DNA of 53,499 nt from a virus: the IMG/VR virus record IMGVR_UViG_3300001041_000004, positions 1-53,499 of that record; one strand, given 5' to 3'. This document shows, in pieces, positions 1 through 53,499 of this stretch. The notes under the pieces are model-generated. The model ran no database searches. It was given only the letters and a program-made list of their open reading frames with translations, and was not told where the DNA came from. The translations under genes and the position numbers were made by a program. How positions within the stretch are numbered: the first letter of the stretch is position 1; every line of letters begins with the position of its first letter.

Positions 1-80
1 GGAACAAATGTAGCAACATTTACATTAGGAACAAATGCAGGACTTGTAGCACAGGATATTCAGATTGATTATTCCTTGAT
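1..80. repeat. Terminal direct repeat, left copy
   Basis: These 80 bases are identical to the last 80 bases of the window (53420-53499). The frame of the tail gene that starts at 51209 continues through the repeat into this end without a shift. The simplest reading is an assembly overlap of a circular or circularly permuted genome of 53419 bp. A true packaged terminal repeat would not be expected to lie inside a coding frame and stop exactly at the contig ends. Confidence 0.95.
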
Positions 81-2127
81 TATGCCAGCAGGTCAACCTG
101 CATTTAGTGTGCCTACTACGACTACTTTAATGGGTGAAGCAGGGTTTAGATTACCTTATGCTAATCAGACTATTGTGAGTGATTATGCTAGTAAGATTAG
201 TGGTAGGACTTGGGAGAATCCTAATATTGCTAAGACATTAAGTGGGATTGTAGCAAATAATCCTGCTCCTAGTGCATTTTTGACTGAGTTAGATGATGTT
301 GAATATCCTAAAATTTATACTCAGAATGGTGTAGTGACTACATTTAGTACAAGTATAAATGGTGAGCAAGCATGTGTGTTATTGGGTTTTGATGCAATTA
401 AATGGGCAGAAAGGAAACTTGGTTGTAAGATTCCTGCTGTTGGAGTGACAAGTAAGGTTGCTTGGATTAAGAATAACTTGAGTGCATTAACAGGAAATGT
501 CTGGTGTAGTGGTAGTTCAACTGCTGGAAATATTGCTGCATTGAAAACTTGGAATGTTACTAATACTGCTTATTCTACAGGTAGTTACTCAAATTCTAAT
601 GCGTCTATTGCTAAAGTGTCATTTGCTTTAGGTTCTGGTTATGCAAGTTATATTACTGCTGAAGGTTATGTTTTCTTTGTGGTTTATTCGGGTACATCAA
701 ATGGCGACATACCATCCACCATCAACGTAGACTATGCTTCACTAGACATCAAATTCGCCGATAAAATCGTGAATTCATTTGGTTTAGCAACAGGTCAAAC
801 CGTTGATATTAGGGATGATTTTGCAGGGAAGATAGTAGGGAGTATTGTTGAGTGTCCTAATACTATTAGTATATCTGTAAATACATCTTTAATTACTCCT
901 TCTGATACAGTGGGCGTAGTTGAGGTATCAAATTGGGGTACGACTTACGATCAATTAACCTCTTTAAATAACACACTATGCACAGTTGCTAATAATGTTA
1001 ATTTAGCTATTGCCCAAATGCGCTTTAAATTTAATCTAATCCGCATAGTAGAAGATAAAATGGGAACTATTCCTGCAATTGATAAGGTTCAGTGGTTGAA
1101 GGATAATTTGACAAGTATTACTTGTAATTGGTGGGGATATGGAAGTTCACCGACTGGGAACAAGGCGACATTAGCTGGTTGGTATCAGGGTGCTTGGAGT
1201 TCCACATCGTCTACCTACCATACTAATTCTAGCGTGACTAAAGTGCTTAGAAAATTCGACGAAGTTGCGAGTGGATCAATTAATTTAATTGGAACTACTA
1301 ACGACGGTTTCGTTCATTTTCTTTCTTATGCAGAACCCAGTGACGGAGTAACAGCATCAACCATCTACACGGACTATTGCAACATTGAATTAACACTTAA
1401 AAAGCCAACTGGATATGATGTTTTATCTCCAAGTAATCCTAGAAGAGATTCAGGATTGAGTAATATTTTGCTTGTAAGAAAAGAGACTAAAGAAGTTCAG
1501 TCCTTGTTCCCCTACTCCAATGAGTTTATGCTGACTACGTACAGTGATTATCTTGAAGCTCCTACGCCTATAAGTGCGAATACCGATGTAACAATACTTG
1601 CTGAAGCAGATGACTTTACTTTAACTGACATTGGTTCTGCTGTTGGTAACAAAATAGGTACTCATCAATGGGGAAATATTGCAAGTAAAACCTTAAACGA
1701 CAATGATAACATGTCTGGTGAGTTTGGTTATTCGGTTGTTAAATTTGCACCAGATTCTAAAGGTATTAACATTGGGAGTAAAGTCACTGTTAATGCTACA
1801 GGGTTTGCAAATAACTATTGGAAACAGTTTGCATTAAACACAGTAAGTAAACCAATGGTTGGTATTGCAAGGTATCTAGTATTGGTTAATGGTGAATTAA
1901 AACTGTTTGTGTTTAGTAAATACTCTGCTACTGGTGGATTCACAACAGATGGTACAGGTATTGGCATTCTTATCAATCTACAAGGTAAACCACTCAGTAA
2001 AGAATCAGAGGGTATTGTTAGAAGTGGTGTTAATACACCGACAGCATGGAAGTCTGGTGAGTTGATTCCTACAGGTTATGTTGATAAGGCAACTGGTAAA
2101 CTCATCACCACCAATAACAGTATCTAA
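1..2127 (+). CDS. Tail fibre / receptor-binding protein, C-terminal part (joins 51209-53499)
   Basis: This is the 3' part of a gene whose start is at 51209; joining over the 80-bp overlap gives about 1445 residues. Codons here start at position 1 (residue about 738). It is rich in Thr, Ser, Asn and Gly, has no membrane segment and contains a duplicated beta-rich domain (391-756 and 1039-1398). That composition and modularity fit a phage fibre or receptor-binding protein at the tail tip. No enzymatic motif is recognised. Short stretches (about 711-770 and 1340-1400) are C-rich and unlike the GT-rich rest, which suggests mosaic exchange. The following genes encode an XkdX-like peptide and a head-tail adaptor, so it lies in the tail module. 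Confidence 0.8.
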   Translation, partial: GTNVATFTLGTNAGLVAQDIQIDYSLIMPAGQPAFSVPTTTTLMGEAGFRLPYANQTIVSDYASKISGRTWENPNIAKTLSGIVANNPAPSAFLTELDDVEYPKIYTQNGVVTTFSTSINGEQACVLLGFDAIKWAERKLGCKIPAVGVTSKVAWIKNNLSALTGNVWCSGSSTAGNIAALKTWNVTNTAYSTGSYSNSNASIAKVSFALGSGYASYITAEGYVFFVVYSGTSNGDIPSTINVDYASLDIKFADKIVNSFGLATGQTVDIRDDFAGKIVGSIVECPNTISISVNTSLITPSDTVGVVEVSNWGTTYDQLTSLNNTLCTVANNVNLAIAQMRFKFNLIRIVEDKMGTIPAIDKVQWLKDNLTSITCNWWGYGSSPTGNKATLAGWYQGAWSSTSSTYHTNSSVTKVLRKFDEVASGSINLIGTTNDGFVHFLSYAEPSDGVTASTIYTDYCNIELTLKKPTGYDVLSPSNPRRDSGLSNILLVRKETKEVQSLFPYSNEFMLTTYSDYLEAPTPISANTDVTILAEADDFTLTDIGSAVGNKIGTHQWGNIASKTLNDNDNMSGEFGYSVVKFAPDSKGINIGSKVTVNATGFANNYWKQFALNTVSKPMVGIARYLVLVNGELKLFVFSKYSATGGFTTDGTGIGILINLQGKPLSKESEGIVRSGVNTPTAWKSGELIPTGYVDKATGKLITTNNSI
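391..756 (+). repeat. Duplicated fibre domain, copy A (copy B at 1039-1398)
   Basis: The translated segments align by eye over about 120 residues. Both have a K-x-W-[IL]-K-[ND]-N-L segment, then a Cys/Trp-rich turn followed by G-S-S-x-[AT]-G-N, a Ser/Thr/Tyr-rich strand, and an ending of the type S-T-I-x-x-D-Y. The offset is about 216 residues. This looks like an old tandem domain duplication within the fibre, diverged at the nucleotide level. Confidence 0.65.
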
Positions 2128-2138
2128 TCTAAGCCACA

Positions 2139-2163
2139 GGAAGGGGGTTTTAAGCCCTCTTCC
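2139..2163 (+). terminator. Hairpin after the tail-fibre gene
   Basis: Nine-base-pair stem (GGAAGGGGG with CCCTCTTCC, one G-T pair) with a TTTTAAG loop, lying just after the fibre stop codon. The T tract is poor, so it may be a weak terminator or an mRNA-stabilising hairpin. The next gene's ribosome binding site follows directly. Confidence 0.5.
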
Positions 2164-2180
2164 ATTTAAGGAGGGGTATT

Positions 2181-2747
2181 ATGTACAACATTGTATTTAA
2201 CAGGCTTACAAGGCAAGTGTGTGGCTATGATAGGCAACCTATGCCGTTTGAATTGGAGTTGTTGATTCCTTACCCAATCAGTCTTTCCAAAACAGTTGAA
2301 GAAATTACTGGAATGGTAATTCAAAAGGTTAATGAAAATGGTGAATTGCTTTATCTTAATGGAGAGGTTGAAACCACTGAAGCACGAGTGGCAACAGAGT
2401 TTGAAACTGTGATTAACACCTACCGAATTGCCACAGATGAAGTTACTCTTGAAACGGTGGTTGATGAGTTGGGTGTTACTACAGAAGTTGAAGTACCGAT
2501 TTATGAGGAAATCTCCACATCAGTAGAAATGCCTATTTCCTTTGATGAACATGAACCTATTATGATTGATGAGGTTGTGAGCAAAACTTATACCTTTGAT
2601 CAAAACCCTTATATCTTTGTGGTGGATGAAGTAATTGAGGCTATAGCCGCTACTGTTCCTGTGAAGACAGAATTTGAATTAGCCGTTGATCGAGTCAGTG
2701 CTACAGAAGATGCTATTATGACATTGATGGATATGAACTTACTGTAA
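2181..2747 (+). CDS. Tail-associated protein upstream of the XkdX-like gene
   Basis: A 188-residue acidic, Glu/Val-rich protein with no recognised enzymatic motif. The start is supported by a GGAGGGG site before ATG. The last 20 residues (a short helix with the R-V-S-A-T-E-D-A-I pattern and an M-D-M-N-L-L end) resemble the C-terminal helix that many Gram-positive phage tail proteins carry just before xkdX. Its place between the fibre and the XkdX-like peptide suggests a fibre accessory or base protein. This is inferred from position and composition, not from a family match. Confidence 0.55.
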   Translation: MYNIVFNRLTRQVCGYDRQPMPFELELLIPYPISLSKTVEEITGMVIQKVNENGELLYLNGEVETTEARVATEFETVINTYRIATDEVTLETVVDELGVTTEVEVPIYEEISTSVEMPISFDEHEPIMIDEVVSKTYTFDQNPYIFVVDEVIEAIAATVPVKTEFELAVDRVSATEDAIMTLMDMNLL

Positions 2748-2759
2748 GGGGGTTATGCT

Positions 2760-2885
2760 GTGTATAATTTCATTTTAAAAATGTTTCTCATTGGTAAAAT
2801 TGATGATGTTAAAGTCCAATCTTATTGTCCTACGTATATTACGCAAGATGATGTTGATGCTATTTTGGCAACCAAAGGAGGTTAA
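2760..2885 (+). CDS. XkdX-like small tail protein
   Basis: A 41-residue reading frame with a GTG start 3 bases inside an ATG that opens a dead frame, preceded by AAGGGGG. It begins MYNFILKMFLIGKI and ends with Y-I-T-Q-D-D-V-D-A-I-L. This matches the XkdX pattern of a short N-terminal helix and an IT-x-x-[ED] C-terminal helix, of unknown role, found between fibre and lysis genes in Bacillus-type phages. The Gly-Gly codons of its end form the ribosome binding site of the next gene. Confidence 0.6.
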   Translation: MYNFILKMFLIGKIDDVKVQSYCPTYITQDDVDAILATKGG

Positions 2886-2887
2886 TT

Positions 2888-3343
2888 ATGAGACGATTAG
2901 ATTTAATTTTACGTGTTCGATCTTATACACGTGATTTTTCTAATTCTATTTTTCGTGAAGCAGATATTGTTGATTATCTTAATGAAGGGATTGATCGGTT
3001 TAAACAGATTGTTCCTGAGTTAAAGAATCTAACGTATTTGCTTACAAGCACACAGGTTCCTGAATTGATACCAAGTGAATATCATCACTTGCTTTCGTTG
3101 TTTGCCGCTTCTCGATGCTTTGCACAAGATGAAGGTCATTATCGGGCAACAACGCTAATGAATGAGTTTGAAGTTAAGTTGCAAGAGTTCTTATCAAGAA
3201 TTGAAAGTGGTCACATCAAGATACTGGATGCTAGTACTGGATTACCTATTGTTCTTGATGAGGAATTGGATTATGTTAAGTTGGATTCGTATTGGGGTAC
3301 TGAGATTGTTGATCTTGATGATGGTGTGGAGGGAGTTGAGTAA
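2888..3343 (+). CDS. Head-tail adaptor (connector) protein
   Basis: A 151-residue protein that is mostly helical, beginning MRRLDLILRVRSYTRD, with an R-E-A-D-I-V-D-Y-L-N-E-G segment typical of phage adaptors that bind beneath the portal (the T7 gp11 / P22 gp4 role). A strong AAGGAGG site precedes the ATG. The next gene, a predicted tail nozzle, starts 2 bases after the stop. The adaptor assignment rests on helical pattern, size and its place just before the nozzle. Confidence 0.6.
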   Translation: MRRLDLILRVRSYTRDFSNSIFREADIVDYLNEGIDRFKQIVPELKNLTYLLTSTQVPELIPSEYHHLLSLFAASRCFAQDEGHYRATTLMNEFEVKLQEFLSRIESGHIKILDASTGLPIVLDEELDYVKLDSYWGTEIVDLDDGVEGVE

Positions 3344-3345
3344 GT

Positions 3346-5127
3346 ATGGTTTATATTCAGAAATCAACCCCTCCTCAAAATAAACTCATGACGTTTTCAA
3401 TGGCTAATTTTGTTGGTGGTCTTAACAATCGTTCTGAACAACTTGAAGCCAATGAGACGTCAAATTGTTTAAACATGATGTTTACCGATGATACGGTTAT
3501 GGAAAATCGGTATGGACAAAAGTATTATGATGAGTTAGTACTTGATGATGACATTGTGTTTATTGATGAGTTTAAGCCTTATGCTGATGACAATGTTCTT
3601 ATACGTGCTACGGTGGGTAAACTTTATATAGAGGAAAATATTCTTACAACGATTAGTGGTAAGCCTTGTGGTGTTAATCATTCTGGTAGGTACTTCTTTG
3701 TTGATGGGGAAAAGTTGTATGTCTATGGTAAGTTTGCACAAGTTACTTCAACGTATGCTAAAGTGATTGGTGTGGCGATTAATGATTATGTTTTACTTGA
3801 AGTAGTAAGTCCTACGGTTGGGCATCCTCGTCTTGATACAAGTCATGTACAAGGTGTCTTGAATGTTGATTACACTGACTTTAAAGTGTTTTATGAACCT
3901 TGTGAGAATGAGTTTGTCGATACGTACAGTGGTGCTAATGTCGTTCCTCTTGGAGTTAGTTATATCATATCTCATAATGGTCGATTGTTTGTTTCAGGGG
4001 ACGATAAGGATGATGACAATATTTTTATAACAGATGTTCAGAACCCTTTTTATTACCCGGTAGCTTTGCCTCTTCAATTACCGCCAAATTCTGATATGAT
4101 TGTTGGTATGTGTGTCTATGATAACTCAGTGATTGTTGGTCGGAATAACGATTTGTACGTTGTGTTTGGTTCTACTAATCGACTAGATATGGGGGTTGAT
4201 GTGTTTCAACTGCACCGTATTAATTCTCATACTGGATTTGCTAATCAGGATTCTGTTAAAGTGGCTCATAATTACCTCTTCTTTATGGGTAATGATGGAA
4301 ACGCTTACAGTCTTTCAAGTGCTAAAAATGATACAAAGATTCTCTCAACGACTATTTTGACTAAAGATGTTGATATTACAAAGGAACCCTTGAATCTTTT
4401 AATTACAGATATTAACACATCAACTAGTATCTTCTTTAAAGATGAATGGTATGTAAGTATCAAAGATAAGGTCTTGGTTTATTCTTATCTTCTCAAGAAG
4501 TGGACGTTTTATAATAAAATTGATGCAACATCCTTTTATGTTCTTAATCGTGAAATTATTTGGGGTAAGCCCGATGGAAGAATTGCTATGTTTGATAAGG
4601 AAGTTTTCTTAGATTTTGGATTACCGTATCAATCTCTTTGGTATTCTAAACGATTTGATATGGATAATGCCAATAATTTCAAACAGTTCAAAGAGTTCTT
4701 TTTAGTGGCTAAAACATTTGAACTATATCCATCGGATATTAATGTGTTGTTTGAGATTGATTATTCTGATGTGAAAGATCGAGTTACAATATCGAATCAA
4801 ATTTCTGTTTACGGTCGAACCAAATGGGGTGATCGTTATATCAATCGTACTATATCTGAGAGTTTACCTTTTATAATTGGTCGAAGAGGTCGTACAATAC
4901 GTTTTAAGCTTTCTTGTGGTCATTTTAAAGATGGTGAGGTTGCTAGTTATCCTGATTTGTTAATCTATGAAGGTAAAAAAGACGGATTGTTAATTTACGT
5001 TCTTGATGAAAGTGCTTACTATTTATTTATGGATAATGATTGGTCGTTAATTCCCATTGCTGAATTGAATCAACGTATGAAAATTTATCAAGTTAATGGG
5101 GATTATGAATTACGTGGAAAGAGGTGA
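3346..5127 (+). CDS. Tail tubular / nozzle protein
   Basis: A 593-residue, beta-rich protein with many short D/N-G turns and repeated strand patterns. Its N-terminus (F-V-G-G-L-N-N-R-S-E) resembles the start of phage tail nozzle proteins that form a beta-propeller-like tube in podoviruses (T7 gp12 / P22 gp10 role). It directly follows the adaptor gene and its stop overlaps the start region of the spike gene. No membrane segments are present. Two minus-strand frames inside it are shadows. Confidence 0.6.
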   Translation: MVYIQKSTPPQNKLMTFSMANFVGGLNNRSEQLEANETSNCLNMMFTDDTVMENRYGQKYYDELVLDDDIVFIDEFKPYADDNVLIRATVGKLYIEENILTTISGKPCGVNHSGRYFFVDGEKLYVYGKFAQVTSTYAKVIGVAINDYVLLEVVSPTVGHPRLDTSHVQGVLNVDYTDFKVFYEPCENEFVDTYSGANVVPLGVSYIISHNGRLFVSGDDKDDDNIFITDVQNPFYYPVALPLQLPPNSDMIVGMCVYDNSVIVGRNNDLYVVFGSTNRLDMGVDVFQLHRINSHTGFANQDSVKVAHNYLFFMGNDGNAYSLSSAKNDTKILSTTILTKDVDITKEPLNLLITDINTSTSIFFKDEWYVSIKDKVLVYSYLLKKWTFYNKIDATSFYVLNREIIWGKPDGRIAMFDKEVFLDFGLPYQSLWYSKRFDMDNANNFKQFKEFFLVAKTFELYPSDINVLFEIDYSDVKDRVTISNQISVYGRTKWGDRYINRTISESLPFIIGRRGRTIRFKLSCGHFKDGEVASYPDLLIYEGKKDGLLIYVLDESAYYLFMDNDWSLIPIAELNQRMKIYQVNGDYELRGKR

Positions 5128-5132
5128 TGATT

Positions 5133-6299
5133 ATGGCAATGGATTATTTAGTTGTATCGTATCCTAACTTTGTTTTGGGACAGATTATTGATCCTGAAGA
5201 AGCAAATCAAAACAATACAGATATTACAAGTAAAGTCAATGAAGTTGTTGATGGTGTTAATATAAATTATAGTGCTATTGCTAATCATAAGATAAGTACC
5301 GATCATAACACCTTGTATTACACTAAAACAGAAATTGACAGCAATCTATTAGTGTTTAGTACTAATGAAAATACAAGGGTTCAAAATGAATTACTCAGAG
5401 TACAACAAGAAGCACATCGTCAATTAACGTATACTGATTTTAACGTTGCTGAGACAACAAGGATTAACAACGAAATTATAAGACAAGCAACGTATTCTGA
5501 ATTTAACGATGATGAGTTGATTCGAATTGATAATGAGGTTGCTCGTCTTGCTTCTGAGGATGCTCGTCTTGCCTCTGAAGAGATTCGTTTAAACAGTGAA
5601 GCGTTGAGGGTTTTAGCAGAAGAGAATAGGGTTTTACAGGAGGCATTAAGAATTGCCGCACTTAATGTAACAACAGCTAATGTCAATTACTATATTGACG
5701 CTGTGCTTGGTAATGATGCTAATCTTGGTACAAGTGCTGGTGCTGGTGGTGCATTTAAAACAATTGGCAAAGCACTTTCTTTAATACCTCAAATTGTAAA
5801 TCATTCAATTAATATTTGGGTTGCCGCAGGAGATTATTCAAGTGAACTTTTTATAACCGTTAAGGGTAAAATTGGGTCTGGTATAATTAGTTTTTGGGGT
5901 GACGATAATGCCATTTATAAATACATCTCACTATCTAATAATTCTATTACGATTGTATTTGATAGTGGTCGGTTAAGTGGTATTACTGGTGCAATTATAG
6001 AGGTTGCTAATTGTAAAAAAGTTGCTCTTAGATATTTGAACTTTATTGGTGCATCAGGGATTGGACATGGGATTGTATGTGATAATAGCACAGTGTACTC
6101 TTATGCTTGTGCCATATCTAATAGACTTGGCAATGCTATATGGTGTAGTTATGGTCTTGTTATTAGTGATAATAATGGTGGTACAAGTAATAACGTATGT
6201 CTTTCCGCAGGTAGTGGTGGTACTATTGTTAAAATTGGAACACAACCTACTGGAACAACAGCTGAAAGTGTTTATTATGGTGGTCAAATTCGAGCTTAA
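5133..6299 (+). CDS. Tail spike with coiled-coil stem and beta-helix
   Basis: About 388 residues. The N-terminal 65 form a head-binding-like segment. Residues about 75-180 are a long heptad-rich coiled coil with repeated R-L-A-S-E-[DE] units. From about residue 185 the sequence reads Y-Y-I-D-A-V-L-G-N-D and then T-I-G-K-A-L, the usual entry into a right-handed parallel beta-helix (pectate-lyase-like) spike. No catalytic residues can be assigned. Two ATGs are possible (5127 and 5133); 5133 has the better spacing from AGAGG. It probably binds or degrades surface glycans. Confidence 0.7.
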   Translation: MAMDYLVVSYPNFVLGQIIDPEEANQNNTDITSKVNEVVDGVNINYSAIANHKISTDHNTLYYTKTEIDSNLLVFSTNENTRVQNELLRVQQEAHRQLTYTDFNVAETTRINNEIIRQATYSEFNDDELIRIDNEVARLASEDARLASEEIRLNSEALRVLAEENRVLQEALRIAALNVTTANVNYYIDAVLGNDANLGTSAGAGGAFKTIGKALSLIPQIVNHSINIWVAAGDYSSELFITVKGKIGSGIISFWGDDNAIYKYISLSNNSITIVFDSGRLSGITGAIIEVANCKKVALRYLNFIGASGIGHGIVCDNSTVYSYACAISNRLGNAIWCSYGLVISDNNGGTSNNVCLSAGSGGTIVKIGTQPTGTTAESVYYGGQIRA

Positions 6300-6322
6300 G
6301 TCAATAGTTTAAATTAGATAAT

Positions 6323-6333
6323 TATGGTATAAT
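6323..6333 (+). promoter_or_regulatory. Extended -10 promoter before the lysis / internal protein genes
   Basis: TATGGTATAAT has the TG-N-TATAAT form, with TATAAT at 6328-6333. No good -35 hexamer is present. It resembles the sites at 42366-42374 and 44513-44521. Transcription would begin near 6340, directly at a hairpin. Confidence 0.55.
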
Positions 6334-6338
6334 TCATA

Positions 6339-6370
6339 GGAGAAGGTTAACGCTTTCTCCTTGTTTTAAT
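6339..6370 (+). terminator. Hairpin with T-rich tail after the spike gene
   Basis: GGAGAAGG pairs with CTTTCTCC (one G-T pair), with loop TTAACG and then TTGTTTT. It can terminate upstream late transcription. Transcripts from the promoter at 6328 would start with this same stem. Confidence 0.6.
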
Positions 6371-6387
6371 ATAAGGTGGTGATTTTA

Positions 6388-6882
6388 TTGGCAGATACAA
6401 ATGTTTACACTTCTTCTATGAAGAAAGCTATGGAGAGTGCTGGAACTTGGTCTTCAGATAATGATAAGGCTTATAACAATTATCATAAGGTTTCAACTCC
6501 TGTTGTTGCACCAGTTGTCAAATCAACTGTTTTATCTGAGCCTTCTTTTGATTATAATGCTGTGTTTACTCAAATGCAGAATGATTTTTCTAAACAGTTA
6601 TCTGATTTGCAATTGCAATGGAAGACGCAATCCGATGCACAACAAGCACAAGTTAATCAGGCTAACGCTTATCAAGCAAGTTATTTGAACAATAATAAAG
6701 GAGTTCTTGGAGGTACAGCTCAAGACAGTTCATCAGGTATTGGTTTGAACACATCTCAATATCAAGCAGGTGTTGGTAATTACAATCCTGTTAAGAATGT
6801 ACGTAATGATGCTACGATTAAGTCAAGTGCCATTAGTCGGTACTTGAAAAACAATCCGGATATGTGGAGTCAAAAATTGTAG
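6388..6882 (+). CDS. Small virion / internal protein, Gln-rich
   Basis: 164 residues from a TTG start with AAGGTGGTG upstream. An upstream GTG in frame is less well placed. A central amphipathic helix is rich in Gln (Q-L-S-D-L-Q-L-Q and following), followed by a Ser/Gly/Asn-rich linker. It resembles the larger Gln-rich protein at 7982 in style and lies in the same operon. A role as an internal or ejected virion protein is inferred from context; no family was recognised. Confidence 0.5.
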   Translation: MADTNVYTSSMKKAMESAGTWSSDNDKAYNNYHKVSTPVVAPVVKSTVLSEPSFDYNAVFTQMQNDFSKQLSDLQLQWKTQSDAQQAQVNQANAYQASYLNNNKGVLGGTAQDSSSGIGLNTSQYQAGVGNYNPVKNVRNDATIKSSAISRYLKNNPDMWSQKL

Positions 6883-6894
6883 GAGGTGGTTTTG

Positions 6895-7197
6895 TTGGCA
6901 GAGTATGTTACGACTGAGGCTTGTGCAAGAACACGTGAATCGTTTAGTAAAGAGTTTGGTAATATTGGCTCTGAATTGTGTTCTCATGATGAGGATTTAA
7001 CGGATATTAAAATTGCCATAACCAAATTAACACTTATTCAAGAGGTGTTGCATGATAATCAAAAAACAGTTATTCAGTTTTGGCAGAGTGAAACAGGTAA
7101 GCGTTTGATTTGGGGAGTCTTTATGTTGGTTGCTGTTATTACATTTGTTGCTTTAGGTAAAGACCTTGATATAGTTAGTGCATTTTTTGGTAAATAA
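6895..7197 (+). CDS. XhlA-like membrane-associated lysis protein
   Basis: About 100 residues from a TTG start 8 bases after AGGAGG. The N-terminal 70 residues are a soluble, charged helix. One membrane segment follows (L-I-W-G-V-F-M-L-V-A-V-I-T-F-V-A), then a short tail. This layout matches the haemolysin XhlA family, which acts with the holin and amidase in PBSX-type lysis. The amidase gene begins next. Confidence 0.65.
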   Translation: MAEYVTTEACARTRESFSKEFGNIGSELCSHDEDLTDIKIAITKLTLIQEVLHDNQKTVIQFWQSETGKRLIWGVFMLVAVITFVALGKDLDIVSAFFGK

Positions 7198-7210
7198 GGA
7201 GGTGTTTGTT

Positions 7211-7780
7211 TTGGATTTAAGAGTACGTCCGATTAAATATTTGATCATTCATCACACAGCTGGTAATGAGGCAAACACTCAAGTGATACGTAATTATCAT
7301 GTCAATGTTAATGGTTGGGGTGATATTGGATATCATGGTGTGGTTGAACGAAGTGGTGTCATTGGGGTAGGTCGTGATGTTAAATATATTGGTGCTCATA
7401 GTTTAGGTAGAGCACCGGGTGAGACATTAAATATGAATCACCTTGGTTATGGGTTAAGTTGTATTGGTAATTTTGAAACAGGGATTATGAGTCCTATTCA
7501 ATTTGATGCTTTGGTTAAAGAGGCTTGTCGTATTTGTAAATTATATAATATTCCGTTTGAAAACATTCGTCGGCATAGTGATGATGATTCTACATCGTGT
7601 CCCGGCAAACTATTTCCTTGGATGAATTTTCTTACTGAAGTTAACAAAGTGATGAAAGCAGTTGTTTCTTCTGATGTGGATGTTTACCTTTCAGTACGTG
7701 TTCGCACATCAAAGAAAAATATGGTTATTAAACAGATTATTGATATGGGGTATGCATGTAAGGAATTATCCCTAGCTTAA
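7211..7780 (+). CDS. N-acetylmuramoyl-L-alanine amidase (endolysin)
   Basis: 189 residues from TTG, 8 bases after AAGGAGGTG; an upstream ATG at 7178 lies inside the previous gene and lacks a site. The amidase_2/PGRP fold is shown by I-I-H-H-T-A-G near residue 12 and by R-R-H-S-D-D-D-S-T-S-C-P-G-K, which carries the second His and the Cys of the zinc site. It cleaves the amide bond between muramic acid and the peptide stem at lysis. Only a short C-terminal tail follows, so a classical separate wall-binding domain is not evident. Confidence 0.88.
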   Translation: MDLRVRPIKYLIIHHTAGNEANTQVIRNYHVNVNGWGDIGYHGVVERSGVIGVGRDVKYIGAHSLGRAPGETLNMNHLGYGLSCIGNFETGIMSPIQFDALVKEACRICKLYNIPFENIRRHSDDDSTSCPGKLFPWMNFLTEVNKVMKAVVSSDVDVYLSVRVRTSKKNMVIKQIIDMGYACKELSLA

Positions 7781-7793
7781 AGGAGGATGAATT

Positions 7794-7967
7794 ATGAAGA
7801 AATGGTATTTAAGTAAAACACTGTATGCGAATGTGTTATCTATGATTGGTGTGGTTGTTTATAACGCCTTAGGTCAGGACTATCTCACTGTAGAGGCTCA
7901 GGTAGGTCTTCTAGCCGTTATAAACGTTGTGTTGAGGGTTATTACCAAAGAAGAGATTACGTGGTAA
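7794..7967 (+). CDS. Small membrane protein of the lysis module (holin candidate)
   Basis: 57 residues after AAAGGAGGATG. It starts MKKWYLSKTLYANVLSMIG and has two hydrophobic stretches, about residues 12-26 and 37-50, separated by a short polar turn. Small proteins with a W-Y-x-S-K-T start are common beside amidases in Gram-positive phages and are often annotated as holin-like. It could be the holin acting with the XhlA-like protein and amidase, but this has to be inferred from topology and position. Confidence 0.65.
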   Translation: MKKWYLSKTLYANVLSMIGVVVYNALGQDYLTVEAQVGLLAVINVVLRVITKEEITW

Positions 7968-7981
7968 GGGAGGTGCTTTAA

Positions 7982-9361
7982 ATGGCTAACAAACCAACTG
8001 TCATTGTTACGCAAGGGTCTGTTGATGAACAAGCCCTGCGTAAACAATATGGAGATACCATTGATTATAAATATGGTAACAATCAGTTTGTCGGTGCTGA
8101 TCGTGCGGCAACTAATACTATGTACGCTCAGTATCTCGGTAATCTTGGTGTTGGTAGGCAAAACACTGATGTTGATTTGAACTCACTTACTTCACAGCCT
8201 GTTCAACAACAAGTCGTGTCACAACCTTCACGGTATGATTCAACTCAAGCTACGGCTGATATTCAATCAAGTCTACGTCAAAATTCAGATTCTTATATGA
8301 CCAATCAAAAGGCTCAACTTGATGCCGCTCTTTCTACTCAGATTAAGATGCTTCAATCAGCGTATGAAAAAGCCATATCTGATGGTCAGATTAGTGTACG
8401 TGATGCTCAAGATAACTTTGTTAAACAAAAAGCAAGTCTTGAACAACAAGCTTATGTTAATGCAGAGAGGACAGCGTTAATCTCACAAGATATGGGGATT
8501 CAAAACTCTCAACAATCGCTTGGGTTGATACAAGGGGATCAGGCTCGAAGTGCAACTCTTAAGAATGCGAATATGACAGAACGAGATAAGGCCATTTTTG
8601 ATATTCAAACTCGACTTAAATCATTAGGAACTCAAACAGCACTTTCTGTAACCGATGCTCAAGCACAACATGACTATGGATTAGTTGCCGCTCAAGCTAC
8701 AGCTGATCAACAATATGCTCAAGGTATGCTTGGTATTCAAAGTGATGCACTGAATGCCAATCGTAATCAACAATTTGCCCTTGATAACATGAGTACAGCC
8801 AATGATTATCAACTTGGACAATTGGCAACGAATCAAGTGTATCAACAAGAGAATATGAAAACAGCACAAGAGTTTGCTGTAGAAAATATGTATACAGGTC
8901 ATAAGCTTGATTTGGAGAAACTTGATGTACAGTTTGAACGAGATGTTAAAATGGCAGAGATTCAATTTGGTTATTCTTCATCCCTTCAAGGAAGTGCTCA
9001 TGCGAATGCAATGGCTCAAGCTAAGGCAAATATGAGAGATGCTGTAGCTGAAGAACAAGCAAAGTATGATTTGTTTAATAGTCGTCTTGTGAAACAAGGT
9101 ATGGTTGATGATAATGGTAAGCCGTTAACCGTTGAAGCAGAAATCTACCAACAACAAGCGAAACAAGCAATGGATAAATCAGTTTCTGAAATTTATACTA
9201 AGAGTATTGCTGAAATAACTGTTGAGAAAATGAAGAAGACACTCATTGAACCCACAAAAAGTTTCTTTGATTGGTCTGGAACTGTTTATGACAAAGAGAT
9301 GGAAGCATATAATGCTGAAAAGAAAGCACAAGATGCTTGGCTTAAAAAGTATGGACAATAA
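7982..9361 (+). CDS. Gln/Ala-rich internal virion protein
   Basis: 459 residues, dominated by long Ala/Gln-rich helices (about 70-400), with few aromatic residues and no membrane segment. A GGGAGG site precedes the ATG. It sits directly before the giant internal protein, the place where podoviruses encode internal core or ejection proteins (T7 gp14-gp15 and P22 gp20 positions). It is likely packaged and injected with DNA, or forms a channel component. No sequence family was recognised. Confidence 0.55.
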   Translation: MANKPTVIVTQGSVDEQALRKQYGDTIDYKYGNNQFVGADRAATNTMYAQYLGNLGVGRQNTDVDLNSLTSQPVQQQVVSQPSRYDSTQATADIQSSLRQNSDSYMTNQKAQLDAALSTQIKMLQSAYEKAISDGQISVRDAQDNFVKQKASLEQQAYVNAERTALISQDMGIQNSQQSLGLIQGDQARSATLKNANMTERDKAIFDIQTRLKSLGTQTALSVTDAQAQHDYGLVAAQATADQQYAQGMLGIQSDALNANRNQQFALDNMSTANDYQLGQLATNQVYQQENMKTAQEFAVENMYTGHKLDLEKLDVQFERDVKMAEIQFGYSSSLQGSAHANAMAQAKANMRDAVAEEQAKYDLFNSRLVKQGMVDDNGKPLTVEAEIYQQQAKQAMDKSVSEIYTKSIAEITVEKMKKTLIEPTKSFFDWSGTVYDKEMEAYNAEKKAQDAWLKKYGQ

Positions 9362-9374
9362 ATGAGGTGATGAT

Positions 9375-12300
9375 TTGGCTTGGAAACCATTGACGTATAA
9401 AGCTTATATAGGTAGCAATAGTTATTCAAATCTGTACAATAACCCATTGTCTTATGGTGAACAAACGTTATCACCTGAGTTACTTGCTATTCTTCGTAGG
9501 AATGATAATCCCGATGATGATCGGTATTTGGATAAAGGCAAACGGACTACTTGGAATCGAGCTATGTCTGTGTTGATGGGAGGTGCTTACACATCAGCAG
9601 GATTTGTTAAGGGGGCTATTGATCCGAATAAGGGAGCACTTGAAGGAGCATGGGAGGGTGTTAAGGCAGGTAACCCCTTTGGTGGTGGATACAGTCGTGG
9701 TGAGACGACGTATAGTGATGTTCTTGAAGAGTTGGGTTGGAAACCAACTACCCTTGCAGGGAAGGTAGTAAGAGGAACTCTTGGTTTTGTAGCGGATGTA
9801 GCACTTGATCCCACCACATATGCAACTGGTGGATTGAGTGCTATTGTTAGAGGTACAGGTAAAGCAAGTGCTGCACTTCATGGTACTGAGTCAATTGTTA
9901 AACTTGGTGAAAGTGTTGGGGTTAAGACAACTGGTAAGGTTGAAGATATTGCAACGATTGGTTCTGCCTTAAAGGATAAGTTGATTCAGGAGAGTGTTGA
10001 TCAAGGATACCACATTACACAAGCCACAGCAGAGGCTACAAGGCGTTCAAATAAGATCATGGATGATTTGTATACTTCAAGTCGAGGTATGACCTTAGAG
10101 AAGGCTGTAGACGTTGTGAGGGGTACTGGGTTAGCTAAGACACCTGAGGAAGTGATTAAGGATGCTCATGCCTTAATGAAGAATTACAATAAAACATTAG
10201 GGTTACGCACCAATGTTGGTCACACGTTAAGTTTAGCAAATGCACCTCTTGGTAAGAAAGTCTTTGGTAAGTTAGCAGATCACGAATTAACCATTACAAG
10301 TGTTGAGACGTTGAACAAGATTGGTGATGCAACCCTTGCACCGGCTTATGCTAAGTTACGTAATTACATTTATGGGTCTAAGTTTGGTGAGTTGTTCTCC
10401 CCCGGTAGTAAACTTTATAAGGCAAGTAGAGTTAATCCTGAAGCGGTGTATCACGTGTTCAAACAAGAAGATATGGCACGTGGTCTTGGGATGGATCGGA
10501 TTAAGTCGATTGCTTTTGTTAACGAGAAAATGAAAGAGCTAGGTGATTTGGGGTTAACTCCTGCTGAAGCTAAGGAAGTGGTTGAGTTAATGCAGAACAA
10601 GACTGTGTATAGTAAGGTTGCACAGTCCTTTGATTTTCTCAAGAGTCAAGAAGCAGGGTTCATCAAAGAGACATTACATGCTAGTCAAGTTCAAAAGAAG
10701 CAAGAGATTAACGAGTTACTTCAACAAAAGAAAGATCTTGAACATTCCAGGTACATCAAAGAAGATGATGTTATAGGGTATCAACTCAACACTCATAAGG
10801 ACATTCTTTCAGATATGAAACGAGAGTATGTTCAAAAGTTACTTGATTTTGATGTGTCTCGTTTAACCGATGAAAAAGATATTGAAGCAGTTTTAAAACT
10901 GTATGAAGATCATCTGGCAAGTACTGATGAGGTGGTACGTTACACTCAAGAGGCATTGACAAGTCTTGAAAAGAGTCACAAGGATAATCTCAAAGCTCTT
11001 GAAGTGGAGTTTAAATCAAAGATTAATCCTCTTAAATCTGAGGTTAACGCTCATCAGAAAAAAATTATTGAATTACAAGATGCTGTTAAGCAGGATGTCT
11101 TACGTAAAGAAGAGGCTGAACGATTAGCGACTGAACGTATTGAGACTGAGCGGTTAACGATTCTTGATGAGTATAAAAAGTATTCTCAAATGATTGAAGA
11201 GAATAAGTTAAATCGTAACATTAAGGATGAAGCAAGGCAAGCGAAATCCAACTCTATTACTATGGGTAAGGAAGAGTTTGAACAGGTTACTGAACTTGAA
11301 GGTATTCTTCGTCCTGATGGTATGGCTTTAGCTAAGTTTAAGGCTATTATTAATGTTGCACGTAGAGATGGTTCTGTTGTTAAGAAACAGAGAAAAGCAA
11401 TCAATGATTTTGAAGCAAGCTTTCCTGATTGGAAAAAAGTAGAACATCTTGATAGTACAGAATTTTTCCCTCCTACAGTACTTAAACCCAAAACAGTTGA
11501 AGAGGTTATTGAAAAACCTGTAAGTCATGTTGGTTTTGTAGAAAAACTATCCACCTATGTTTACGGCAAATCAGATGTAATCTCTGTGGCTACTTGGAAG
11601 GCTAATTTAGATGATGTGGCAAAATTCATTGAACAAGGTATGAGTAAGGAGTTTATTCAGAATTTTATTGATGGAAGTAAAAACTTCTACAATGGTAAAG
11701 CCGGAGTTATTTATCCGTGGGTGAATGCTAAGTTAGGAATCGACAGCTGGAAAGAAGCCTATACTGATGTGGTGAAGGCTATTGAAAAAAGAGCTAAAGA
11801 TAATCCAAAACAAGTAATGCCTAATCGTGATACATTGCAAATGGCTGAACTTCAAAAGAAAGCACTTGAACGACAAGTGTTACTTGCTAAATTTGATGAT
11901 ATGACTCTTTCTCAAGTGGTTAAGTTTGTTGGACGTGAGAATGAACTTGCTAATGCTAAACTCATGGATGAGTTAGGAGATATGGCCTACTCTCAAAGTA
12001 AGAAAGCTGATGAGTTGGATGACTTTGTTAATGGGTACGACAAAAGACGTGAAGCCCTTCGTAATGATCGGTTGAATGATCTAAGTACGATTAATGAAGG
12101 TGAACGTAAGTTTGCACCTCATGATTATAGTAAGGAGATTGAGCGGTTAAGAAAGAGTATTAATCCTCCTCCTGAAGAACGAATAGCAATGGATGAACGT
12201 ATTGCTAAGTACAAGAAAGAGTTGGAAGAATTACGTGCTCAATTTGTTAAAGCGGATGCTGATGAGAAATCTAGTATCCTTCTTAAAGTTAAAGGTGGTA

Positions 12301-15300
12301 ACAATCAAAAAGGTCTTTTACAGAAAATTGCTGAATTAGAGAAGGAACGGATGCCTAAAGTTAACAAAGATATTGTTAAGATCAGACAACAGATTGCCGA
12401 GTTACAAAAGAAGATGGAAGTTCGTACTCCGGGTATTAGTAAAGATATGCGTACCAATTACACTCAAGCTGAACGTCAACGTGACTATGTTCAAGGGATT
12501 GAACGTGTTGAAGAAAAAGTTGATTACAAGAATCATTTCTTTAACAAGGCATTAGATTTTATGGCAACGGCTAAAGATGCTGAAGGTAAGCGTCTTATTC
12601 CTGATGTGAAGGCTATCTCTTCAGCTCACGTTGATTATGCTAATTTGATTGCTAATCAGATGGAATTGATTTTAAAGACGAAGCTTAAAGTTCCTTACCC
12701 TGAATTAACATCGGCTGAACAGAAGTGGTTGTTTCATATTGCCTTGAAGGATGTTGAATTACTCAAGAGTGGTAAACCAACGTTAAGCGGTTATGAAAAG
12801 GTGCTTGCCCATAAGGAAGAGATGGAACGAATCAAATGGATTAAGCGTGTTGTTAAGGAAGGATCTGAAGTACACGTTCTTAAAAGTGGTAAGCTTTATA
12901 TTGGTAAAGTACAAGACTTCCATCCTAACGCCACATATACCATCTTAACGCCTTCAGGAGTTAAAGTGGATGGAATCATACCGGGACAGATTAAGCGTGT
13001 CAACAAGACCACTTACAGCTTCTCTGATGACACTCTGATGGATGAGGTAGAGCGTGTTATTGGTGAGAGTATGATAAGTAAGCGATTTATTGATGAAATT
13101 GCTGAACATGAAGTAATGATGGATGAAGCTATGGCTAAGTTGGATGAACTGAGTATTGCTAAGAAGAGTGCTAAAAAGGAAGAGGTGCTAAAGTATAAAC
13201 AATCAGTTGAAGACGTTAAGCAGAGTAATGTAATTGATGATACTGCTTATCATATGGAAGTGGCTGAGAAGGTTGATGCGTTTGAAGCACGTGCCGCAAC
13301 ACGTGTTGCAGATCGAGAGGCTCTTGTTGAACGGTTACAAAAGCAGACAAATAATGTCAAAGCAAATATTGAAGAGTTAGAAATTAACCGATTAAGTCTT
13401 CAAGAAGAATTTAGAAGTGGTAATCTCTTTTATGACATGGATCAAATCACTGAAGATACCTTTATGATTGAGATGCATCAGAATAAATTAACAAGTCTTG
13501 AAGAACAACTTGATCACATTGGACGTGTTGATGATTCTATTGATGTGAAGTTACTTCCTGATAATCATAGAGTATTTAATGTAGATCATTTACCCAACGG
13601 TAAAGAGATTGATGAGTACTTTGATATTGCTAGGCAACATGGTTTTGATGGTGAGATTGAAAGGTTGTTTTTAGATGGGGCAAGTCGTGAAGAGGTTATA
13701 AAACGTATTAGTAATAAGGTTCCATTTAAAGATGCTGATAAATTTTATAAAACCAATCAAATGATTGATGCTGTCAAAAGAAAATATGGTCTTCAAGAAA
13801 AGGGTTCTGAAGGGTTTGATGTTTGGAAGAAGTATTATAATGATCCACTAATACGTCGTGAACAAGGTTTGTATTATGCTGAAGACATGATTAAGCGTGC
13901 TAAACGCAAACCACTCATAGAAGAACGTGATAAGTTAATTACTGAGATTGCTCGACTTCGTAAAGCCATTGAACCAGATGATGCTGTTTCTGCTATTGAT
14001 AGGAAGATTGAAGAGATTACTGCAAAGATGGCTAAGACTGAGGAATTACTTGCCAATAGTGATGCTTTTGAAACGTATATGAGGACTACGTTAGGTGAAG
14101 ATGAGTATTGGCGTGTCATTAAAGAGAATGATCCACAGATGGGTATGTTGATGTTAGACACAATGACTCATGTGGATGATAAGGTAAAGAATGCGGTTAA
14201 GTTACTTCGTGATGAGATGGATCGGATTGGTGTTGAAGAGATTAGTGTTGGTAAATTAAAACAAGAACAATTTGATGCATTCCTTGGTGAGTACCTTCCT
14301 CACATCGTAACAGCTGAAGGAAGTAAACTCTTTGAAATACTCTACAAACGTGATAAGAAAATGATTCCCTCCTTTGGTAAAGAGTTAGGGTATGGACGTA
14401 AATCGTTTAATCCTCATGGTCTTAGTAGAACAGCCGTTAATGTTTTTGATGAGTCGGGTAATCTTATTCATCACCCAACGATTGAACAAATCAATGAATA
14501 CTTTAAAAAGACTTATGCCAAAATCCTTAAAGGTAACAATGTCTTTTCAGACAACATCTTTGAAATCTATCAGACTCGGGCTATGAAGAATGTTGAGCTT
14601 ATGTATGATGTGAAGTACACCGATGAGATGTTAAACATTTTTGGTCATGAGTATAAGGGTGTTCAAGAGGCTGGGTACAAGACAGTCATGAACTATGGCA
14701 AAGTGAAAGAAGCGACACAAAATTATGCTAGGCTTAACATTGAGATGGAGATTAGTCGTGATGTGTCAGAGTGGATTATCAAAAATAACATTATGGATAA
14801 GGCTAAGATAAGTATTTCATCAACACCTCATGTGGATCGTGTAGCGTATAAGAGACATCTTAATCTTATTGTAGGTCGTCAAATATCAGAGTATACAGAG
14901 CGTACTTTTACTAAACCTGTACGTGATCAGATGTTTGAAGGTTATGCTAAATCCTTCTCAGGTCAAAGATTATCTGATTTGTCGATGCCTATGCTTGAGT
15001 TTGAAGATGAAGGTGTTTCTCTCATCAGTAAAGGATTTAGTGATGCACTTGATGATTACTTTATCCACATCAAAGAAAAACTAGGTAAGTTTGAAGTTGG
15101 GATGATGTATGAGTCTGGTATGAAAGTAACAAAAGAGGATGCTGAATTGTTAATGCAGGAGGTTAAGAGTCTCGATAAGGATGCATTTAGAAAACGTATT
15201 AATGAGTTGCTAGATGATGATTGGCTTGATGTTGTTGACAAAGAGAGAGTCACTTCCATCTTAGGTAAAGCGGATAAACTTGATGCTGTTTCCCCTCTAC

Positions 15301-16721
15301 AAATCAGACAAGTCAGTGATGCTATTACCCAAAAAGCAAATCAAGCACGTAAACTTCAAATTGCTAAGGATCAATCTCGCTTCTTACAACTCTTTGATAA
15401 GTACACTCACCTTATAAAATTGAACCAAACAACCATCCTCCCTTATTTTCACACACGTAACAAACTCTCCAACACCTTCCTCAACTGGTTAGGTACAGGA
15501 ACCGATGCTATGAACCCTGAGTTCCAAAAGCAAGCATGGCACGCTATGAGGAAAAAAGGTGATGCAGACGGTGTGTTGAAGATTACAAGTCCTGATGGTG
15601 TGGTACGTGAAATGTCATGGGGTGAGGTTTATAAGAAGGCCGAAGAGTATGGTGCAATTAACCGTGGCTTCTATGCAACTGAACTGGGTATTGATGGGAC
15701 TAAGAAGGTAAGTAATTGGAACCCTCTGGATGCAAAAGGATTTAAACCGTATCAAGTAGGTGGTAAGGTTGGTAGTTTTGTTGAAGGTCAAGATCGACTT
15801 ATTCACTTTGCCTCACAAGTAGGTCAAGGTAAGAGTTTTGAGGAAGCGGCTGAGAGTGCTAATAAGTTCCTCTTTGACTACTCAGATATTACACAGTTTG
15901 AAGCATCGGTTATGAAGCGTATAATACCTTATTACACGTGGTTAAGGAAGAATGGTGCCTTACAGTTAGAACAAATGCTTGAACAGCCTGAGAAGTACCA
16001 AATGGTGGCCAAGGTACAAAGTGGTGTTTCAAGTATGACGGCTGATGAGGATCGGGTAAACCCCTTCTTTGTCAATGACTTTGCACTGGATTGGATTCAA
16101 CTACCGTTTAGTATTACCAATCCTGAAGGTAAAGAAGAACCTGTTTTATGGAATCCTGCCATGCCGTTTATGGATGTAAGTCGCATACCCAATCCAATGC
16201 ACCCGATTGACTCATTGAAGAATCTGTTTACTCAAAGCAATCCACTTTTCAAGGTACCTCTTGAACAAATAGCCAATCGTAACGTCTTCTTTGATCAACC
16301 AATTGTTGATACAGATAAATGGAAGAGGACACAAAGTGGTCATGTAGCCGGGGAGACTAAGGGGAATCAAATCACGGATCGACTAGATCATGTAGGAAGT
16401 CAGCTTGGAGCGTATGGTGTTTTGTCAGGACTTAACAAGCGTGGTGCTGATTTAGGACTTCACGTACTCAATAGTACAACAGGCCTTAAGATGTTGAGTT
16501 ATGATTATGATAGGATTAAGTCAATGAAGATTGGTGAAATGATTAAAGAAGGTAAATGGGATAATGATACAATCTTTGATAAGATGTCTGATAAAGCGTT
16601 TCATCAGATGAGAAATGCTATTGAACGTAAATTAATGGAACTTAATCCTATACCGGGTGATTGGCAAAACGATCTAGAACAAGGTAAACCACTCGATGAT
16701 TCTTTCTTTGATGTGCCGTAA
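9375..16721 (+). CDS. Giant internal virion (DNA ejection) protein
   Basis: 2448 residues from a TTG start; this single gene takes about 14% of the genome. The N-terminal 150 residues are Gly/Ala-rich and moderately hydrophobic (around V-R-G-T-L-G-F-V-A-D-V-A). Long charged, coiled-coil-rich regions follow. The last 400 residues contain aromatic segments such as Y-Y-T-W-L-R-K-N-G. Giant proteins at this place in podoviruses (T7 gp16-like role) enter the cell with the DNA and bridge the envelope. No lytic transglycosylase motif (E-S-x-x followed by G-x-x-Q) could be found. It ends at the convergent terminator. Confidence 0.65.
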   Translation: MAWKPLTYKAYIGSNSYSNLYNNPLSYGEQTLSPELLAILRRNDNPDDDRYLDKGKRTTWNRAMSVLMGGAYTSAGFVKGAIDPNKGALEGAWEGVKAGNPFGGGYSRGETTYSDVLEELGWKPTTLAGKVVRGTLGFVADVALDPTTYATGGLSAIVRGTGKASAALHGTESIVKLGESVGVKTTGKVEDIATIGSALKDKLIQESVDQGYHITQATAEATRRSNKIMDDLYTSSRGMTLEKAVDVVRGTGLAKTPEEVIKDAHALMKNYNKTLGLRTNVGHTLSLANAPLGKKVFGKLADHELTITSVETLNKIGDATLAPAYAKLRNYIYGSKFGELFSPGSKLYKASRVNPEAVYHVFKQEDMARGLGMDRIKSIAFVNEKMKELGDLGLTPAEAKEVVELMQNKTVYSKVAQSFDFLKSQEAGFIKETLHASQVQKKQEINELLQQKKDLEHSRYIKEDDVIGYQLNTHKDILSDMKREYVQKLLDFDVSRLTDEKDIEAVLKLYEDHLASTDEVVRYTQEALTSLEKSHKDNLKALEVEFKSKINPLKSEVNAHQKKIIELQDAVKQDVLRKEEAERLATERIETERLTILDEYKKYSQMIEENKLNRNIKDEARQAKSNSITMGKEEFEQVTELEGILRPDGMALAKFKAIINVARRDGSVVKKQRKAINDFEASFPDWKKVEHLDSTEFFPPTVLKPKTVEEVIEKPVSHVGFVEKLSTYVYGKSDVISVATWKANLDDVAKFIEQGMSKEFIQNFIDGSKNFYNGKAGVIYPWVNAKLGIDSWKEAYTDVVKAIEKRAKDNPKQVMPNRDTLQMAELQKKALERQVLLAKFDDMTLSQVVKFVGRENELANAKLMDELGDMAYSQSKKADELDDFVNGYDKRREALRNDRLNDLSTINEGERKFAPHDYSKEIERLRKSINPPPEERIAMDERIAKYKKELEELRAQFVKADADEKSSILLKVKGGNNQKGLLQKIAELEKERMPKVNKDIVKIRQQIAELQKKMEVRTPGISKDMRTNYTQAERQRDYVQGIERVEEKVDYKNHFFNKALDFMATAKDAEGKRLIPDVKAISSAHVDYANLIANQMELILKTKLKVPYPELTSAEQKWLFHIALKDVELLKSGKPTLSGYEKVLAHKEEMERIKWIKRVVKEGSEVHVLKSGKLYIGKVQDFHPNATYTILTPSGVKVDGIIPGQIKRVNKTTYSFSDDTLMDEVERVIGESMISKRFIDEIAEHEVMMDEAMAKLDELSIAKKSAKKEEVLKYKQSVEDVKQSNVIDDTAYHMEVAEKVDAFEARAATRVADREALVERLQKQTNNVKANIEELEINRLSLQEEFRSGNLFYDMDQITEDTFMIEMHQNKLTSLEEQLDHIGRVDDSIDVKLLPDNHRVFNVDHLPNGKEIDEYFDIARQHGFDGEIERLFLDGASREEVIKRISNKVPFKDADKFYKTNQMIDAVKRKYGLQEKGSEGFDVWKKYYNDPLIRREQGLYYAEDMIKRAKRKPLIEERDKLITEIARLRKAIEPDDAVSAIDRKIEEITAKMAKTEELLANSDAFETYMRTTLGEDEYWRVIKENDPQMGMLMLDTMTHVDDKVKNAVKLLRDEMDRIGVEEISVGKLKQEQFDAFLGEYLPHIVTAEGSKLFEILYKRDKKMIPSFGKELGYGRKSFNPHGLSRTAVNVFDESGNLIHHPTIEQINEYFKKTYAKILKGNNVFSDNIFEIYQTRAMKNVELMYDVKYTDEMLNIFGHEYKGVQEAGYKTVMNYGKVKEATQNYARLNIEMEISRDVSEWIIKNNIMDKAKISISSTPHVDRVAYKRHLNLIVGRQISEYTERTFTKPVRDQMFEGYAKSFSGQRLSDLSMPMLEFEDEGVSLISKGFSDALDDYFIHIKEKLGKFEVGMMYESGMKVTKEDAELLMQEVKSLDKDAFRKRINELLDDDWLDVVDKERVTSILGKADKLDAVSPLQIRQVSDAITQKANQARKLQIAKDQSRFLQLFDKYTHLIKLNQTTILPYFHTRNKLSNTFLNWLGTGTDAMNPEFQKQAWHAMRKKGDADGVLKITSPDGVVREMSWGEVYKKAEEYGAINRGFYATELGIDGTKKVSNWNPLDAKGFKPYQVGGKVGSFVEGQDRLIHFASQVGQGKSFEEAAESANKFLFDYSDITQFEASVMKRIIPYYTWLRKNGALQLEQMLEQPEKYQMVAKVQSGVSSMTADEDRVNPFFVNDFALDWIQLPFSITNPEGKEEPVLWNPAMPFMDVSRIPNPMHPIDSLKNLFTQSNPLFKVPLEQIANRNVFFDQPIVDTDKWKRTQSGHVAGETKGNQITDRLDHVGSQLGAYGVLSGLNKRGADLGLHVLNSTTGLKMLSYDYDRIKSMKIGEMIKEGKWDNDTIFDKMSDKAFHQMRNAIERKLMELNPIPGDWQNDLEQGKPLDDSFFDVP

Positions 16722-16739
16722 TGTAATTAAACGAAGTGA

Positions 16740-16764
16740 AACCCCCTGCTAAGTGCAAGGGGTT
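16740..16764. terminator. Bidirectional terminator between convergent gene blocks
   Basis: AACCCC and GGGGTT pair around an inner TGC/GCA stem with a short loop. The plus-strand tail is TCTTTGTTTAT and the minus-strand tail is shorter (TTT). It lies between the stop of the giant protein gene (16721) and the end of the rusA-like gene (16771), where the two transcription units meet. Confidence 0.75.
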
Positions 16765-16770
16765 CTTTGT

Positions 16771-17229
16771 TTATCCTATCAGTTTGATCCATTTCTGACG
16801 TTCAGATTCCTTTTGTGGTGCTACATAGACAATGACTCTTGGAGAGTCAGGATCATACTCTACTGCTTGAACTCTTGGCATTATATAATAATCATTTTCA
16901 TAGACAATCCCTTCCATCATATCAAGGAGTAACTTAATGAGGTTGTGTGAGTCACGTTTCCTTCTGTCTGGAAGGTAGAAGATCAGATCAAGGTAATACC
17001 ATGTGGAGTTACGCTGTCGTATCCATTCATTCTCTTCAATGGCTACATTTACAAGTGCTTTAGCATCTCGAAGGTAGGCTTCAGCACGTGCTGTTAAACA
17101 TTTACCTCCACCTCTAAGGTGAACATACATATGATTCACACTGATGGGGAGTGGTAAAGACATTAGGAGTTTTTTATTTGGGTATTTTGGTGCATCTCTA
17201 TACAAACCAGTACCATCGTTTTTAGCCAT
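16771..17229 (-). CDS. rusA: RusA-family Holliday junction resolvase
   Basis: 152 residues. The segment R-K-R-D-S-H-N-L-I-K-L-L-L-D-M-M-E-G has the acidic residues and N/K pattern of RusA (D-x-x-N-x-x-K-x-x-x-D), and a further Asp follows in Y-E-N-D-Y-Y. L-P-I-S-V-N-H-M-Y at residues about 27-35 is the usual RusA start. It would resolve branched DNA before packaging. It is the last gene of the minus block and has its own promoter and a structured leader. Confidence 0.8.
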   Translation of the reverse strand: MAKNDGTGLYRDAPKYPNKKLLMSLPLPISVNHMYVHLRGGGKCLTARAEAYLRDAKALVNVAIEENEWIRQRNSTWYYLDLIFYLPDRRKRDSHNLIKLLLDMMEGIVYENDYYIMPRVQAVEYDPDSPRVIVYVAPQKESERQKWIKLIG

Positions 17230-17320
17230 CTCGTCTCCCCTCTCCTACAAAGAAGAGGGAGGTTGGGAGGTACTTTAGCTCCACCTCCTGAGCTGTTTCC
17301 CTCATAAACTAACCTCTCCC
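17230..17320 (-). promoter_or_regulatory. Structured 5' leader of rusA with sequestered ribosome binding site
   Basis: On the minus strand, CCCTCTTC pairs with GGAGAGGG (8 bp, one T-G pair, loop TTTGTA), which hides the ribosome binding site just before the rusA ATG. Upstream lies a second SD-like AGGAGGT that can pair with ACCTCC 12 bases later. The two elements could act as mutually exclusive pairings. Nothing else explains this 134-base gap apart from the promoter. Confidence 0.45.
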
Positions 17321-17328
17321 TTGTGCTT

Positions 17329-17337
17329 ATTATAGCA
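17329..17337 (-). promoter_or_regulatory. Extended -10 promoter for rusA (minus strand)
   Basis: The minus strand reads TGCTATAAT, an extended -10 with a perfect TATAAT. No clear -35 is seen 17 bases upstream. It lies just below the dUTPase stop and about 100 bases above the rusA start, so it would transcribe the structured leader. Confidence 0.6.
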
Positions 17338-17363
17338 TGTAGGATTGGTTTGGATAGTTTAAG

Positions 17364-17897
17364 TTAAATCCCACTTGAACCGAATCCACCAGTTCTTATT
17401 TCTGCCGCAGTTTCATCGTTATCTGTTGTCAGGTATTTGTAAAAGGTTCCTTGAGCAATTCGATCTCCTGCTTTAAGGTCTACTGTGATACCTGTAGTGT
17501 TGATGAGGTTAATTCCAATGTTTCCATCGTTACTTGGGTTTTCATAATACGATGAATCCACTTTACCAACACAGTTTCTTAACATGAGTCCATTCTTACT
17601 GGCAAGGGATGAGCGGATAAAGAGTAATAATTCCTCATCAGGAAGCATATAAGCCTTAACATCTGTCCACACAATAATTGCTTGCATGGGTAGGAGTTTT
17701 AAATCTTTAGGTAAATAGAAATCATACCCTGAAGACCTTGGATCAGAGCGTGTAGGAAGGGTGATTGCTTTTGGAAACTTGTGGATTTGTTTCTTCTCAT
17801 CCGTGAATAAATCAAACGCTGTACGATGTGCTTCGGAGACTTGTTCAAATCCTCTAATCTTTGGTATTTCTGAACTCTTTTTATTAATAACACTCAT
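17364..17897 (-). CDS. dut: dUTP diphosphatase (trimeric dUTPase)
   Basis: 177 residues from the ATG that follows AAAGGTGATG; upstream GTG/ATG codons overlap the ribosome binding site. All five motifs are visible: S-S-G-Y-D-F-Y-L, R-S-S-L-A-S-K-N-G, a substrate-loop motif ending G-N-I-G-I-N-L-I-N, A-G-D-R-I-A-Q-G, and the C-terminal P-loop-like R-T-G-G-F-G-S-S-G. It hydrolyses dUTP to dUMP and pyrophosphate, feeding the ThyX enzyme encoded upstream and keeping uracil out of DNA. Confidence 0.92.
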   Translation of the reverse strand: MSVINKKSSEIPKIRGFEQVSEAHRTAFDLFTDEKKQIHKFPKAITLPTRSDPRSSGYDFYLPKDLKLLPMQAIIVWTDVKAYMLPDEELLLFIRSSLASKNGLMLRNCVGKVDSSYYENPSNDGNIGINLINTTGITVDLKAGDRIAQGTFYKYLTTDNDETAAEIRTGGFGSSGI

Positions 17898-18108
17898 TTG
17901 CATCACCTTTTACTAAGGTCAAATCAGCACGACTTGCTTCGATTTGATCCGCTCTTTCTTCAAGTTTAAATTCCAACATCATGAATAACATGGGGATTAC
18001 GAAGTCAGCTATTCCTACTTCATCGTTTTTCTTTTTGCCGATTTCTTGTAGGGTTTTAATTTCCTCATTGATAACCTCTTTGATTTGATCCATGGTTAAA
18101 CTTTTCAT
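17884..18108 (-). CDS. Small helical protein of unknown function
   Basis: 74 residues starting MKSLTMDQIKEVI after GGAGAGGTGG. It consists of charged helices with one moderately hydrophobic segment (I-A-D-F-V-I-P-M-L-F-M-M-L), probably a buried helix rather than a membrane anchor. Its 3' end overlaps the dUTPase start by 14 bases, so the two are translationally linked. No family recognised. Confidence 0.6.
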   Translation of the reverse strand: MKSLTMDQIKEVINEEIKTLQEIGKKKNDEVGIADFVIPMLFMMLEFKLEERADQIEASRADLTLVKGDANECY

Positions 18109-18110
18109 TA

Positions 18111-18404
18111 TTATTGCCACCTCTCCTCAATACTTAAATGCTTAGGGTATTGTTTCTCAATTTCTCTGAGTCCAATCACCATAGCCCCAATTAAAATAGT
18201 ACTCTTTCCTGACTTACTCTTAAGGTAAACATAGACATCACCTTGATCAACTTCAATGTTGACATGGCAGTAGGTTTTGAGGGCAAGTGCAGTTGTTTGG
18301 ACAAGGGTGGAAATAGCAGAGCAGACAATGTCTTGTCCAATGGGTGCATACTCTGCATGTCCAATTGCTGAGAAACCGTCTGGATAAATATTGATTTTAA
18401 CCAT
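18111..18404 (-). CDS. Prp-like (YsxB family) cysteine protease
   Basis: 97 residues beginning with the beta strand M-V-K-I-N-I-Y. The stretch G-H-A-E-Y, followed by G-Q-D-I-V-C-S-A-I-S, carries the His and Cys that form the catalytic dyad of the ribosomal-processing protease Prp. Prp removes the N-terminal extension of ribosomal protein L27 in Bacillota and also processes capsid and scaffold proteins of staphylococcal phage 80alpha at an L-Q-x-F-A-type motif. The major capsid protein of this phage begins with F-D-L-Q-R-F-A, a likely substrate site. Length and motif spacing fit the family. Confidence 0.8.
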   Translation of the reverse strand: MVKINIYPDGFSAIGHAEYAPIGQDIVCSAISTLVQTTALALKTYCHVNIEVDQGDVYVYLKSKSGKSTILIGAMVIGLREIEKQYPKHLSIEERWQ

Positions 18405-18414
18405 AATCTATCCC

Positions 18415-20523
18415 CTATCTGATTGGACACTGACCACCCTCACAACCGTCTGCACCATCCAACGAAGTTTCATCAAGTCCATCTCGTTCTAATTGTCTAA
18501 GCAATTCCAAGTCAAATGGTTTCATTTTGGCAACTAAAGCATTGTATGCTTCTTCAGTAATGTCTTCATAGGGTGCTAATTTGTACCCTCCACCATCGTA
18601 AGGCATAAAAGAGACACCAATGAAGTTATCCCAATTATTCCAAATCACCTCTTCTACAGCATCCCACTCATCCTCTTTCACTGATATGGTATTGCTTGAA
18701 TTGTGTGCTGTGTACTCTTCTTGAAACTTGAAGTACGTCTCAAGTTGTTCTACAGCTGTCTGACGGGGTCTAGAAGGTGTTGAAACACAATTGATGGGGA
18801 AATCTATCACTAATGTGTTTGCATTGCTTAGACGCTCTTGTAGTGTCTCTCCTGAGGTATTGTTCTCAGGATGAATTGTCCAATTAAGAAGAATGGCTAC
18901 TTTAGCCAGTGGATCACTAGCGTTAATACGGATACGCCTTATATGCCATGTGTTACGTCCATCGTGAAGTCCATTACTTACACCGTTAGCAACTTGTGAT
19001 AATGTCCCTTCAGGTTTAATGGTGGTGTCAAGAAGAGGTGTAGGAATCCGTAATATATAACTGTACTTGATACACGTTTCCTCTACAATTTCTCTTAATA
19101 GATTTCGTAGATTCGATTCTTGATCCTCATCATAATCTAGTGCATTCATTGCATCACGCCAACCGGTCATAGAACAACCAATGAGACGGTCACGTTTTTG
19201 TACCTTATCCCAATGAGGTAGTTCTAGGTCAAGACAGGTCATTCGTATTCCTGCACGTGCTGATAGAGCCTGAGCTTGCATTAACCCTTGGTAATCAAGT
19301 TGACCATCCACAACAAAACCCATAATGTTAACAGTGGTGAGATTACATACTCCATAACTATCCAAAAGAACTTCTCCACAAGGGTTAACACCTTTTGCAT
19401 TAGGTCGTCTCTTTCTAGCCGCTTCCATATTAACAAAGGCCGGTTCACCTGTTGTACGCATCATCTCAAAGATGTTGTGTAAATACTCACGTGTTGGTTT
19501 AGTGTTAAATGCAATGGAGTTATTACTCATACACCTGTGAGAGATGGAAGGATTTGTGTTGATGTGTTGTTTAGCAGCAATACATTCCTCGTCATCCTCA
19601 TCACAAAGGAACATCAAGGCTGTTCTGCGTACTCCACCTACAACAACGTTATTACCAATGAGAGTACCCATATCCAAAATATGGATAGGCCGAACATGAT
19701 TATCCACCATGGGTCGCAAGGTTTCATCAAGTGTGTTTTTAAGGACTTTTTCAAATCCTTCAAACATTGATTGAAGTGATGTGTGTCCACTGGCTGTCCC
19801 TCCAAACGTTACAAGTCGTTCACCTTTAGGTCGGATTGAATTGTAACTTATCTTGATGTGTTTAATAGATGCGAAGTGATCTTCCGTAAGAATGCGTAAA
19901 AACATCTTGAGTGCCGTTACCCAACCTTCTTTTGAATCACCAATATAAATCTTGGCATAACCATTACCTAAGTCATTCAGACTTGTGTGTTCTAATCGTT
20001 CTTTCTTAGGTAATGGTTCGTAGACTGAATGTGTGAGTTCAAAATCTGTTCGTATCGGTGGTAGTTTGGCAATGGCTTCTTTACTTCCTTTAAATCCATC
20101 ACCTGTACCAATGAGGAGTAGGTAGAACAAGTCGCACAAATCATCCCAACAAGTAACGTCAATAAAAGCACAATTGAAATTAGAAAGAGGGAATTTATCA
20201 GCAACACCTGATTCTGCACCTCCTACCCAATGTGTTCTTCCTGAAAGGAATTGTCTAAGGTTAAAGATGTTGTCAAAGAGTATTTCTGCTTCCTTGATGA
20301 TCGAGTCAATGGGTGGTGGAAAATTGTTACGCTTGAATTGTAACAAGGTAATACCCACATTGTATTCCACAGCACGTGTAATAGCTTCCTTAAAGGTTTC
20401 CCTTCTCTTTTGATCTGGAAGCCACCTTGAGTACGTTCTGTGGAAGACAAAGGATGCTAGTGCATTCATGTGTTCTGGCATATCAGGATAATTGGATAAG
20501 AAGTCTGTGCTTAATAGAGTCAA
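18415..20523 (-). CDS. nrdJ: Adenosylcobalamin-dependent ribonucleoside-triphosphate reductase (class II)
   Basis: 702 residues from a TTG start after AGGAGGAG. N-P-C-G-E at 380-384 contains the active-site Cys and Glu. Cys118 and Cys393 are the likely redox pair, and Cys694 and Cys699 (C-E-G-G-Q-C near the end) are the likely rereduction pair. The N-terminal F-V-F-x-R-T-Y-S-R-W segment is typical of the monomeric Lactobacillus-type enzyme. It makes dNTPs from NTPs with vitamin B12 coenzyme and needs no oxygen, so it works in anaerobic or microaerobic hosts. It forms a nucleotide module with dUTPase and ThyX. Confidence 0.92.
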   Translation of the reverse strand: MTLLSTDFLSNYPDMPEHMNALASFVFHRTYSRWLPDQKRRETFKEAITRAVEYNVGITLLQFKRNNFPPPIDSIIKEAEILFDNIFNLRQFLSGRTHWVGGAESGVADKFPLSNFNCAFIDVTCWDDLCDLFYLLLIGTGDGFKGSKEAIAKLPPIRTDFELTHSVYEPLPKKERLEHTSLNDLGNGYAKIYIGDSKEGWVTALKMFLRILTEDHFASIKHIKISYNSIRPKGERLVTFGGTASGHTSLQSMFEGFEKVLKNTLDETLRPMVDNHVRPIHILDMGTLIGNNVVVGGVRRTALMFLCDEDDEECIAAKQHINTNPSISHRCMSNNSIAFNTKPTREYLHNIFEMMRTTGEPAFVNMEAARKRRPNAKGVNPCGEVLLDSYGVCNLTTVNIMGFVVDGQLDYQGLMQAQALSARAGIRMTCLDLELPHWDKVQKRDRLIGCSMTGWRDAMNALDYDEDQESNLRNLLREIVEETCIKYSYILRIPTPLLDTTIKPEGTLSQVANGVSNGLHDGRNTWHIRRIRINASDPLAKVAILLNWTIHPENNTSGETLQERLSNANTLVIDFPINCVSTPSRPRQTAVEQLETYFKFQEEYTAHNSSNTISVKEDEWDAVEEVIWNNWDNFIGVSFMPYDGGGYKLAPYEDITEEAYNALVAKMKPFDLELLRQLERDGLDETSLDGADGCEGGQCPIR

Positions 20524-20536
20524 TGAGTCTCCTCCT

Positions 20537-20812
20537 CTAATTGCACTCCTCCAATATCTGTTTGATTTGGTCTTTGTGGATTGAAATATGGAAAAGTATT
20601 ATATTGTTTCCATTTCTAATAATGAGTCTGTGTTCATTATCATAGAGATAAGCATAATTTACAGTGATTACTTTTGTTGAACGTTTAATCATTTTACATT
20701 GAAGCAATAAATCACGCATTCGATTGTTGTCAAAGTACTTAGCAATGATTAACATATCCATTAATCCGCTGACAAATTGTTTCCCAAATGTTTGAACGAT
20801 GGTTGAGGTCAT
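20537..20812 (-). CDS. Small protein of unknown function in the nucleotide module
   Basis: 91 residues starting MTSTIVQTFGKQFVSG; this ATG follows GAGAGGAGGT, whereas the longer upstream reading lacks a site and overlaps the nuclease gene. It is predicted as an alpha + beta fold with a C-terminal basic helix. No motif recognised. It lies between the nuclease and the ribonucleotide reductase. Confidence 0.6.
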   Translation of the reverse strand: MTSTIVQTFGKQFVSGLMDMLIIAKYFDNNRMRDLLLQCKMIKRSTKVITVNYAYLYDNEHRLIIRNGNNIILFHISIHKDQIKQILEECN

Positions 20813-20828
20813 TGTGAAGACCTCCTCT

Positions 20829-21812
20829 CTAGTTGAACTGCTTCCATGCTTGGATGTCTGCACCCTTACATACGCCTAAATCTTGAAGGTGACACAGTTT
20901 ACATGTGAAGTACATTCCTTTGATGTTGTTTGGAATGTTAAAGTTTCCTCGTTTGATGTGTGAAAATAAGCTTTGTACTTCTCGTATAGCATCGGTGATG
21001 TTGATGTAGTACTCACGTTTACCGACAGTACAAACATATTCATCGTTGTTAGTACGTGTGAAGATGCGAGTCTTATTCTCATCAAGGTAATGAAAGGTGA
21101 ATTTACGAATTGGTATGCCATACTTTTCACGTACTCCATGAATATAAAGAGGTGCTTGCAAATCAGTGGAAATCTTTTGTCCAACCATAACCTTGCCTGT
21201 TTTCCAATCAAGCATTTCTAACTCGCCATCAATTAAATCAATTCTATCAGATGTTGTTTGTACCAATGGTAATCCTTCACCAATAGAGAATTGAATAGTC
21301 TCTTCAGTAGCAAATGGTTTTTGAGGCAAACCAGCTAGAACATTATAGAAGTTAACAATGGAGTTGAGTCCCTTATGATCCATTTTGTCTTGCTTAATGT
21401 CCCACGGCACATCATACAGTGTTGAATCGTATCCATTGATGAGTGTTCCAAAATCTATAAGCATGTTGCGTTGAACATATCCTTTGTCTTGACAGGCTTT
21501 ATCAAATAATGTGTGTAAATCAATACCCATTTGAGAGTAGATGTTTTTAGGTGATTCCATACCTAAGATGATTTCATTGTAAAACTTAAAAGGACAAGCT
21601 TTATACAGTTCGATGTAAGACCTTCGTATAACAGATGGTACTTCAAACTGTAGTGTAGGTGCCTCTTCTGTCTTTGTAATGTAACACCCATCACAGAAGG
21701 AGGCACCATCGTTGATGGCACACTCCTTATGAAGTGGTTGATTGCATGTTACACATTGTACAGTACTATGCCCATCGGCAATTGGTTGATCACAGTTTTT
21801 GCAATAAGCCAT
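20829..21812 (-). CDS. RecB/Cas4-like PD-(D/E)XK nuclease with N-terminal zinc finger
   Basis: 327 residues. Residues 1-45 hold paired Cys motifs (C-x2-C ... C-x2-C, plus a further C-x2-C near 39-42), a zinc-ribbon or treble-clef-like module. From about residue 60 the RecB/Cas4 core follows: Y-K-A-C-P-F-K-F-Y, later E-M-L-D-W-K-T-G-K (the D-x-K catalytic motif), then Q-A-P-L-Y. A C-terminal C-x2-C-x8-C, with the Cys of K-A-C-P, could hold an Fe-S cluster as in Cas4 and AddB. It probably acts as an exonuclease in recombination or end processing. A zinc finger fused in front is unusual. Confidence 0.8.
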   Translation of the reverse strand: MAYCKNCDQPIADGHSTVQCVTCNQPLHKECAINDGASFCDGCYITKTEEAPTLQFEVPSVIRRSYIELYKACPFKFYNEIILGMESPKNIYSQMGIDLHTLFDKACQDKGYVQRNMLIDFGTLINGYDSTLYDVPWDIKQDKMDHKGLNSIVNFYNVLAGLPQKPFATEETIQFSIGEGLPLVQTTSDRIDLIDGELEMLDWKTGKVMVGQKISTDLQAPLYIHGVREKYGIPIRKFTFHYLDENKTRIFTRTNNDEYVCTVGKREYYINITDAIREVQSLFSHIKRGNFNIPNNIKGMYFTCKLCHLQDLGVCKGADIQAWKQFN

Positions 21813-21815
21813 AGG

Positions 21816-21980
21816 TTAAACTTCTTCAGTAGGTTTTGGTTCTTTGGTTGATGTTCCACCATTAGCAATGATGAGATTTTTAGCAACCTCTAAAACACCA
21901 ATTGCAAGGAAGGTTTGCATTTTTGGATCAACATCCACACTTAATGATCCATCGTCTCCAATGGTAAGTTTTATTTCCAT
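21816..21980 (-). CDS. Small acidic protein, unknown
   Basis: 54 residues, starting MEIKLTIGDDGSLSVDVD and ending in a Thr/Lys/Pro-rich tail. The ATG lies 6 bases after AGGAGG and overlaps the 3' end of thyX by 10 bases, so translation is coupled. No family recognised. It continues directly into the nuclease gene 3 bases later. Confidence 0.65.
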   Translation of the reverse strand: MEIKLTIGDDGSLSVDVDPKMQTFLAIGVLEVAKNLIIANGGTSTKEPKPTEEV

Positions 21981-22543
21981 TGGTTAATTCCTCCTCTGTA
22001 TTTTTCTAATGCTTCTTGATATTCAGGTGTTAAATGATATCCACAAGACTTGTATTCATAACACCATCCGCGATAAATACAATCTGGAACACACACATCG
22101 AAGAGTTCACGTTCATGGGCTGTTGTTAAGATATGAGCTAATACGTGTTTCCAAGCATCACGTGTTTCATCACTTGCTTGAGCACACAAGCGTTTACGTG
22201 AAATGTAAATGATAGATTGTGGTGTACCATCACACTCATGATCAACAAGTGCTCCTTGAGGGATAAGATTACGGTTATCACCAGTGCGGTCTGTACGTTG
22301 AGTCTTGACATAATGTTCTATGCCGTATTTGTGACGTACAAAATGAGTGCTAATCCAATACATTAACCCTGTCCACTTCCAACTGATGTGGAGACGACGT
22401 ATAGGGGAATGTTCAGAAAGTAGCATCCGTCTCTTCCAACTAGATGAGACTATTCCAAATCCTGCTTCTTCACCAATCGTAGTACGTGCAGAGTTTGCAA
22501 CATCACGCCACGTACCTAAGACTTTAAGAAATTCTACTCTCAT
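21971..22543 (-). CDS. thyX: FAD-dependent thymidylate synthase
   Basis: 190 residues. The signature H-F-V-R-H-K-Y-G-I-E-H, followed by V-K-T-Q-R-T-D-R, is the phage variant of the ThyX motif (canonical RHRxxS). S-R-K-R-L-C and a C-terminal Cys-rich segment with C-G-Y also fit phage ThyX proteins. It methylates dUMP to dTMP using methylene-tetrahydrofolate and FAD. It works downstream of dUTPase. The start has AAGGAG 8 bases upstream. Confidence 0.82.
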   Translation of the reverse strand: MRVEFLKVLGTWRDVANSARTTIGEEAGFGIVSSSWKRRMLLSEHSPIRRLHISWKWTGLMYWISTHFVRHKYGIEHYVKTQRTDRTGDNRNLIPQGALVDHECDGTPQSIIYISRKRLCAQASDETRDAWKHVLAHILTTAHERELFDVCVPDCIYRGWCYEYKSCGYHLTPEYQEALEKYRGGINQWK

Positions 22544-22767
22544 AGGCAGAACTCCTTGAGTTTAGAAATCATACCTGAGTTAGATTCAATGGTTGATTTT
22601 GCACTAGCAATTTGTGATGTGCGTCTGGCAATAACAAGTTCTGCATCATCAATCACATCAACTAAAATACTATTGGATCGTTGTAACTCATCAATGGTTG
22701 ATGTGAAGACATTGATTGCCTTATTAGCAATACCTTGTGCTTTTTCTAGGTTTGGTTTAAAGAACAT
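22540..22767 (-). CDS. Small coiled-coil protein
   Basis: 75 residues, almost wholly a helix with heptad spacing (A-N-K-A-I-N-V-F to the end). Its stop overlaps the thyX start as ATGA, so the two are co-translated. Small coiled-coil proteins of this kind are frequent in phage replication operons; the function is unknown. Confidence 0.6.
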   Translation of the reverse strand: MFFKPNLEKAQGIANKAINVFTSTIDELQRSNSILVDVIDDAELVIARRTSQIASAKSTIESNSGMISKLKEFCL

Positions 22768-22784
22768 CTATTTTCCCTTCCTCT

Positions 22785-25700
22785 CTACGTTAATATCTCA
22801 ATCTCATTCAGGATGATCGCATCACCGCTACGTCGTCCCTTTACTAAGATGAGGTTTCCAATATCCATTAAAGCTTGAACTTTATGGTTCCTCCAAGTAC
22901 TAGCAAAGACAAGGATTTTGACGTTTCCAAAGAGGGTGTTGATGAAAACAAAGGCCATATCTTTTTTGTTTTTATCTTGGAAGATTCGTACATCGTAAAT
23001 TTCACCTCCTTGTAAACAATTTTCCCCATCTTTAAAATCAGAGAGTGGTTTAAAACCGTACTTTTCCATGGGGTGAGTTGATAAATACATTCCAAGCACT
23101 TCCATTTCCCACTTGGCTTTGACTTGATCATTCCAAGTGTACGTAGGACATTGGTGGTTTTGCTTGATTTGTGTTTTGGTACGGTTTTCCATATCTACTT
23201 GCCATAATAATTCGGCACGATTTGGATTGTCAAAGTCGAAACAACCTGCTTTAACGAGATTAACGATCACATTGTTTCTTATGTGTCGTTTTTCACGTCG
23301 TTTAACAAAATCTTCAAAGTTTTCAATTGGTCTGAGGTTAAGGATTGAATGAATTGCAGAATCACCAACATGTTTGATGGTTGTGATGCGGTAGTTAATA
23401 CCTTGATCTGTGACTGTAAAAGATTCTCCTGATCGATTAATGTCAGGAGGTAACGTCTTAATTCCTCTTGCTTTTGTTTCCACAAGGTATCCTGAGATTT
23501 CACTTTGACCATCTCCATCTGTTTTTGCTGAAGACATAAGACTTGCATAAAAGTGTGCTGGATAATACGTTTTTAACCATGCGGTTTGATACGAGATGAC
23601 AGCATACGATGCACTATGACTCTTGTTGAAAGAGTAACCACCGTCCACAGCATCCATGATCTCATTCCAAATAGAAATGGCAACTTCTTTGTCATATGAT
23701 CTTTCGTGAGAGTCATATATGAATTTATTGCCCAAATCTGTATCTTCTCTGATGTGCTTATTTTTTCTGACGTGCTTATCCGCATACGCAATATCCCACC
23801 CTGCAAATGTTTTACAGTCTAATAAAAATTGTTCCTGATAGGTCATCGTACCTACAGTTTCCTGCATGTACGGTAATCGGTTAGGATGGGTTTGCCATTC
23901 TTTACCCTTACGACGTGCAATGTATTCTTGCCAATCACCCACGCCCGGTCTGATGATGGCATTGATTGCAATGAGGTCACGGAAGTTCCGTGGTTGTTGT
24001 TCAATGATCTTAGAAGCTTGAGCTGATAATTGAAAAACACCGGACACGTCTCCTCGACAGAGCATGTCATACACTTGTGTATCTTCCATGTCGATGATGT
24101 GCAGGTCAATGACTTCACCTGTACTTTCAAAGATAGAATCTAAGCAACGTTTAATAATGGGTAAGGTTTCAAGACCAAGTATATCAAACTTAAAGTGTCC
24201 CAATTCTTCAAGCATATATTTATCAAATGCCACGATACGCTTTGTACGGTCTTCTCCACGTGTCTTAACAGGTAAGTGGGAGGATAACCCCTTACAGATG
24301 ATTACGCCCCCTGCGTGCTGACTCTCATGGCTTACAACACCTTCTAGGCGTTCAATAATGTTAAACTCTTTAGGGTATTGCTTAATGAAGTCCAATAACA
24401 TAGGTGAAGCTTTACATGCGTCGTCAAGGGAATGACACAAATCAGGAATAAGTTTACTGATGGAGTTGATGAGTGATACTTCATGTCCAAAACAACTAAA
24501 CACCTTACGGCAGACGGCTTTAGGTGTCATGGTTCCAAAAGCAATGATACGTGCCACATTCTCTTCACCATACTTTTGCTGTAAATCAAGGAAGACAGCA
24601 TCTTGATCTGAGAAGTCTACATCAAAATCAGGCTCCCGACCATCAGCAAGAAAACGTTCAAACAACAAATCATATTTGTGAGGTGGGATTTTGGTTATTC
24701 CTGTAAGCCAAGCGACCTTGCTACCTGCACCTGAACCACGCCCATCACCGACAATGTTCCCACGCTGACGAGCCGTATTAACAAAATCACTGACGATAAG
24801 AAAATAACCTGAGTACCCATTACGATCAATAACATCGACTTCATTTTGTACATCCCTCAAAAAATTATTTTCAGTAATTTTTTCTCTAGAGATTCCATTT
24901 TTTACCTGTTTAACTAATAACGTTCTGGGTGTTTCACCTTCAGGAATGTCATAGTATTCAGGTAACCAATTTCCCTTAGTAAGACGTGCAGTACACTTAT
25001 CCACAATCTCTGTTGTGTTTAATAAGCATTGACGTTTTTCCACATCAGTAAGACCATGAAGTGTATCAAACATTTCTTCTTCTGATTTGAGCCAGAAGTC
25101 TTGAGTGCTAAAACTGAATCGTTTTGGATCAGACATTTTCTTGTTCACTTGAAGTGCAAGGAGTACTTCATGAGGGTAGGAGTCAGATTCAAGTGTATAG
25201 TGAACATCATTAGTGGCAATCACTTTAATACCTAACTGCTTCGCAATCCTCATAGTCTCTTTATTCACCATGGCTTGCACATCAATAGAATTAGCTTGAA
25301 CTTCAAGGTAGAAATCATCACCAAATTCATGTTTGAATTTACCTGCCCATTGTAATGCTTCAACAAATTGTGCATTCATAAGATATTGAGAGAAAGTCGA
25401 TGCAAGACAAGCAGAGGATACAATAAGTCCCTCTTTATGTTTTAGGAGGGCTTCCCAATTAATACGAGGCTTCTTATAGAAGTTGTGAACATAGGCGTAC
25501 TCTTGAAGTTTGAAAAGGTTTTCAAGTCCTACATCATTTTTAGCTAAGACGATGAGATGACCATTCTCATCGTCGTTTTCACGTTCCCAATAAAATTCTG
25601 AACCATGAATGATTTTAACTCCAATTTCATCACCGATTTTTTGTGATTCCCACAAACCAGAAGTACTTCCATGATCGGTGATGCCGATTGCTTCTTGTCC

Positions 25701-25799
25701 TAATGATTTAGCACGAAGAAGTAATTCTCGAATTTTGCTCATTCCGTCAAGTATTGAATAAGTTGTGTGGCAATGTAGGTGAACGAACTTTGAACACAT
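22785..25799 (-). CDS. dnaE: DNA polymerase III alpha subunit (DnaE type)
   Basis: 1004 residues, a little shorter than bacterial DnaE. The PHP domain starts with H-L-H-C-H-T-T-Y-S (8-16) and I-T-D-H-G-S (40-45). The palm has G-D-G-R-G-S-G-A-G-S (351-360) and P-D-F-D-V-D-F (390-396), which hold the two catalytic Asp residues. Near the C-terminus an OB-fold segment follows G-G-E-I-Y-D-V-R. No DnaQ-like exonuclease is fused, so proofreading may come from PHP or the host. It replicates the phage genome with the helicase and primase encoded upstream. Confidence 0.95.
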   Translation of the reverse strand: MCSKFVHLHCHTTYSILDGMSKIRELLLRAKSLGQEAIGITDHGSTSGLWESQKIGDEIGVKIIHGSEFYWERENDDENGHLIVLAKNDVGLENLFKLQEYAYVHNFYKKPRINWEALLKHKEGLIVSSACLASTFSQYLMNAQFVEALQWAGKFKHEFGDDFYLEVQANSIDVQAMVNKETMRIAKQLGIKVIATNDVHYTLESDSYPHEVLLALQVNKKMSDPKRFSFSTQDFWLKSEEEMFDTLHGLTDVEKRQCLLNTTEIVDKCTARLTKGNWLPEYYDIPEGETPRTLLVKQVKNGISREKITENNFLRDVQNEVDVIDRNGYSGYFLIVSDFVNTARQRGNIVGDGRGSGAGSKVAWLTGITKIPPHKYDLLFERFLADGREPDFDVDFSDQDAVFLDLQQKYGEENVARIIAFGTMTPKAVCRKVFSCFGHEVSLINSISKLIPDLCHSLDDACKASPMLLDFIKQYPKEFNIIERLEGVVSHESQHAGGVIICKGLSSHLPVKTRGEDRTKRIVAFDKYMLEELGHFKFDILGLETLPIIKRCLDSIFESTGEVIDLHIIDMEDTQVYDMLCRGDVSGVFQLSAQASKIIEQQPRNFRDLIAINAIIRPGVGDWQEYIARRKGKEWQTHPNRLPYMQETVGTMTYQEQFLLDCKTFAGWDIAYADKHVRKNKHIREDTDLGNKFIYDSHERSYDKEVAISIWNEIMDAVDGGYSFNKSHSASYAVISYQTAWLKTYYPAHFYASLMSSAKTDGDGQSEISGYLVETKARGIKTLPPDINRSGESFTVTDQGINYRITTIKHVGDSAIHSILNLRPIENFEDFVKRREKRHIRNNVIVNLVKAGCFDFDNPNRAELLWQVDMENRTKTQIKQNHQCPTYTWNDQVKAKWEMEVLGMYLSTHPMEKYGFKPLSDFKDGENCLQGGEIYDVRIFQDKNKKDMAFVFINTLFGNVKILVFASTWRNHKVQALMDIGNLILVKGRRSGDAIILNEIEILT

Positions 25800-25809
25800 A
25801 GGATTCCTC

Positions 25810-26031
25810 CTAATCTAGCCGCAAGGATGTTTCTTTATGCTCAATAGCATAGTCAATGGCATTCTTGATGAGTTCCACTTCTTGCTTGTCGTTGGATTCT
25901 TTAACGATCATGGTTTTACCATTAGGACGTGTTGCCCAAAGTTGGTGCATGTTGCTATCTTTAATGCTGGTACAGATATTGCACCCAACAATGACATCAG
26001 ATGTGTCTGTGTTTCTAATCAACCAAAGCAT
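25810..26031 (-). CDS. Small protein of unknown function
   Basis: 73 residues starting MLWLIRNTDTSDVIVGC, followed by beta strands (Q-L-W-A-T-R-P-N-G-K-T-M-I-V) and a C-terminal helix. It lies 10 bases before dnaE and 4 bases after the upstream gene. No motif recognised; possibly a polymerase accessory, on position alone. Confidence 0.55.
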   Translation of the reverse strand: MLWLIRNTDTSDVIVGCNICTSIKDSNMHQLWATRPNGKTMIVKESNDKQEVELIKNAIDYAIEHKETSLRLD

Positions 26032-26035
26032 TGTG

Positions 26036-26485
26036 TCATTCTCCCTTCTGTTGTCTTAGTTTGCTTACAAGGGTTAAGATGCAGTAACCAGCTATATCCA
26101 TATAGACGTCTTCAATTGGTTCCTTCACTTCCATTGTAAGCCCTTGTGATAGGGTTTTAAGCCTTCCTACTTTATCGGTAAGGCGAATACATGTCCCCAT
26201 GTCTCCAAACGTCTTGTAGGTATCAAAGAAGCTATCTCCATAGTCATGGTTCTTCTTAGATAATACCTCTGCAATATCAGTGGCTACTTGATGAAATAGG
26301 TTATTCTTTTCATCTTGAGTTTTAATGTGTTTTACAAACTCTGTGATATGCGGTGGTGATACAATAGGTCGCCACTCTTTCCAATGGTTTATAGCATGAC
26401 AATTCGTCATAGGGCACAGAAACCCTGTGTACCCTCTACCAAGTCCACACGTACTACATTCTCTTTCTGTGTGCATACCTTCCAC
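26036..26485 (-). CDS. Nucleotide-modification-associated (Nmad1/DUF1599-like) protein
   Basis: About 149 residues from a GTG after GGGAGGAG. An N-terminal Cys cluster (C-S-T-C ... C-P-M-T-N-C) may bind zinc. From about residue 70 the DUF1599 pattern is clear: K-K-N-H-D-Y-G-D-S-F, then I-R-L-T-D-K-V-G-R-L and D-V-Y-M-D-I-A-G-Y. This family occurs in phages that modify nucleotides, but its reaction is not known to me. It overlaps the primase gene by 32 bases. Confidence 0.65.
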   Translation of the reverse strand: MEGMHTERECSTCGLGRGYTGFLCPMTNCHAINHWKEWRPIVSPPHITEFVKHIKTQDEKNNLFHQVATDIAEVLSKKNHDYGDSFFDTYKTFGDMGTCIRLTDKVGRLKTLSQGLTMEVKEPIEDVYMDIAGYCILTLVSKLRQQKGE

Positions 26486-27431
26486 ATAACTCCTCCCTTT
26501 CAATAGACTCTGGGTCTTCACCATCCTTCAAAGACACAACAGATAAGTTTGCCTTATTCTTAAACATGGCAATGGCTTTATCTGTAGCAAGTTGTCCTGC
26601 TTCATCCCCATCAAAACTAAATACAAGGTCTGCTCCTGTCTTTAGTAGGAGTTTGTATTGTTCATGAGTGATGTGTGCTCCAAAAGTGGCTACTGCTGTA
26701 ACACCTATCTCGTAGTAAGCCCATACATCAGTAATACCTTCTACAACTACAACAACGCATTCACCATTACAAGCATCATAATTGTAAAGAAGGTTACTTG
26801 TGTTGATGTGAGCTGGTTGGTGTGACCACTTTGGTACATCGGTGTTTTTAACTCGACGAAACGATAAACCAACCTGTATACCGTTGAATAAAATGGGAAA
26901 GACTAAACGGTGAGACAACGTGTAAGGTTCCCCCGTCCTCCTCTTTAAGCCAACACGCTCAACATAACCTAAGTCAAAAGTCCTTAACGTTGTCTCATTA
27001 AATTTACGAAATTTGGTAACAGGACGTATTTCCTCATCAATAAAATAAGGTATGAGTTCAAGGGTTTTACGTTTTTGCATAGCTTTAAGGAATTTATCAT
27101 TGTCTTTAAGATATGATGGTTTGTGTTCTACAATGGTAAGTCCATCAATACTGATTCCAAAAAAGGATGCAAGCCACTGTACTGTTTCTTCCCACTCTAA
27201 TTTTTCAAAGTGACGTACTAACGTGAAAACATCCCCACCACCACAATTACCTGTGTGACAAAACCACAATCCATTGTCGCGGTTAATGGCAAAGCCAGTA
27301 GGATTTGATCCGCCATGTAATTTACAGGCTGATCTGATAATAGTGCTGTCAGTAGACGACACATCAAATTGGTAATGATTCAGTAGCTTATCAATATCTA
27401 GATGTTCGTTAATCTTACTGACAGCATCCAT
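26454..27431 (-). CDS. DnaG-type primase
   Basis: 325 residues. A CHC2 zinc finger lies at residues 36-63 (C-x2-H ... C-x4-C). The Toprim domain has V-V-V-E-G-I-T-D about residue 230 and F-S-F-D-G-D-E-A-G about 290, the Glu and D-x-D that bind metal. It lacks the helicase-interacting domain of full-length DnaG. It makes RNA primers for the DnaE-type polymerase. An AAGGAGG site precedes the ATG. Confidence 0.9.
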   Translation of the reverse strand: MDAVSKINEHLDIDKLLNHYQFDVSSTDSTIIRSACKLHGGSNPTGFAINRDNGLWFCHTGNCGGGDVFTLVRHFEKLEWEETVQWLASFFGISIDGLTIVEHKPSYLKDNDKFLKAMQKRKTLELIPYFIDEEIRPVTKFRKFNETTLRTFDLGYVERVGLKRRTGEPYTLSHRLVFPILFNGIQVGLSFRRVKNTDVPKWSHQPAHINTSNLLYNYDACNGECVVVVVEGITDVWAYYEIGVTAVATFGAHITHEQYKLLLKTGADLVFSFDGDEAGQLATDKAIAMFKNKANLSVVSLKDGEDPESIEREELCGRYAHRKRM

Positions 27432-27444
27432 TAATTAATCCTCC

Positions 27445-27513
27445 TTAAAAACTAAAACAAAATGCAAAGACAACTACTACGACAATTACTAACGTAACTA
27501 TCAATATTTCCAT
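27445..27513 (-). CDS. 22-residue membrane microprotein
   Basis: The ATG overlaps the helicase stop as TAATG and uses GAGGTG at the helicase end as ribosome binding site. The peptide starts MEILIVTLVIVVVVV and is hydrophobic throughout. The stop lies just before the primase ribosome binding site. The strong coupling and clean hydrophobic sequence argue for translation; the function is unknown. Confidence 0.6.
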   Translation of the reverse strand: MEILIVTLVIVVVVVFAFCFSF

Positions 27514-28880
27514 TACACCTCATCCATTCTGCAAATATGCTTCGTGAACATGATGTTAATCGGATCACAATCACTGGCACCGTTGCGTTGATATTTTACC
27601 CAGAGTTGTTGATTACCATTGTTGAATCCATCCTTAGCTATTTTCTCATCGGACTTATTGGTGAGGAAGATGAGTTTACTAGCTAATTGAAGAATGCGGT
27701 ATGATCCACCGATGTTACTAGCATCCGGTGAATCAGTATCTAAGTCATTACGATTGGTTTGACAAGCAGAAAACACCGGTATCTTTAGAAGGCCGGCAAG
27801 GTCTTTTAGTCCTGATGTGAAGAATCCAAGGGCTTGATACTCTTGAGTTGACTTAAAATCTCCCTGATTTGAGGGGATTTTGATGTAGTCAAAGAAGAGT
27901 GCTTTAATCCCCATCTGCATAACGAATTTACGTGCTAAGGCTGTAACCTTTTCAATGGTGAAGTGCGGCATATAGATGTGGTAATAGTTACCCATACCTA
28001 AAGATTCACGTGCTACCTTTAGTTTAGCAATCTTATCTTCAGCCTTCCCATTGACAGTATCCAGCACATAGAGTCCTGAGATGATTTCTGAATGAGGTAT
28101 TCCAGTGAGGTTTGCAAGTATCCTGTCTTCCTGTTCACGTTCATTCATTTCTGTGTCAACATAAAGAATTGGCAATTGATCCTTAATGCCAATCTTCGTT
28201 CCCCAATTGGTGAGGACAATCGACTTACCAACCTTAGAGGGAGCACATACGATAATTAAATCACCATCGGATGCACCATTCGTTACACGGTCAAACTCTT
28301 CCCATCCAACTTCGAGTCCCGGTACTTGTGCAGGTGTCTCTGCTCTCTGTGCAAGTACCTCTTCCGTTTTGTTGCCCATTTTGTAGACTTCGTCGGTGGT
28401 TGTGGTGTTAACGGCAAGATCAGTAATCTTTGTGGTGACGAAGTTAATGAGTTCTGTAGGGTTGAGTACCTCTGCCCGATCCGATAAAACAAAATCACGT
28501 ACATTATCGGAAATTGACAGTAACATTCGTCGAGTATAACTTTGTTTAATCTTCTCAATAAAGATAGAAAGATTATCTGTAGGAATAATTGATTCCTCAA
28601 GAATGGTGAGATATTCTAACCCTCCTAACTCATCAACACTTTTTTTGGCTTGGTCATTGCTTAAAACTTCAAGGATTGCCATGGGTGTTGGTTTTATTTT
28701 TTTACCGTACAAATACATCATTGCCATAAAGATGAACTTGTGTCCCGGGATTCCAAAGTGTTCAGCGTAGATTTCATCGGCTTCTACGTCAATAATCTTA
28801 TCACTGTTCTTTAAACAGATCGAGATAACGTTTCTCTCGCTGCCCGGGTTAAAAACAAGGTCTTTTACATCATTAGCCAT
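27513..28880 (-). CDS. Replicative DNA helicase (DnaB type)
   Basis: About 455 residues from the ATG that follows AGAGG; a longer upstream reading overlaps the HNH gene. The N-terminal helical domain (1-150) and a linker precede the RecA-like core. Walker A is A-P-S-K-V-G-K-S (213-220), D-Y-I-K-I-P resembles Walker B, and S-A-C-Q-T-N-R is the downstream motif. It unwinds DNA at the fork. The gene follows an HNH gene and probable loader and SSB genes. Confidence 0.92.
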   Translation of the reverse strand: MANDVKDLVFNPGSERNVISICLKNSDKIIDVEADEIYAEHFGIPGHKFIFMAMMYLYGKKIKPTPMAILEVLSNDQAKKSVDELGGLEYLTILEESIIPTDNLSIFIEKIKQSYTRRMLLSISDNVRDFVLSDRAEVLNPTELINFVTTKITDLAVNTTTTDEVYKMGNKTEEVLAQRAETPAQVPGLEVGWEEFDRVTNGASDGDLIIVCAPSKVGKSIVLTNWGTKIGIKDQLPILYVDTEMNEREQEDRILANLTGIPHSEIISGLYVLDTVNGKAEDKIAKLKVARESLGMGNYYHIYMPHFTIEKVTALARKFVMQMGIKALFFDYIKIPSNQGDFKSTQEYQALGFFTSGLKDLAGLLKIPVFSACQTNRNDLDTDSPDASNIGGSYRILQLASKLIFLTNKSDEKIAKDGFNNGNQQLWVKYQRNGASDCDPINIMFTKHICRMDEV

Positions 28881-29340
28881 AATATTGTACCTCTGCTTCT
28901 TTACGAGCTTGTAATGCACTTTCATATGATTCAAAACAACCTAATGAAATATCCTTATCATCAATATTAATGCGTGCTCTCCATTTTTTTAATTGTTTAG
29001 AGAAATTAACACCATATTGTTTTTTAGGATTTCTTCGGTTTTCTTTATGCGTACAAATTCGTAAATTATCATCGGTATTATCTAATTTATCATGGTTAAT
29101 GTGATCTACATCCATACCATCAGGTGCATTGGTAATTAGTCGATGTGAACGAATTTTACACTTTCCAATACGTCCAATGGCATAACCTTGAATTGTCAAA
29201 TTCCATGTCACATTAAGCAATTTATCTTTGTGAATTACACTTGCTTTCATGATACCTACACGTTGTCCATCTTTGTTTTTTAACTCGATGAACAAAATGT
29301 CACCACAGATGAACCACCTATTCTTTGTTGAATAGTTCAT
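28873..29340 (-). CDS. HNH homing endonuclease with AP2 domain
   Basis: About 155 residues from the ATG before N-Y-S-T-K-N-R-W. D-V-D-H-I-N-H-D-K and N-L-R-I-C-T-H-K-E-N form the HNH core. A C-terminal AP2-like DNA-binding stretch follows (K-K-W-R-A-R-I-N and later Y-E-S-A-L-Q-A-R). It overlaps both neighbours by a few bases and sits inside the replication operon, so it is a free-standing mobile endonuclease inserted between the loader candidate and helicase genes. Confidence 0.85.
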   Translation of the reverse strand: MNYSTKNRWFICGDILFIELKNKDGQRVGIMKASVIHKDKLLNVTWNLTIQGYAIGRIGKCKIRSHRLITNAPDGMDVDHINHDKLDNTDDNLRICTHKENRRNPKKQYGVNFSKQLKKWRARINIDDKDISLGCFESYESALQARKEAEVQYYG

Positions 29341-29752
29341 CAAATCGTTTTGAGTTTGGTTGAAGACCAAGTCTTGAACTTCGGTCTTGGTTACGTTTCT
29401 TGGATTCGTCGTTGTAGACCACCTCTTTTTGCTTCACTTCTGCAAATGAGGTTTCATGGTCTTTTCTGATTTGGTTTGCTCTTTGCCGAGTGCTTTCTTT
29501 GTTAATCTCCTTCAGTATGGAATTAATACAGACTGATACATAACCTAACGAGTACATTGGCACCTTCTTGATGTCAAGTACATAGTCTATGACACTTATG
29601 ACCTCTTCTTTGCTGTAACCGCTTAGAAGTACCTCCTTGGCTGTCAGAATGGATCGTGCAATAATTGATGGAGTTGCCCTACCATCTGTTCGCTTAATGA
29701 AGTGTAGGGCAATCTCCTTAGCATCAAGATTAACTGATTTCGATGACTTCAT
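29318..29752 (-). CDS. Putative helicase loader / replisome organiser
   Basis: About 144 residues starting MKSSKSVNLDAKEIALHF. It has an all-helical N-terminal half with A-R-S-I-L-T-A-K-E-V-L and E-E-V-I-S-V-I-D-Y, and a charged Lys/Glu/Asp tail. It lies between the ssDNA-binding protein and the helicase gene, where many phages encode loaders. No ATPase motif is present. The role is inferred from position only. Confidence 0.4.
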   Translation of the reverse strand: MKSSKSVNLDAKEIALHFIKRTDGRATPSIIARSILTAKEVLLSGYSKEEVISVIDYVLDIKKVPMYSLGYVSVCINSILKEINKESTRQRANQIRKDHETSFAEVKQKEVVYNDESKKRNQDRSSRLGLQPNSKRFDELFNKE

Positions 29753-30347
29753 CTTTAGCCTCTGGTGTAGTGTCTTCACGCTTCATAACGTCGTCCCATG
29801 TTTCACCTTGTACTAATCGTAGGATTTGATCAAAGGTGTGTGGTTTAAGGTATTCAGCAAGATCAACCTTACCTTTGATGAGTTCTACGTCTGTATTGTT
29901 AAGAGGTGATTCCACATCAAGATCAATGCGATACGTTGTATCATCCTTACCTGTACCACGACGACGTACTTTGAGATCTACATCAATGAGTTTTTTACCC
30001 TCACCACGTAAATCCATCATAATGTCACGTAAGTCTTGATAAAAGCCGGTTCCTTGTTCCATGACTTCTACCTTACCTGTTTCACGGTTAATGATTCCCA
30101 TGGCAAGACGTTTACCTACTTGGTAGGTGTAGGGTTGTGAGTTGAGTTTTTGCTGTGCTCGTACTTCACAAATGGCACACCCTTTACCCGGGCAATTGAC
30201 ACTTCTTTTCCATTGTGGTAACCAATGTACCCAACGGACATAGGGTTCTTCATCAATTACACGAATCTTGGTAATGCCTACGGGGAATTTGGTGAACTCT
30301 ACTTTGGTTCCAGAAGAACCATCTTTTGAATCAAAGTCCCAACCCAT
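29730..30347 (-). CDS. Single-stranded DNA-binding protein with zinc finger (gp32-like)
   Basis: About 205 residues from the ATG after AAGGTAGGTG. K-F-P-V-G-I-T-K-I-R-V-I-D opens an OB fold. C-P-G-K-G-C-A-I-C forms a zinc knuckle, and basic/aromatic residues (W-V-H-W-L-P-Q-W-K-R) suit DNA binding. The C-terminal tail is acidic (P-E-A-K-D-E-V), as in phage ssDNA-binding proteins. It is placed right before the loader candidate and helicase. Confidence 0.7.
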   Translation of the reverse strand: MGWDFDSKDGSSGTKVEFTKFPVGITKIRVIDEEPYVRWVHWLPQWKRSVNCPGKGCAICEVRAQQKLNSQPYTYQVGKRLAMGIINRETGKVEVMEQGTGFYQDLRDIMMDLRGEGKKLIDVDLKVRRRGTGKDDTTYRIDLDVESPLNNTDVELIKGKVDLAEYLKPHTFDQILRLVQGETWDDVMKREDTTPEAKDEVIEIS

Positions 30348-30348
30348 A

Positions 30349-30633
30349 TTAAACACCTACCTTTCCGTAGGTGACAACAATGTGTTTTGGTTCCATACCA
30401 CTGATGTCAAGGAGTGTTGAGTCTTCACAATTTGTGCAGCACGTTTCGTCAAAGAGATTTGACGTATCTGCTTCCATCATTTCAAGATGTGCTTTCATGT
30501 TGGTGAGTTCACCTTTTTGCAAATAGGTGAAAAGGATAAGCTCATTAATTGAGGATTTTTCATTAAGCTTTGTGATGATCTTGTTAAGACAATCCGCATA
30601 CCCTTGGATGTAGTCATGTGTTAAGTTTGTCAT
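30349..30633 (-). CDS. Small protein of unknown function
   Basis: 94 residues. A helical N-terminal half (Y-I-Q-G-Y-A-D-C-L-N-K-I) and a C-C-T-N-C cluster near residue 65 are visible. It overlaps the upstream gene by 20 bases. No family recognised. Confidence 0.55.
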   Translation of the reverse strand: MTNLTHDYIQGYADCLNKIITKLNEKSSINELILFTYLQKGELTNMKAHLEMMEADTSNLFDETCCTNCEDSTLLDISGMEPKHIVVTYGKVGV

Positions 30634-31141
30634 TAGTTACCTCCCAAAATAGTTTCTTGTAATTCACAACATCTAATCCATCAAGGATTCGATACTGTGG
30701 CTTCAATAACCTTTGGGATATTTTGGGATGATTTGGATTACCCACATAGGTTTGTACGGTGAATGGTTCAGTTTCTCTGTACTGTAACCTCTCTAACTCT
30801 TCAAGAGTTTTAAAATGAATGGGTGTTACGTTAACGTTGATTCTGTGATGAAGATCACACATATGGTTGCGAAGCATATTACTCATTGAACATGCATAAT
30901 AAGCATCCAATATACGTGAATAGAAATCAAAATCAGCACATTGGAATAACGCACCGTAAACAACAGAATTACCCCATGTCTTGCCGGGGTATTTGCACAT
31001 CAGGAAAACTGACTTGTTTTGATAATGGTGGTATAGATTACCTTTAACTATCCCAAAAGCGACGAATTGGATTGGTAATTGCATCGAGGAAATCAGAGTT
31101 GGGTCTAGGAGTTCATTCGTCAGAAACAGCAAGTTGTTCAT
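30614..31141 (-). CDS. Gamma-glutamylcyclotransferase-like (AIG2-fold) protein, tentative
   Basis: 175 residues. F-V-A-F-G-I-V-K-G-N at residues 26-35, V-V-Y-G-A-L-F near 60 and I-L-D-A-Y-Y near 77 resemble the Y-G-x-L and L-D-x-[YF]-E pattern of GGCT/AIG2 folds. Some phages carry such enzymes, but the catalytic Glu is not certain here. A GAAGAAGG site supports the start. It may instead be an unrelated protein. Confidence 0.4.
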   Translation of the reverse strand: MNNLLFLTNELLDPTLISSMQLPIQFVAFGIVKGNLYHHYQNKSVFLMCKYPGKTWGNSVVYGALFQCADFDFYSRILDAYYACSMSNMLRNHMCDLHHRINVNVTPIHFKTLEELERLQYRETEPFTVQTYVGNPNHPKISQRLLKPQYRILDGLDVVNYKKLFWEVTNDKLNT

Positions 31142-31295
31142 TAGTACCTTCTTCTAACTTTTCTAAGTTTCGAGTGGCACGTTTGATGATGACTAGTTTT
31201 GCTTTCATCTTGGCAATCTCTGCTTCCTTTACTTTAATCTCAGCATCGAGTACATCCCACTGTTGAGTGAGGGTTATGATTTGGTCTTGAAACAT
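31113..31295 (-). CDS. Short coiled-coil protein
   Basis: 60 residues from an ATG 8 bases after TTAGGAGGTG; the nominal upstream GTG overlaps the site. Heptads from Q-D-Q-I-I-T-L-T-Q-Q to K-L-E-E-G. It overlaps the next gene by 29 bases and lies directly after the tRNA-like element. Function unknown. Confidence 0.55.
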   Translation of the reverse strand: MFQDQIITLTQQWDVLDAEIKVKEAEIAKMKAKLVIIKRATRNLEKLEEGTNEQLAVSDE

Positions 31296-31320
31296 TGTTT
31301 TCACCTCCTAAAGTTTTTGC

Positions 31321-31463
31321 TGATGTGGGTAAGGATTTACACCTTACATAGTAGCTATCACTTTACCGTCACAACGTCTTATCAAATGATAATCGTGGAT
31401 TTGAACCACAATGGCTACCTACTATATGTTGCACCTAGCGTCTACTTATTCCGCCACCACATC
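31321..31463 (-). tRNA. tRNA-Leu-like element with separated 3' acceptor strand
   Basis: Minus strand: GATGTGG, then TGGCGGAATAAGTAGACGC (a tRNA-Leu type D-arm), a loop TGCAACA holding CAA at the anticodon place, a variable stretch, and a perfect T-arm with GGTTCAAATCC. The expected acceptor partner after it does not pair (ATTATCA). A perfect partner CCACATC occurs about 60 bases later, after a second T-arm-like stem GTAAGG-TGTAAAT-CCTTAC. U33 and G18 are altered. It may be a degenerate tRNA, an intron-like insertion, or a structured non-tRNA leader for the gene starting at 31295. Confidence 0.45.
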
Positions 31464-31496
31464 GTAAAGAGATAAAAAAACAAAGAATTCTTTAAA

Positions 31497-31703
31497 TCAA
31501 AGAATCCTCAGTCGTCGTGAGTAAATACCTGAAAGTTGTAAATACTTCCAAGTGGTTGCATACGAAAGGTGTAATTCTTCAGCAATTTGTTTTGTTGGTA
31601 AATGGTCGTCAACATACATTCTGCGTAGTAATTCTTCAATCTTTTCGTTATGTTTTACTTCAAGATGTTGAATTAAAACGGATTTATTTGGTATTGTTTT
31701 CAC
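31497..31703 (-). CDS. Helix-turn-helix protein
   Basis: Up to 68 residues from GTG, or 40 from an internal ATG at 31619; the start is unsure because a promoter ends 1 base before the GTG. L-P-T-K-Q-I-A-E-E-L-H-L-S, followed by A-T-T-W-K-Y-L, is a helix-turn-helix. It could be a small regulator or recombinase-fragment-like DNA-binding protein. It lies at the 3' end of the ubiquitin-like operon. Confidence 0.55.
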   Translation of the reverse strand: MKTIPNKSVLIQHLEVKHNEKIEELLRRMYVDDHLPTKQIAEELHLSYATTWKYLQLSGIYSRRLRIL

Positions 31704-31731
31704 AGTATACCATACCGTTAAGAGTTTGCAA
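31704..31731 (-). promoter_or_regulatory. Promoter on the minus strand within the end of the SH3-module gene
   Basis: TTGCAA (31731-31726) and TATACT (31709-31704) are separated by 16 bases. It would start transcription about 7 bases inside the GTG-started HTH frame, serving the HTH gene from a later start, the tRNA-like element and the genes beyond. Confidence 0.45.
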
Positions 31732-32827
31732 TAGAATCCATGATACGTTTTCTGTAAGCATCATCATAAATTTCTCGATTTACAATTCGTAATTTACGAT
31801 TAATGATTTTGAAGTCAAGTATCCCTTCATTAATTCCTTCAATAATTGATTCCTCATCACCATTGTTGAACATATATCCTGTTACTGTAACACTTGGTGA
31901 ATCAACAAGTAGTATTTGTCTCTCTTTAAGACGTAACGAGTTACCGTTATCAAACCTTACATAAACAATAGCATCACCTTTGCTTTTAAGTGTTTTCCAT
32001 CGAGTTAAGTTTAAATTACTCGTTCCCAATTGATAAACATAACCGGCAGTTCCCTTTGCCGTTTCGTTAAGGTCTTTAAAAATACTTGATTCTGGGTCAA
32101 GGCAAACACGCATTCCAATAAGTATTGGCATTGCGTATCGATCATCTTGTGTAAATGGTATTGGTGATTTGATAATATCCTCTCCTTTCTCGATGATATT
32201 TAACATTCCCTTTCGGTAGATGTTATTGTGTCCATTACTCCACCTTACCCTAACCCATCCTTCTGTTTCAATTTCTGTGACGGTTCCATTATCACCCTTG
32301 TGTTGGTATTTGAATTGATTATAATCTTTATGATTTCGGTTTGGTGATACTTTATCACCTACATTAAAATCATCAAATGATTCCATAGGTAATTCTTCCT
32401 TTCTAAATTTCTCAATAGCATCTTTAAGATTTTCATGGGTGAAGGCACCTGTTTGATGGTTGTTAAATAATGGTACTTCAGCACATGGATTTGGTGCAAA
32501 AATCCAATCGTTATTTGGATTTTTTATATACAAACCCATGTCTTCTTCTAGTTTTTCGAATTGTTCACGTGTTTGTACATTTGGTCCAACACCGGATGTC
32601 ATGGGTATATGATTACGTCCTGCATGTATTACTTCCAACGCATCACATTTGTAATTACGTGAATCATCACCATCATCCCAACACACTTTAACCCACTCAT
32701 CAGGCCCTAAATTTATTGGATATTGTTCAATTACCGTACCCTGTTGATTTGTTTGTGATGGTTCATTATAAAGACCACGCATTGGATGGTCTTGTTTAAA
32801 CCTTACACGTGTACCGATAGTTAGCAT
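31718..32827 (-). CDS. Protein with repeated SH3-like modules resembling MIB/HERC2
   Basis: 369 residues with three related SH3-like barrels, about residues 4-65, 155-215 and 240-310. Each opens with G-[TDM]-[RK]-V and has W-V-[KR]-V-[CR]-W-x-[DN]-G-type strands, for example E-G-W-V-R-V-R-W-S-N-G-H. This resembles the MIB/HERC2 domain found in eukaryotic ubiquitin ligases. It starts 2 bases after the E1-like gene ends, so it belongs to the same operon. A role as substrate adaptor of the conjugation system is a hypothesis. Confidence 0.55.
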   Translation of the reverse strand: MLTIGTRVRFKQDHPMRGLYNEPSQTNQQGTVIEQYPINLGPDEWVKVCWDDGDDSRNYKCDALEVIHAGRNHIPMTSGVGPNVQTREQFEKLEEDMGLYIKNPNNDWIFAPNPCAEVPLFNNHQTGAFTHENLKDAIEKFRKEELPMESFDDFNVGDKVSPNRNHKDYNQFKYQHKGDNGTVTEIETEGWVRVRWSNGHNNIYRKGMLNIIEKGEDIIKSPIPFTQDDRYAMPILIGMRVCLDPESSIFKDLNETAKGTAGYVYQLGTSNLNLTRWKTLKSKGDAIVYVRFDNGNSLRLKERQILLVDSPSVTVTGYMFNNGDEESIIEGINEGILDFKIINRKLRIVNREIYDDAYRKRIMDSIANS

Positions 32828-32828
32828 T

Positions 32829-33500
32829 TTACCACCTCTGTGTAATTAAATTGTTGAACTTGAAATCAATGAGGATTTCGTTATCCAATTCCACTTTGTT
32901 GTGGAAATTGATGAGTTGGCGTACACACCAAGAGACAACACCAAAAGATGATGAGATGACACTGAGTGATGTTCCACAGGCACTCACCTCAGTACCTTCA
33001 TCCGAGTAATAGGTTTTCTCATATTCTCTGATGTGAGTTAAGTCCATCGGGTCAACGTTATACACTCGTCCCACATCAAGTCCAAGTCTTGGTTCAATAA
33101 GGTGTTTGACAGCTGATTTCATTTTAATGCTGCCTTCCCAAATACGTTTGCGTTCAGCCATACTGTCCACCATGAGAAAGACAATACCTGATAATTTCTC
33201 ATCAACATAAGCTTCATCTTTAATTCTAATGCGTGTTCCTGTTGCTCTGAGTACTTCTTCTGCAATTGCATGTGCCTTTGTTTCGTTGATATTTAATAAT
33301 GCAAATGCTTGATTTGGGATGTTGTGTTCCTCCACGGTATCAAAGTCCCACACAGTAATATCCGTAATGCCAAGTTTGGCTAAGGCCAATGCTAACCATG
33401 AGCCAGTACTACCAGCACCAATGATCGTTACTGGATGCTTAAAATCATGGGGTTCAAATAAATCTTGATGGCGTGAGATGTTTAGGTTGTGTTGTGCCAT
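32829..33500 (-). CDS. ThiF/E1-like adenylating enzyme of the ubiquitin-like cassette
   Basis: 223 residues. G-A-G-S-T-G (28-33) starts the Rossmann fold, W-D-F-D (51-54) binds ATP/Mg, N-Q-A-F (63-66) and K75 sit at the adenylation site, and V-D-S (111-113) follows. C175 in S-A-C-G-T-S is the likely thioester Cys. It would adenylate the C-terminal Gly of the 74-residue ubiquitin-like protein and pass it to the E2. It is minimal, with no extra domains, as in bacterial Bil/PRTRC-type E1s. Confidence 0.88.
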   Translation of the reverse strand: MAQHNLNISRHQDLFEPHDFKHPVTIIGAGSTGSWLALALAKLGITDITVWDFDTVEEHNIPNQAFALLNINETKAHAIAEEVLRATGTRIRIKDEAYVDEKLSGIVFLMVDSMAERKRIWEGSIKMKSAVKHLIEPRLGLDVGRVYNVDPMDLTHIREYEKTYYSDEGTEVSACGTSLSVISSSFGVVSWCVRQLINFHNKVELDNEILIDFKFNNLITQRW

Positions 33501-33512
33501 AATGTATTCCTC

Positions 33513-34574
33513 CTATTTCATTTCTTTTCCTGAGTAAATTGCAAACAGATAACGTTTGCCAAAATCCCATACTAATCCAAGATCACGTTGGTTGAAGTAG
33601 TTGTAATAACCAAATCCAACCAATGTTCTTTCTACCTCAATTAGTGTAGTACATTCACCTATTTCAAGCAAGATGTCTTGATCAAGGATTTCTACAATGG
33701 ATTGATCATCTGTGAAGATGTTGCCAAAACTACTGTCACCTTTTCTTCTTTGATTGATTTTTGTTTCGGCATCCTTTCTTAGTTTCCATGCTTTTTCATC
33801 CAGTTCATCCCACGATTTATTAGGTTTAATAGTCTGTGTAACCGTAGTCGAGGTCGTCCCAGATTGCTTGTTGTGCTGATGGTTTCCAACGTTGGTTCCT
33901 TTGGTTAAGGTTTTGGGGATGGTTGTAAGTGGTAATTGTTGTTTTTTTTTTACCTTTAACAACAGCTCTGTTTTGATGGCTGTTTCATAGTGAGCTAACC
34001 GATTCTTTTGATAGGTTTCCAATTGAAGTTCAAGATCAAAGATAGCTTGTGTAATCTTTTCCTCATCAGGCGAGATAACTTCATCCCATGGTAAGTCAGA
34101 CCAAATGATTCCATGTTCATAATCATAGAGATCAACACGTAATGAACCACTTTTGTTGGCAATGATACGGACAAACCAATCATGTCCAGTGGTTGCAAAA
34201 AATTCCATTTGGTTATCGTCTTGACCACTTGGGCCGGTGGGCATGTTAACGTGGCTATGTCCCCATACCTTTAGGTTATTCCAAATCTCCATACCATTTG
34301 GATTGGCTAGAATTGCTTCACCAAAAGTACTGAGTCCTTCGGGTGTTATCTCTGTGGTTGTGGAGTGAACTTCTTGATCAAACAAGTACATATCAACGAT
34401 CTTAATAACGTTACCTTGTTTATAGGCAGTACCTAACCAACCGACTTCATCGGTGGAGTTGGCAACATAGAGTTGCATTTTATCAACCGCATCAGCATTG
34501 ATCATGATTTCAGGCATACATCGTTCCAAAACCTTCACAGTCGCTTTCGTTTTAGATTCTTTAAAATAAGCCAT
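33513..34574 (-). CDS. JAB/JAMM metallopeptidase (deubiquitinase-like)
   Basis: 353 residues. The MPN core spans about 20-145. E43 (in D-E-V-G-W-L-G) and G-H-S-H-V-N-M-P-T-G-P-S-G-Q-D-D (105-120) give the complete JAMM site: H106, H108, S116, D119. After about residue 165 a charged linker and a C-terminal helical part follow, longer than in most JAB proteins. Likely roles are maturing the ubiquitin-like protein at its Gly and removing it from targets. It stands between the E2 and E1 genes. Confidence 0.9.
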   Translation of the reverse strand: MAYFKESKTKATVKVLERCMPEIMINADAVDKMQLYVANSTDEVGWLGTAYKQGNVIKIVDMYLFDQEVHSTTTEITPEGLSTFGEAILANPNGMEIWNNLKVWGHSHVNMPTGPSGQDDNQMEFFATTGHDWFVRIIANKSGSLRVDLYDYEHGIIWSDLPWDEVISPDEEKITQAIFDLELQLETYQKNRLAHYETAIKTELLLKVKKKQQLPLTTIPKTLTKGTNVGNHQHNKQSGTTSTTVTQTIKPNKSWDELDEKAWKLRKDAETKINQRRKGDSSFGNIFTDDQSIVEILDQDILLEIGECTTLIEVERTLVGFGYYNYFNQRDLGLVWDFGKRYLFAIYSGKEMK

Positions 34575-34585
34575 TACTTTCCCTC

Positions 34586-35911
34586 CTAATCTTTGTAAAC
34601 ATCTTTGATGTATTCTTCAATATCATCATCCCAATGATATGCATCATCCCTACAATTTTGGCAAACACTGTGTTCACCTTGTAAGTCATCGTTTTCATCA
34701 ATATAATTGAAGACAGTATACAAATTTTCAACAGATTCACTACAATCGTCACACGTGTATAATTGTATTTGATCCTTTGGAATTGGGATGTTGTTTTCAT
34801 CCACTTCATCCCAACGAATAACGTTTTCTCCGGCAGAGTCGTCCGTATTAGCTGATTCTAAGAAGTCAATACCAATGAGTGCCAAGGCATAGATTTGCAT
34901 TTGACTCGATAATTCGGCAATGGTTGATGAGACATTGCCAAGGCAAGCATGACCATCGCTTCCATTAACATGTGGGTGGGGATCGTTATGTGTCCAAAGT
35001 CCACGACGTGTGTTGTTGCCAAAGAAACGAATGTCTGATTGATCTGGGTCAAGTTCAAATCGATACTCACCACCGTAATAACGTTTACCTTTGGTAGATG
35101 TTATTATTAGTGGATAGGTATAGACAATGAATTTACCGCTCTTGATCTTGAGGTCTTTGACTTTTGGATGATTGATAATTAAGTCCAAATCTTGAATAAG
35201 TCCAAGAGAAACATTCTTCAGATTTTCAGTTTCTACTTGAACAAATCGTCGCTTGACACCGATTGAGTCAGAATTTGTCTTAATGGAACGTGCATAATCA
35301 CGAATTTGATTTTCAAGAGTTTGAATTGCTTCCTTAGCTTGTCTCAATTCTCGTTCCTTTTGTTCCTCTAATTTTTTAGTAAACGAACGAGTAAGAGCAT
35401 CTTTATCAGATGTGAACTTCCATGAATCTTGGAGTGATTTTACATACCAAACTTGTTCATTCCACTTCTGCATAATGTGGGTGAACGCATCAATGGATTG
35501 TTGGTTGTACTCTTTGAAGATGTTAAAAAGGATGTTGAGTTCATGAGTTTTTTCACTCCATTCAGCAATTGGTAACCCACCTTCAGAAGTTATGATGAGG
35601 GTATCTTTATTGATGGGTTCTATGAACCGAGTGAATCCAAAGTATTCATCATCTTCTACATTATTAACAACCATCGGTGCTTCACCAGTAAATGTGGCAT
35701 TAGCAAAGATACAGACTCGACGTCCTATTGATCCTGCACCATTGTTATGGACTTCTTCCCTCAGATTATAAAGATCAACGTCTTGAATGTTGAGTTCTGC
35801 AACTTGATTGCGTATGATTTGTGGAAGTTCATTTCTGAATTGATTGTGTTCACCTCGGTTGGCACCTAAAAACGTTTTGTAATCATGGATGCTGATTGTG
35901 TTTATTGGCAT
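34586..35911 (-). CDS. E2-like conjugating protein fused to a coiled coil and zinc ribbon
   Basis: 441 residues. The N-terminal 160 are a mixed domain of unknown fold. Residues about 165-215 form a Lys/Glu-rich coiled coil. Residues about 255-350 fit an E2 core: beta strands, then H-P-H-V (312-315) and G-H-A-C-L-G-N with C323 as thioester Cys, and a closing helix. C387, C390, C417 and C420 make a C-terminal zinc ribbon. E2s of bacterial conjugation cassettes share the HPH...C-L-G arrangement. The N-terminal and zinc extensions may choose substrates. Confidence 0.8.
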   Translation of the reverse strand: MPINTISIHDYKTFLGANRGEHNQFRNELPQIIRNQVAELNIQDVDLYNLREEVHNNGAGSIGRRVCIFANATFTGEAPMVVNNVEDDEYFGFTRFIEPINKDTLIITSEGGLPIAEWSEKTHELNILFNIFKEYNQQSIDAFTHIMQKWNEQVWYVKSLQDSWKFTSDKDALTRSFTKKLEEQKERELRQAKEAIQTLENQIRDYARSIKTNSDSIGVKRRFVQVETENLKNVSLGLIQDLDLIINHPKVKDLKIKSGKFIVYTYPLIITSTKGKRYYGGEYRFELDPDQSDIRFFGNNTRRGLWTHNDPHPHVNGSDGHACLGNVSSTIAELSSQMQIYALALIGIDFLESANTDDSAGENVIRWDEVDENNIPIPKDQIQLYTCDDCSESVENLYTVFNYIDENDDLQGEHSVCQNCRDDAYHWDDDIEEYIKDVYKD

Positions 35912-35952
35912 TGTATTGCCTCCTTAGTTTAGTTTGGTGTAGGTTTATGCTC

Positions 35953-36048
35953 TACGTGATGCACACTTACTTCATCAAAGTTACCACGTCTAGTAACTCA
36001 GCTTTTCTTTGTGCATCACGTAAAGCACACCTCATAAGTGTGCTTTAC
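35953..36048 (-). ncRNA. Structured RNA between the Ubl and E2 genes
   Basis: A 13-bp stem (TACGTGATGCACA, 35953-35965, with TGTGCATCACGTA, 36010-36022) encloses a 6-bp stem (AGTTAC with GTAACT). Directly beside it is a perfect 11-bp hairpin (36020-36048, loop CTCATAA) that shares three bases with the first stem. No T tract follows. It could be a processing site, attenuator or stabiliser that sets different levels of Ubl and E2. Confidence 0.6.
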
Positions 36049-36081
36049 ATTTAGTATATTATTAAGAATGATTATTAAATA

Positions 36082-36306
36082 CTAATTGCTATTCCCTTTT
36101 ACCTGTTTGGCAAGAATGATCAGATTGGTATTCTGTGTAACATACGTGCCGTTCAAATCAGTGACAGCATTACCATCCACTTTGACGTCAAACCCTTGGG
36201 CAGAAAGTCCTGCTAATTCGATAACTTGAGCAATGCTTGCACCAACCTCAACGACATACTCACTGATTTTACCCGGCATTTGACCTACGCGAATTGTTTT
36301 TTCCAT
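36082..36306 (-). CDS. Ubiquitin-like beta-grasp protein
   Basis: 74 residues from the ATG 8 bases after AAGGA; the longer upstream frame lacks a site. Strand T-I-R-V-G, turn P-G-K, helix S-I-A-Q-V-I-E-L-A-G and the later strand L-I-I-L-A-K-Q-V-K-G form a ThiS/MoaD/ubiquitin-type grasp. The end reads K-G-N-S-N, so the conserved Gly71 would need removal of three residues before activation, a task for the JAB peptidase encoded two genes downstream. Confidence 0.75.
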   Translation of the reverse strand: MEKTIRVGQMPGKISEYVVEVGASIAQVIELAGLSAQGFDVKVDGNAVTDLNGTYVTQNTNLIILAKQVKGNSN

Positions 36307-36348
36307 GTGATTGTTTCCTTCTTTCATCATTCATTTTATTAGGGATAA

Positions 36349-36393
36349 GGCATTGAGATGGCACCTCGCAGGATACCACTTATCTCATAAGCC
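36349..36393 (-). ncRNA. Structured RNA upstream of the ubiquitin-like gene
   Basis: GAGAT (36355-36359) pairs with ATCTC (36382-36386) around an inner G/C-rich hairpin from GGCACC to GGATACC; GGC and GCC extend the outer stem. It lies between the stop at 36404 and the Ubl gene. With the element at 35953-36048 it makes two structured spacers in one operon. Confidence 0.45.
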
Positions 36394-36403
36394 ATAGTTT
36401 AAT

Positions 36404-37435
36404 TTACTTCATGAGTAACATTAGCATCAATGGATCAATTGCACCGGCAGTTGCCGCTCCACCTAATCCACCACCCAGTAACATAAGAGGTAATAAATCT
36501 TTCATTGAGGAGTTGCCGCTTTCCTTATCACCCAACAGAGACATTAAGAGTAGTGGATTGTTTGCAATGCCACCAGAAGCCCCTGCTTGGCCTCCTAAGC
36601 CACCAGACAGCATGAGTAAGGGTAACATGTCGCCGAAGTCACTTGAACCGTCCTTAGACAGCATCATAAGCATCATAGGATTGATGGCAGGAGGTGTTGC
36701 AACAATAACTGGGTTGCCATCTTTGTCGAACAGTTCAGCCATAGCAGGAGCGGTTTGTGCAGAAAATAGAGATTGAACTTTGTAATAAAAGTTGATCCCG
36801 AAGAGGTTGGTTTCTTTGCAGATGGTGGATTTTGTTCCTTTGTTCAAATTGATACCAGAGATGGAACCATTCGTGTTGATATCGAGGACTTGGTAGTAGT
36901 CACCTTTGAATTTGATGACATCAGTAGGGACAACAGCCGTTACAGGCAAGATGAAAATCATATCCGATGCCTCTTTGATGACGAGAGACATTTGATTCAC
37001 GATTTGTCCAAGAGCGGCATCATAGGAGGCATACTCATCAGCTGAGCGGCGAATCGCAATTTGACCACCAAAGGTTAAAGCAACCTCACCGTTTTTCACT
37101 TTGCCAAACTCTCCAAATAATTTGCTAACATTCATGCTAATTCCTTCTTTCTTTTCATTTTTAGGTTGTGTTGATGATGAAACCTTCCCAACAAAATCAT
37201 CTCTCACGTATTCACAATTGGGAGTTTGTGGTACGCGTGGTACACTGGCACAGTTTATGGTTTGGTATTTTGGCTTACTTACTGGGACAACGGGCTCTAT
37301 TTCGAGCAGATCAGAACTTGGCACATCATAGTAACCAACCTTCCCATACACTGTAAATGTGGTAGGTGTTACTTGATCTGCAATGACGACGTTTTCATTG
37401 GTTGAAATGCAATAGACTTTTTCTCCAACTTTCAT
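36404..37435 (-). CDS. Protein with Leu/Met/Gly-rich tail, first gene of the ubiquitin-like operon
   Basis: 343 residues. The first 50 look like an SH3-like barrel (M-K-V-G-E-K-V-Y-C). Residues about 101-240 form a core starting M-N-V-S-K-L-F-G-E-F-G. The last 90 contain four D-x-L-P-L-[ML]-L- or N-P-L-L-L-M-type repeats with Gly-rich loops. A second ATG at residue 101 has its own AAGGA 7 bases upstream, so a shorter product is likely. I recall similar cores with L-L-M-rich tails in other phages and plasmids, of unknown role. It may be a substrate or scaffold for the conjugation system. Confidence 0.7.
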   Translation of the reverse strand: MKVGEKVYCISTNENVVIADQVTPTTFTVYGKVGYYDVPSSDLLEIEPVVPVSKPKYQTINCASVPRVPQTPNCEYVRDDFVGKVSSSTQPKNEKKEGISMNVSKLFGEFGKVKNGEVALTFGGQIAIRRSADEYASYDAALGQIVNQMSLVIKEASDMIFILPVTAVVPTDVIKFKGDYYQVLDINTNGSISGINLNKGTKSTICKETNLFGINFYYKVQSLFSAQTAPAMAELFDKDGNPVIVATPPAINPMMLMMLSKDGSSDFGDMLPLLMLSGGLGGQAGASGGIANNPLLLMSLLGDKESGNSSMKDLLPLMLLGGGLGGAATAGAIDPLMLMLLMK

Positions 37436-37466
37436 GTTTTTCCTCCTAATAATGTTTTATTTTAGT

Positions 37467-37483
37467 CTTAGCTTTAAGCTAAG
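37467..37483. repeat. 17-bp palindrome upstream of the 343-residue gene
   Basis: CTTAGCTTTAAGCTAAG is a perfect palindrome around one central base. It lies 32 bases above the gene start and beside the first copy of a 24-bp repeat; it may be an operator. Confidence 0.4.
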
Positions 37484-37497
37484 TAACTAACATAATA

Positions 37498-37999
37498 AAC
37501 AACGCAGTCTGTAGTTTAAAATTTATTCAATTGAGTAGGGATTGACTTAATTTACATATAAATCAACTCCTCAACTAAACTTGATGACAAACTTAACAAC
37601 GCATTCTTTAGTTTAAAACCCTTTAAACACAATAGCTTTTTTACCATTCTCAATATACCATTTGACACTTGATCGTGTAAGTCCAGTATTTACCTTTTTT
37701 CTTACACATTCTCCTGAACTGAGTGAAAGATTTTGCTTACCATTTTCATCCAGTAGTTTTGTACCACTTTCCCATTTGAAATCTCTTTCGTGTAAGAAGG
37801 TAATAAATTCAAGTTGAAGTTTACTTGGAAGACTGATAACCAATTGATCTTTCAAAAATAAATGCCAATGTTTAAAGTAGTTAAATTCTTCTAAATCCAT
37901 AACTCACCTCCTTACATAATTTACAACGCATTCTTTAGTGCAAACCTTTAAAGGGAAAATAACTTAACACCCAATACAACGCATTCATCATTTTCAAAT
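37498..37999. repeat. Four dispersed copies of a short direct repeat
   Basis: AACGCATTCTTTAGT-type units occur at about 37498-37521 (diverged: AACGCAGTCTGTAGT), 37595-37618, 37923-37946 and 37977-37999 (3' half diverged). All are on the same strand and in spacers before and after the gene at 37613-37900. The first two continue into TTTAAA. No coding role is apparent; they could be binding sites or remnants of duplicated intergenic units. Confidence 0.55.
37613..37900 (-). CDS. Small protein of unknown function
   Basis: 95 residues starting MDLEEFNYFKHWHLFLKDQ after GGAGGTGAG. Lys- and aromatic-rich with a W-Y-I-E-N-G-K-K-A-I-V-F end. It is enclosed by the repeat copies described at 37498-37999. 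No family recognised. Confidence 0.55.
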   Translation of the reverse strand: MDLEEFNYFKHWHLFLKDQLVISLPSKLQLEFITFLHERDFKWESGTKLLDENGKQNLSLSSGECVRKKVNTGLTRSSVKWYIENGKKAIVFKGF

Positions 38000-38000
38000 T

Positions 38001-38096
38001 CTAAACATCTTCAGTGTCAATTCCGTTGCTTCTACACACACCCAAGAACAAATAAGAACTGCCCTGCTTGGCGTAATCTTTTAGTAACGGTGTCAT
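38001..38096 (-). CDS. Possible 31-residue peptide
   Basis: Reading frame starting M-T-P-L-L-K-D-Y-A-K after a CGGAG site 3 bases away, ending at TAG. Located between a terminator and the repeat region. Small size and unusual spacing make it uncertain. Confidence 0.3.
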   Translation of the reverse strand: MTPLLKDYAKQGSSYLFLGVCRSNGIDTEDV

Positions 38097-38110
38097 ATCT
38101 CCGTTAGAAA

Positions 38111-38149
38111 TAGAAAAGGGCATACCCCTCAATTAAGAGAGATACGCCC
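38111..38149 (-). terminator. Rho-independent terminator (minus strand)
   Basis: A 13-bp stem on the minus strand (GGGCGTATCTCTC with GAGGGGTATGCCC, including G-T pairs, loop TTAATT) is followed by TTTTCTATTTC. It closes the unit containing the 451-residue gene and the 25-residue microprotein. Confidence 0.75.
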
Positions 38150-38157
38150 GTGTTGAA

Positions 38158-38235
38158 TTAGGATTTTCGTTTTTTCATTGTTTTTAACAATAAGTATATT
38201 ATTGCTAAATTTTGTAATACATCTGTTCCTGTCAT
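38158..38235 (-). CDS. 25-residue microprotein with a hydrophobic segment
   Basis: The ATG lies 1 base after the stop of the 451-residue gene and 8 bases after GGGAGG. The peptide starts MTGTDVLQNLAIIYLLL and ends in a basic tail (K-K-R-K-S). A terminator follows. Membrane attachment is likely; function unknown. Confidence 0.5.
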   Translation of the reverse strand: MTGTDVLQNLAIIYLLLKTMKKRKS

Positions 38236-38236
38236 C

Positions 38237-39592
38237 TTAAAACCTCCCGATTAAGCAATGTATAGCTACACTTGAATCTTTGCATAGTTCAGCCATGCCC
38301 TCAAAGGTGATTGCACCACTATCAATGACAGCAAGCATGGAGTCTTTGATACGTGCTTTAGCATTGTATAATACTCCGTCTTTATCTGTGTTATCTACAA
38401 GAAGTGATGTAATCATTTCATGGAGTTCCTCATCATGAAATCCTTGGATACTTTCAATGGAGTAAGCAATGTTTTGTATTTCTTCAAACTCTTTTTCAAA
38501 ACGATTGGTTTCAGTTTTTACATGTCGCAATTCTTCAAAGGTTTGATTATACTCAATCGTATGTTTTACAAGGCTTGTGTTCTTGCTGTCTGCAAGAAGT
38601 ATGTCAATGTAGTGAGAGGCTTCTTCCTCTGAAAACATCATAAGTTCCATTTCACCTATCGGATTAAAGGAATCTGGATTATATCCTTTGTCACGATTAA
38701 CAGCCACTACTGGTTTCATGACTTGATTCATAAATAAGTCCGTTGCCCATTCAACAGTTGGTGGAGCACCGATCTTCATTTGCCTCTTTTCTAATTCTCT
38801 GATGTGGTTCATTTGTCCAATCTTGATTCTGGTTTGTTTCCATTTATGGAAAGCTGCACGTGAATCATCGATGAATTTGGACGCTTCATGTTGTTTCATC
38901 TTAGTTATAATGTCTTGTGCAAATTCATCGGGCGTTGGTCTTCGCCATTCACCATCTTCAAGTTCTATGCGACGTGCAATATCAAAATTTTCAAACGGCA
39001 CATCAGGACAAAGATACATATTAACGAGAAGTTCTAGTTGACGTTCAGTGGGTGGTTGCTTTTGCTTATTGGCTTTTTCAAGTTCAATTAATTCACCAAT
39101 GAGTTTACTTGCTGTACCGTCACGTCCTCCTGTTAAGGCTGAGTAACGCTCTGGTGTCATCGGTACGTCAACACCGAGTGTTGCAAGGTTGGCTAGTTTA
39201 TCACCAATCATTTGAAGTTGCTGAGGGGATGGTGGGTAATAGGCACGTACAACCTTGATGGCTGTGTCTAAGTCTGTGTAAGACATTGTAGTGATGTCTA
39301 AAGGCGTGTAATTACGTTCAAGGCATAGTTTATAGTAGAAATCAATCTGAGGCTGTGTAGGCATCCTTACGCCTGTCTGGTGAGATGTTTGTGTTGCTGC
39401 ACCGTGTGTTCCTGTATCTGAAGTCATACCAGTGTTACTAAAGGAGAAGGAGAAACGTGAAGCAGGTGGAGTTGGTGTAACTTGTGGTGCTTGTTCAACC
39501 AGTGTAGTTTGTGAAGCTAAGAACTCTTGAAAGAGTCTGAATTGTTCCTCAGTTGATAATGGTGTATTGATTGTTGGTATTGCTACTGTCAT
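38237..39592 (-). CDS. Protein with three P-[TS]-x-x-Q repeats, unknown function
   Basis: 451 residues. The first 75 are Thr/Pro/Ser-rich and disordered. Three helical repeats of the type P-[TS]-x-x-Q-x-x-x-x-x-x-L occur at about 78-97, 121-144 and 181-203. The rest is helical with a coiled coil about 310-345. The repeats resemble short helical units seen in phage DNA-metabolism proteins, but I cannot assign a family. It has its own structured leader upstream and a terminator downstream. Confidence 0.65.
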   Translation of the reverse strand: MTVAIPTINTPLSTEEQFRLFQEFLASQTTLVEQAPQVTPTPPASRFSFSFSNTGMTSDTGTHGAATQTSHQTGVRMPTQPQIDFYYKLCLERNYTPLDITTMSYTDLDTAIKVVRAYYPPSPQQLQMIGDKLANLATLGVDVPMTPERYSALTGGRDGTASKLIGELIELEKANKQKQPPTERQLELLVNMYLCPDVPFENFDIARRIELEDGEWRRPTPDEFAQDIITKMKQHEASKFIDDSRAAFHKWKQTRIKIGQMNHIRELEKRQMKIGAPPTVEWATDLFMNQVMKPVVAVNRDKGYNPDSFNPIGEMELMMFSEEEASHYIDILLADSKNTSLVKHTIEYNQTFEELRHVKTETNRFEKEFEEIQNIAYSIESIQGFHDEELHEMITSLLVDNTDKDGVLYNAKARIKDSMLAVIDSGAITFEGMAELCKDSSVAIHCLIGRF

Positions 39593-39655
39593 GATTTTGT
39601 TCCTTCTTTCTTTATGTTTGATTTGTTTTTGATATAAAGAATCAAAACCTACTAC

Positions 39656-39716
39656 GGACTCTAACGTGTCCTAAGTAAAGAGTGCAAAGTGTCATTCAGT
39701 TAGAACAACACTTTGC
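39656..39716 (-). promoter_or_regulatory. Structured leader of the 451-residue gene
   Basis: GCAAAGTGT (39684-39692) pairs perfectly with ACACTTTGC (39708-39716), and GGAC (39656-39659) pairs with GTCC (39668-39671). The two hairpins lie 60-120 bases upstream of the start. They may control the gene or mark RNA processing. Confidence 0.4.
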
Positions 39717-39726
39717 GTAGTGTGAA

Positions 39727-39798
39727 TTACTTCAGAAAGTTAAATGTGAACTTATCGAATGATTTCCTTGGTATAAAGCAACTCGATTTAACCCACAT
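39727..39798 (-). CDS. Possible 23-residue peptide
   Basis: Starts M-W-V-K-S-S-C-F-I-P after AAAGGAGG inside the 3' end of the preceding microprotein gene, and ends before the leader hairpin. The ribosome binding site is good, but the frame is very short. Confidence 0.3.
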   Translation of the reverse strand: MWVKSSCFIPRKSFDKFTFNFLK

Positions 39799-39901
39799 GA
39801 TTACTTCGTCCTCCTTTAAATGATCTGTAAATATGTCTTGCACCAACAAACACACCTGTCCAAAAACAGACTGTAATAACTATACCAATAATTAAATCCA
39901 T
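39788..39901 (-). CDS. 37-residue single-span membrane microprotein
   Basis: Starts MDLIIGIVITVCFWTGVFVG after AAAGGAGGTG. One membrane segment (residues 2-20) and a basic tail. It overlaps no other long frame and lies just below the SLOG gene. Function unknown. Confidence 0.6.
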   Translation of the reverse strand: MDLIIGIVITVCFWTGVFVGARHIYRSFKGGRSNHVG

Positions 39902-39902
39902 G

Positions 39903-40388
39903 TTAAACACCTCCTTTCATATTGTTTGGGTTGATGAAAATGATACGTTTACCTTTTGTCTTAGCGTACCTTACGCAATTCCATGTCCCACCTTGCTCAA
40001 CACCATCCCATACTGCAATGAGTACGTCACATTCATCCACCATATACTCATTACGTGCTTGCATACAACGTGGTGTGAAGTATGATTTGGTGACTTGAGT
40101 AATGATGTGTGCTTTATTTAATATGTGATGATAGAGTTTGATGCTTTCGTTGTACCATCTCTTTTCGTGGTCAAAGCAGGGAATAGCACACTCAAGCTTA
40201 ATATCAAGCTGTAAAACAACGAGAGCAAAGATAGTGTCTACTCCAAGTGCCATACCTGAGATGGCGTAATCGCATTCAAGTTCTAGTAAATGAGAACCAA
40301 GCACATTGCCTAGCTCTTTGTACTTCGGGTGATTGTAATCATACCCCCATAGTTTACCGGGACGGTGACCTGTTACTGCAACGATCAC
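39903..40388 (-). CDS. SLOG-fold (DUF1273 / YpsA-like) protein
   Basis: 161 residues from a GTG 9 bases after GGAGG. It begins M-I-V-A-V-T-G-H-R-P-G-K-L, followed later by S-G-M-A-L-G-V-D-T and A-V-W-D-G. These are the ligand-binding loops of SLOG/LOG-like Rossmann folds (DprA, YpsA). Members bind nucleotides or nucleotide-like ligands; some are part of NAD-based defence systems. A ligand-sensing or sequestering role is possible, not proven. Confidence 0.75.
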   Translation of the reverse strand: MIVAVTGHRPGKLWGYDYNHPKYKELGNVLGSHLLELECDYAISGMALGVDTIFALVVLQLDIKLECAIPCFDHEKRWYNESIKLYHHILNKAHIITQVTKSYFTPRCMQARNEYMVDECDVLIAVWDGVEQGGTWNCVRYAKTKGKRIIFINPNNMKGGV

Positions 40389-40524
40389 TTACATTGTCCT
40401 CCTTTTTTTCCTCTTCTTCTCTGTATGATTGGATTGTTTCTAAGATTTCATAGAGTTTTGAAATGTTATTTTTAATTTCTTTGATAAGTTCATCTGACTT
40501 TTTGTATAAATCAGATTGAGACAT
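40354..40524 (-). CDS. Small coiled-coil protein
   Basis: 56 residues starting MSQSDLYKKSDELIKEI after AAAGGAGGTG. A heptad helix is followed by an E-E-E-E-K-K stretch whose codons provide the ribosome binding site of the SLOG gene, overlapping it by 35 bases. Co-translation with the SLOG protein is expected. Confidence 0.6.
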   Translation of the reverse strand: MSQSDLYKKSDELIKEIKNNISKLYEILETIQSYREEEEKKEDNVSDRCSNRSPSR

Positions 40525-40632
40525 TTATTCACCTCCTTTAAATTTAACGTAATTAATGTGATTTAATGGTAATAATGAGTTCCGTTGACGAATATAATGA
40601 GTCGCGTTGCTTCACCTTTAGTCATCCAAGTA

Positions 40633-40666
40633 AAAAATAGGGTTTTGGGGTACATTTCTGCACCCC
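40633..40666 (-). terminator. Terminator with GAAA tetraloop (minus strand)
   Basis: GGGGTGCA and TGTACCCC form an 8-bp stem (one G-T pair) closed by a GAAA tetraloop. The 3' side reads AAAACCCTATTTTTTAC. It ends the zinc-finger/winged-helix gene at 40681. Confidence 0.65.
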
Positions 40667-40680
40667 TGTATTCTTGTTCT

Positions 40681-41271
40681 TTACCTTGCTCGACCTGATC
40701 CTTTACGTGGAGTAGGAGGTAGTTCAACGGTTTCATCCATGTTAGGGTGAAAACTGTACTCTGGAATGTATGGGTCTTCGTCTGGAATAGGTGGGGTAGG
40801 AGGTTGTGTTAATGTTTTGCGTGTATCCCATTTGTGCCAACCGAAGGCACTTATACCAAAGAAGTAGTAGTTCTCATCGTTTTTGAAGAAGCGTACATAC
40901 TTGTTGTTGATGAGAGAATCAAGGGTTGCACTGATCCCTTCGTTGGATACTTCAAGGTTGCGTACTTGTTTGAGATAATCACGAATGTCATAAACACGGG
41001 TCATTTTGGTGCGTTCACCTTTGCCTTCGATGATGGCAATCATAGCTTTGAGTACATCGCTACGCATACGGTCAGATACTGGGATATTACCAACCATTTG
41101 TCTACCTTGATTGGTGCGGATCATTGGATCAGCTTTAGGTTGTTGCATTCCTGTACCTTGACATGTGAAGCATTTACCGGTTGTACCTCTTGGTGATGTG
41201 TAGATACCTGAACCATCGCATTTGATACATACTACCTCGGTTGTTTGTTGTTGGTTAGCATTGATTGTCAT
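40681..41271 (-). CDS. DnaJ-type zinc finger plus winged-helix protein
   Basis: About 196 residues from an ATG 10 bases after AAGGAG. C-I-K-C-D-G-S-G and C-F-T-C-Q-G-T-G (C-x2-C-x-G-x-G) form a DnaJ-like zinc module. About residues 65-150 look like a winged helix: I-R-D-Y-L-K-Q, then I-S-A-T-L-D-S-L and a K-Y-V-R-F-F-K wing. The C-terminus is Pro-rich. It is flanked by terminators on both sides. A transcription or replication regulator is the best guess. Confidence 0.6.
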   Translation of the reverse strand: MTINANQQQTTEVVCIKCDGSGIYTSPRGTTGKCFTCQGTGMQQPKADPMIRTNQGRQMVGNIPVSDRMRSDVLKAMIAIIEGKGERTKMTRVYDIRDYLKQVRNLEVSNEGISATLDSLINNKYVRFFKNDENYYFFGISAFGWHKWDTRKTLTQPPTPPIPDEDPYIPEYSFHPNMDETVELPPTPRKGSGRAR

Positions 41272-41326
41272 TGTTAACACACTCCTTAGTTTTAATTTCG
41301 TTGCTTCTTCTTAATTGGGCATATTT

Positions 41327-41350
41327 AAAAATAGGGGTGTATACCCCTAT
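41327..41350 (-). terminator. Rho-independent terminator (minus strand)
   Basis: ATAGGGGT pairs with ACCCCTAT, loop of four bases, followed on the minus strand by TTTTAAAT. The stem is perfect. It lies after the 51-residue gene. Confidence 0.75.
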
Positions 41351-41355
41351 TGTTG

Positions 41356-41511
41356 TTAACACTGTTTAATATTTGTTTTGCGGAAATCAAAGGTGAACAC
41401 TGGTTTTTGCTTAACTTCATTTTCTTGCTTAATGTAATTTATAAGTTCTTCCTTGATGTAATCTAATTCCATATTTAGTTCTTTGATCCGTTGTAGTAAG
41501 TAATCAGGCAT
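41356..41511 (-). CDS. 51-residue coiled-coil peptide
   Basis: Starts MPDYLLQRIKELNMELDYI after TAAGGAG. A heptad helix is followed by a K-Q-K-P-V-F-T-F-D-F-R-K end. It lies between two terminator hairpins, so it may be its own transcription unit. Function unknown. Confidence 0.55.
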   Translation of the reverse strand: MPDYLLQRIKELNMELDYIKEELINYIKQENEVKQKPVFTFDFRKTNIKQC

Positions 41512-41550
41512 AATTAACACACACTCCTTATTTGTTTTAGTTTATAGTGA

Positions 41551-41568
41551 GAGGGGCTTTAACCCCTC
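41551..41568 (-). terminator. Hairpin below the Cys-rich gene
   Basis: GAGGGG pairs with CCCCTC, loop of about six bases. The T tract is weak. Together with the hairpin at 41595-41614 it separates the Cys-rich gene from the next one. Confidence 0.45.
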
Positions 41569-41594
41569 ATCAACTCAATAAATTATGTTTATAA

Positions 41595-41614
41595 GGTAAC
41601 AGGGTGCTGTTACC
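41595..41614. terminator. Perfect 8-bp hairpin overlapping the Cys-rich gene stop
   Basis: GGTAACAG pairs with CTGTTACC around a 4-base loop, with TTATAAAC after it on the minus strand. It overlaps the stop codon of the gene ending at 41610. Termination or mRNA stabilisation is possible. Confidence 0.45.
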
Positions 41615-41801
41615 AATTACATTTGTCGTCTAGGTCAGTAATTTCGTTTTTCTCCCACTCAGCAGGTTCATCAACATAGTCTTGATGATTGTGACATGTT
41701 ATATCGTTGCACTTATCACATTCACCATTGCATGATAAGCTGAATTGAACACAATAGTCTGCGTGTTCACAATTTGGGCAATCACTGTTACATTTGTTCA
41801 T
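41610..41801 (-). CDS. Small Cys-rich, probably zinc-binding protein
   Basis: 63 residues with nine Cys, most in the first 36 (C-N-S-D-C-P-N-C and C-N-G-E-C-D-K-C), plus a His pair. The C-terminus is acidic. It could be a zinc-binding regulator. The ATG overlaps the stop of the upstream frame as TGATG, and GAGAGGAGAG is the ribosome binding site. Among the first genes of the minus block. Confidence 0.6.
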   Translation of the reverse strand: MNKCNSDCPNCEHADYCVQFSLSCNGECDKCNDITCHNHQDYVDEPAEWEKNEITDLDDKCNW

Positions 41802-42013
41802 CAGTCAATCTCTCCTCTCATTACTTTGTTAAAGATGATAATTTGTCGTTCTAATTCTTGTTTACCCATGTTAACACGTTCCCTTCCGTCGAAGATAAAA
41901 TAAAATATACCATCCTTGCGTACATCATAATCATTCCATGCAAAATCATTTCCTCCTACTAATTTAGAGTAAATCTTCCCAACTTGAAGGAAAGGATTTG
42001 CATAGAATGATTT
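41801..42013 (-). CDS. Open frame without a recognisable start, coupled to the Cys-rich gene
   Basis: A frame with protein-like composition (for example G-I-F-Y-F-I-F-D-G-R-E-R) ends as TGATG on the Cys-rich gene start. It stays open to about 42110 but has no in-frame ATG, GTG or TTG before an ATG at 41869, which would leave 22 residues. It may be a 5'-truncated or frameshifted gene, or may use a rare start. The left boundary given is arbitrary. Confidence 0.35.
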   Translation of the reverse strand, partial: KSFYANPFLQVGKIYSKLVGGNDFAWNDYDVRKDGIFYFIFDGRERVNMGKQELERQIIIFNKVMRGEID

Positions 42014-42365
42014 GATGTAACACTTATGAAAAAGAACACAAACTAATGAATAGAATGTGTACTGTACGTATAGTAGAGTGAACAGCCGATGTATTTTTCC
42101 TGATGAGGATGTACTTGTAAATTACATTTAACGTTCGAGCGTAGCGAAGCGAAGCGAAGAACAAGGCGTCCTTAGACGCCTTAACGATGACCTGTACTGT
42201 ATTAACGTTTATAAACGTTACGTAGATAAGGTATTGTACTAACGTCTTAGACGTTTTGTAGGAACATATTGCTATATGTACTGGTATGAGTGGCTGATGT
42301 GTAGGGAATGTGTGCTGTATGCCTACAGCCACGCGGTGTACATGGGTGTGAACGTGTAGTGAACG

Positions 42366-42374
42366 TGTTATAAT
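42366..42374 (+). promoter_or_regulatory. Extended -10 promoter in the control region
   Basis: TGTTATAAT with perfect TATAAT at 42369-42374, in the context CGTGTTATAATACAG. No gene follows for 870 bases, so it would make a leader RNA or a primer transcript near the putative origin. The -35 is weak. Confidence 0.5.
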
Positions 42375-42695
42375 ACAGTTGATACTGTTATAGTGCACAG
42401 TACTTAATGTGTTGCTGAAAGTCTGCTGAAAGCTGGTTGCTATACCTATTAGTACTCAAAACCACACATGTGGGTGTGATGTACTTGTGTTGTATTTGTG
42501 TGCTGTTAGTGGTGTAACTTACGTTTTATGTATGTGGTATAAGTTATCAATTAGGTATGCCCCGGGAGGGGCAAAGTGGTAACGTGGAACCTTTCGTTCT
42601 TCCTCTTCGATATAATGTTTCTGTCCACAGAGGTGTTTATATATAAACTACGTTGTGTAAAAAAAGTTGTGTGTGAAGGTGCAGAGACATAAAAT

Positions 42696-42731
42696 TCATT
42701 GTGTAAATACATTGTGACTACATTGTAAAAA
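42696..42731. repeat. Iteron-like CATTGT repeats
   Basis: Three copies of [TA]CATTGT[GA] with about 11-13 base spacing (TCATTGTGTAAAT, ACATTGTGACT, ACATTGTAAAAAT), flanked by AT-rich runs. Helical-turn spacing suggests an initiator-protein binding array in a replication origin. Confidence 0.45.
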
Positions 42732-42888
42732 TATACTGTGTGTATTTTTTTTAGGATGAAATAATCAGAAAAACGGAAAGAACGTGTTCTCTAGGTACTC
42801 TTCCACATCAGCCCGTCAGTTATGTATAGACTACGTAGTACTTTAGTACTTACTCCATTTGAAGGTGGCTAATGTACTATACGTAGTG

Positions 42889-42918
42889 CTTATAAGCACT
42901 TTGTTAAGATTATGTTAA
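42889..42918 (-). promoter_or_regulatory. Possible minus-strand promoter
   Basis: TTAACA (42918-42913) and TATAAG (42894-42889) on the minus strand, spacing 18. It would drive the replication block. A second candidate is TTGACA at 42959-42954 with TAGAAA 17 bases on. Both -35 elements lie in the direct repeats. Confidence 0.4.
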
Positions 42919-42961
42919 GAAAATATAAGTTTTCTAAAAACTTGTTAAGATTGTGTCAAGA
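42901..42961. repeat. Pair of 20-bp direct repeats, 41-bp period
   Basis: TTGTTAAGATTATGTTAAGA (42901-42920) and TTGTTAAGATTGTGTCAAGA (42942-42961) differ at two bases. The 41-base period is close to four helical turns. They overlap candidate -35 hexamers of minus-strand promoters and lie just upstream of the strong plus-strand promoter, so they may be operators. Confidence 0.65.
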
Positions 42962-42965
42962 CGTA

Positions 42966-42994
42966 TTGACAAGTTCTAAAAGTACAGTTATAAT
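42966..42994 (+). promoter_or_regulatory. Consensus sigma-A promoter for the structural block
   Basis: TTGACA (42966-42971) and TATAAT (42989-42994) with a 17-base spacer match the consensus exactly. The first plus-strand gene starts at 43241, giving a leader of about 240 bases with three hairpins. Confidence 0.85.
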
Positions 42995-43240
42995 TAGTTA
43001 ACCCCCGTTTACGAATGAAATGAGTAAACGAAAATTAAGAGCGAAGCGATTTAATTTTGAACACTCTAAGTACGTGTGTAGTAAACCGTTAGGTTTACGT
43101 TATGTAGAGGTCATCGTAACTTTGCTAAGGCAAAGTTGTTCTCGCTTCGCTCGAACATTTAACAAATCAATAAAAATAACTATACGTATAAGTTTGTGTG
43201 TAGTGGGCGTTTAGCCCACGTTACGTAAGGAGGAAATAGA

Positions 43241-43612
43241 TTGAGTTTTCTTAAAGTAGCTAATCTTATTATATCCAGTGCAACATTATTTATACTTGTC
43301 AAAGATAAATTACCTTGTTTAGCCGATATACCTCAGGTACCTCCACCACCTCAAGTACCTCCGCAATCTCAAGTATCCGAAGTACCCGATATTTCTCCTG
43401 ATGTGGACGTTCCTTCTTTACACCTCTCACGTAACGAACAAGAACGGGTATTTGATGCACGTATTGCACGTTTGAAGAGTGAAGTGTCAAGTAGACAGTC
43501 TGCCCCAATCCACACCCCTACAGTTGCCGCTATACTTGATCCTAATGTGTATAACCTCCCTCATGACGTAATTCCAAGTGATCATTTCCCTGATGAGGAG
43601 GTGTCGGAATAA
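43241..43612 (+). CDS. Membrane-anchored Pro-rich protein
   Basis: 123 residues from a TTG after AAGGAGG. Residues 2-20 are a hydrophobic helix (F-L-K-V-A-N-L-I-I-S-S-A), followed by a P-P-P-P-Q-V-P-P linker and a charged part. It is the first gene after the strong promoter. An envelope-associated small protein is likely; the function is unknown. Confidence 0.6.
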   Translation: MSFLKVANLIISSATLFILVKDKLPCLADIPQVPPPPQVPPQSQVSEVPDISPDVDVPSLHLSRNEQERVFDARIARLKSEVSSRQSAPIHTPTVAAILDPNVYNLPHDVIPSDHFPDEEVSE

Positions 43613-43615
43613 AAT

Positions 43616-43828
43616 ATGGATAAAACATTACTAAAGTTCTTTGCCGACGTACTGTACCTTAAAGGTCTTCTCTGTTCAGAGGAGATTGGTGCTATATACG
43701 AGGTGAGAACTTTTTCTGATTTGGATGTTCTTTTTGAAAGGATGATGCGTGGTGAGTTTAACACCTACAAAAAAGGAGAGTCCTACCACACAATTACTCC
43801 CCATACCAAATTCTTTGAAGGAGGATGA
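43616..43828 (+). CDS. Small protein before the small terminase
   Basis: 70 residues starting MDKTLLKFFADVLYLKGLL, helical throughout with an F-E-R-M-M-R-G-E-F-N end. It overlaps the small terminase gene by 80 bases, and the AAAGGA inside it serves that gene. A GAGGAGG lies upstream at long spacing. No family recognised. Confidence 0.55.
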   Translation: MDKTLLKFFADVLYLKGLLCSEEIGAIYEVRTFSDLDVLFERMMRGEFNTYKKGESYHTITPHTKFFEGG

Positions 43829-44252
43829 TTGTGAAGAAGGGGATTTAATCCTTACGTTAGAACCAAAGGTTCAACGATTTATCCATTTGTACACTACAGG
43901 TCAATACACTCTAGCAAAGTTAGCTCAATTGCTTGATGTAGGTCATAACACACCCACACGTTGGATGAAGAATCCAGTGGTGAAACAGGTTATTGAGGAA
44001 ATGCAGTTAGGTACTCATGACATTGTTACAACACAATTAAAAGCCCTTACGCTGAAAGCGGTGAATAAGTTATCCGACTTAACGCAATCTCCCATTGATG
44101 GGGTTGCACTTCAAGCAGTTAAAGATATTTTGGATAGAGCAGGACACAAAGCTAAACAAGAAATTAAGATTGATAAAACGGTTCACACATTTGAGGAAAA
44201 GATGAGCCGCCTAATTGATGAAACGATACTTGATGGGGAGGTAATTGAATAA
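43749..44252 (+). CDS. terS: Terminase small subunit
   Basis: About 167 residues from GTG, 8 bases after AAAGGA. Y-T-L-A-K-L-A-Q-L-L-D-V, followed by T-P-T-R-W-M-K-N, is a helix-turn-helix for packaging-site binding. The following helices and A-L-Q-A-V-K-D-I-L-D-R-A-G are typical of phage small terminases. It would recognise phage DNA and recruit the large subunit, whose gene is two genes downstream. Confidence 0.8.
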   Translation: MVSLTPTKKESPTTQLLPIPNSLKEDDCEEGDLILTLEPKVQRFIHLYTTGQYTLAKLAQLLDVGHNTPTRWMKNPVVKQVIEEMQLGTHDIVTTQLKALTLKAVNKLSDLTQSPIDGVALQAVKDILDRAGHKAKQEIKIDKTVHTFEEKMSRLIDETILDGEVIE

Positions 44253-44476
44253 TGGGATTTGGTTATGCGTTAGATTGGTTAAAAGATGGTATGTCAGTTT
44301 ATCGTGAAGGTTGGAACGGTAAGGGTATGTGGTTAAAACTTCAAAATCCCGATGCACACTCCAAAATGACGTTACCGTATATTTACATGCGTACTGCTGA
44401 TGGGAACCTTGTGCCTTGGTTAGCATCACAGACCGATATACTGGCAAGTGATTGGCGTATTAGGTATGCAGACTAA
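44252..44476 (+). CDS. tad2: Tad2-like (DUF2829) anti-Thoeris protein
   Basis: 74 residues; the ATG overlaps the terS stop as TAATG. The DUF2829 pattern is clear: F-G-Y-A-L-D-W-L-K-D-G, R-E-G-W-N-G-K-G-M-W-L, then T-A-D-G-N-L-V-P-W-L-A-S-Q-T-D and a final D-W. Tad2 proteins sequester the cyclic ADP-ribose signal of Thoeris, and some also bind CBASS cyclic nucleotides. It is a little shorter than most members. It sits between the terminase genes, an unusual place for an early anti-defence gene. Confidence 0.88.
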   Translation: MGFGYALDWLKDGMSVYREGWNGKGMWLKLQNPDAHSKMTLPYIYMRTADGNLVPWLASQTDILASDWRIRYAD

Positions 44477-44512
44477 CACATAATTAACAATATATACTAA
44501 TTGTAACCCTCA

Positions 44513-44521
44513 TGTTATAAT
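44513..44521 (+). promoter_or_regulatory. Extended -10 promoter before the HNH gene
   Basis: TGTTATAAT with perfect TATAAT at 44516-44521, in the context CATGTTATAATATACG. It is close in sequence to the site at 42366-42374. It would give the HNH gene its own transcription start. Confidence 0.55.
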
Positions 44522-44539
44522 ATACGTGGGGGTGATTTT

Positions 44540-45061
44540 ATGGCAATACCATATGAGCAACGTGTTGGTGAAAAAATTAATAAGCTCAAAATTTTGGAAC
44601 TTATTGGTAAACGTCATAATGGTCATAGAGTTAAGATAATGTGTTTGGTTGAATGTGAATGTGGTACAAAGTTTGAAACTTTAATTGAAAGTGTTGTTAG
44701 TGGTCAAACAACTAGTTGTGGATGTAATCGTAAAAAACACGGTAATTCTGCTCAAAGAAAAATGTATAATAATTATAAAAATGGTGCTAAAAGTAGAGGG
44801 TATTCTTTTGAATTAACTCAAGAAGAGTTTGTTTTTATTTCATCGTCTTATTGTCATTATTGTGGTGCCGAACCATCTAATGTTAAAGAAATGTATGGTG
44901 ATACTTTTGTTATAAATGGTATTGATCGTATGGATAATACAATTGGTTACACAATAGGTAATTCTTTACCTTGTTGTTCTATTTGTAATCGTGCTAAGGG
45001 TATTCTTTCTTATGATGATTTTTTAGGTTGGATTGAGGCGATAAAAGAATGGCAAAGTTAA
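44540..45061 (+). CDS. HNH endonuclease inserted between terminase genes
   Basis: 173 residues. Zinc-binding Cys pairs (C-E-C near 45, C-G-C near 66, C-H-Y-C-G near 111, C-C-S-I-C near 150) and N-G-I-D-R-M-D-N mark an HNH fold of the phage homing type. It has its own promoter and overlaps the large terminase start by 13 bases. It is a mobile gene or a packaging-associated nuclease; I favour the first. Confidence 0.85.
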   Translation: MAIPYEQRVGEKINKLKILELIGKRHNGHRVKIMCLVECECGTKFETLIESVVSGQTTSCGCNRKKHGNSAQRKMYNNYKNGAKSRGYSFELTQEEFVFISSSYCHYCGAEPSNVKEMYGDTFVINGIDRMDNTIGYTIGNSLPCCSICNRAKGILSYDDFLGWIEAIKEWQS

Positions 45062-46800
45062 CAAAAGAACAACTTTTTTTTTATAAATTAAGAAACGATA
45101 GATGTTGGTATATTGAAACTTTTCTTCGTATTAAAAATAAATCGGCTGTTATTGTTCCTTTCAAGTTAAATGTTGCTCAAAAAATTGTTATGAAAATTGT
45201 TGAAAGCGATATTAAACAAGGTAAACCCTTGCGTTATATTGTATTAAAGGCTCGTCAAATGGGTTTATCAACATTGTTTGAAGGGTTAATTTTTCAAGAT
45301 ACTGCTAATAACGATAACAAAGCTTCTTTAATTATTGCACATGAAGAATCTGCATCGTCTAACTTATTTCAAATATCGAAATTGTTTTATGAGGAAATGC
45401 CTGAACTAATTCGTCCGATGAAAAAGTACTCCAATGGTAAAATCCTTAGCTTTGAGAATCCTGAAAGTGATGAAAACGTTAAACAGAGTAATCCGGGGTT
45501 GAGAAGTAAGATTACCATTGCTACAGCCGGTACTGGTGAGGTGGCACGTAGTGCTACCTATCACAATGTACACGCCTCAGAGGTGGCATTCTTTCCCGAT
45601 GCAAAGACAACCATGTTAGGACTCATGCAATGTGTACCAGATTTACCGAATACGTTGGTGGTGTGGGAAAGTACCGCCAATGGAGTGGGGGACTTTTTTC
45701 ACGATCAGTGGCAAAAGGCTGTACGCGGTGAAAATGAACTTACGCCGATCTTTCTAGCATGGTTCGTTGACCCAACGTACTCTCGTCCCTTCACATCAGA
45801 CACAGAACGAGATCAATTTCTATCAGAAATTAATGCTGTATCAAGGGATAGTAGTGGTGTAACAATGCACACCTATGAATATGAGTTAATGAAGGCTAAA
45901 AGCCTTACGTTAGAGCAAATGAATTGGCGTAAATACACCATTGCTAACAAGTGTCAAGGTGATGAGATGTTGTTTATGCAGGAATATCCCTCAACACCTG
46001 AAGAAGCCTTCATTTCAACAGGACGTCCTAAATTTAGCATTAAATCCCTTAAAAAGTACCAAACGATTAGTAAAAAACCCTTATTTGTGGGGTATTTAGT
46101 GGAAAATGATCAAGGAGTCTTCTTTCAAGACGATCCCAAAGGGTATATTGCTATTTGGAAGAAACCTGAAGAGGGAGTTTCTTATTCGATTGGTGCTGAC
46201 GTGGCAGAAGGTCTTGTACAAGGTGACTATTCTTGTGGTGTGGTTGGTAATAGTGATACGTTTAACGTGGATGCTATGTGGCATGGTAAGATTGATCCTG
46301 ATTTGTTTGGACTTGAACTGGTTAAACTTGCCAAGTATTACAATCAAGCGTATCTTGGCGTAGAGAATAACAATCATGGTGGCACAACATTAAACACGAT
46401 TAAGAAGGCTGAATATTGGAACCTCTTTTTTAGTAAGAGTTACGATAAGATTAATGATGTGCAAACCACAAAGGTCGGTTGGACAACCTCTCCACGAACA
46501 AAACCGTTTATGATTGATAAATTAGCCGAGTTCCTTCGAGAGTGTTATTTAGGGATTTATTCTGATGTGATTATCTCTGAGGCCTTCACTTATATTATTG
46601 AGGATAATGGTAAAACAAATGCCCAAGGTGGCTGTAATGACGATACTATCATGGCACTTGCCATTATGTTACAATTATTATTGGAAGGAAAAGGAGAAGA
46701 TTACACACCGGAAGTTCCCATTGAACAAAGAGAAAGTAAGCCTAGAGATATACTTGATCCTTTGTTTGAAAGTGAAGAAGTACACGAAGTAGCAGAATAG
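45049..46800 (+). CDS. terL: Terminase large subunit
   Basis: 583 residues. The ATPase has a Walker-A-like L-K-A-R-Q-M-G-L-S-T (66-75) and a Walker-B region around H-A-S-E-V-A-F-F. The nuclease domain shows G-A-D-V-A-E-G, V-E-N-N-N-H-G-G and N-D-D-T-I-M-A, the acidic residues of the RNase-H-like site. It packages DNA into the prohead with ATP and cuts the concatemer. Confidence 0.95.
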   Translation: MAKLTKEQLFFYKLRNDRCWYIETFLRIKNKSAVIVPFKLNVAQKIVMKIVESDIKQGKPLRYIVLKARQMGLSTLFEGLIFQDTANNDNKASLIIAHEESASSNLFQISKLFYEEMPELIRPMKKYSNGKILSFENPESDENVKQSNPGLRSKITIATAGTGEVARSATYHNVHASEVAFFPDAKTTMLGLMQCVPDLPNTLVVWESTANGVGDFFHDQWQKAVRGENELTPIFLAWFVDPTYSRPFTSDTERDQFLSEINAVSRDSSGVTMHTYEYELMKAKSLTLEQMNWRKYTIANKCQGDEMLFMQEYPSTPEEAFISTGRPKFSIKSLKKYQTISKKPLFVGYLVENDQGVFFQDDPKGYIAIWKKPEEGVSYSIGADVAEGLVQGDYSCGVVGNSDTFNVDAMWHGKIDPDLFGLELVKLAKYYNQAYLGVENNNHGGTTLNTIKKAEYWNLFFSKSYDKINDVQTTKVGWTTSPRTKPFMIDKLAEFLRECYLGIYSDVIISEAFTYIIEDNGKTNAQGGCNDDTIMALAIMLQLLLEGKGEDYTPEVPIEQRESKPRDILDPLFESEEVHEVAE

Positions 46801-46811
46801 GAGGTGTTAAC

Positions 46812-48812
46812 TTGTATGATTTGATCGACAACGATGCTGATGAAGTAACACTGGCAAGTGATTGGAACTTTAAGTTTAAAGATGCTATGGTTCACAAAGC
46901 ACCTTATACCAGAAAATGGTTAATGTATATGGATGCTTATATGGGTGATTACTTTAAGAATGCTGCGTTACCGGATTATAAATCGGATTTGGTTAGTAAT
47001 TACATTTTCTCCGTTGTGGAAACGATACGACCCATTATGTTAGACAATAACCCGAAATTTCTTTCAATGCCTAGGCAACCAGAAGGTATGAAGTTTGCTA
47101 ACGATCAACAAGAAGCCTTTATGTATGAATGGGATCGAGAGGATATGTCTGCCAAACTATATAAGGAATTGGTTAATACACTAGTGTTAGGGACAAGTGT
47201 ATGGTTTATTCCTTGGGATAGTGATGAAAAACAAATCAAAGGAATACCTGTCAACATCTATAACATTTTCCCTGATCCACTAGCAACCAGTTTTGATGAT
47301 GCTGAATATATTATTTATGCCTCATATCGTAATGTGAACAAACTTAAGAAAATGTTTCCTACTAAGGCAAAAAAGTTAACTGGTGGTCAAATTAATTATA
47401 CGGAATTGGTACAGGATAATTCACGGAATGCTCGGATTGATAATCAAGTGTTGGTACTTGAAGTATGGACAAGGGACTATGATACCTATGAAGAAGTGTC
47501 TGAAAAGGAAAAGACGGTTAAGCTTAAATACCCTCATGGTCGTGTGATTACACTTTGTCCTGAACTTGGTACTGTTCTTTCAGATAAGGCCAATCCTTAT
47601 AATGATGGTGAATTTCCCTTTGAAATGATTAAGGATTATGATTTGCCGGGTAAGTTTTGGGGTGAAGGGGAAGTTGCACAATTATTGTCTCCACAGAAGT
47701 ATTTAAACCAGATGAACAATGCAATCTTAGATAATGCCAAGTCAACGGCGAATATGCCATGGATCATTGATAAGAACTCCGGTGTAAAGATTGGAGGAAT
47801 TACAGCAAGGCCGGGACTTGTTATTCGCAAGAACCCGGGTAGTGAGGTAAAAAGAGATCAACCACCTAGTATGCCTAACTATGTTATTAATGCTGTAGAA
47901 ACGTACAAGGCAGATATAGAACAAATCAGTGGCGTTTATTCTTCGTTGAAAGGTGAAAACTCAACCGGTGTTTACACCGCTCAAGGAATCTTAGCACTTA
48001 AGGAAAGTGGTCAAGTTCGTATTCGTCTTAAAGTAAAATTGATGGAAGACAGTCTTGGTAAGATTGCTATGAAGTGGAATTCACGTATGAAACAGTTTTG
48101 GAAAGAGGATCGTTGGATTATGATTACTCGTCAAGACGGTTCGTATGATATGAAGAATTTCACAAAGAATGTTTTAAAATATGACTATGATACAAAGGTA
48201 TCGTCTGGATCAACGATGCCTGTAAATAGGGGTGCAATGCTTGACCTTATGATACGTTTGGCACAAACTCAAATGCCGGATGGTCAACCTTTGGTTGATA
48301 GGGAAGCGGTAGTTGAATATTTACCTGAAGAGATTAAAGGAGCACTCCTACGTCGGATGGGTGATAAACAACAAATTGTTGAACAACAATTGCAAGAAAT
48401 GCAACAAGCGTTAGAACAATTGGGTCAACAGTTACAGCAGTTTGCGAAACAAGATCAGCAAGATGATAAGGCCACACTAAGTACTCTTGATCAACTCACA
48501 TCAGCTATTGAGTCGATAAATGCAAAAATTATACAATTGCAAGAAGAGTATGATACGATGCAACAAGAGAAGAAAAAAATGGAAGAAACAGAGAAGATTA
48601 AAACAATGTCTTACAATCAAGGGTATACGGATTCTGAAAAATTGTACGATCCTTCTCAACAAAGTAATCCGATGATGGGACAAGAAAAAACTCAAGTGGG
48701 TGGACTTGATTCATTACCGGATGATTTGTTAAAGGGGATTAACGGTATGAATGATGAAGAGTTTAAACTTTTGATGAGTCAAAACCCACAGTTAATGGAT
48801 TTGATTAAGTAA
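46812..48812 (+). CDS. Portal protein (P22-like)
   Basis: 666 residues from a TTG start after AGGAGGTG. A large N-terminal body is followed by a stem region around Q-I-S-G-V-Y-S-S-L-K-G-E, and a C-terminal barrel (from about residue 510) rich in Gln. This layout fits podovirus P22-like portals, which form the dodecameric gate at the head vertex. It follows the large terminase as usual. Confidence 0.88.
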   Translation: MYDLIDNDADEVTLASDWNFKFKDAMVHKAPYTRKWLMYMDAYMGDYFKNAALPDYKSDLVSNYIFSVVETIRPIMLDNNPKFLSMPRQPEGMKFANDQQEAFMYEWDREDMSAKLYKELVNTLVLGTSVWFIPWDSDEKQIKGIPVNIYNIFPDPLATSFDDAEYIIYASYRNVNKLKKMFPTKAKKLTGGQINYTELVQDNSRNARIDNQVLVLEVWTRDYDTYEEVSEKEKTVKLKYPHGRVITLCPELGTVLSDKANPYNDGEFPFEMIKDYDLPGKFWGEGEVAQLLSPQKYLNQMNNAILDNAKSTANMPWIIDKNSGVKIGGITARPGLVIRKNPGSEVKRDQPPSMPNYVINAVETYKADIEQISGVYSSLKGENSTGVYTAQGILALKESGQVRIRLKVKLMEDSLGKIAMKWNSRMKQFWKEDRWIMITRQDGSYDMKNFTKNVLKYDYDTKVSSGSTMPVNRGAMLDLMIRLAQTQMPDGQPLVDREAVVEYLPEEIKGALLRRMGDKQQIVEQQLQEMQQALEQLGQQLQQFAKQDQQDDKATLSTLDQLTSAIESINAKIIQLQEEYDTMQQEKKKMEETEKIKTMSYNQGYTDSEKLYDPSQQSNPMMGQEKTQVGGLDSLPDDLLKGINGMNDEEFKLLMSQNPQLMDLIK

Positions 48813-48866
48813 ATTAAAATTGGAACAAAGTTACTGCAAGGTAACATTCCAGAGGAGAGTGTTGAA

Positions 48867-49625
48867 TTGAATATTACTCAATATCGTGAATTAGTGGCAC
48901 AGGAAGCCCTACAAGCTGCTAATCCTGCTGTAGAAGTTAAACCTGAAGTGATTGCACCAGTAGTAACGGAAGAACCCATTAAAACCCCTCCTGTGGCTCC
49001 TGAGAAGATTACAGTTGATGGTGAAGAGTTTACCATTGAAGAGTTAAAGAATGGTTATCTTCGCCAAAAGGATTATACTCAGAAAACCCAAGAGGTTGCA
49101 AGACAACGTGAAGAGAGTAAAGAAGCGATTGCTTTTTATGAGCATTTGAAACAAAACCCTCAGTTGGCAGAACAAATCAAACAAGTGGCACCGGTTCCAA
49201 CTCAGCTTGATCCAGCAATGGCTAGAGTTGCTGACCTTGAAGCAAAGTTGTACGACATGAAGTTGGAACGAGATATTGAGGTATTGCAAAATAAATACCC
49301 TGACTTTGAAATTCGTGAAGTCATTAAAATGGCTCAAGAGAAACAGATTGTCAATTTGGAAGATGCCTATCATTTGATTAAGTCAAGCAAACCAGTAACA
49401 CCTGTTGATACAGAGGCACTTAAACGAAGCATAAGGCAAGAAATCTTAGCTGAGTTAAAACAGGAAGGTATTAGCACTCAAACACTTATTTCTTCAAATG
49501 ATGGAACAGCACATATTCCTGATAACAAACCAAGTATTTCTCCTGATGAGCAAAAGGTTGCTCGTATGATGGGATTAACTGAAGCAGTCTACGTCAAGTG
49601 GCGTGATGCTTCAACTAGAAAGTGA
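48867..49625 (+). CDS. Scaffold protein
   Basis: 252 residues from TTG after AGAGGAG. Acidic and helical: V-D-G-E-E-F-T-I-E-E-L-K-N-G-Y near 55, followed by Q-K-T-Q-E-V-A-R-Q. It lies between portal and major capsid genes. It likely guides head assembly and leaves the prohead. No protease motif is seen. Confidence 0.75.
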   Translation: MNITQYRELVAQEALQAANPAVEVKPEVIAPVVTEEPIKTPPVAPEKITVDGEEFTIEELKNGYLRQKDYTQKTQEVARQREESKEAIAFYEHLKQNPQLAEQIKQVAPVPTQLDPAMARVADLEAKLYDMKLERDIEVLQNKYPDFEIREVIKMAQEKQIVNLEDAYHLIKSSKPVTPVDTEALKRSIRQEILAELKQEGISTQTLISSNDGTAHIPDNKPSISPDEQKVARMMGLTEAVYVKWRDASTRK

Positions 49626-49645
49626 TAGAAAAGAGGGTGATACGT

Positions 49646-50641
49646 ATGGATTTTATATTTGATCTTCAACGGTTTGCTGTCCCTGTACAACCAACTGTTG
49701 ATAATGCGTTTAACTACACTACGGATGATGTAAAAAACAAGACCAATTTTGGTATGTTGCTTGAACCCGGTCTTCGTAAGATTTTCTTTGAAACGTATGA
49801 TGAATTGCCGGAACAGTTTGCCAAGGTTTACAATGTGGCTGATTCTACAAAAGCTATGGAACACGATTGGGGCATGGGTGCCTTTGGTGATTGGGATAAG
49901 CGTGGAAGTCAGTTTGATGTGGTTTCCTACAAGAAACTGTCTCCCGGTTTGAAACGTGACTATATTCACGAAGCATTTACCCAAGGATTCATGATTACTC
50001 GGGAAATGTACGATGATGAACAATACCGTCAAATGGAGAAAATGCCAAAAGCAATGGCACGATCTGGTCGTGCTAAGGTAGAGAAAGATGCTATGGTTCC
50101 CTTGCTTACTGGCTTTGTTACAGACATTTACGATGGTAAGAAGTTGTTTGCTGCGGATCATCCATTACTTGATAACGCTGCTAAGGTTGGTAAGAACTTG
50201 GCAACGGGTGCCTTGACGGATGTAAATCTTAAGAAGGCTTTGCAACTAATGAGAGAGACATTGGATGAAGCAGGGAACTTGGTTCAGTTCAAAGCAACTC
50301 GCCTTATCATCCCTCCGGCTCTTGAGGATACAGCCATTCGTATCTTGAAAACCGTACAAGTTCCGGGTGGAAACCTGAATGATACAAACACCTTCCTTAA
50401 CTCCTATGGGATTGAAATTGTTGTCTTGGATTACCTTGGTCTTGCATCGGGTGGATCGGATACTGCATGGTTCTTACAGGATGCTTCTAGACATGAACTT
50501 AACTTCTTCTGGCGTGTACGTCCTGAGTTCAAATGGGAAGAAACTTTCGATGACTTCATGAGTAAATATCGTGGTTATATGCGTTACAGCATGGGAGTAT
50601 CGGATTGGCGTGGACTCATGGGTAGCACAGGAATTGGCTAA
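49646..50641 (+). CDS. Major capsid protein (Mu gpT-like), with Prp-type N-terminal site
   Basis: 331 residues from the ATG after GAGGGTG; an upstream ATG at 49622 lacks a site. It begins MDFIFDLQRFAVPVQ, where L-Q-R-F-A matches the cleavage motif of Prp-like proteases. The body with K-K-L-F-A-A-D-H-P-L-L and A-T-R-L-I-I-P-P-A-L-E resembles Mu-gpT-type head proteins (HK97 fold). It forms the icosahedral shell. Confidence 0.85.
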   Translation: MDFIFDLQRFAVPVQPTVDNAFNYTTDDVKNKTNFGMLLEPGLRKIFFETYDELPEQFAKVYNVADSTKAMEHDWGMGAFGDWDKRGSQFDVVSYKKLSPGLKRDYIHEAFTQGFMITREMYDDEQYRQMEKMPKAMARSGRAKVEKDAMVPLLTGFVTDIYDGKKLFAADHPLLDNAAKVGKNLATGALTDVNLKKALQLMRETLDEAGNLVQFKATRLIIPPALEDTAIRILKTVQVPGGNLNDTNTFLNSYGIEIVVLDYLGLASGGSDTAWFLQDASRHELNFFWRVRPEFKWEETFDDFMSKYRGYMRYSMGVSDWRGLMGSTGIG

Positions 50642-50670
50642 TTCAGCTAACTAAATAGGAGGTGGTTTAT

Positions 50671-50925
50671 ATGGCAGATCGTTTTGTAGCTATGGAGAAG
50701 TTTGCTAAAGTTGCAAGTGCGGCTGAGGGTACAGCAAATGCTGTTGTGTTTTCTTGTCCACTTTATGCTCCTGTAGGGATGATTCCCACAGTGCTTAAAG
50801 TGACATCAGGTGCTTTGTATGTAACAGGGGTTACGTGTTTGTACGATGCAACAGCTAAGACAATTACAGTAGCCGGTACTGATATTACAGAAGGTGATAA
50901 AGTATCCGTTCTAGCGTTTGCGTAA
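50671..50925 (+). CDS. Small head protein, possible decoration
   Basis: 84 residues after AGGAGGTGG. It is beta-rich with Val/Thr/Ala repeats (V-L-K-V-T-S-G-A-L-Y-V-T). Placed right after the major capsid gene and before a terminator, so head decoration or stabilisation is a fair guess. Confidence 0.5.
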   Translation: MADRFVAMEKFAKVASAAEGTANAVVFSCPLYAPVGMIPTVLKVTSGALYVTGVTCLYDATAKTITVAGTDITEGDKVSVLAFA

Positions 50926-50939
50926 ATTAAATAAATAAG

Positions 50940-50968
50940 GGGGTGGTGAAAAATCCACCCCTTTTTGT
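50940..50968 (+). terminator. Rho-independent terminator after the head genes
   Basis: GGGGTGG pairs with CCACCCC, loop TGAAAAAT, followed by TTTTTGTTT. It separates the head genes from the tail fibre genes and probably lowers fibre expression. Confidence 0.85.
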
Positions 50969-50987
50969 TTGGATAGGAGTGATAAAA

Positions 50988-51209
50988 ATGGCAAATAGAA
51001 CAACAGATATAAATGGTCATCCGATTAAGTTAGTTGATTTGGGTGATGGTACCTTTGGTATTGCAACATCTGAAGTTGCCATGGAAGGGTTTGGTGCAAC
51101 GGTTGCAACAAGACCTGCCGCAACAACGGTACCGATTGGGTTTGCTTGGATGAGTGTAGCGACACAAGAAGTGTGGCAAAGTGATGGAACGAATTGGGTG
51201 GTGGTATAA
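50988..51209 (+). CDS. Small protein before the tail fibre gene
   Basis: 73 residues from the ATG after GATAGGAG. It contains G-H-P-I-K-L-V-D-L-G-D and ends S-D-G-T-N-W-V-V-V, a common beta-strand end in phage structural proteins. The stop overlaps the fibre start as TAATG. Function unknown. Confidence 0.55.
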   Translation: MANRTTDINGHPIKLVDLGDGTFGIATSEVAMEGFGATVATRPAATTVPIGFAWMSVATQEVWQSDGTNWVVV

Positions 51210-53499
51210 TGGGTATTATTGATTTAAAGTTTGCAAAGAAATACATTGATTCAAAAGTTAGTTCGTTTATTGATCCTTCAGCTATTGATGTTGCTAGAGC
51301 TGGATTAGTTCGTTCACAACGTCATTCTGGGGTTATCGATTATAAACCTATTGTCACAGGATCAACAACGAATTTGAATAGTATTACCATTCCTGAAACA
51401 ACGTATTCTGTGAATGGGTATGAAATTACTATGCCTTTGACGGTTATTACATTACCTATTGCTCCTGCAAATGTTGGAGAGAAGTGGGAAGATTTTGTTC
51501 TTTTTGAATCATGGTTTCCTTCAACCGGAAATGGATATGCGATAAGTGGTCGATACAGAACGGTATCAAATGTTAACTTTACTACCTATCCTGATGGTGT
51601 AAATGATACGGTTAATGTAAAAGCATGGGGTGGTAATGTTGCCAATACTGCATTGACGTATGCAATGGGTAGTGTTGATAAAGGAGTTTATGTTTCTGGA
51701 AGTGGGAGTGCAGGAGATAAAGCTACTCTCTTAACCTATGATGGCTACTCCTACGCAATTCCATTATTTAGGGTTAAAAGACGGAATTCATCGGGTTTCA
51801 GTCCTGCTAATCCGAATGGGGGTAGGAATTATTTTTCACTTACACCTACAGCACAATCTCCTAATCCTGTAAATAGGAATAGCGTAACAACAATCACCGT
51901 AAGTTCTGGTGCCTCTACACTTCAAATAGGAGACATAGTTACACTGGCTAACTACACATATCTTACACTCAAAGTAGAAAGCATTGTGTCAGACACGCAA
52001 TTTACTGCAACTTATTTAGGCATTGATTCCACATGTGTTGTATTGGGTAATCAAATTATCAAATCTAGTTTGTTAAATATGCACCCCCAATCCCTCTACT
52101 CCAACGTCATCGACCAAAGAGACATCACAGACTTGAGACACGAAACAAAAGCTCAATATAATTATGATTACATCCTCAAAAAAGCAGATGATCAATTCAA
52201 GCGTGGAGAACTTTCGCCTAAGAAAATGCTGACTGAGCATCATGGTATACCTAAGACAGAGATAGATGGGAACACTGTGTTTTATGCTAGTTTGGATGGG
52301 ACGTTAGTACCCGAATTTCCTTTAGGCAGTAGTGCTATGAATCTTGGTACAGGGTCATTTAAACCTATGCCTACTGGGAGTGGGTATAAGTTTAATGGGG
52401 ATAGTGCCTTACTTCTAGACGTTAGTGGAATAAGCGTGAATGATGGTTCGATTGGGTTTGAAGTGAACACGGTAGATTTAAAAAATGAAACTGCAAGTTT
52501 TCCTATAGCAGTTTCAATTAGAGATTCAAGCGATACGCAAGTGTTTTCTGTAATCTATGGAAAATCTGTTAATGTCTTATATTTGGAAGAGAAGTATACT
52601 GATAGCACAACGGTTTCTACCCCTAGTAATTATACTTTGTCAAATATGCCCTATCTTAATATTTGTGCATCATGGGATAGCATTAATTTATATTTACGTG
52701 TAAACGGTAATTTAATAGGTACTGTTGCAAGAAAATCGAATACTCTATGGAAAATTCCCGCCAAGGTACGCTTTGGTTCCTCAAATCTTAAATCTACCCT
52801 CTCAAACATCTCAATCTCCAACATCGACCGTGGCTCACTATTCCCCAATCTCCCTCCCGACTTCATCTCAGGTGACGCTATCATAATGCCAGCATACACC
52901 GACCAAAGACGCATTTTATCGGAAGCTCAAATGAGTCAAACAGTCAATTCTATTGTAAAATCGACAAATTTGTTAAATAGTCATGGAATTAATCGTGTAG
53001 TAATTGGTACTCCTAATACTTGGAGTGCTAGTGATACTATTACTGTAACAGGTATGGCAGGAGAATTGATTTCTGGAGTGTTTGATGAGGGTACTGCTTT
53101 GGCTAAGGTCACTTATATTAGTGGTGAAGGAACAACGAGTCTCTCATATAAAGCAGAGAGCGTATCTGGAATCTCTGTAGGTGACATTGTAGTCCCTGTA
53201 TATGGTGATACTTGGGCTCCATCAAGTGCCGTTTTTACAATCACTAGTGTTGATACGGCAACTAAAATAATTAACGTTACATCAAGTGTAACCATTATTG
53301 TAGGCTACGGTATAAGAATCGCTTATCTAGTTGAAACAACAACTGCATCCTCAGTCCCATTGGCCTACCACATGGTAGCAGGAGTCAAAACAGCAGTAGT
53401 AGGAACATGGGCAACACTTGGAACAAATGTAGCAACATTTACATTAGGAACAAATGCAGGACTTGTAGCACAGGATATTCAGATTGATTATTCCTTGAT
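51209..53499 (+). CDS. Tail fibre / receptor-binding protein, N-terminal part (continues at 1)
   Basis: The ATG is coupled to the previous stop; the frame is open to the window end and continues in frame at position 1. The first 740 of about 1445 residues are here. Residues about 350-545 look like a LamG/concanavalin-like sugar-binding domain (F-Y-A-S-L-D-G-T-L near its start, and L-Y-L-R-V-N-G-N-L-I). Other parts are Thr/Ser/Gly-rich strands. Segments about 52081-52135 and 52770-52900 are C-rich, unlike the surrounding DNA, and may be imported. Confidence 0.8.
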   Translation, partial: MGIIDLKFAKKYIDSKVSSFIDPSAIDVARAGLVRSQRHSGVIDYKPIVTGSTTNLNSITIPETTYSVNGYEITMPLTVITLPIAPANVGEKWEDFVLFESWFPSTGNGYAISGRYRTVSNVNFTTYPDGVNDTVNVKAWGGNVANTALTYAMGSVDKGVYVSGSGSAGDKATLLTYDGYSYAIPLFRVKRRNSSGFSPANPNGGRNYFSLTPTAQSPNPVNRNSVTTITVSSGASTLQIGDIVTLANYTYLTLKVESIVSDTQFTATYLGIDSTCVVLGNQIIKSSLLNMHPQSLYSNVIDQRDITDLRHETKAQYNYDYILKKADDQFKRGELSPKKMLTEHHGIPKTEIDGNTVFYASLDGTLVPEFPLGSSAMNLGTGSFKPMPTGSGYKFNGDSALLLDVSGISVNDGSIGFEVNTVDLKNETASFPIAVSIRDSSDTQVFSVIYGKSVNVLYLEEKYTDSTTVSTPSNYTLSNMPYLNICASWDSINLYLRVNGNLIGTVARKSNTLWKIPAKVRFGSSNLKSTLSNISISNIDRGSLFPNLPPDFISGDAIIMPAYTDQRRILSEAQMSQTVNSIVKSTNLLNSHGINRVVIGTPNTWSASDTITVTGMAGELISGVFDEGTALAKVTYISGEGTTSLSYKAESVSGISVGDIVVPVYGDTWAPSSAVFTITSVDTATKIINVTSSVTIIVGYGIRIAYLVETTTASSVPLAYHMVAGVKTAVVGTWATLGTNVATFTLGTNAGLVAQDIQIDYSL
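53420..53499. repeat. Terminal direct repeat, right copy
   Basis: Identical to bases 1-80. Removing one copy gives a 53419-bp circle in which the tail fibre frame is uninterrupted. Confidence 0.95.

What the first reader, a model, noticed from the sequence alone, without database searches (positions are those of the whole stretch)
32829..36306. Complete phage-borne ubiquitin-like conjugation cassette (Ubl, E2, JAB, E1)
Seen: four consecutive minus-strand genes with a beta-grasp protein ending K-G-N-S-N, an E2-like protein with H-P-H-V and Cys323, a JAMM peptidase with the full H-x-H-x7-S-x2-D site, and a minimal E1 with G-A-G-S-T-G and Cys175. Known: bacterial Bil systems attach an ISG15-like protein to phage tail tips as defence, and PRTRC cassettes contain the same four families; as I recall, Bil genes run Ubl-E2-JAB-E1, the order here. 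Inferred: a lytic-looking phage carries this in its replication block, so it may modify phage or host proteins, block competing phages, or counter host conjugation. The target is unknown.
Basis: partly seen in the sequence, partly recalled or inferred. Interest (0 to 1): 0.95.

Follow-up and report, generated by a model that had tools for sequence, protein, structure and literature searches.

The report
Phage-encoded ubiquitin-like protein tagging system
This virus of bacteria carries a complete four-gene kit (tag, activating enzyme, conjugating enzyme, tag-removing protease) resembling our own ubiquitin system, and the same kit recurs in over a hundred other bacterial viruses, probably including lab-grown crAss-like gut phages, so viruses appear to tag proteins during infection for a purpose nobody has tested.

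Summary
Window 32829-36306 (minus strand) encodes, in order, a beta-grasp Ubl, an E2-fold protein (HPH312-314, Cys323), a JAMM/JAB peptidase and a minimal E1 (Cys175). AlphaFold2 plus Foldseek place the Ubl with ubiquitin/ISG15/SUMO and the E2 core with UBC enzymes; the Ubl profile matches archaeal SAMP2 (E=2e-7). The four genes travel together: 108 non-redundant viral loci carry all four, spanning 52 E1 clusters, with E1 Cys, E2 Cys/His and all JAB ligands essentially invariant. Tandem two- and three-Ubl precursors repeat a K-G-N/A/G end at each junction, as expected for JAB maturation. Cultured phages have a divergent version (crAss001 gp79-gp76, Flavobacterium FpV4): E1 and JAB clear, E2 likely, Ubl weaker. 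It is neither Bil nor PRTRC by tested features; E1s form a phage group separate from PRTRC. Most likely: JAB-matured Ubl is adenylated by E1, passed to E2 Cys323 and attached to a protein during early/replication-stage infection; conjugation and target are untested. I found no description in the open-access library searched (subscription papers and preprints not covered). New variant of a known kind.

The parts
36082..36306 (-). Ubl modifier, 74 aa, beta-grasp, C-terminus KQV-K-G-N-SN
   Evidence: AF2 pLDDT 87; Foldseek top hits ubiquitin/ISG15/SUMO; family profile hits SAMP2 E 2.2e-7 and Pfam ThiS, SAMP2, Ub-Mut7C
35946..36048 (-). structured element between Ubl and E2 genes: short hairpin followed by a long stem
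   Evidence: fold z -5.4; same element 1-3 times in the same gap of L001, L002, L010 and nowhere else in the loci held; 16-bp stem with 6 pairs changed on both sides, 0/500 shuffles; no Rfam match
34586..35911 (-). E2-like conjugating protein, 441 aa: N-terminal region, long helix, E2 core about 231-366, HPH312-314, catalytic Cys323, C-terminal CxxC..CxxC probable zinc module
   Evidence: core pLDDT about 97; Foldseek PDB hits almost all E2 enzymes, E 0.02, prob 0.97; C323 107/108, H314 106/108
33513..34574 (-). JAB/JAMM metallopeptidase, 353 aa, predicted Ubl maturation/deconjugation
   Evidence: E43, H106, H108, S116, D119 108/108; weak Prok-JAB and BRCC36/RPN11 profile hits
32829..33500 (-). 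minimal E1 (ThiF/UBA5-like), 223 aa, Cys175
   Evidence: ThiF 1.9e-12; PDB profile best hit UBA5 1.4e-10; D112, C175 108/108
31718..32827 (-). possible accessory: 369-aa protein with MIB_HERC2-like SH3 domain, directly downstream of E1
   Evidence: Pfam MIB_HERC2 4.7e-8, 33.3 bits against cut-off 33.5; same position in L001, L002, L010, L166, L172
36404..37435 (-). upstream gene of unknown function (343 aa), probably not part of the core cassette
   Evidence: homologues upstream in L002 and in 8 loci of 3 E1 clusters; no family hit

Best explanation
A phage-specific ubiquitin-like conjugation system. The Ubl is made as a precursor (in relatives as tandem two- or three-Ubl chains); JAB trims residues after the conserved K-G-(N/A/G) end; the E1 adenylates the Ubl C-terminus with ATP and loads it on Cys175; it passes to Cys323 of the E2-like protein, which attaches it to an acceptor (probably lysine) on a phage or host protein; JAB can also reverse this. 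Shown: the genes, folds, catalytic residues and co-inheritance. Inferred: each reaction step, and that the modification acts in the early/replication phase, my best guess being on replication-stage phage or host proteins.
For: Co-occurrence of all four genes in 108 non-redundant loci and 52 E1 clusters with shuffled gene order, which argues for function rather than inherited synteny; catalytic residues invariant; beta-grasp and E2 folds; SAMP2, a true protein modifier, as best profile match; E1 best match UBA5; poly-Ubl precursors with KGN/RGA/KGG/KGS at each junction; adjacency to helicase, ssDNA-binding, primase, DnaB and polymerase genes across clusters; a divergent version in crAss001, DAC15, cr128_1 and FpV4 beside primase, UDG and exonuclease, and recovery of a 435-aa cr128_1 protein by fold alone, the length of its predicted E2.
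Against: No biochemistry. The E2 matches no Pfam family, Foldseek E-values are modest and model pTM is 0.49. Most Ubls carry Asn where the activated terminal Gly of SAMP2 aligns, and a large sub-group ends K-x-D/N-N-A with no Gly, which canonical Ubl chemistry does not explain. Replication-block position does not identify a target. crAss Ubl homology is weak (hhalign P 0.022, no informative Pfam hit). The Ubl and E2 profiles were iterated on the same loci.
Confidence: 0.8

Rival explanations
1. Defence by the phage against competitors: the Ubl is attached to virion parts of superinfecting phages, as Bil does to tail tips.
For: Same four enzyme classes as Bil; mobile elements often carry exclusion systems. 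BilABCD composition from PMC11354881.
Against: Sits in the replication block, in phages of very different types; not a Bil member by tested features (Ubl single domain, E1 single domain, E2 motif); not seen as a clear cellular immunity operon in genome contigs (31 loci, nearly all MAG contigs).
Confidence: 0.15
2. Counter-defence: the cassette modifies or strips modification from host immune proteins (for example CD-NTases, Cap or Bil substrates).
For: Hosts use E1/E2/JAB conjugation in CBASS (PMC10097602, PMC11153139); early-gene location.
Against: All three catalytic activities are preserved together, more than a decoy or a lone deconjugase would need; no defence gene stood out in the neighbour analysis.
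Confidence: 0.2
3. Sulfur-carrier chemistry: ThiS/MoaD-like thiocarboxylate donor for cofactor, nucleoside or tRNA modification rather than protein tagging.
For: E1 and Ubl also match ThiF and ThiS; JAB-matured carriers exist (from memory: QbsE/QbsD).
Against: Dedicated E2-fold protein with nearly invariant His and Cys in every full set; no rhodanese, sulfurtransferase or cofactor gene recurs among neighbours.
Confidence: 0.1
4. Degenerate or scaffolding role, with catalytic residues kept only for folding.
For: Ubl termini deviate from Gly-Gly; an E2-like protein without close E2 relatives.
Against: E1 Cys, Asp and Lys, E2 Cys, and all JAB metal ligands invariant or nearly so over 52 E1 clusters.
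Confidence: 0.03

Closest known systems
PRTRC cassette of plasmids and integrative elements (appears to correspond to Iyer 2006 operon type 6d)
   Same: Ubl, E2-like, JAB, minimal E1; order C-F-B-A-ThiF is Ubl-x-E2-JAB-E1; E1 profiles align at 99% probability with Cys aligned; E2 Cys-x-Gly aligned
   Different: No ParB, E or F genes found; E1 far below the PRTRC_ThiF cut-off; E2 has the upstream HPH that PRTRC_B lacks; no PRTRC_A, B or C family hit; E1s on separate branches 100/100
Bil (BilABCD) anti-phage system
   Same: Ubl, E2, JAB DUB and E1 in the same order
   Different: BilA has two Ubl domains, BilD has inactive plus active adenylation and Cys domains, BilB has CEHH (PMC11354881); none met here
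SAMP1/2-UbaA-HvJAMM1 of archaea
   Same: Ubl is SAMP2-like, single E1, JAMM deconjugase
   Different: Archaeal SAMP system has no E2 (general knowledge); here an E2-like gene travels with the set and the terminal Gly is usually Asn
Type II CBASS Cap2/Cap3 and 6A-MBL E1-E2 systems
   Same: E1 domain similarity, JAB partner
   Different: There E2 and E1 are fused and no dedicated Ubl gene of this kind is present (general knowledge)
Lambda-type tail assembly TAPI/TAPK
   Same: Phage-borne Ubl plus JAB (PMC1779556)
   Different: No E1 or E2; tail module rather than replication module
crAss-like phage gp79-gp76 (crAss001)
   Same: Likely the same system: Ubl-like, HSH..C-x-G E2-like, JAMM, E1 in the same order
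   Different: Annotated only as hypothetical, metalloprotease domain and thiamine biosynthesis ThiF; Ubl match weak

Membership tests
Ubiquitin-like conjugation system (general) | beta-grasp modifier | tested here: met
Ubiquitin-like conjugation system (general) | E1 with ATP-binding motif and catalytic Cys | tested here: met
Ubiquitin-like conjugation system (general) | E2 fold with catalytic Cys | tested here: met
   (Foldseek E-values modest)
Ubiquitin-like conjugation system (general) | exposed C-terminal Gly on the mature modifier | tested here: inconclusive
   Gly conserved, but in 70 termini with [KREG]G a further residue always follows (45 N, 10 G, 10 A); 53 more termini lack that pattern
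Ubiquitin-like conjugation system (general) | covalent Ubl-protein adducts | not testable with these tools
   needs biochemistry or mass spectrometry
Bil | BilA with two tandem Ubl domains | tested here: not met
   window Ubl is 74 aa, one domain
Bil | E1 BilD with inactive plus active adenylation domains and Cys domain | tested here: not met
   223 aa, one ThiF domain
Bil | E2 CEHH motif downstream of the catalytic Cys | tested here: not met
   no E, H, H at +6, +8, +13 after Cys323; upstream HPH instead (motif)
PRTRC | PRTRC_ThiF family score above cut-off | tested here: not met
   35.2 against 144.75 bits
PRTRC | PRTRC A, B, C homologues and ParB/E/F neighbours | tested here: not met
   no NCBIfam hits for Ubl, E2 or JAB; weak hhalign; no ParB found among window ORFs scanned against PHROGs
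PRTRC | E1 groups with PRTRC E1s | tested here: not met
   tree: PRTRC 5 rows and phage 55 rows on opposite sides, 100/100
CBASS type II / 6A-MBL | E2-E1 fusion (Cap2) with CD-NTase or MBL partner | tested here: not met
   separate genes, no such neighbour hit

The most novel reading that the evidence does not exclude
A deep, phage-specific branch of ubiquitin-like conjugation, carried also by crAss-like gut phages, in which the modifier's activated C-terminus is usually Asn (K-G-N) rather than Gly, used during genome replication of the virus.
Probability: 0.3. Interest if true: 0.92.

Novelty: new variant of a known kind. Interest (0 to 1): 0.86.

Why it matters
E1-E2-JAB-Ubl systems are currently discussed mainly as bacterial weapons against phages. 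Here a complete system is a recurrent part of phage genomes themselves, next to replication genes, across 52 E1 clusters, and a divergent version probably lies in cultured crAss-like phages (crAss001, DAC15) and Flavobacterium phage FpV4, where the E1 is annotated as thiamine biosynthesis and the rest as hypothetical or metalloprotease. That makes the question directly testable in laboratory phage-host pairs, bears on what a large gut-virus group does in infection, and adds a broad branch to the early history of ubiquitin signalling. The Gly-Asn terminus would be a new wrinkle in Ubl chemistry if confirmed.

Tried and rejected
Membership in Bil, PRTRC and CBASS/6A-MBL was tested and rejected. 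Single-protein searches with E2 and JAB in named phages and of E2 in viral contigs found nothing, which at first suggested a rare cassette; profile searches overturned this. Pfam does not recognise the E2 in any of 41 members, and a sequence-profile search of PDB with E2 gave only coiled-coil noise, so the E2 call rests on the motif, the model and Foldseek. crAss Ubl is only weakly supported. PDB search with the MIB_HERC2-like protein: nothing. Rfam for the intergenic element: nothing. Literature searches for phage-borne E1/E2/JAB/Ubl sets and for crAss with ubiquitin found no description; subscription papers and preprints are not held, so priority is unproven.
Full report
Check of the observation. 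The window is a 53,499-base virus record. The E1 has a strong ThiF match (1.9e-12) and weaker matches to PADLOC E1-E2 proteins and PRTRC_ThiF. JAB has only a sub-threshold Prok-JAB match but a complete JAMM site. The Ubl and E2 have no family match of their own, so I tested them by family and by fold.

Folds. The Ubl model (pLDDT 87) is a beta-grasp; Foldseek's best hits in the PDB are ubiquitin, ISG15 and SUMO. A profile of 43 relatives matches archaeal SAMP2 along its length at 2.2e-7, and individual relatives match ThiS, SAMP2, Ub-Mut7C, RnfH and TGS models. The E2 model has a very confident core (residues about 231-366, pLDDT about 97), and nearly all of its PDB hits are E2 enzymes, although at modest E-values (0.02 upward, probability up to 0.97), which I attribute to the query being a 441-aa multidomain chain with a long helix. 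The motif HPHVNGSDGHACLG has the look of the eukaryotic HPN...C active site (comparison from general knowledge). In the viral fold library the same model returns a crAss-like protein and a 435-aa protein of phage cr128_1, the length of the predicted E2 there.

Co-inheritance. Searches with the E1 and with the JAB returned 132 and 206 viral loci, 80 of each kept. Of the E1-selected loci 68/80 and of the JAB-selected loci 73/80 carry all four genes. Many of the rest are cut by contig ends; five E1-selected loci lack a recognisable Ubl, some with sequence to spare. After removal of duplicates, 108 loci have the full set, in at least five arrangements of the core genes: Ubl-E2-JAB-E1 64, E2-JAB-E1-Ubl 18, Ubl-E1-JAB-E2 10, Ubl-E2-E1-JAB 4 and others. 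They fall into 52 E1 clusters at 60% identity. Persistence of the set while the order shuffles is good evidence that the four proteins work together. Across the 108, E1 Cys175 and Asp112, and JAB E43, H106, H108, S116 and D119 are invariant; E2 Cys323 is present in 107 and His314 in 106. E-values behind the gene calls refer to about 14,000 ORFs from these loci, and the Ubl and E2 profiles were iterated on them, so marginal Ubl calls (for example L116, the second Ubls of L129 and L149) should be discounted.

Maturation signal. Of 70 distinct terminal Ubls with a [KREG]-G end, none stops at that Gly; the next residue is mostly N (45), G (10) or A (10), and what follows is variable and 0-9 residues long. 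Tandem precursors repeat the motif at each junction: L094 KQIKGN-VQT / KQIKGN-VST / KQIKGNN, and likewise L095, L096, L118, L143, L005, L083, L145. In the SAMP2 alignment the family's K-G covers the first Gly of the archaeal Gly-Gly, so the N/A/G sits at the activated position. Either JAB cuts G|N, one residue before the end in many members, or the mature modifier ends in Asn. A second large group ends K-x-[DN]-N-A with no Gly, and in roughly fifteen loci is fused at that point to a protein of about 125 aa that other loci encode just upstream. This is unexplained.

Setting. The window phage has dUTPase, ribonucleotide reductase, exonuclease, DNA polymerase, primase, DnaB helicase, ssDNA-binding protein, terminase, portal and head genes; no integrase was among the 36 ORFs scanned, and no tRNA was found. 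Across loci the recurrent neighbours are replication and recombination genes. In 85,000 bacterial and archaeal species genomes only 31 loci were found, nearly all in metagenome-assembled contigs, so the system looks virus-borne rather than cellular.

Named phages. E1 relatives lie in crAss-like and Flavobacterium phages. In crAss001 (Bacteroides intestinalis), DAC15 (B. thetaiotaomicron), cr128_1, Dulem virus 41 and FpV4 the gene order is Ubl-like, E2-like (HSH...C-x-G), JAMM (HSHx7SxxD), E1, in a block with genes such as primase, uracil-DNA glycosylase and exonuclease. Profile comparison with the window family gives 99.9% for E1, 95% for JAB, P=1e-4 for E2 with His and Cys aligned, but only P=0.022 for the Ubl. 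GenBank calls these genes thiamine biosynthesis, metalloprotease domain, or hypothetical. The crAss001 genome paper, the crAss-like survey and the crassvirus structure paper do not mention them in this sense. Xanthomonas phage PhiXhv-12 has E1, a small protein ending SGG and an E2 motif HPHMAVPSSQESHGSLCLGS, but no JAB was seen beside them.

Relation to known systems. PRTRC is the nearest named relative by E1 and by organisation, but the E1 tree puts all 55 phage E1s on the other side of a fully supported branch and no PRTRC family threshold is met. Bil is excluded by domain content. SAMP, CBASS and TAPI systems share only parts. Hence: a phage-specific variant of bacterial ubiquitin-like conjugation.

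Extra anatomy. Between Ubl and E2 lies a strongly structured element present two or three times in the same gap in L001, L002 and L010 and nowhere else in the loci held; its 16-bp stem shows six pairs with compensatory changes and no Rfam match. It could set the Ubl:E2 ratio (inference). Directly downstream of E1 in the window, L001, L002, L010, L166 and L172 is a protein with a MIB_HERC2-like SH3 domain, a domain known from Mind bomb and HERC2 ubiquitin ligases; an adaptor role is speculation.

Verdict. Observation confirmed; a working conjugation cascade is likely (0.8); the target is unknown, with replication-stage proteins my first choice and counter-defence second. New variant of a known kind.

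Noticed in passing
window 35946-36048 (-); L001 265-361, 439-519, 598-680; L002 1581-1661, 1734-1815; L010 2147-2227, 2306-2388: Conserved, covarying stem element repeated only in the Ubl-E2 intergenic gap; no Rfam family.
   Followed up: yes
L042:9686-10828, L203:5888-7225, L006:10960-12054 and others: A reverse transcriptase gene (YADD motif) sits one to three genes downstream of the cassette in 34 loci of 12 E1 clusters.
   Followed up: partly
L043:5107-5715, L036, L052, L054, L061, L063, L064, L067, L072, L074, L075, L081, L084: Ubl ending K-x-D/N-N-A fused to a protein of about 125 aa that in other loci is a separate gene directly upstream of the Ubl; a candidate natural partner or substrate.
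   Followed up: partly
window 31718-32827; L001, L002, L010, L166, L172, L004: MIB_HERC2-like (Mind bomb/HERC2) SH3-domain protein directly or closely downstream of the E1.
   Followed up: partly
L206 (crAss001 75406-88131), L207 (DAC15), L205 (cr128_1): crAss-like phages carry a divergent Ubl-E2-JAB-E1 set annotated as hypothetical, metalloprotease and thiamine biosynthesis.
   Followed up: partly
L202 (Xanthomonas phage PhiXhv-12) 1751-5627: E1, a small protein ending SGG and an 892-aa protein with E2 motif and Cys-rich tail, without an adjacent JAB; Erwinia phage Ep032 has a matching E1.
   Followed up: partly
L015, L097, L145, L096, L083: Loci with two E2-like genes per cassette.
   Followed up: no
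window 9375-16721 (+): 2448-aa ORF with no PHROG match, shortly downstream of the endolysin gene.
   Followed up: no
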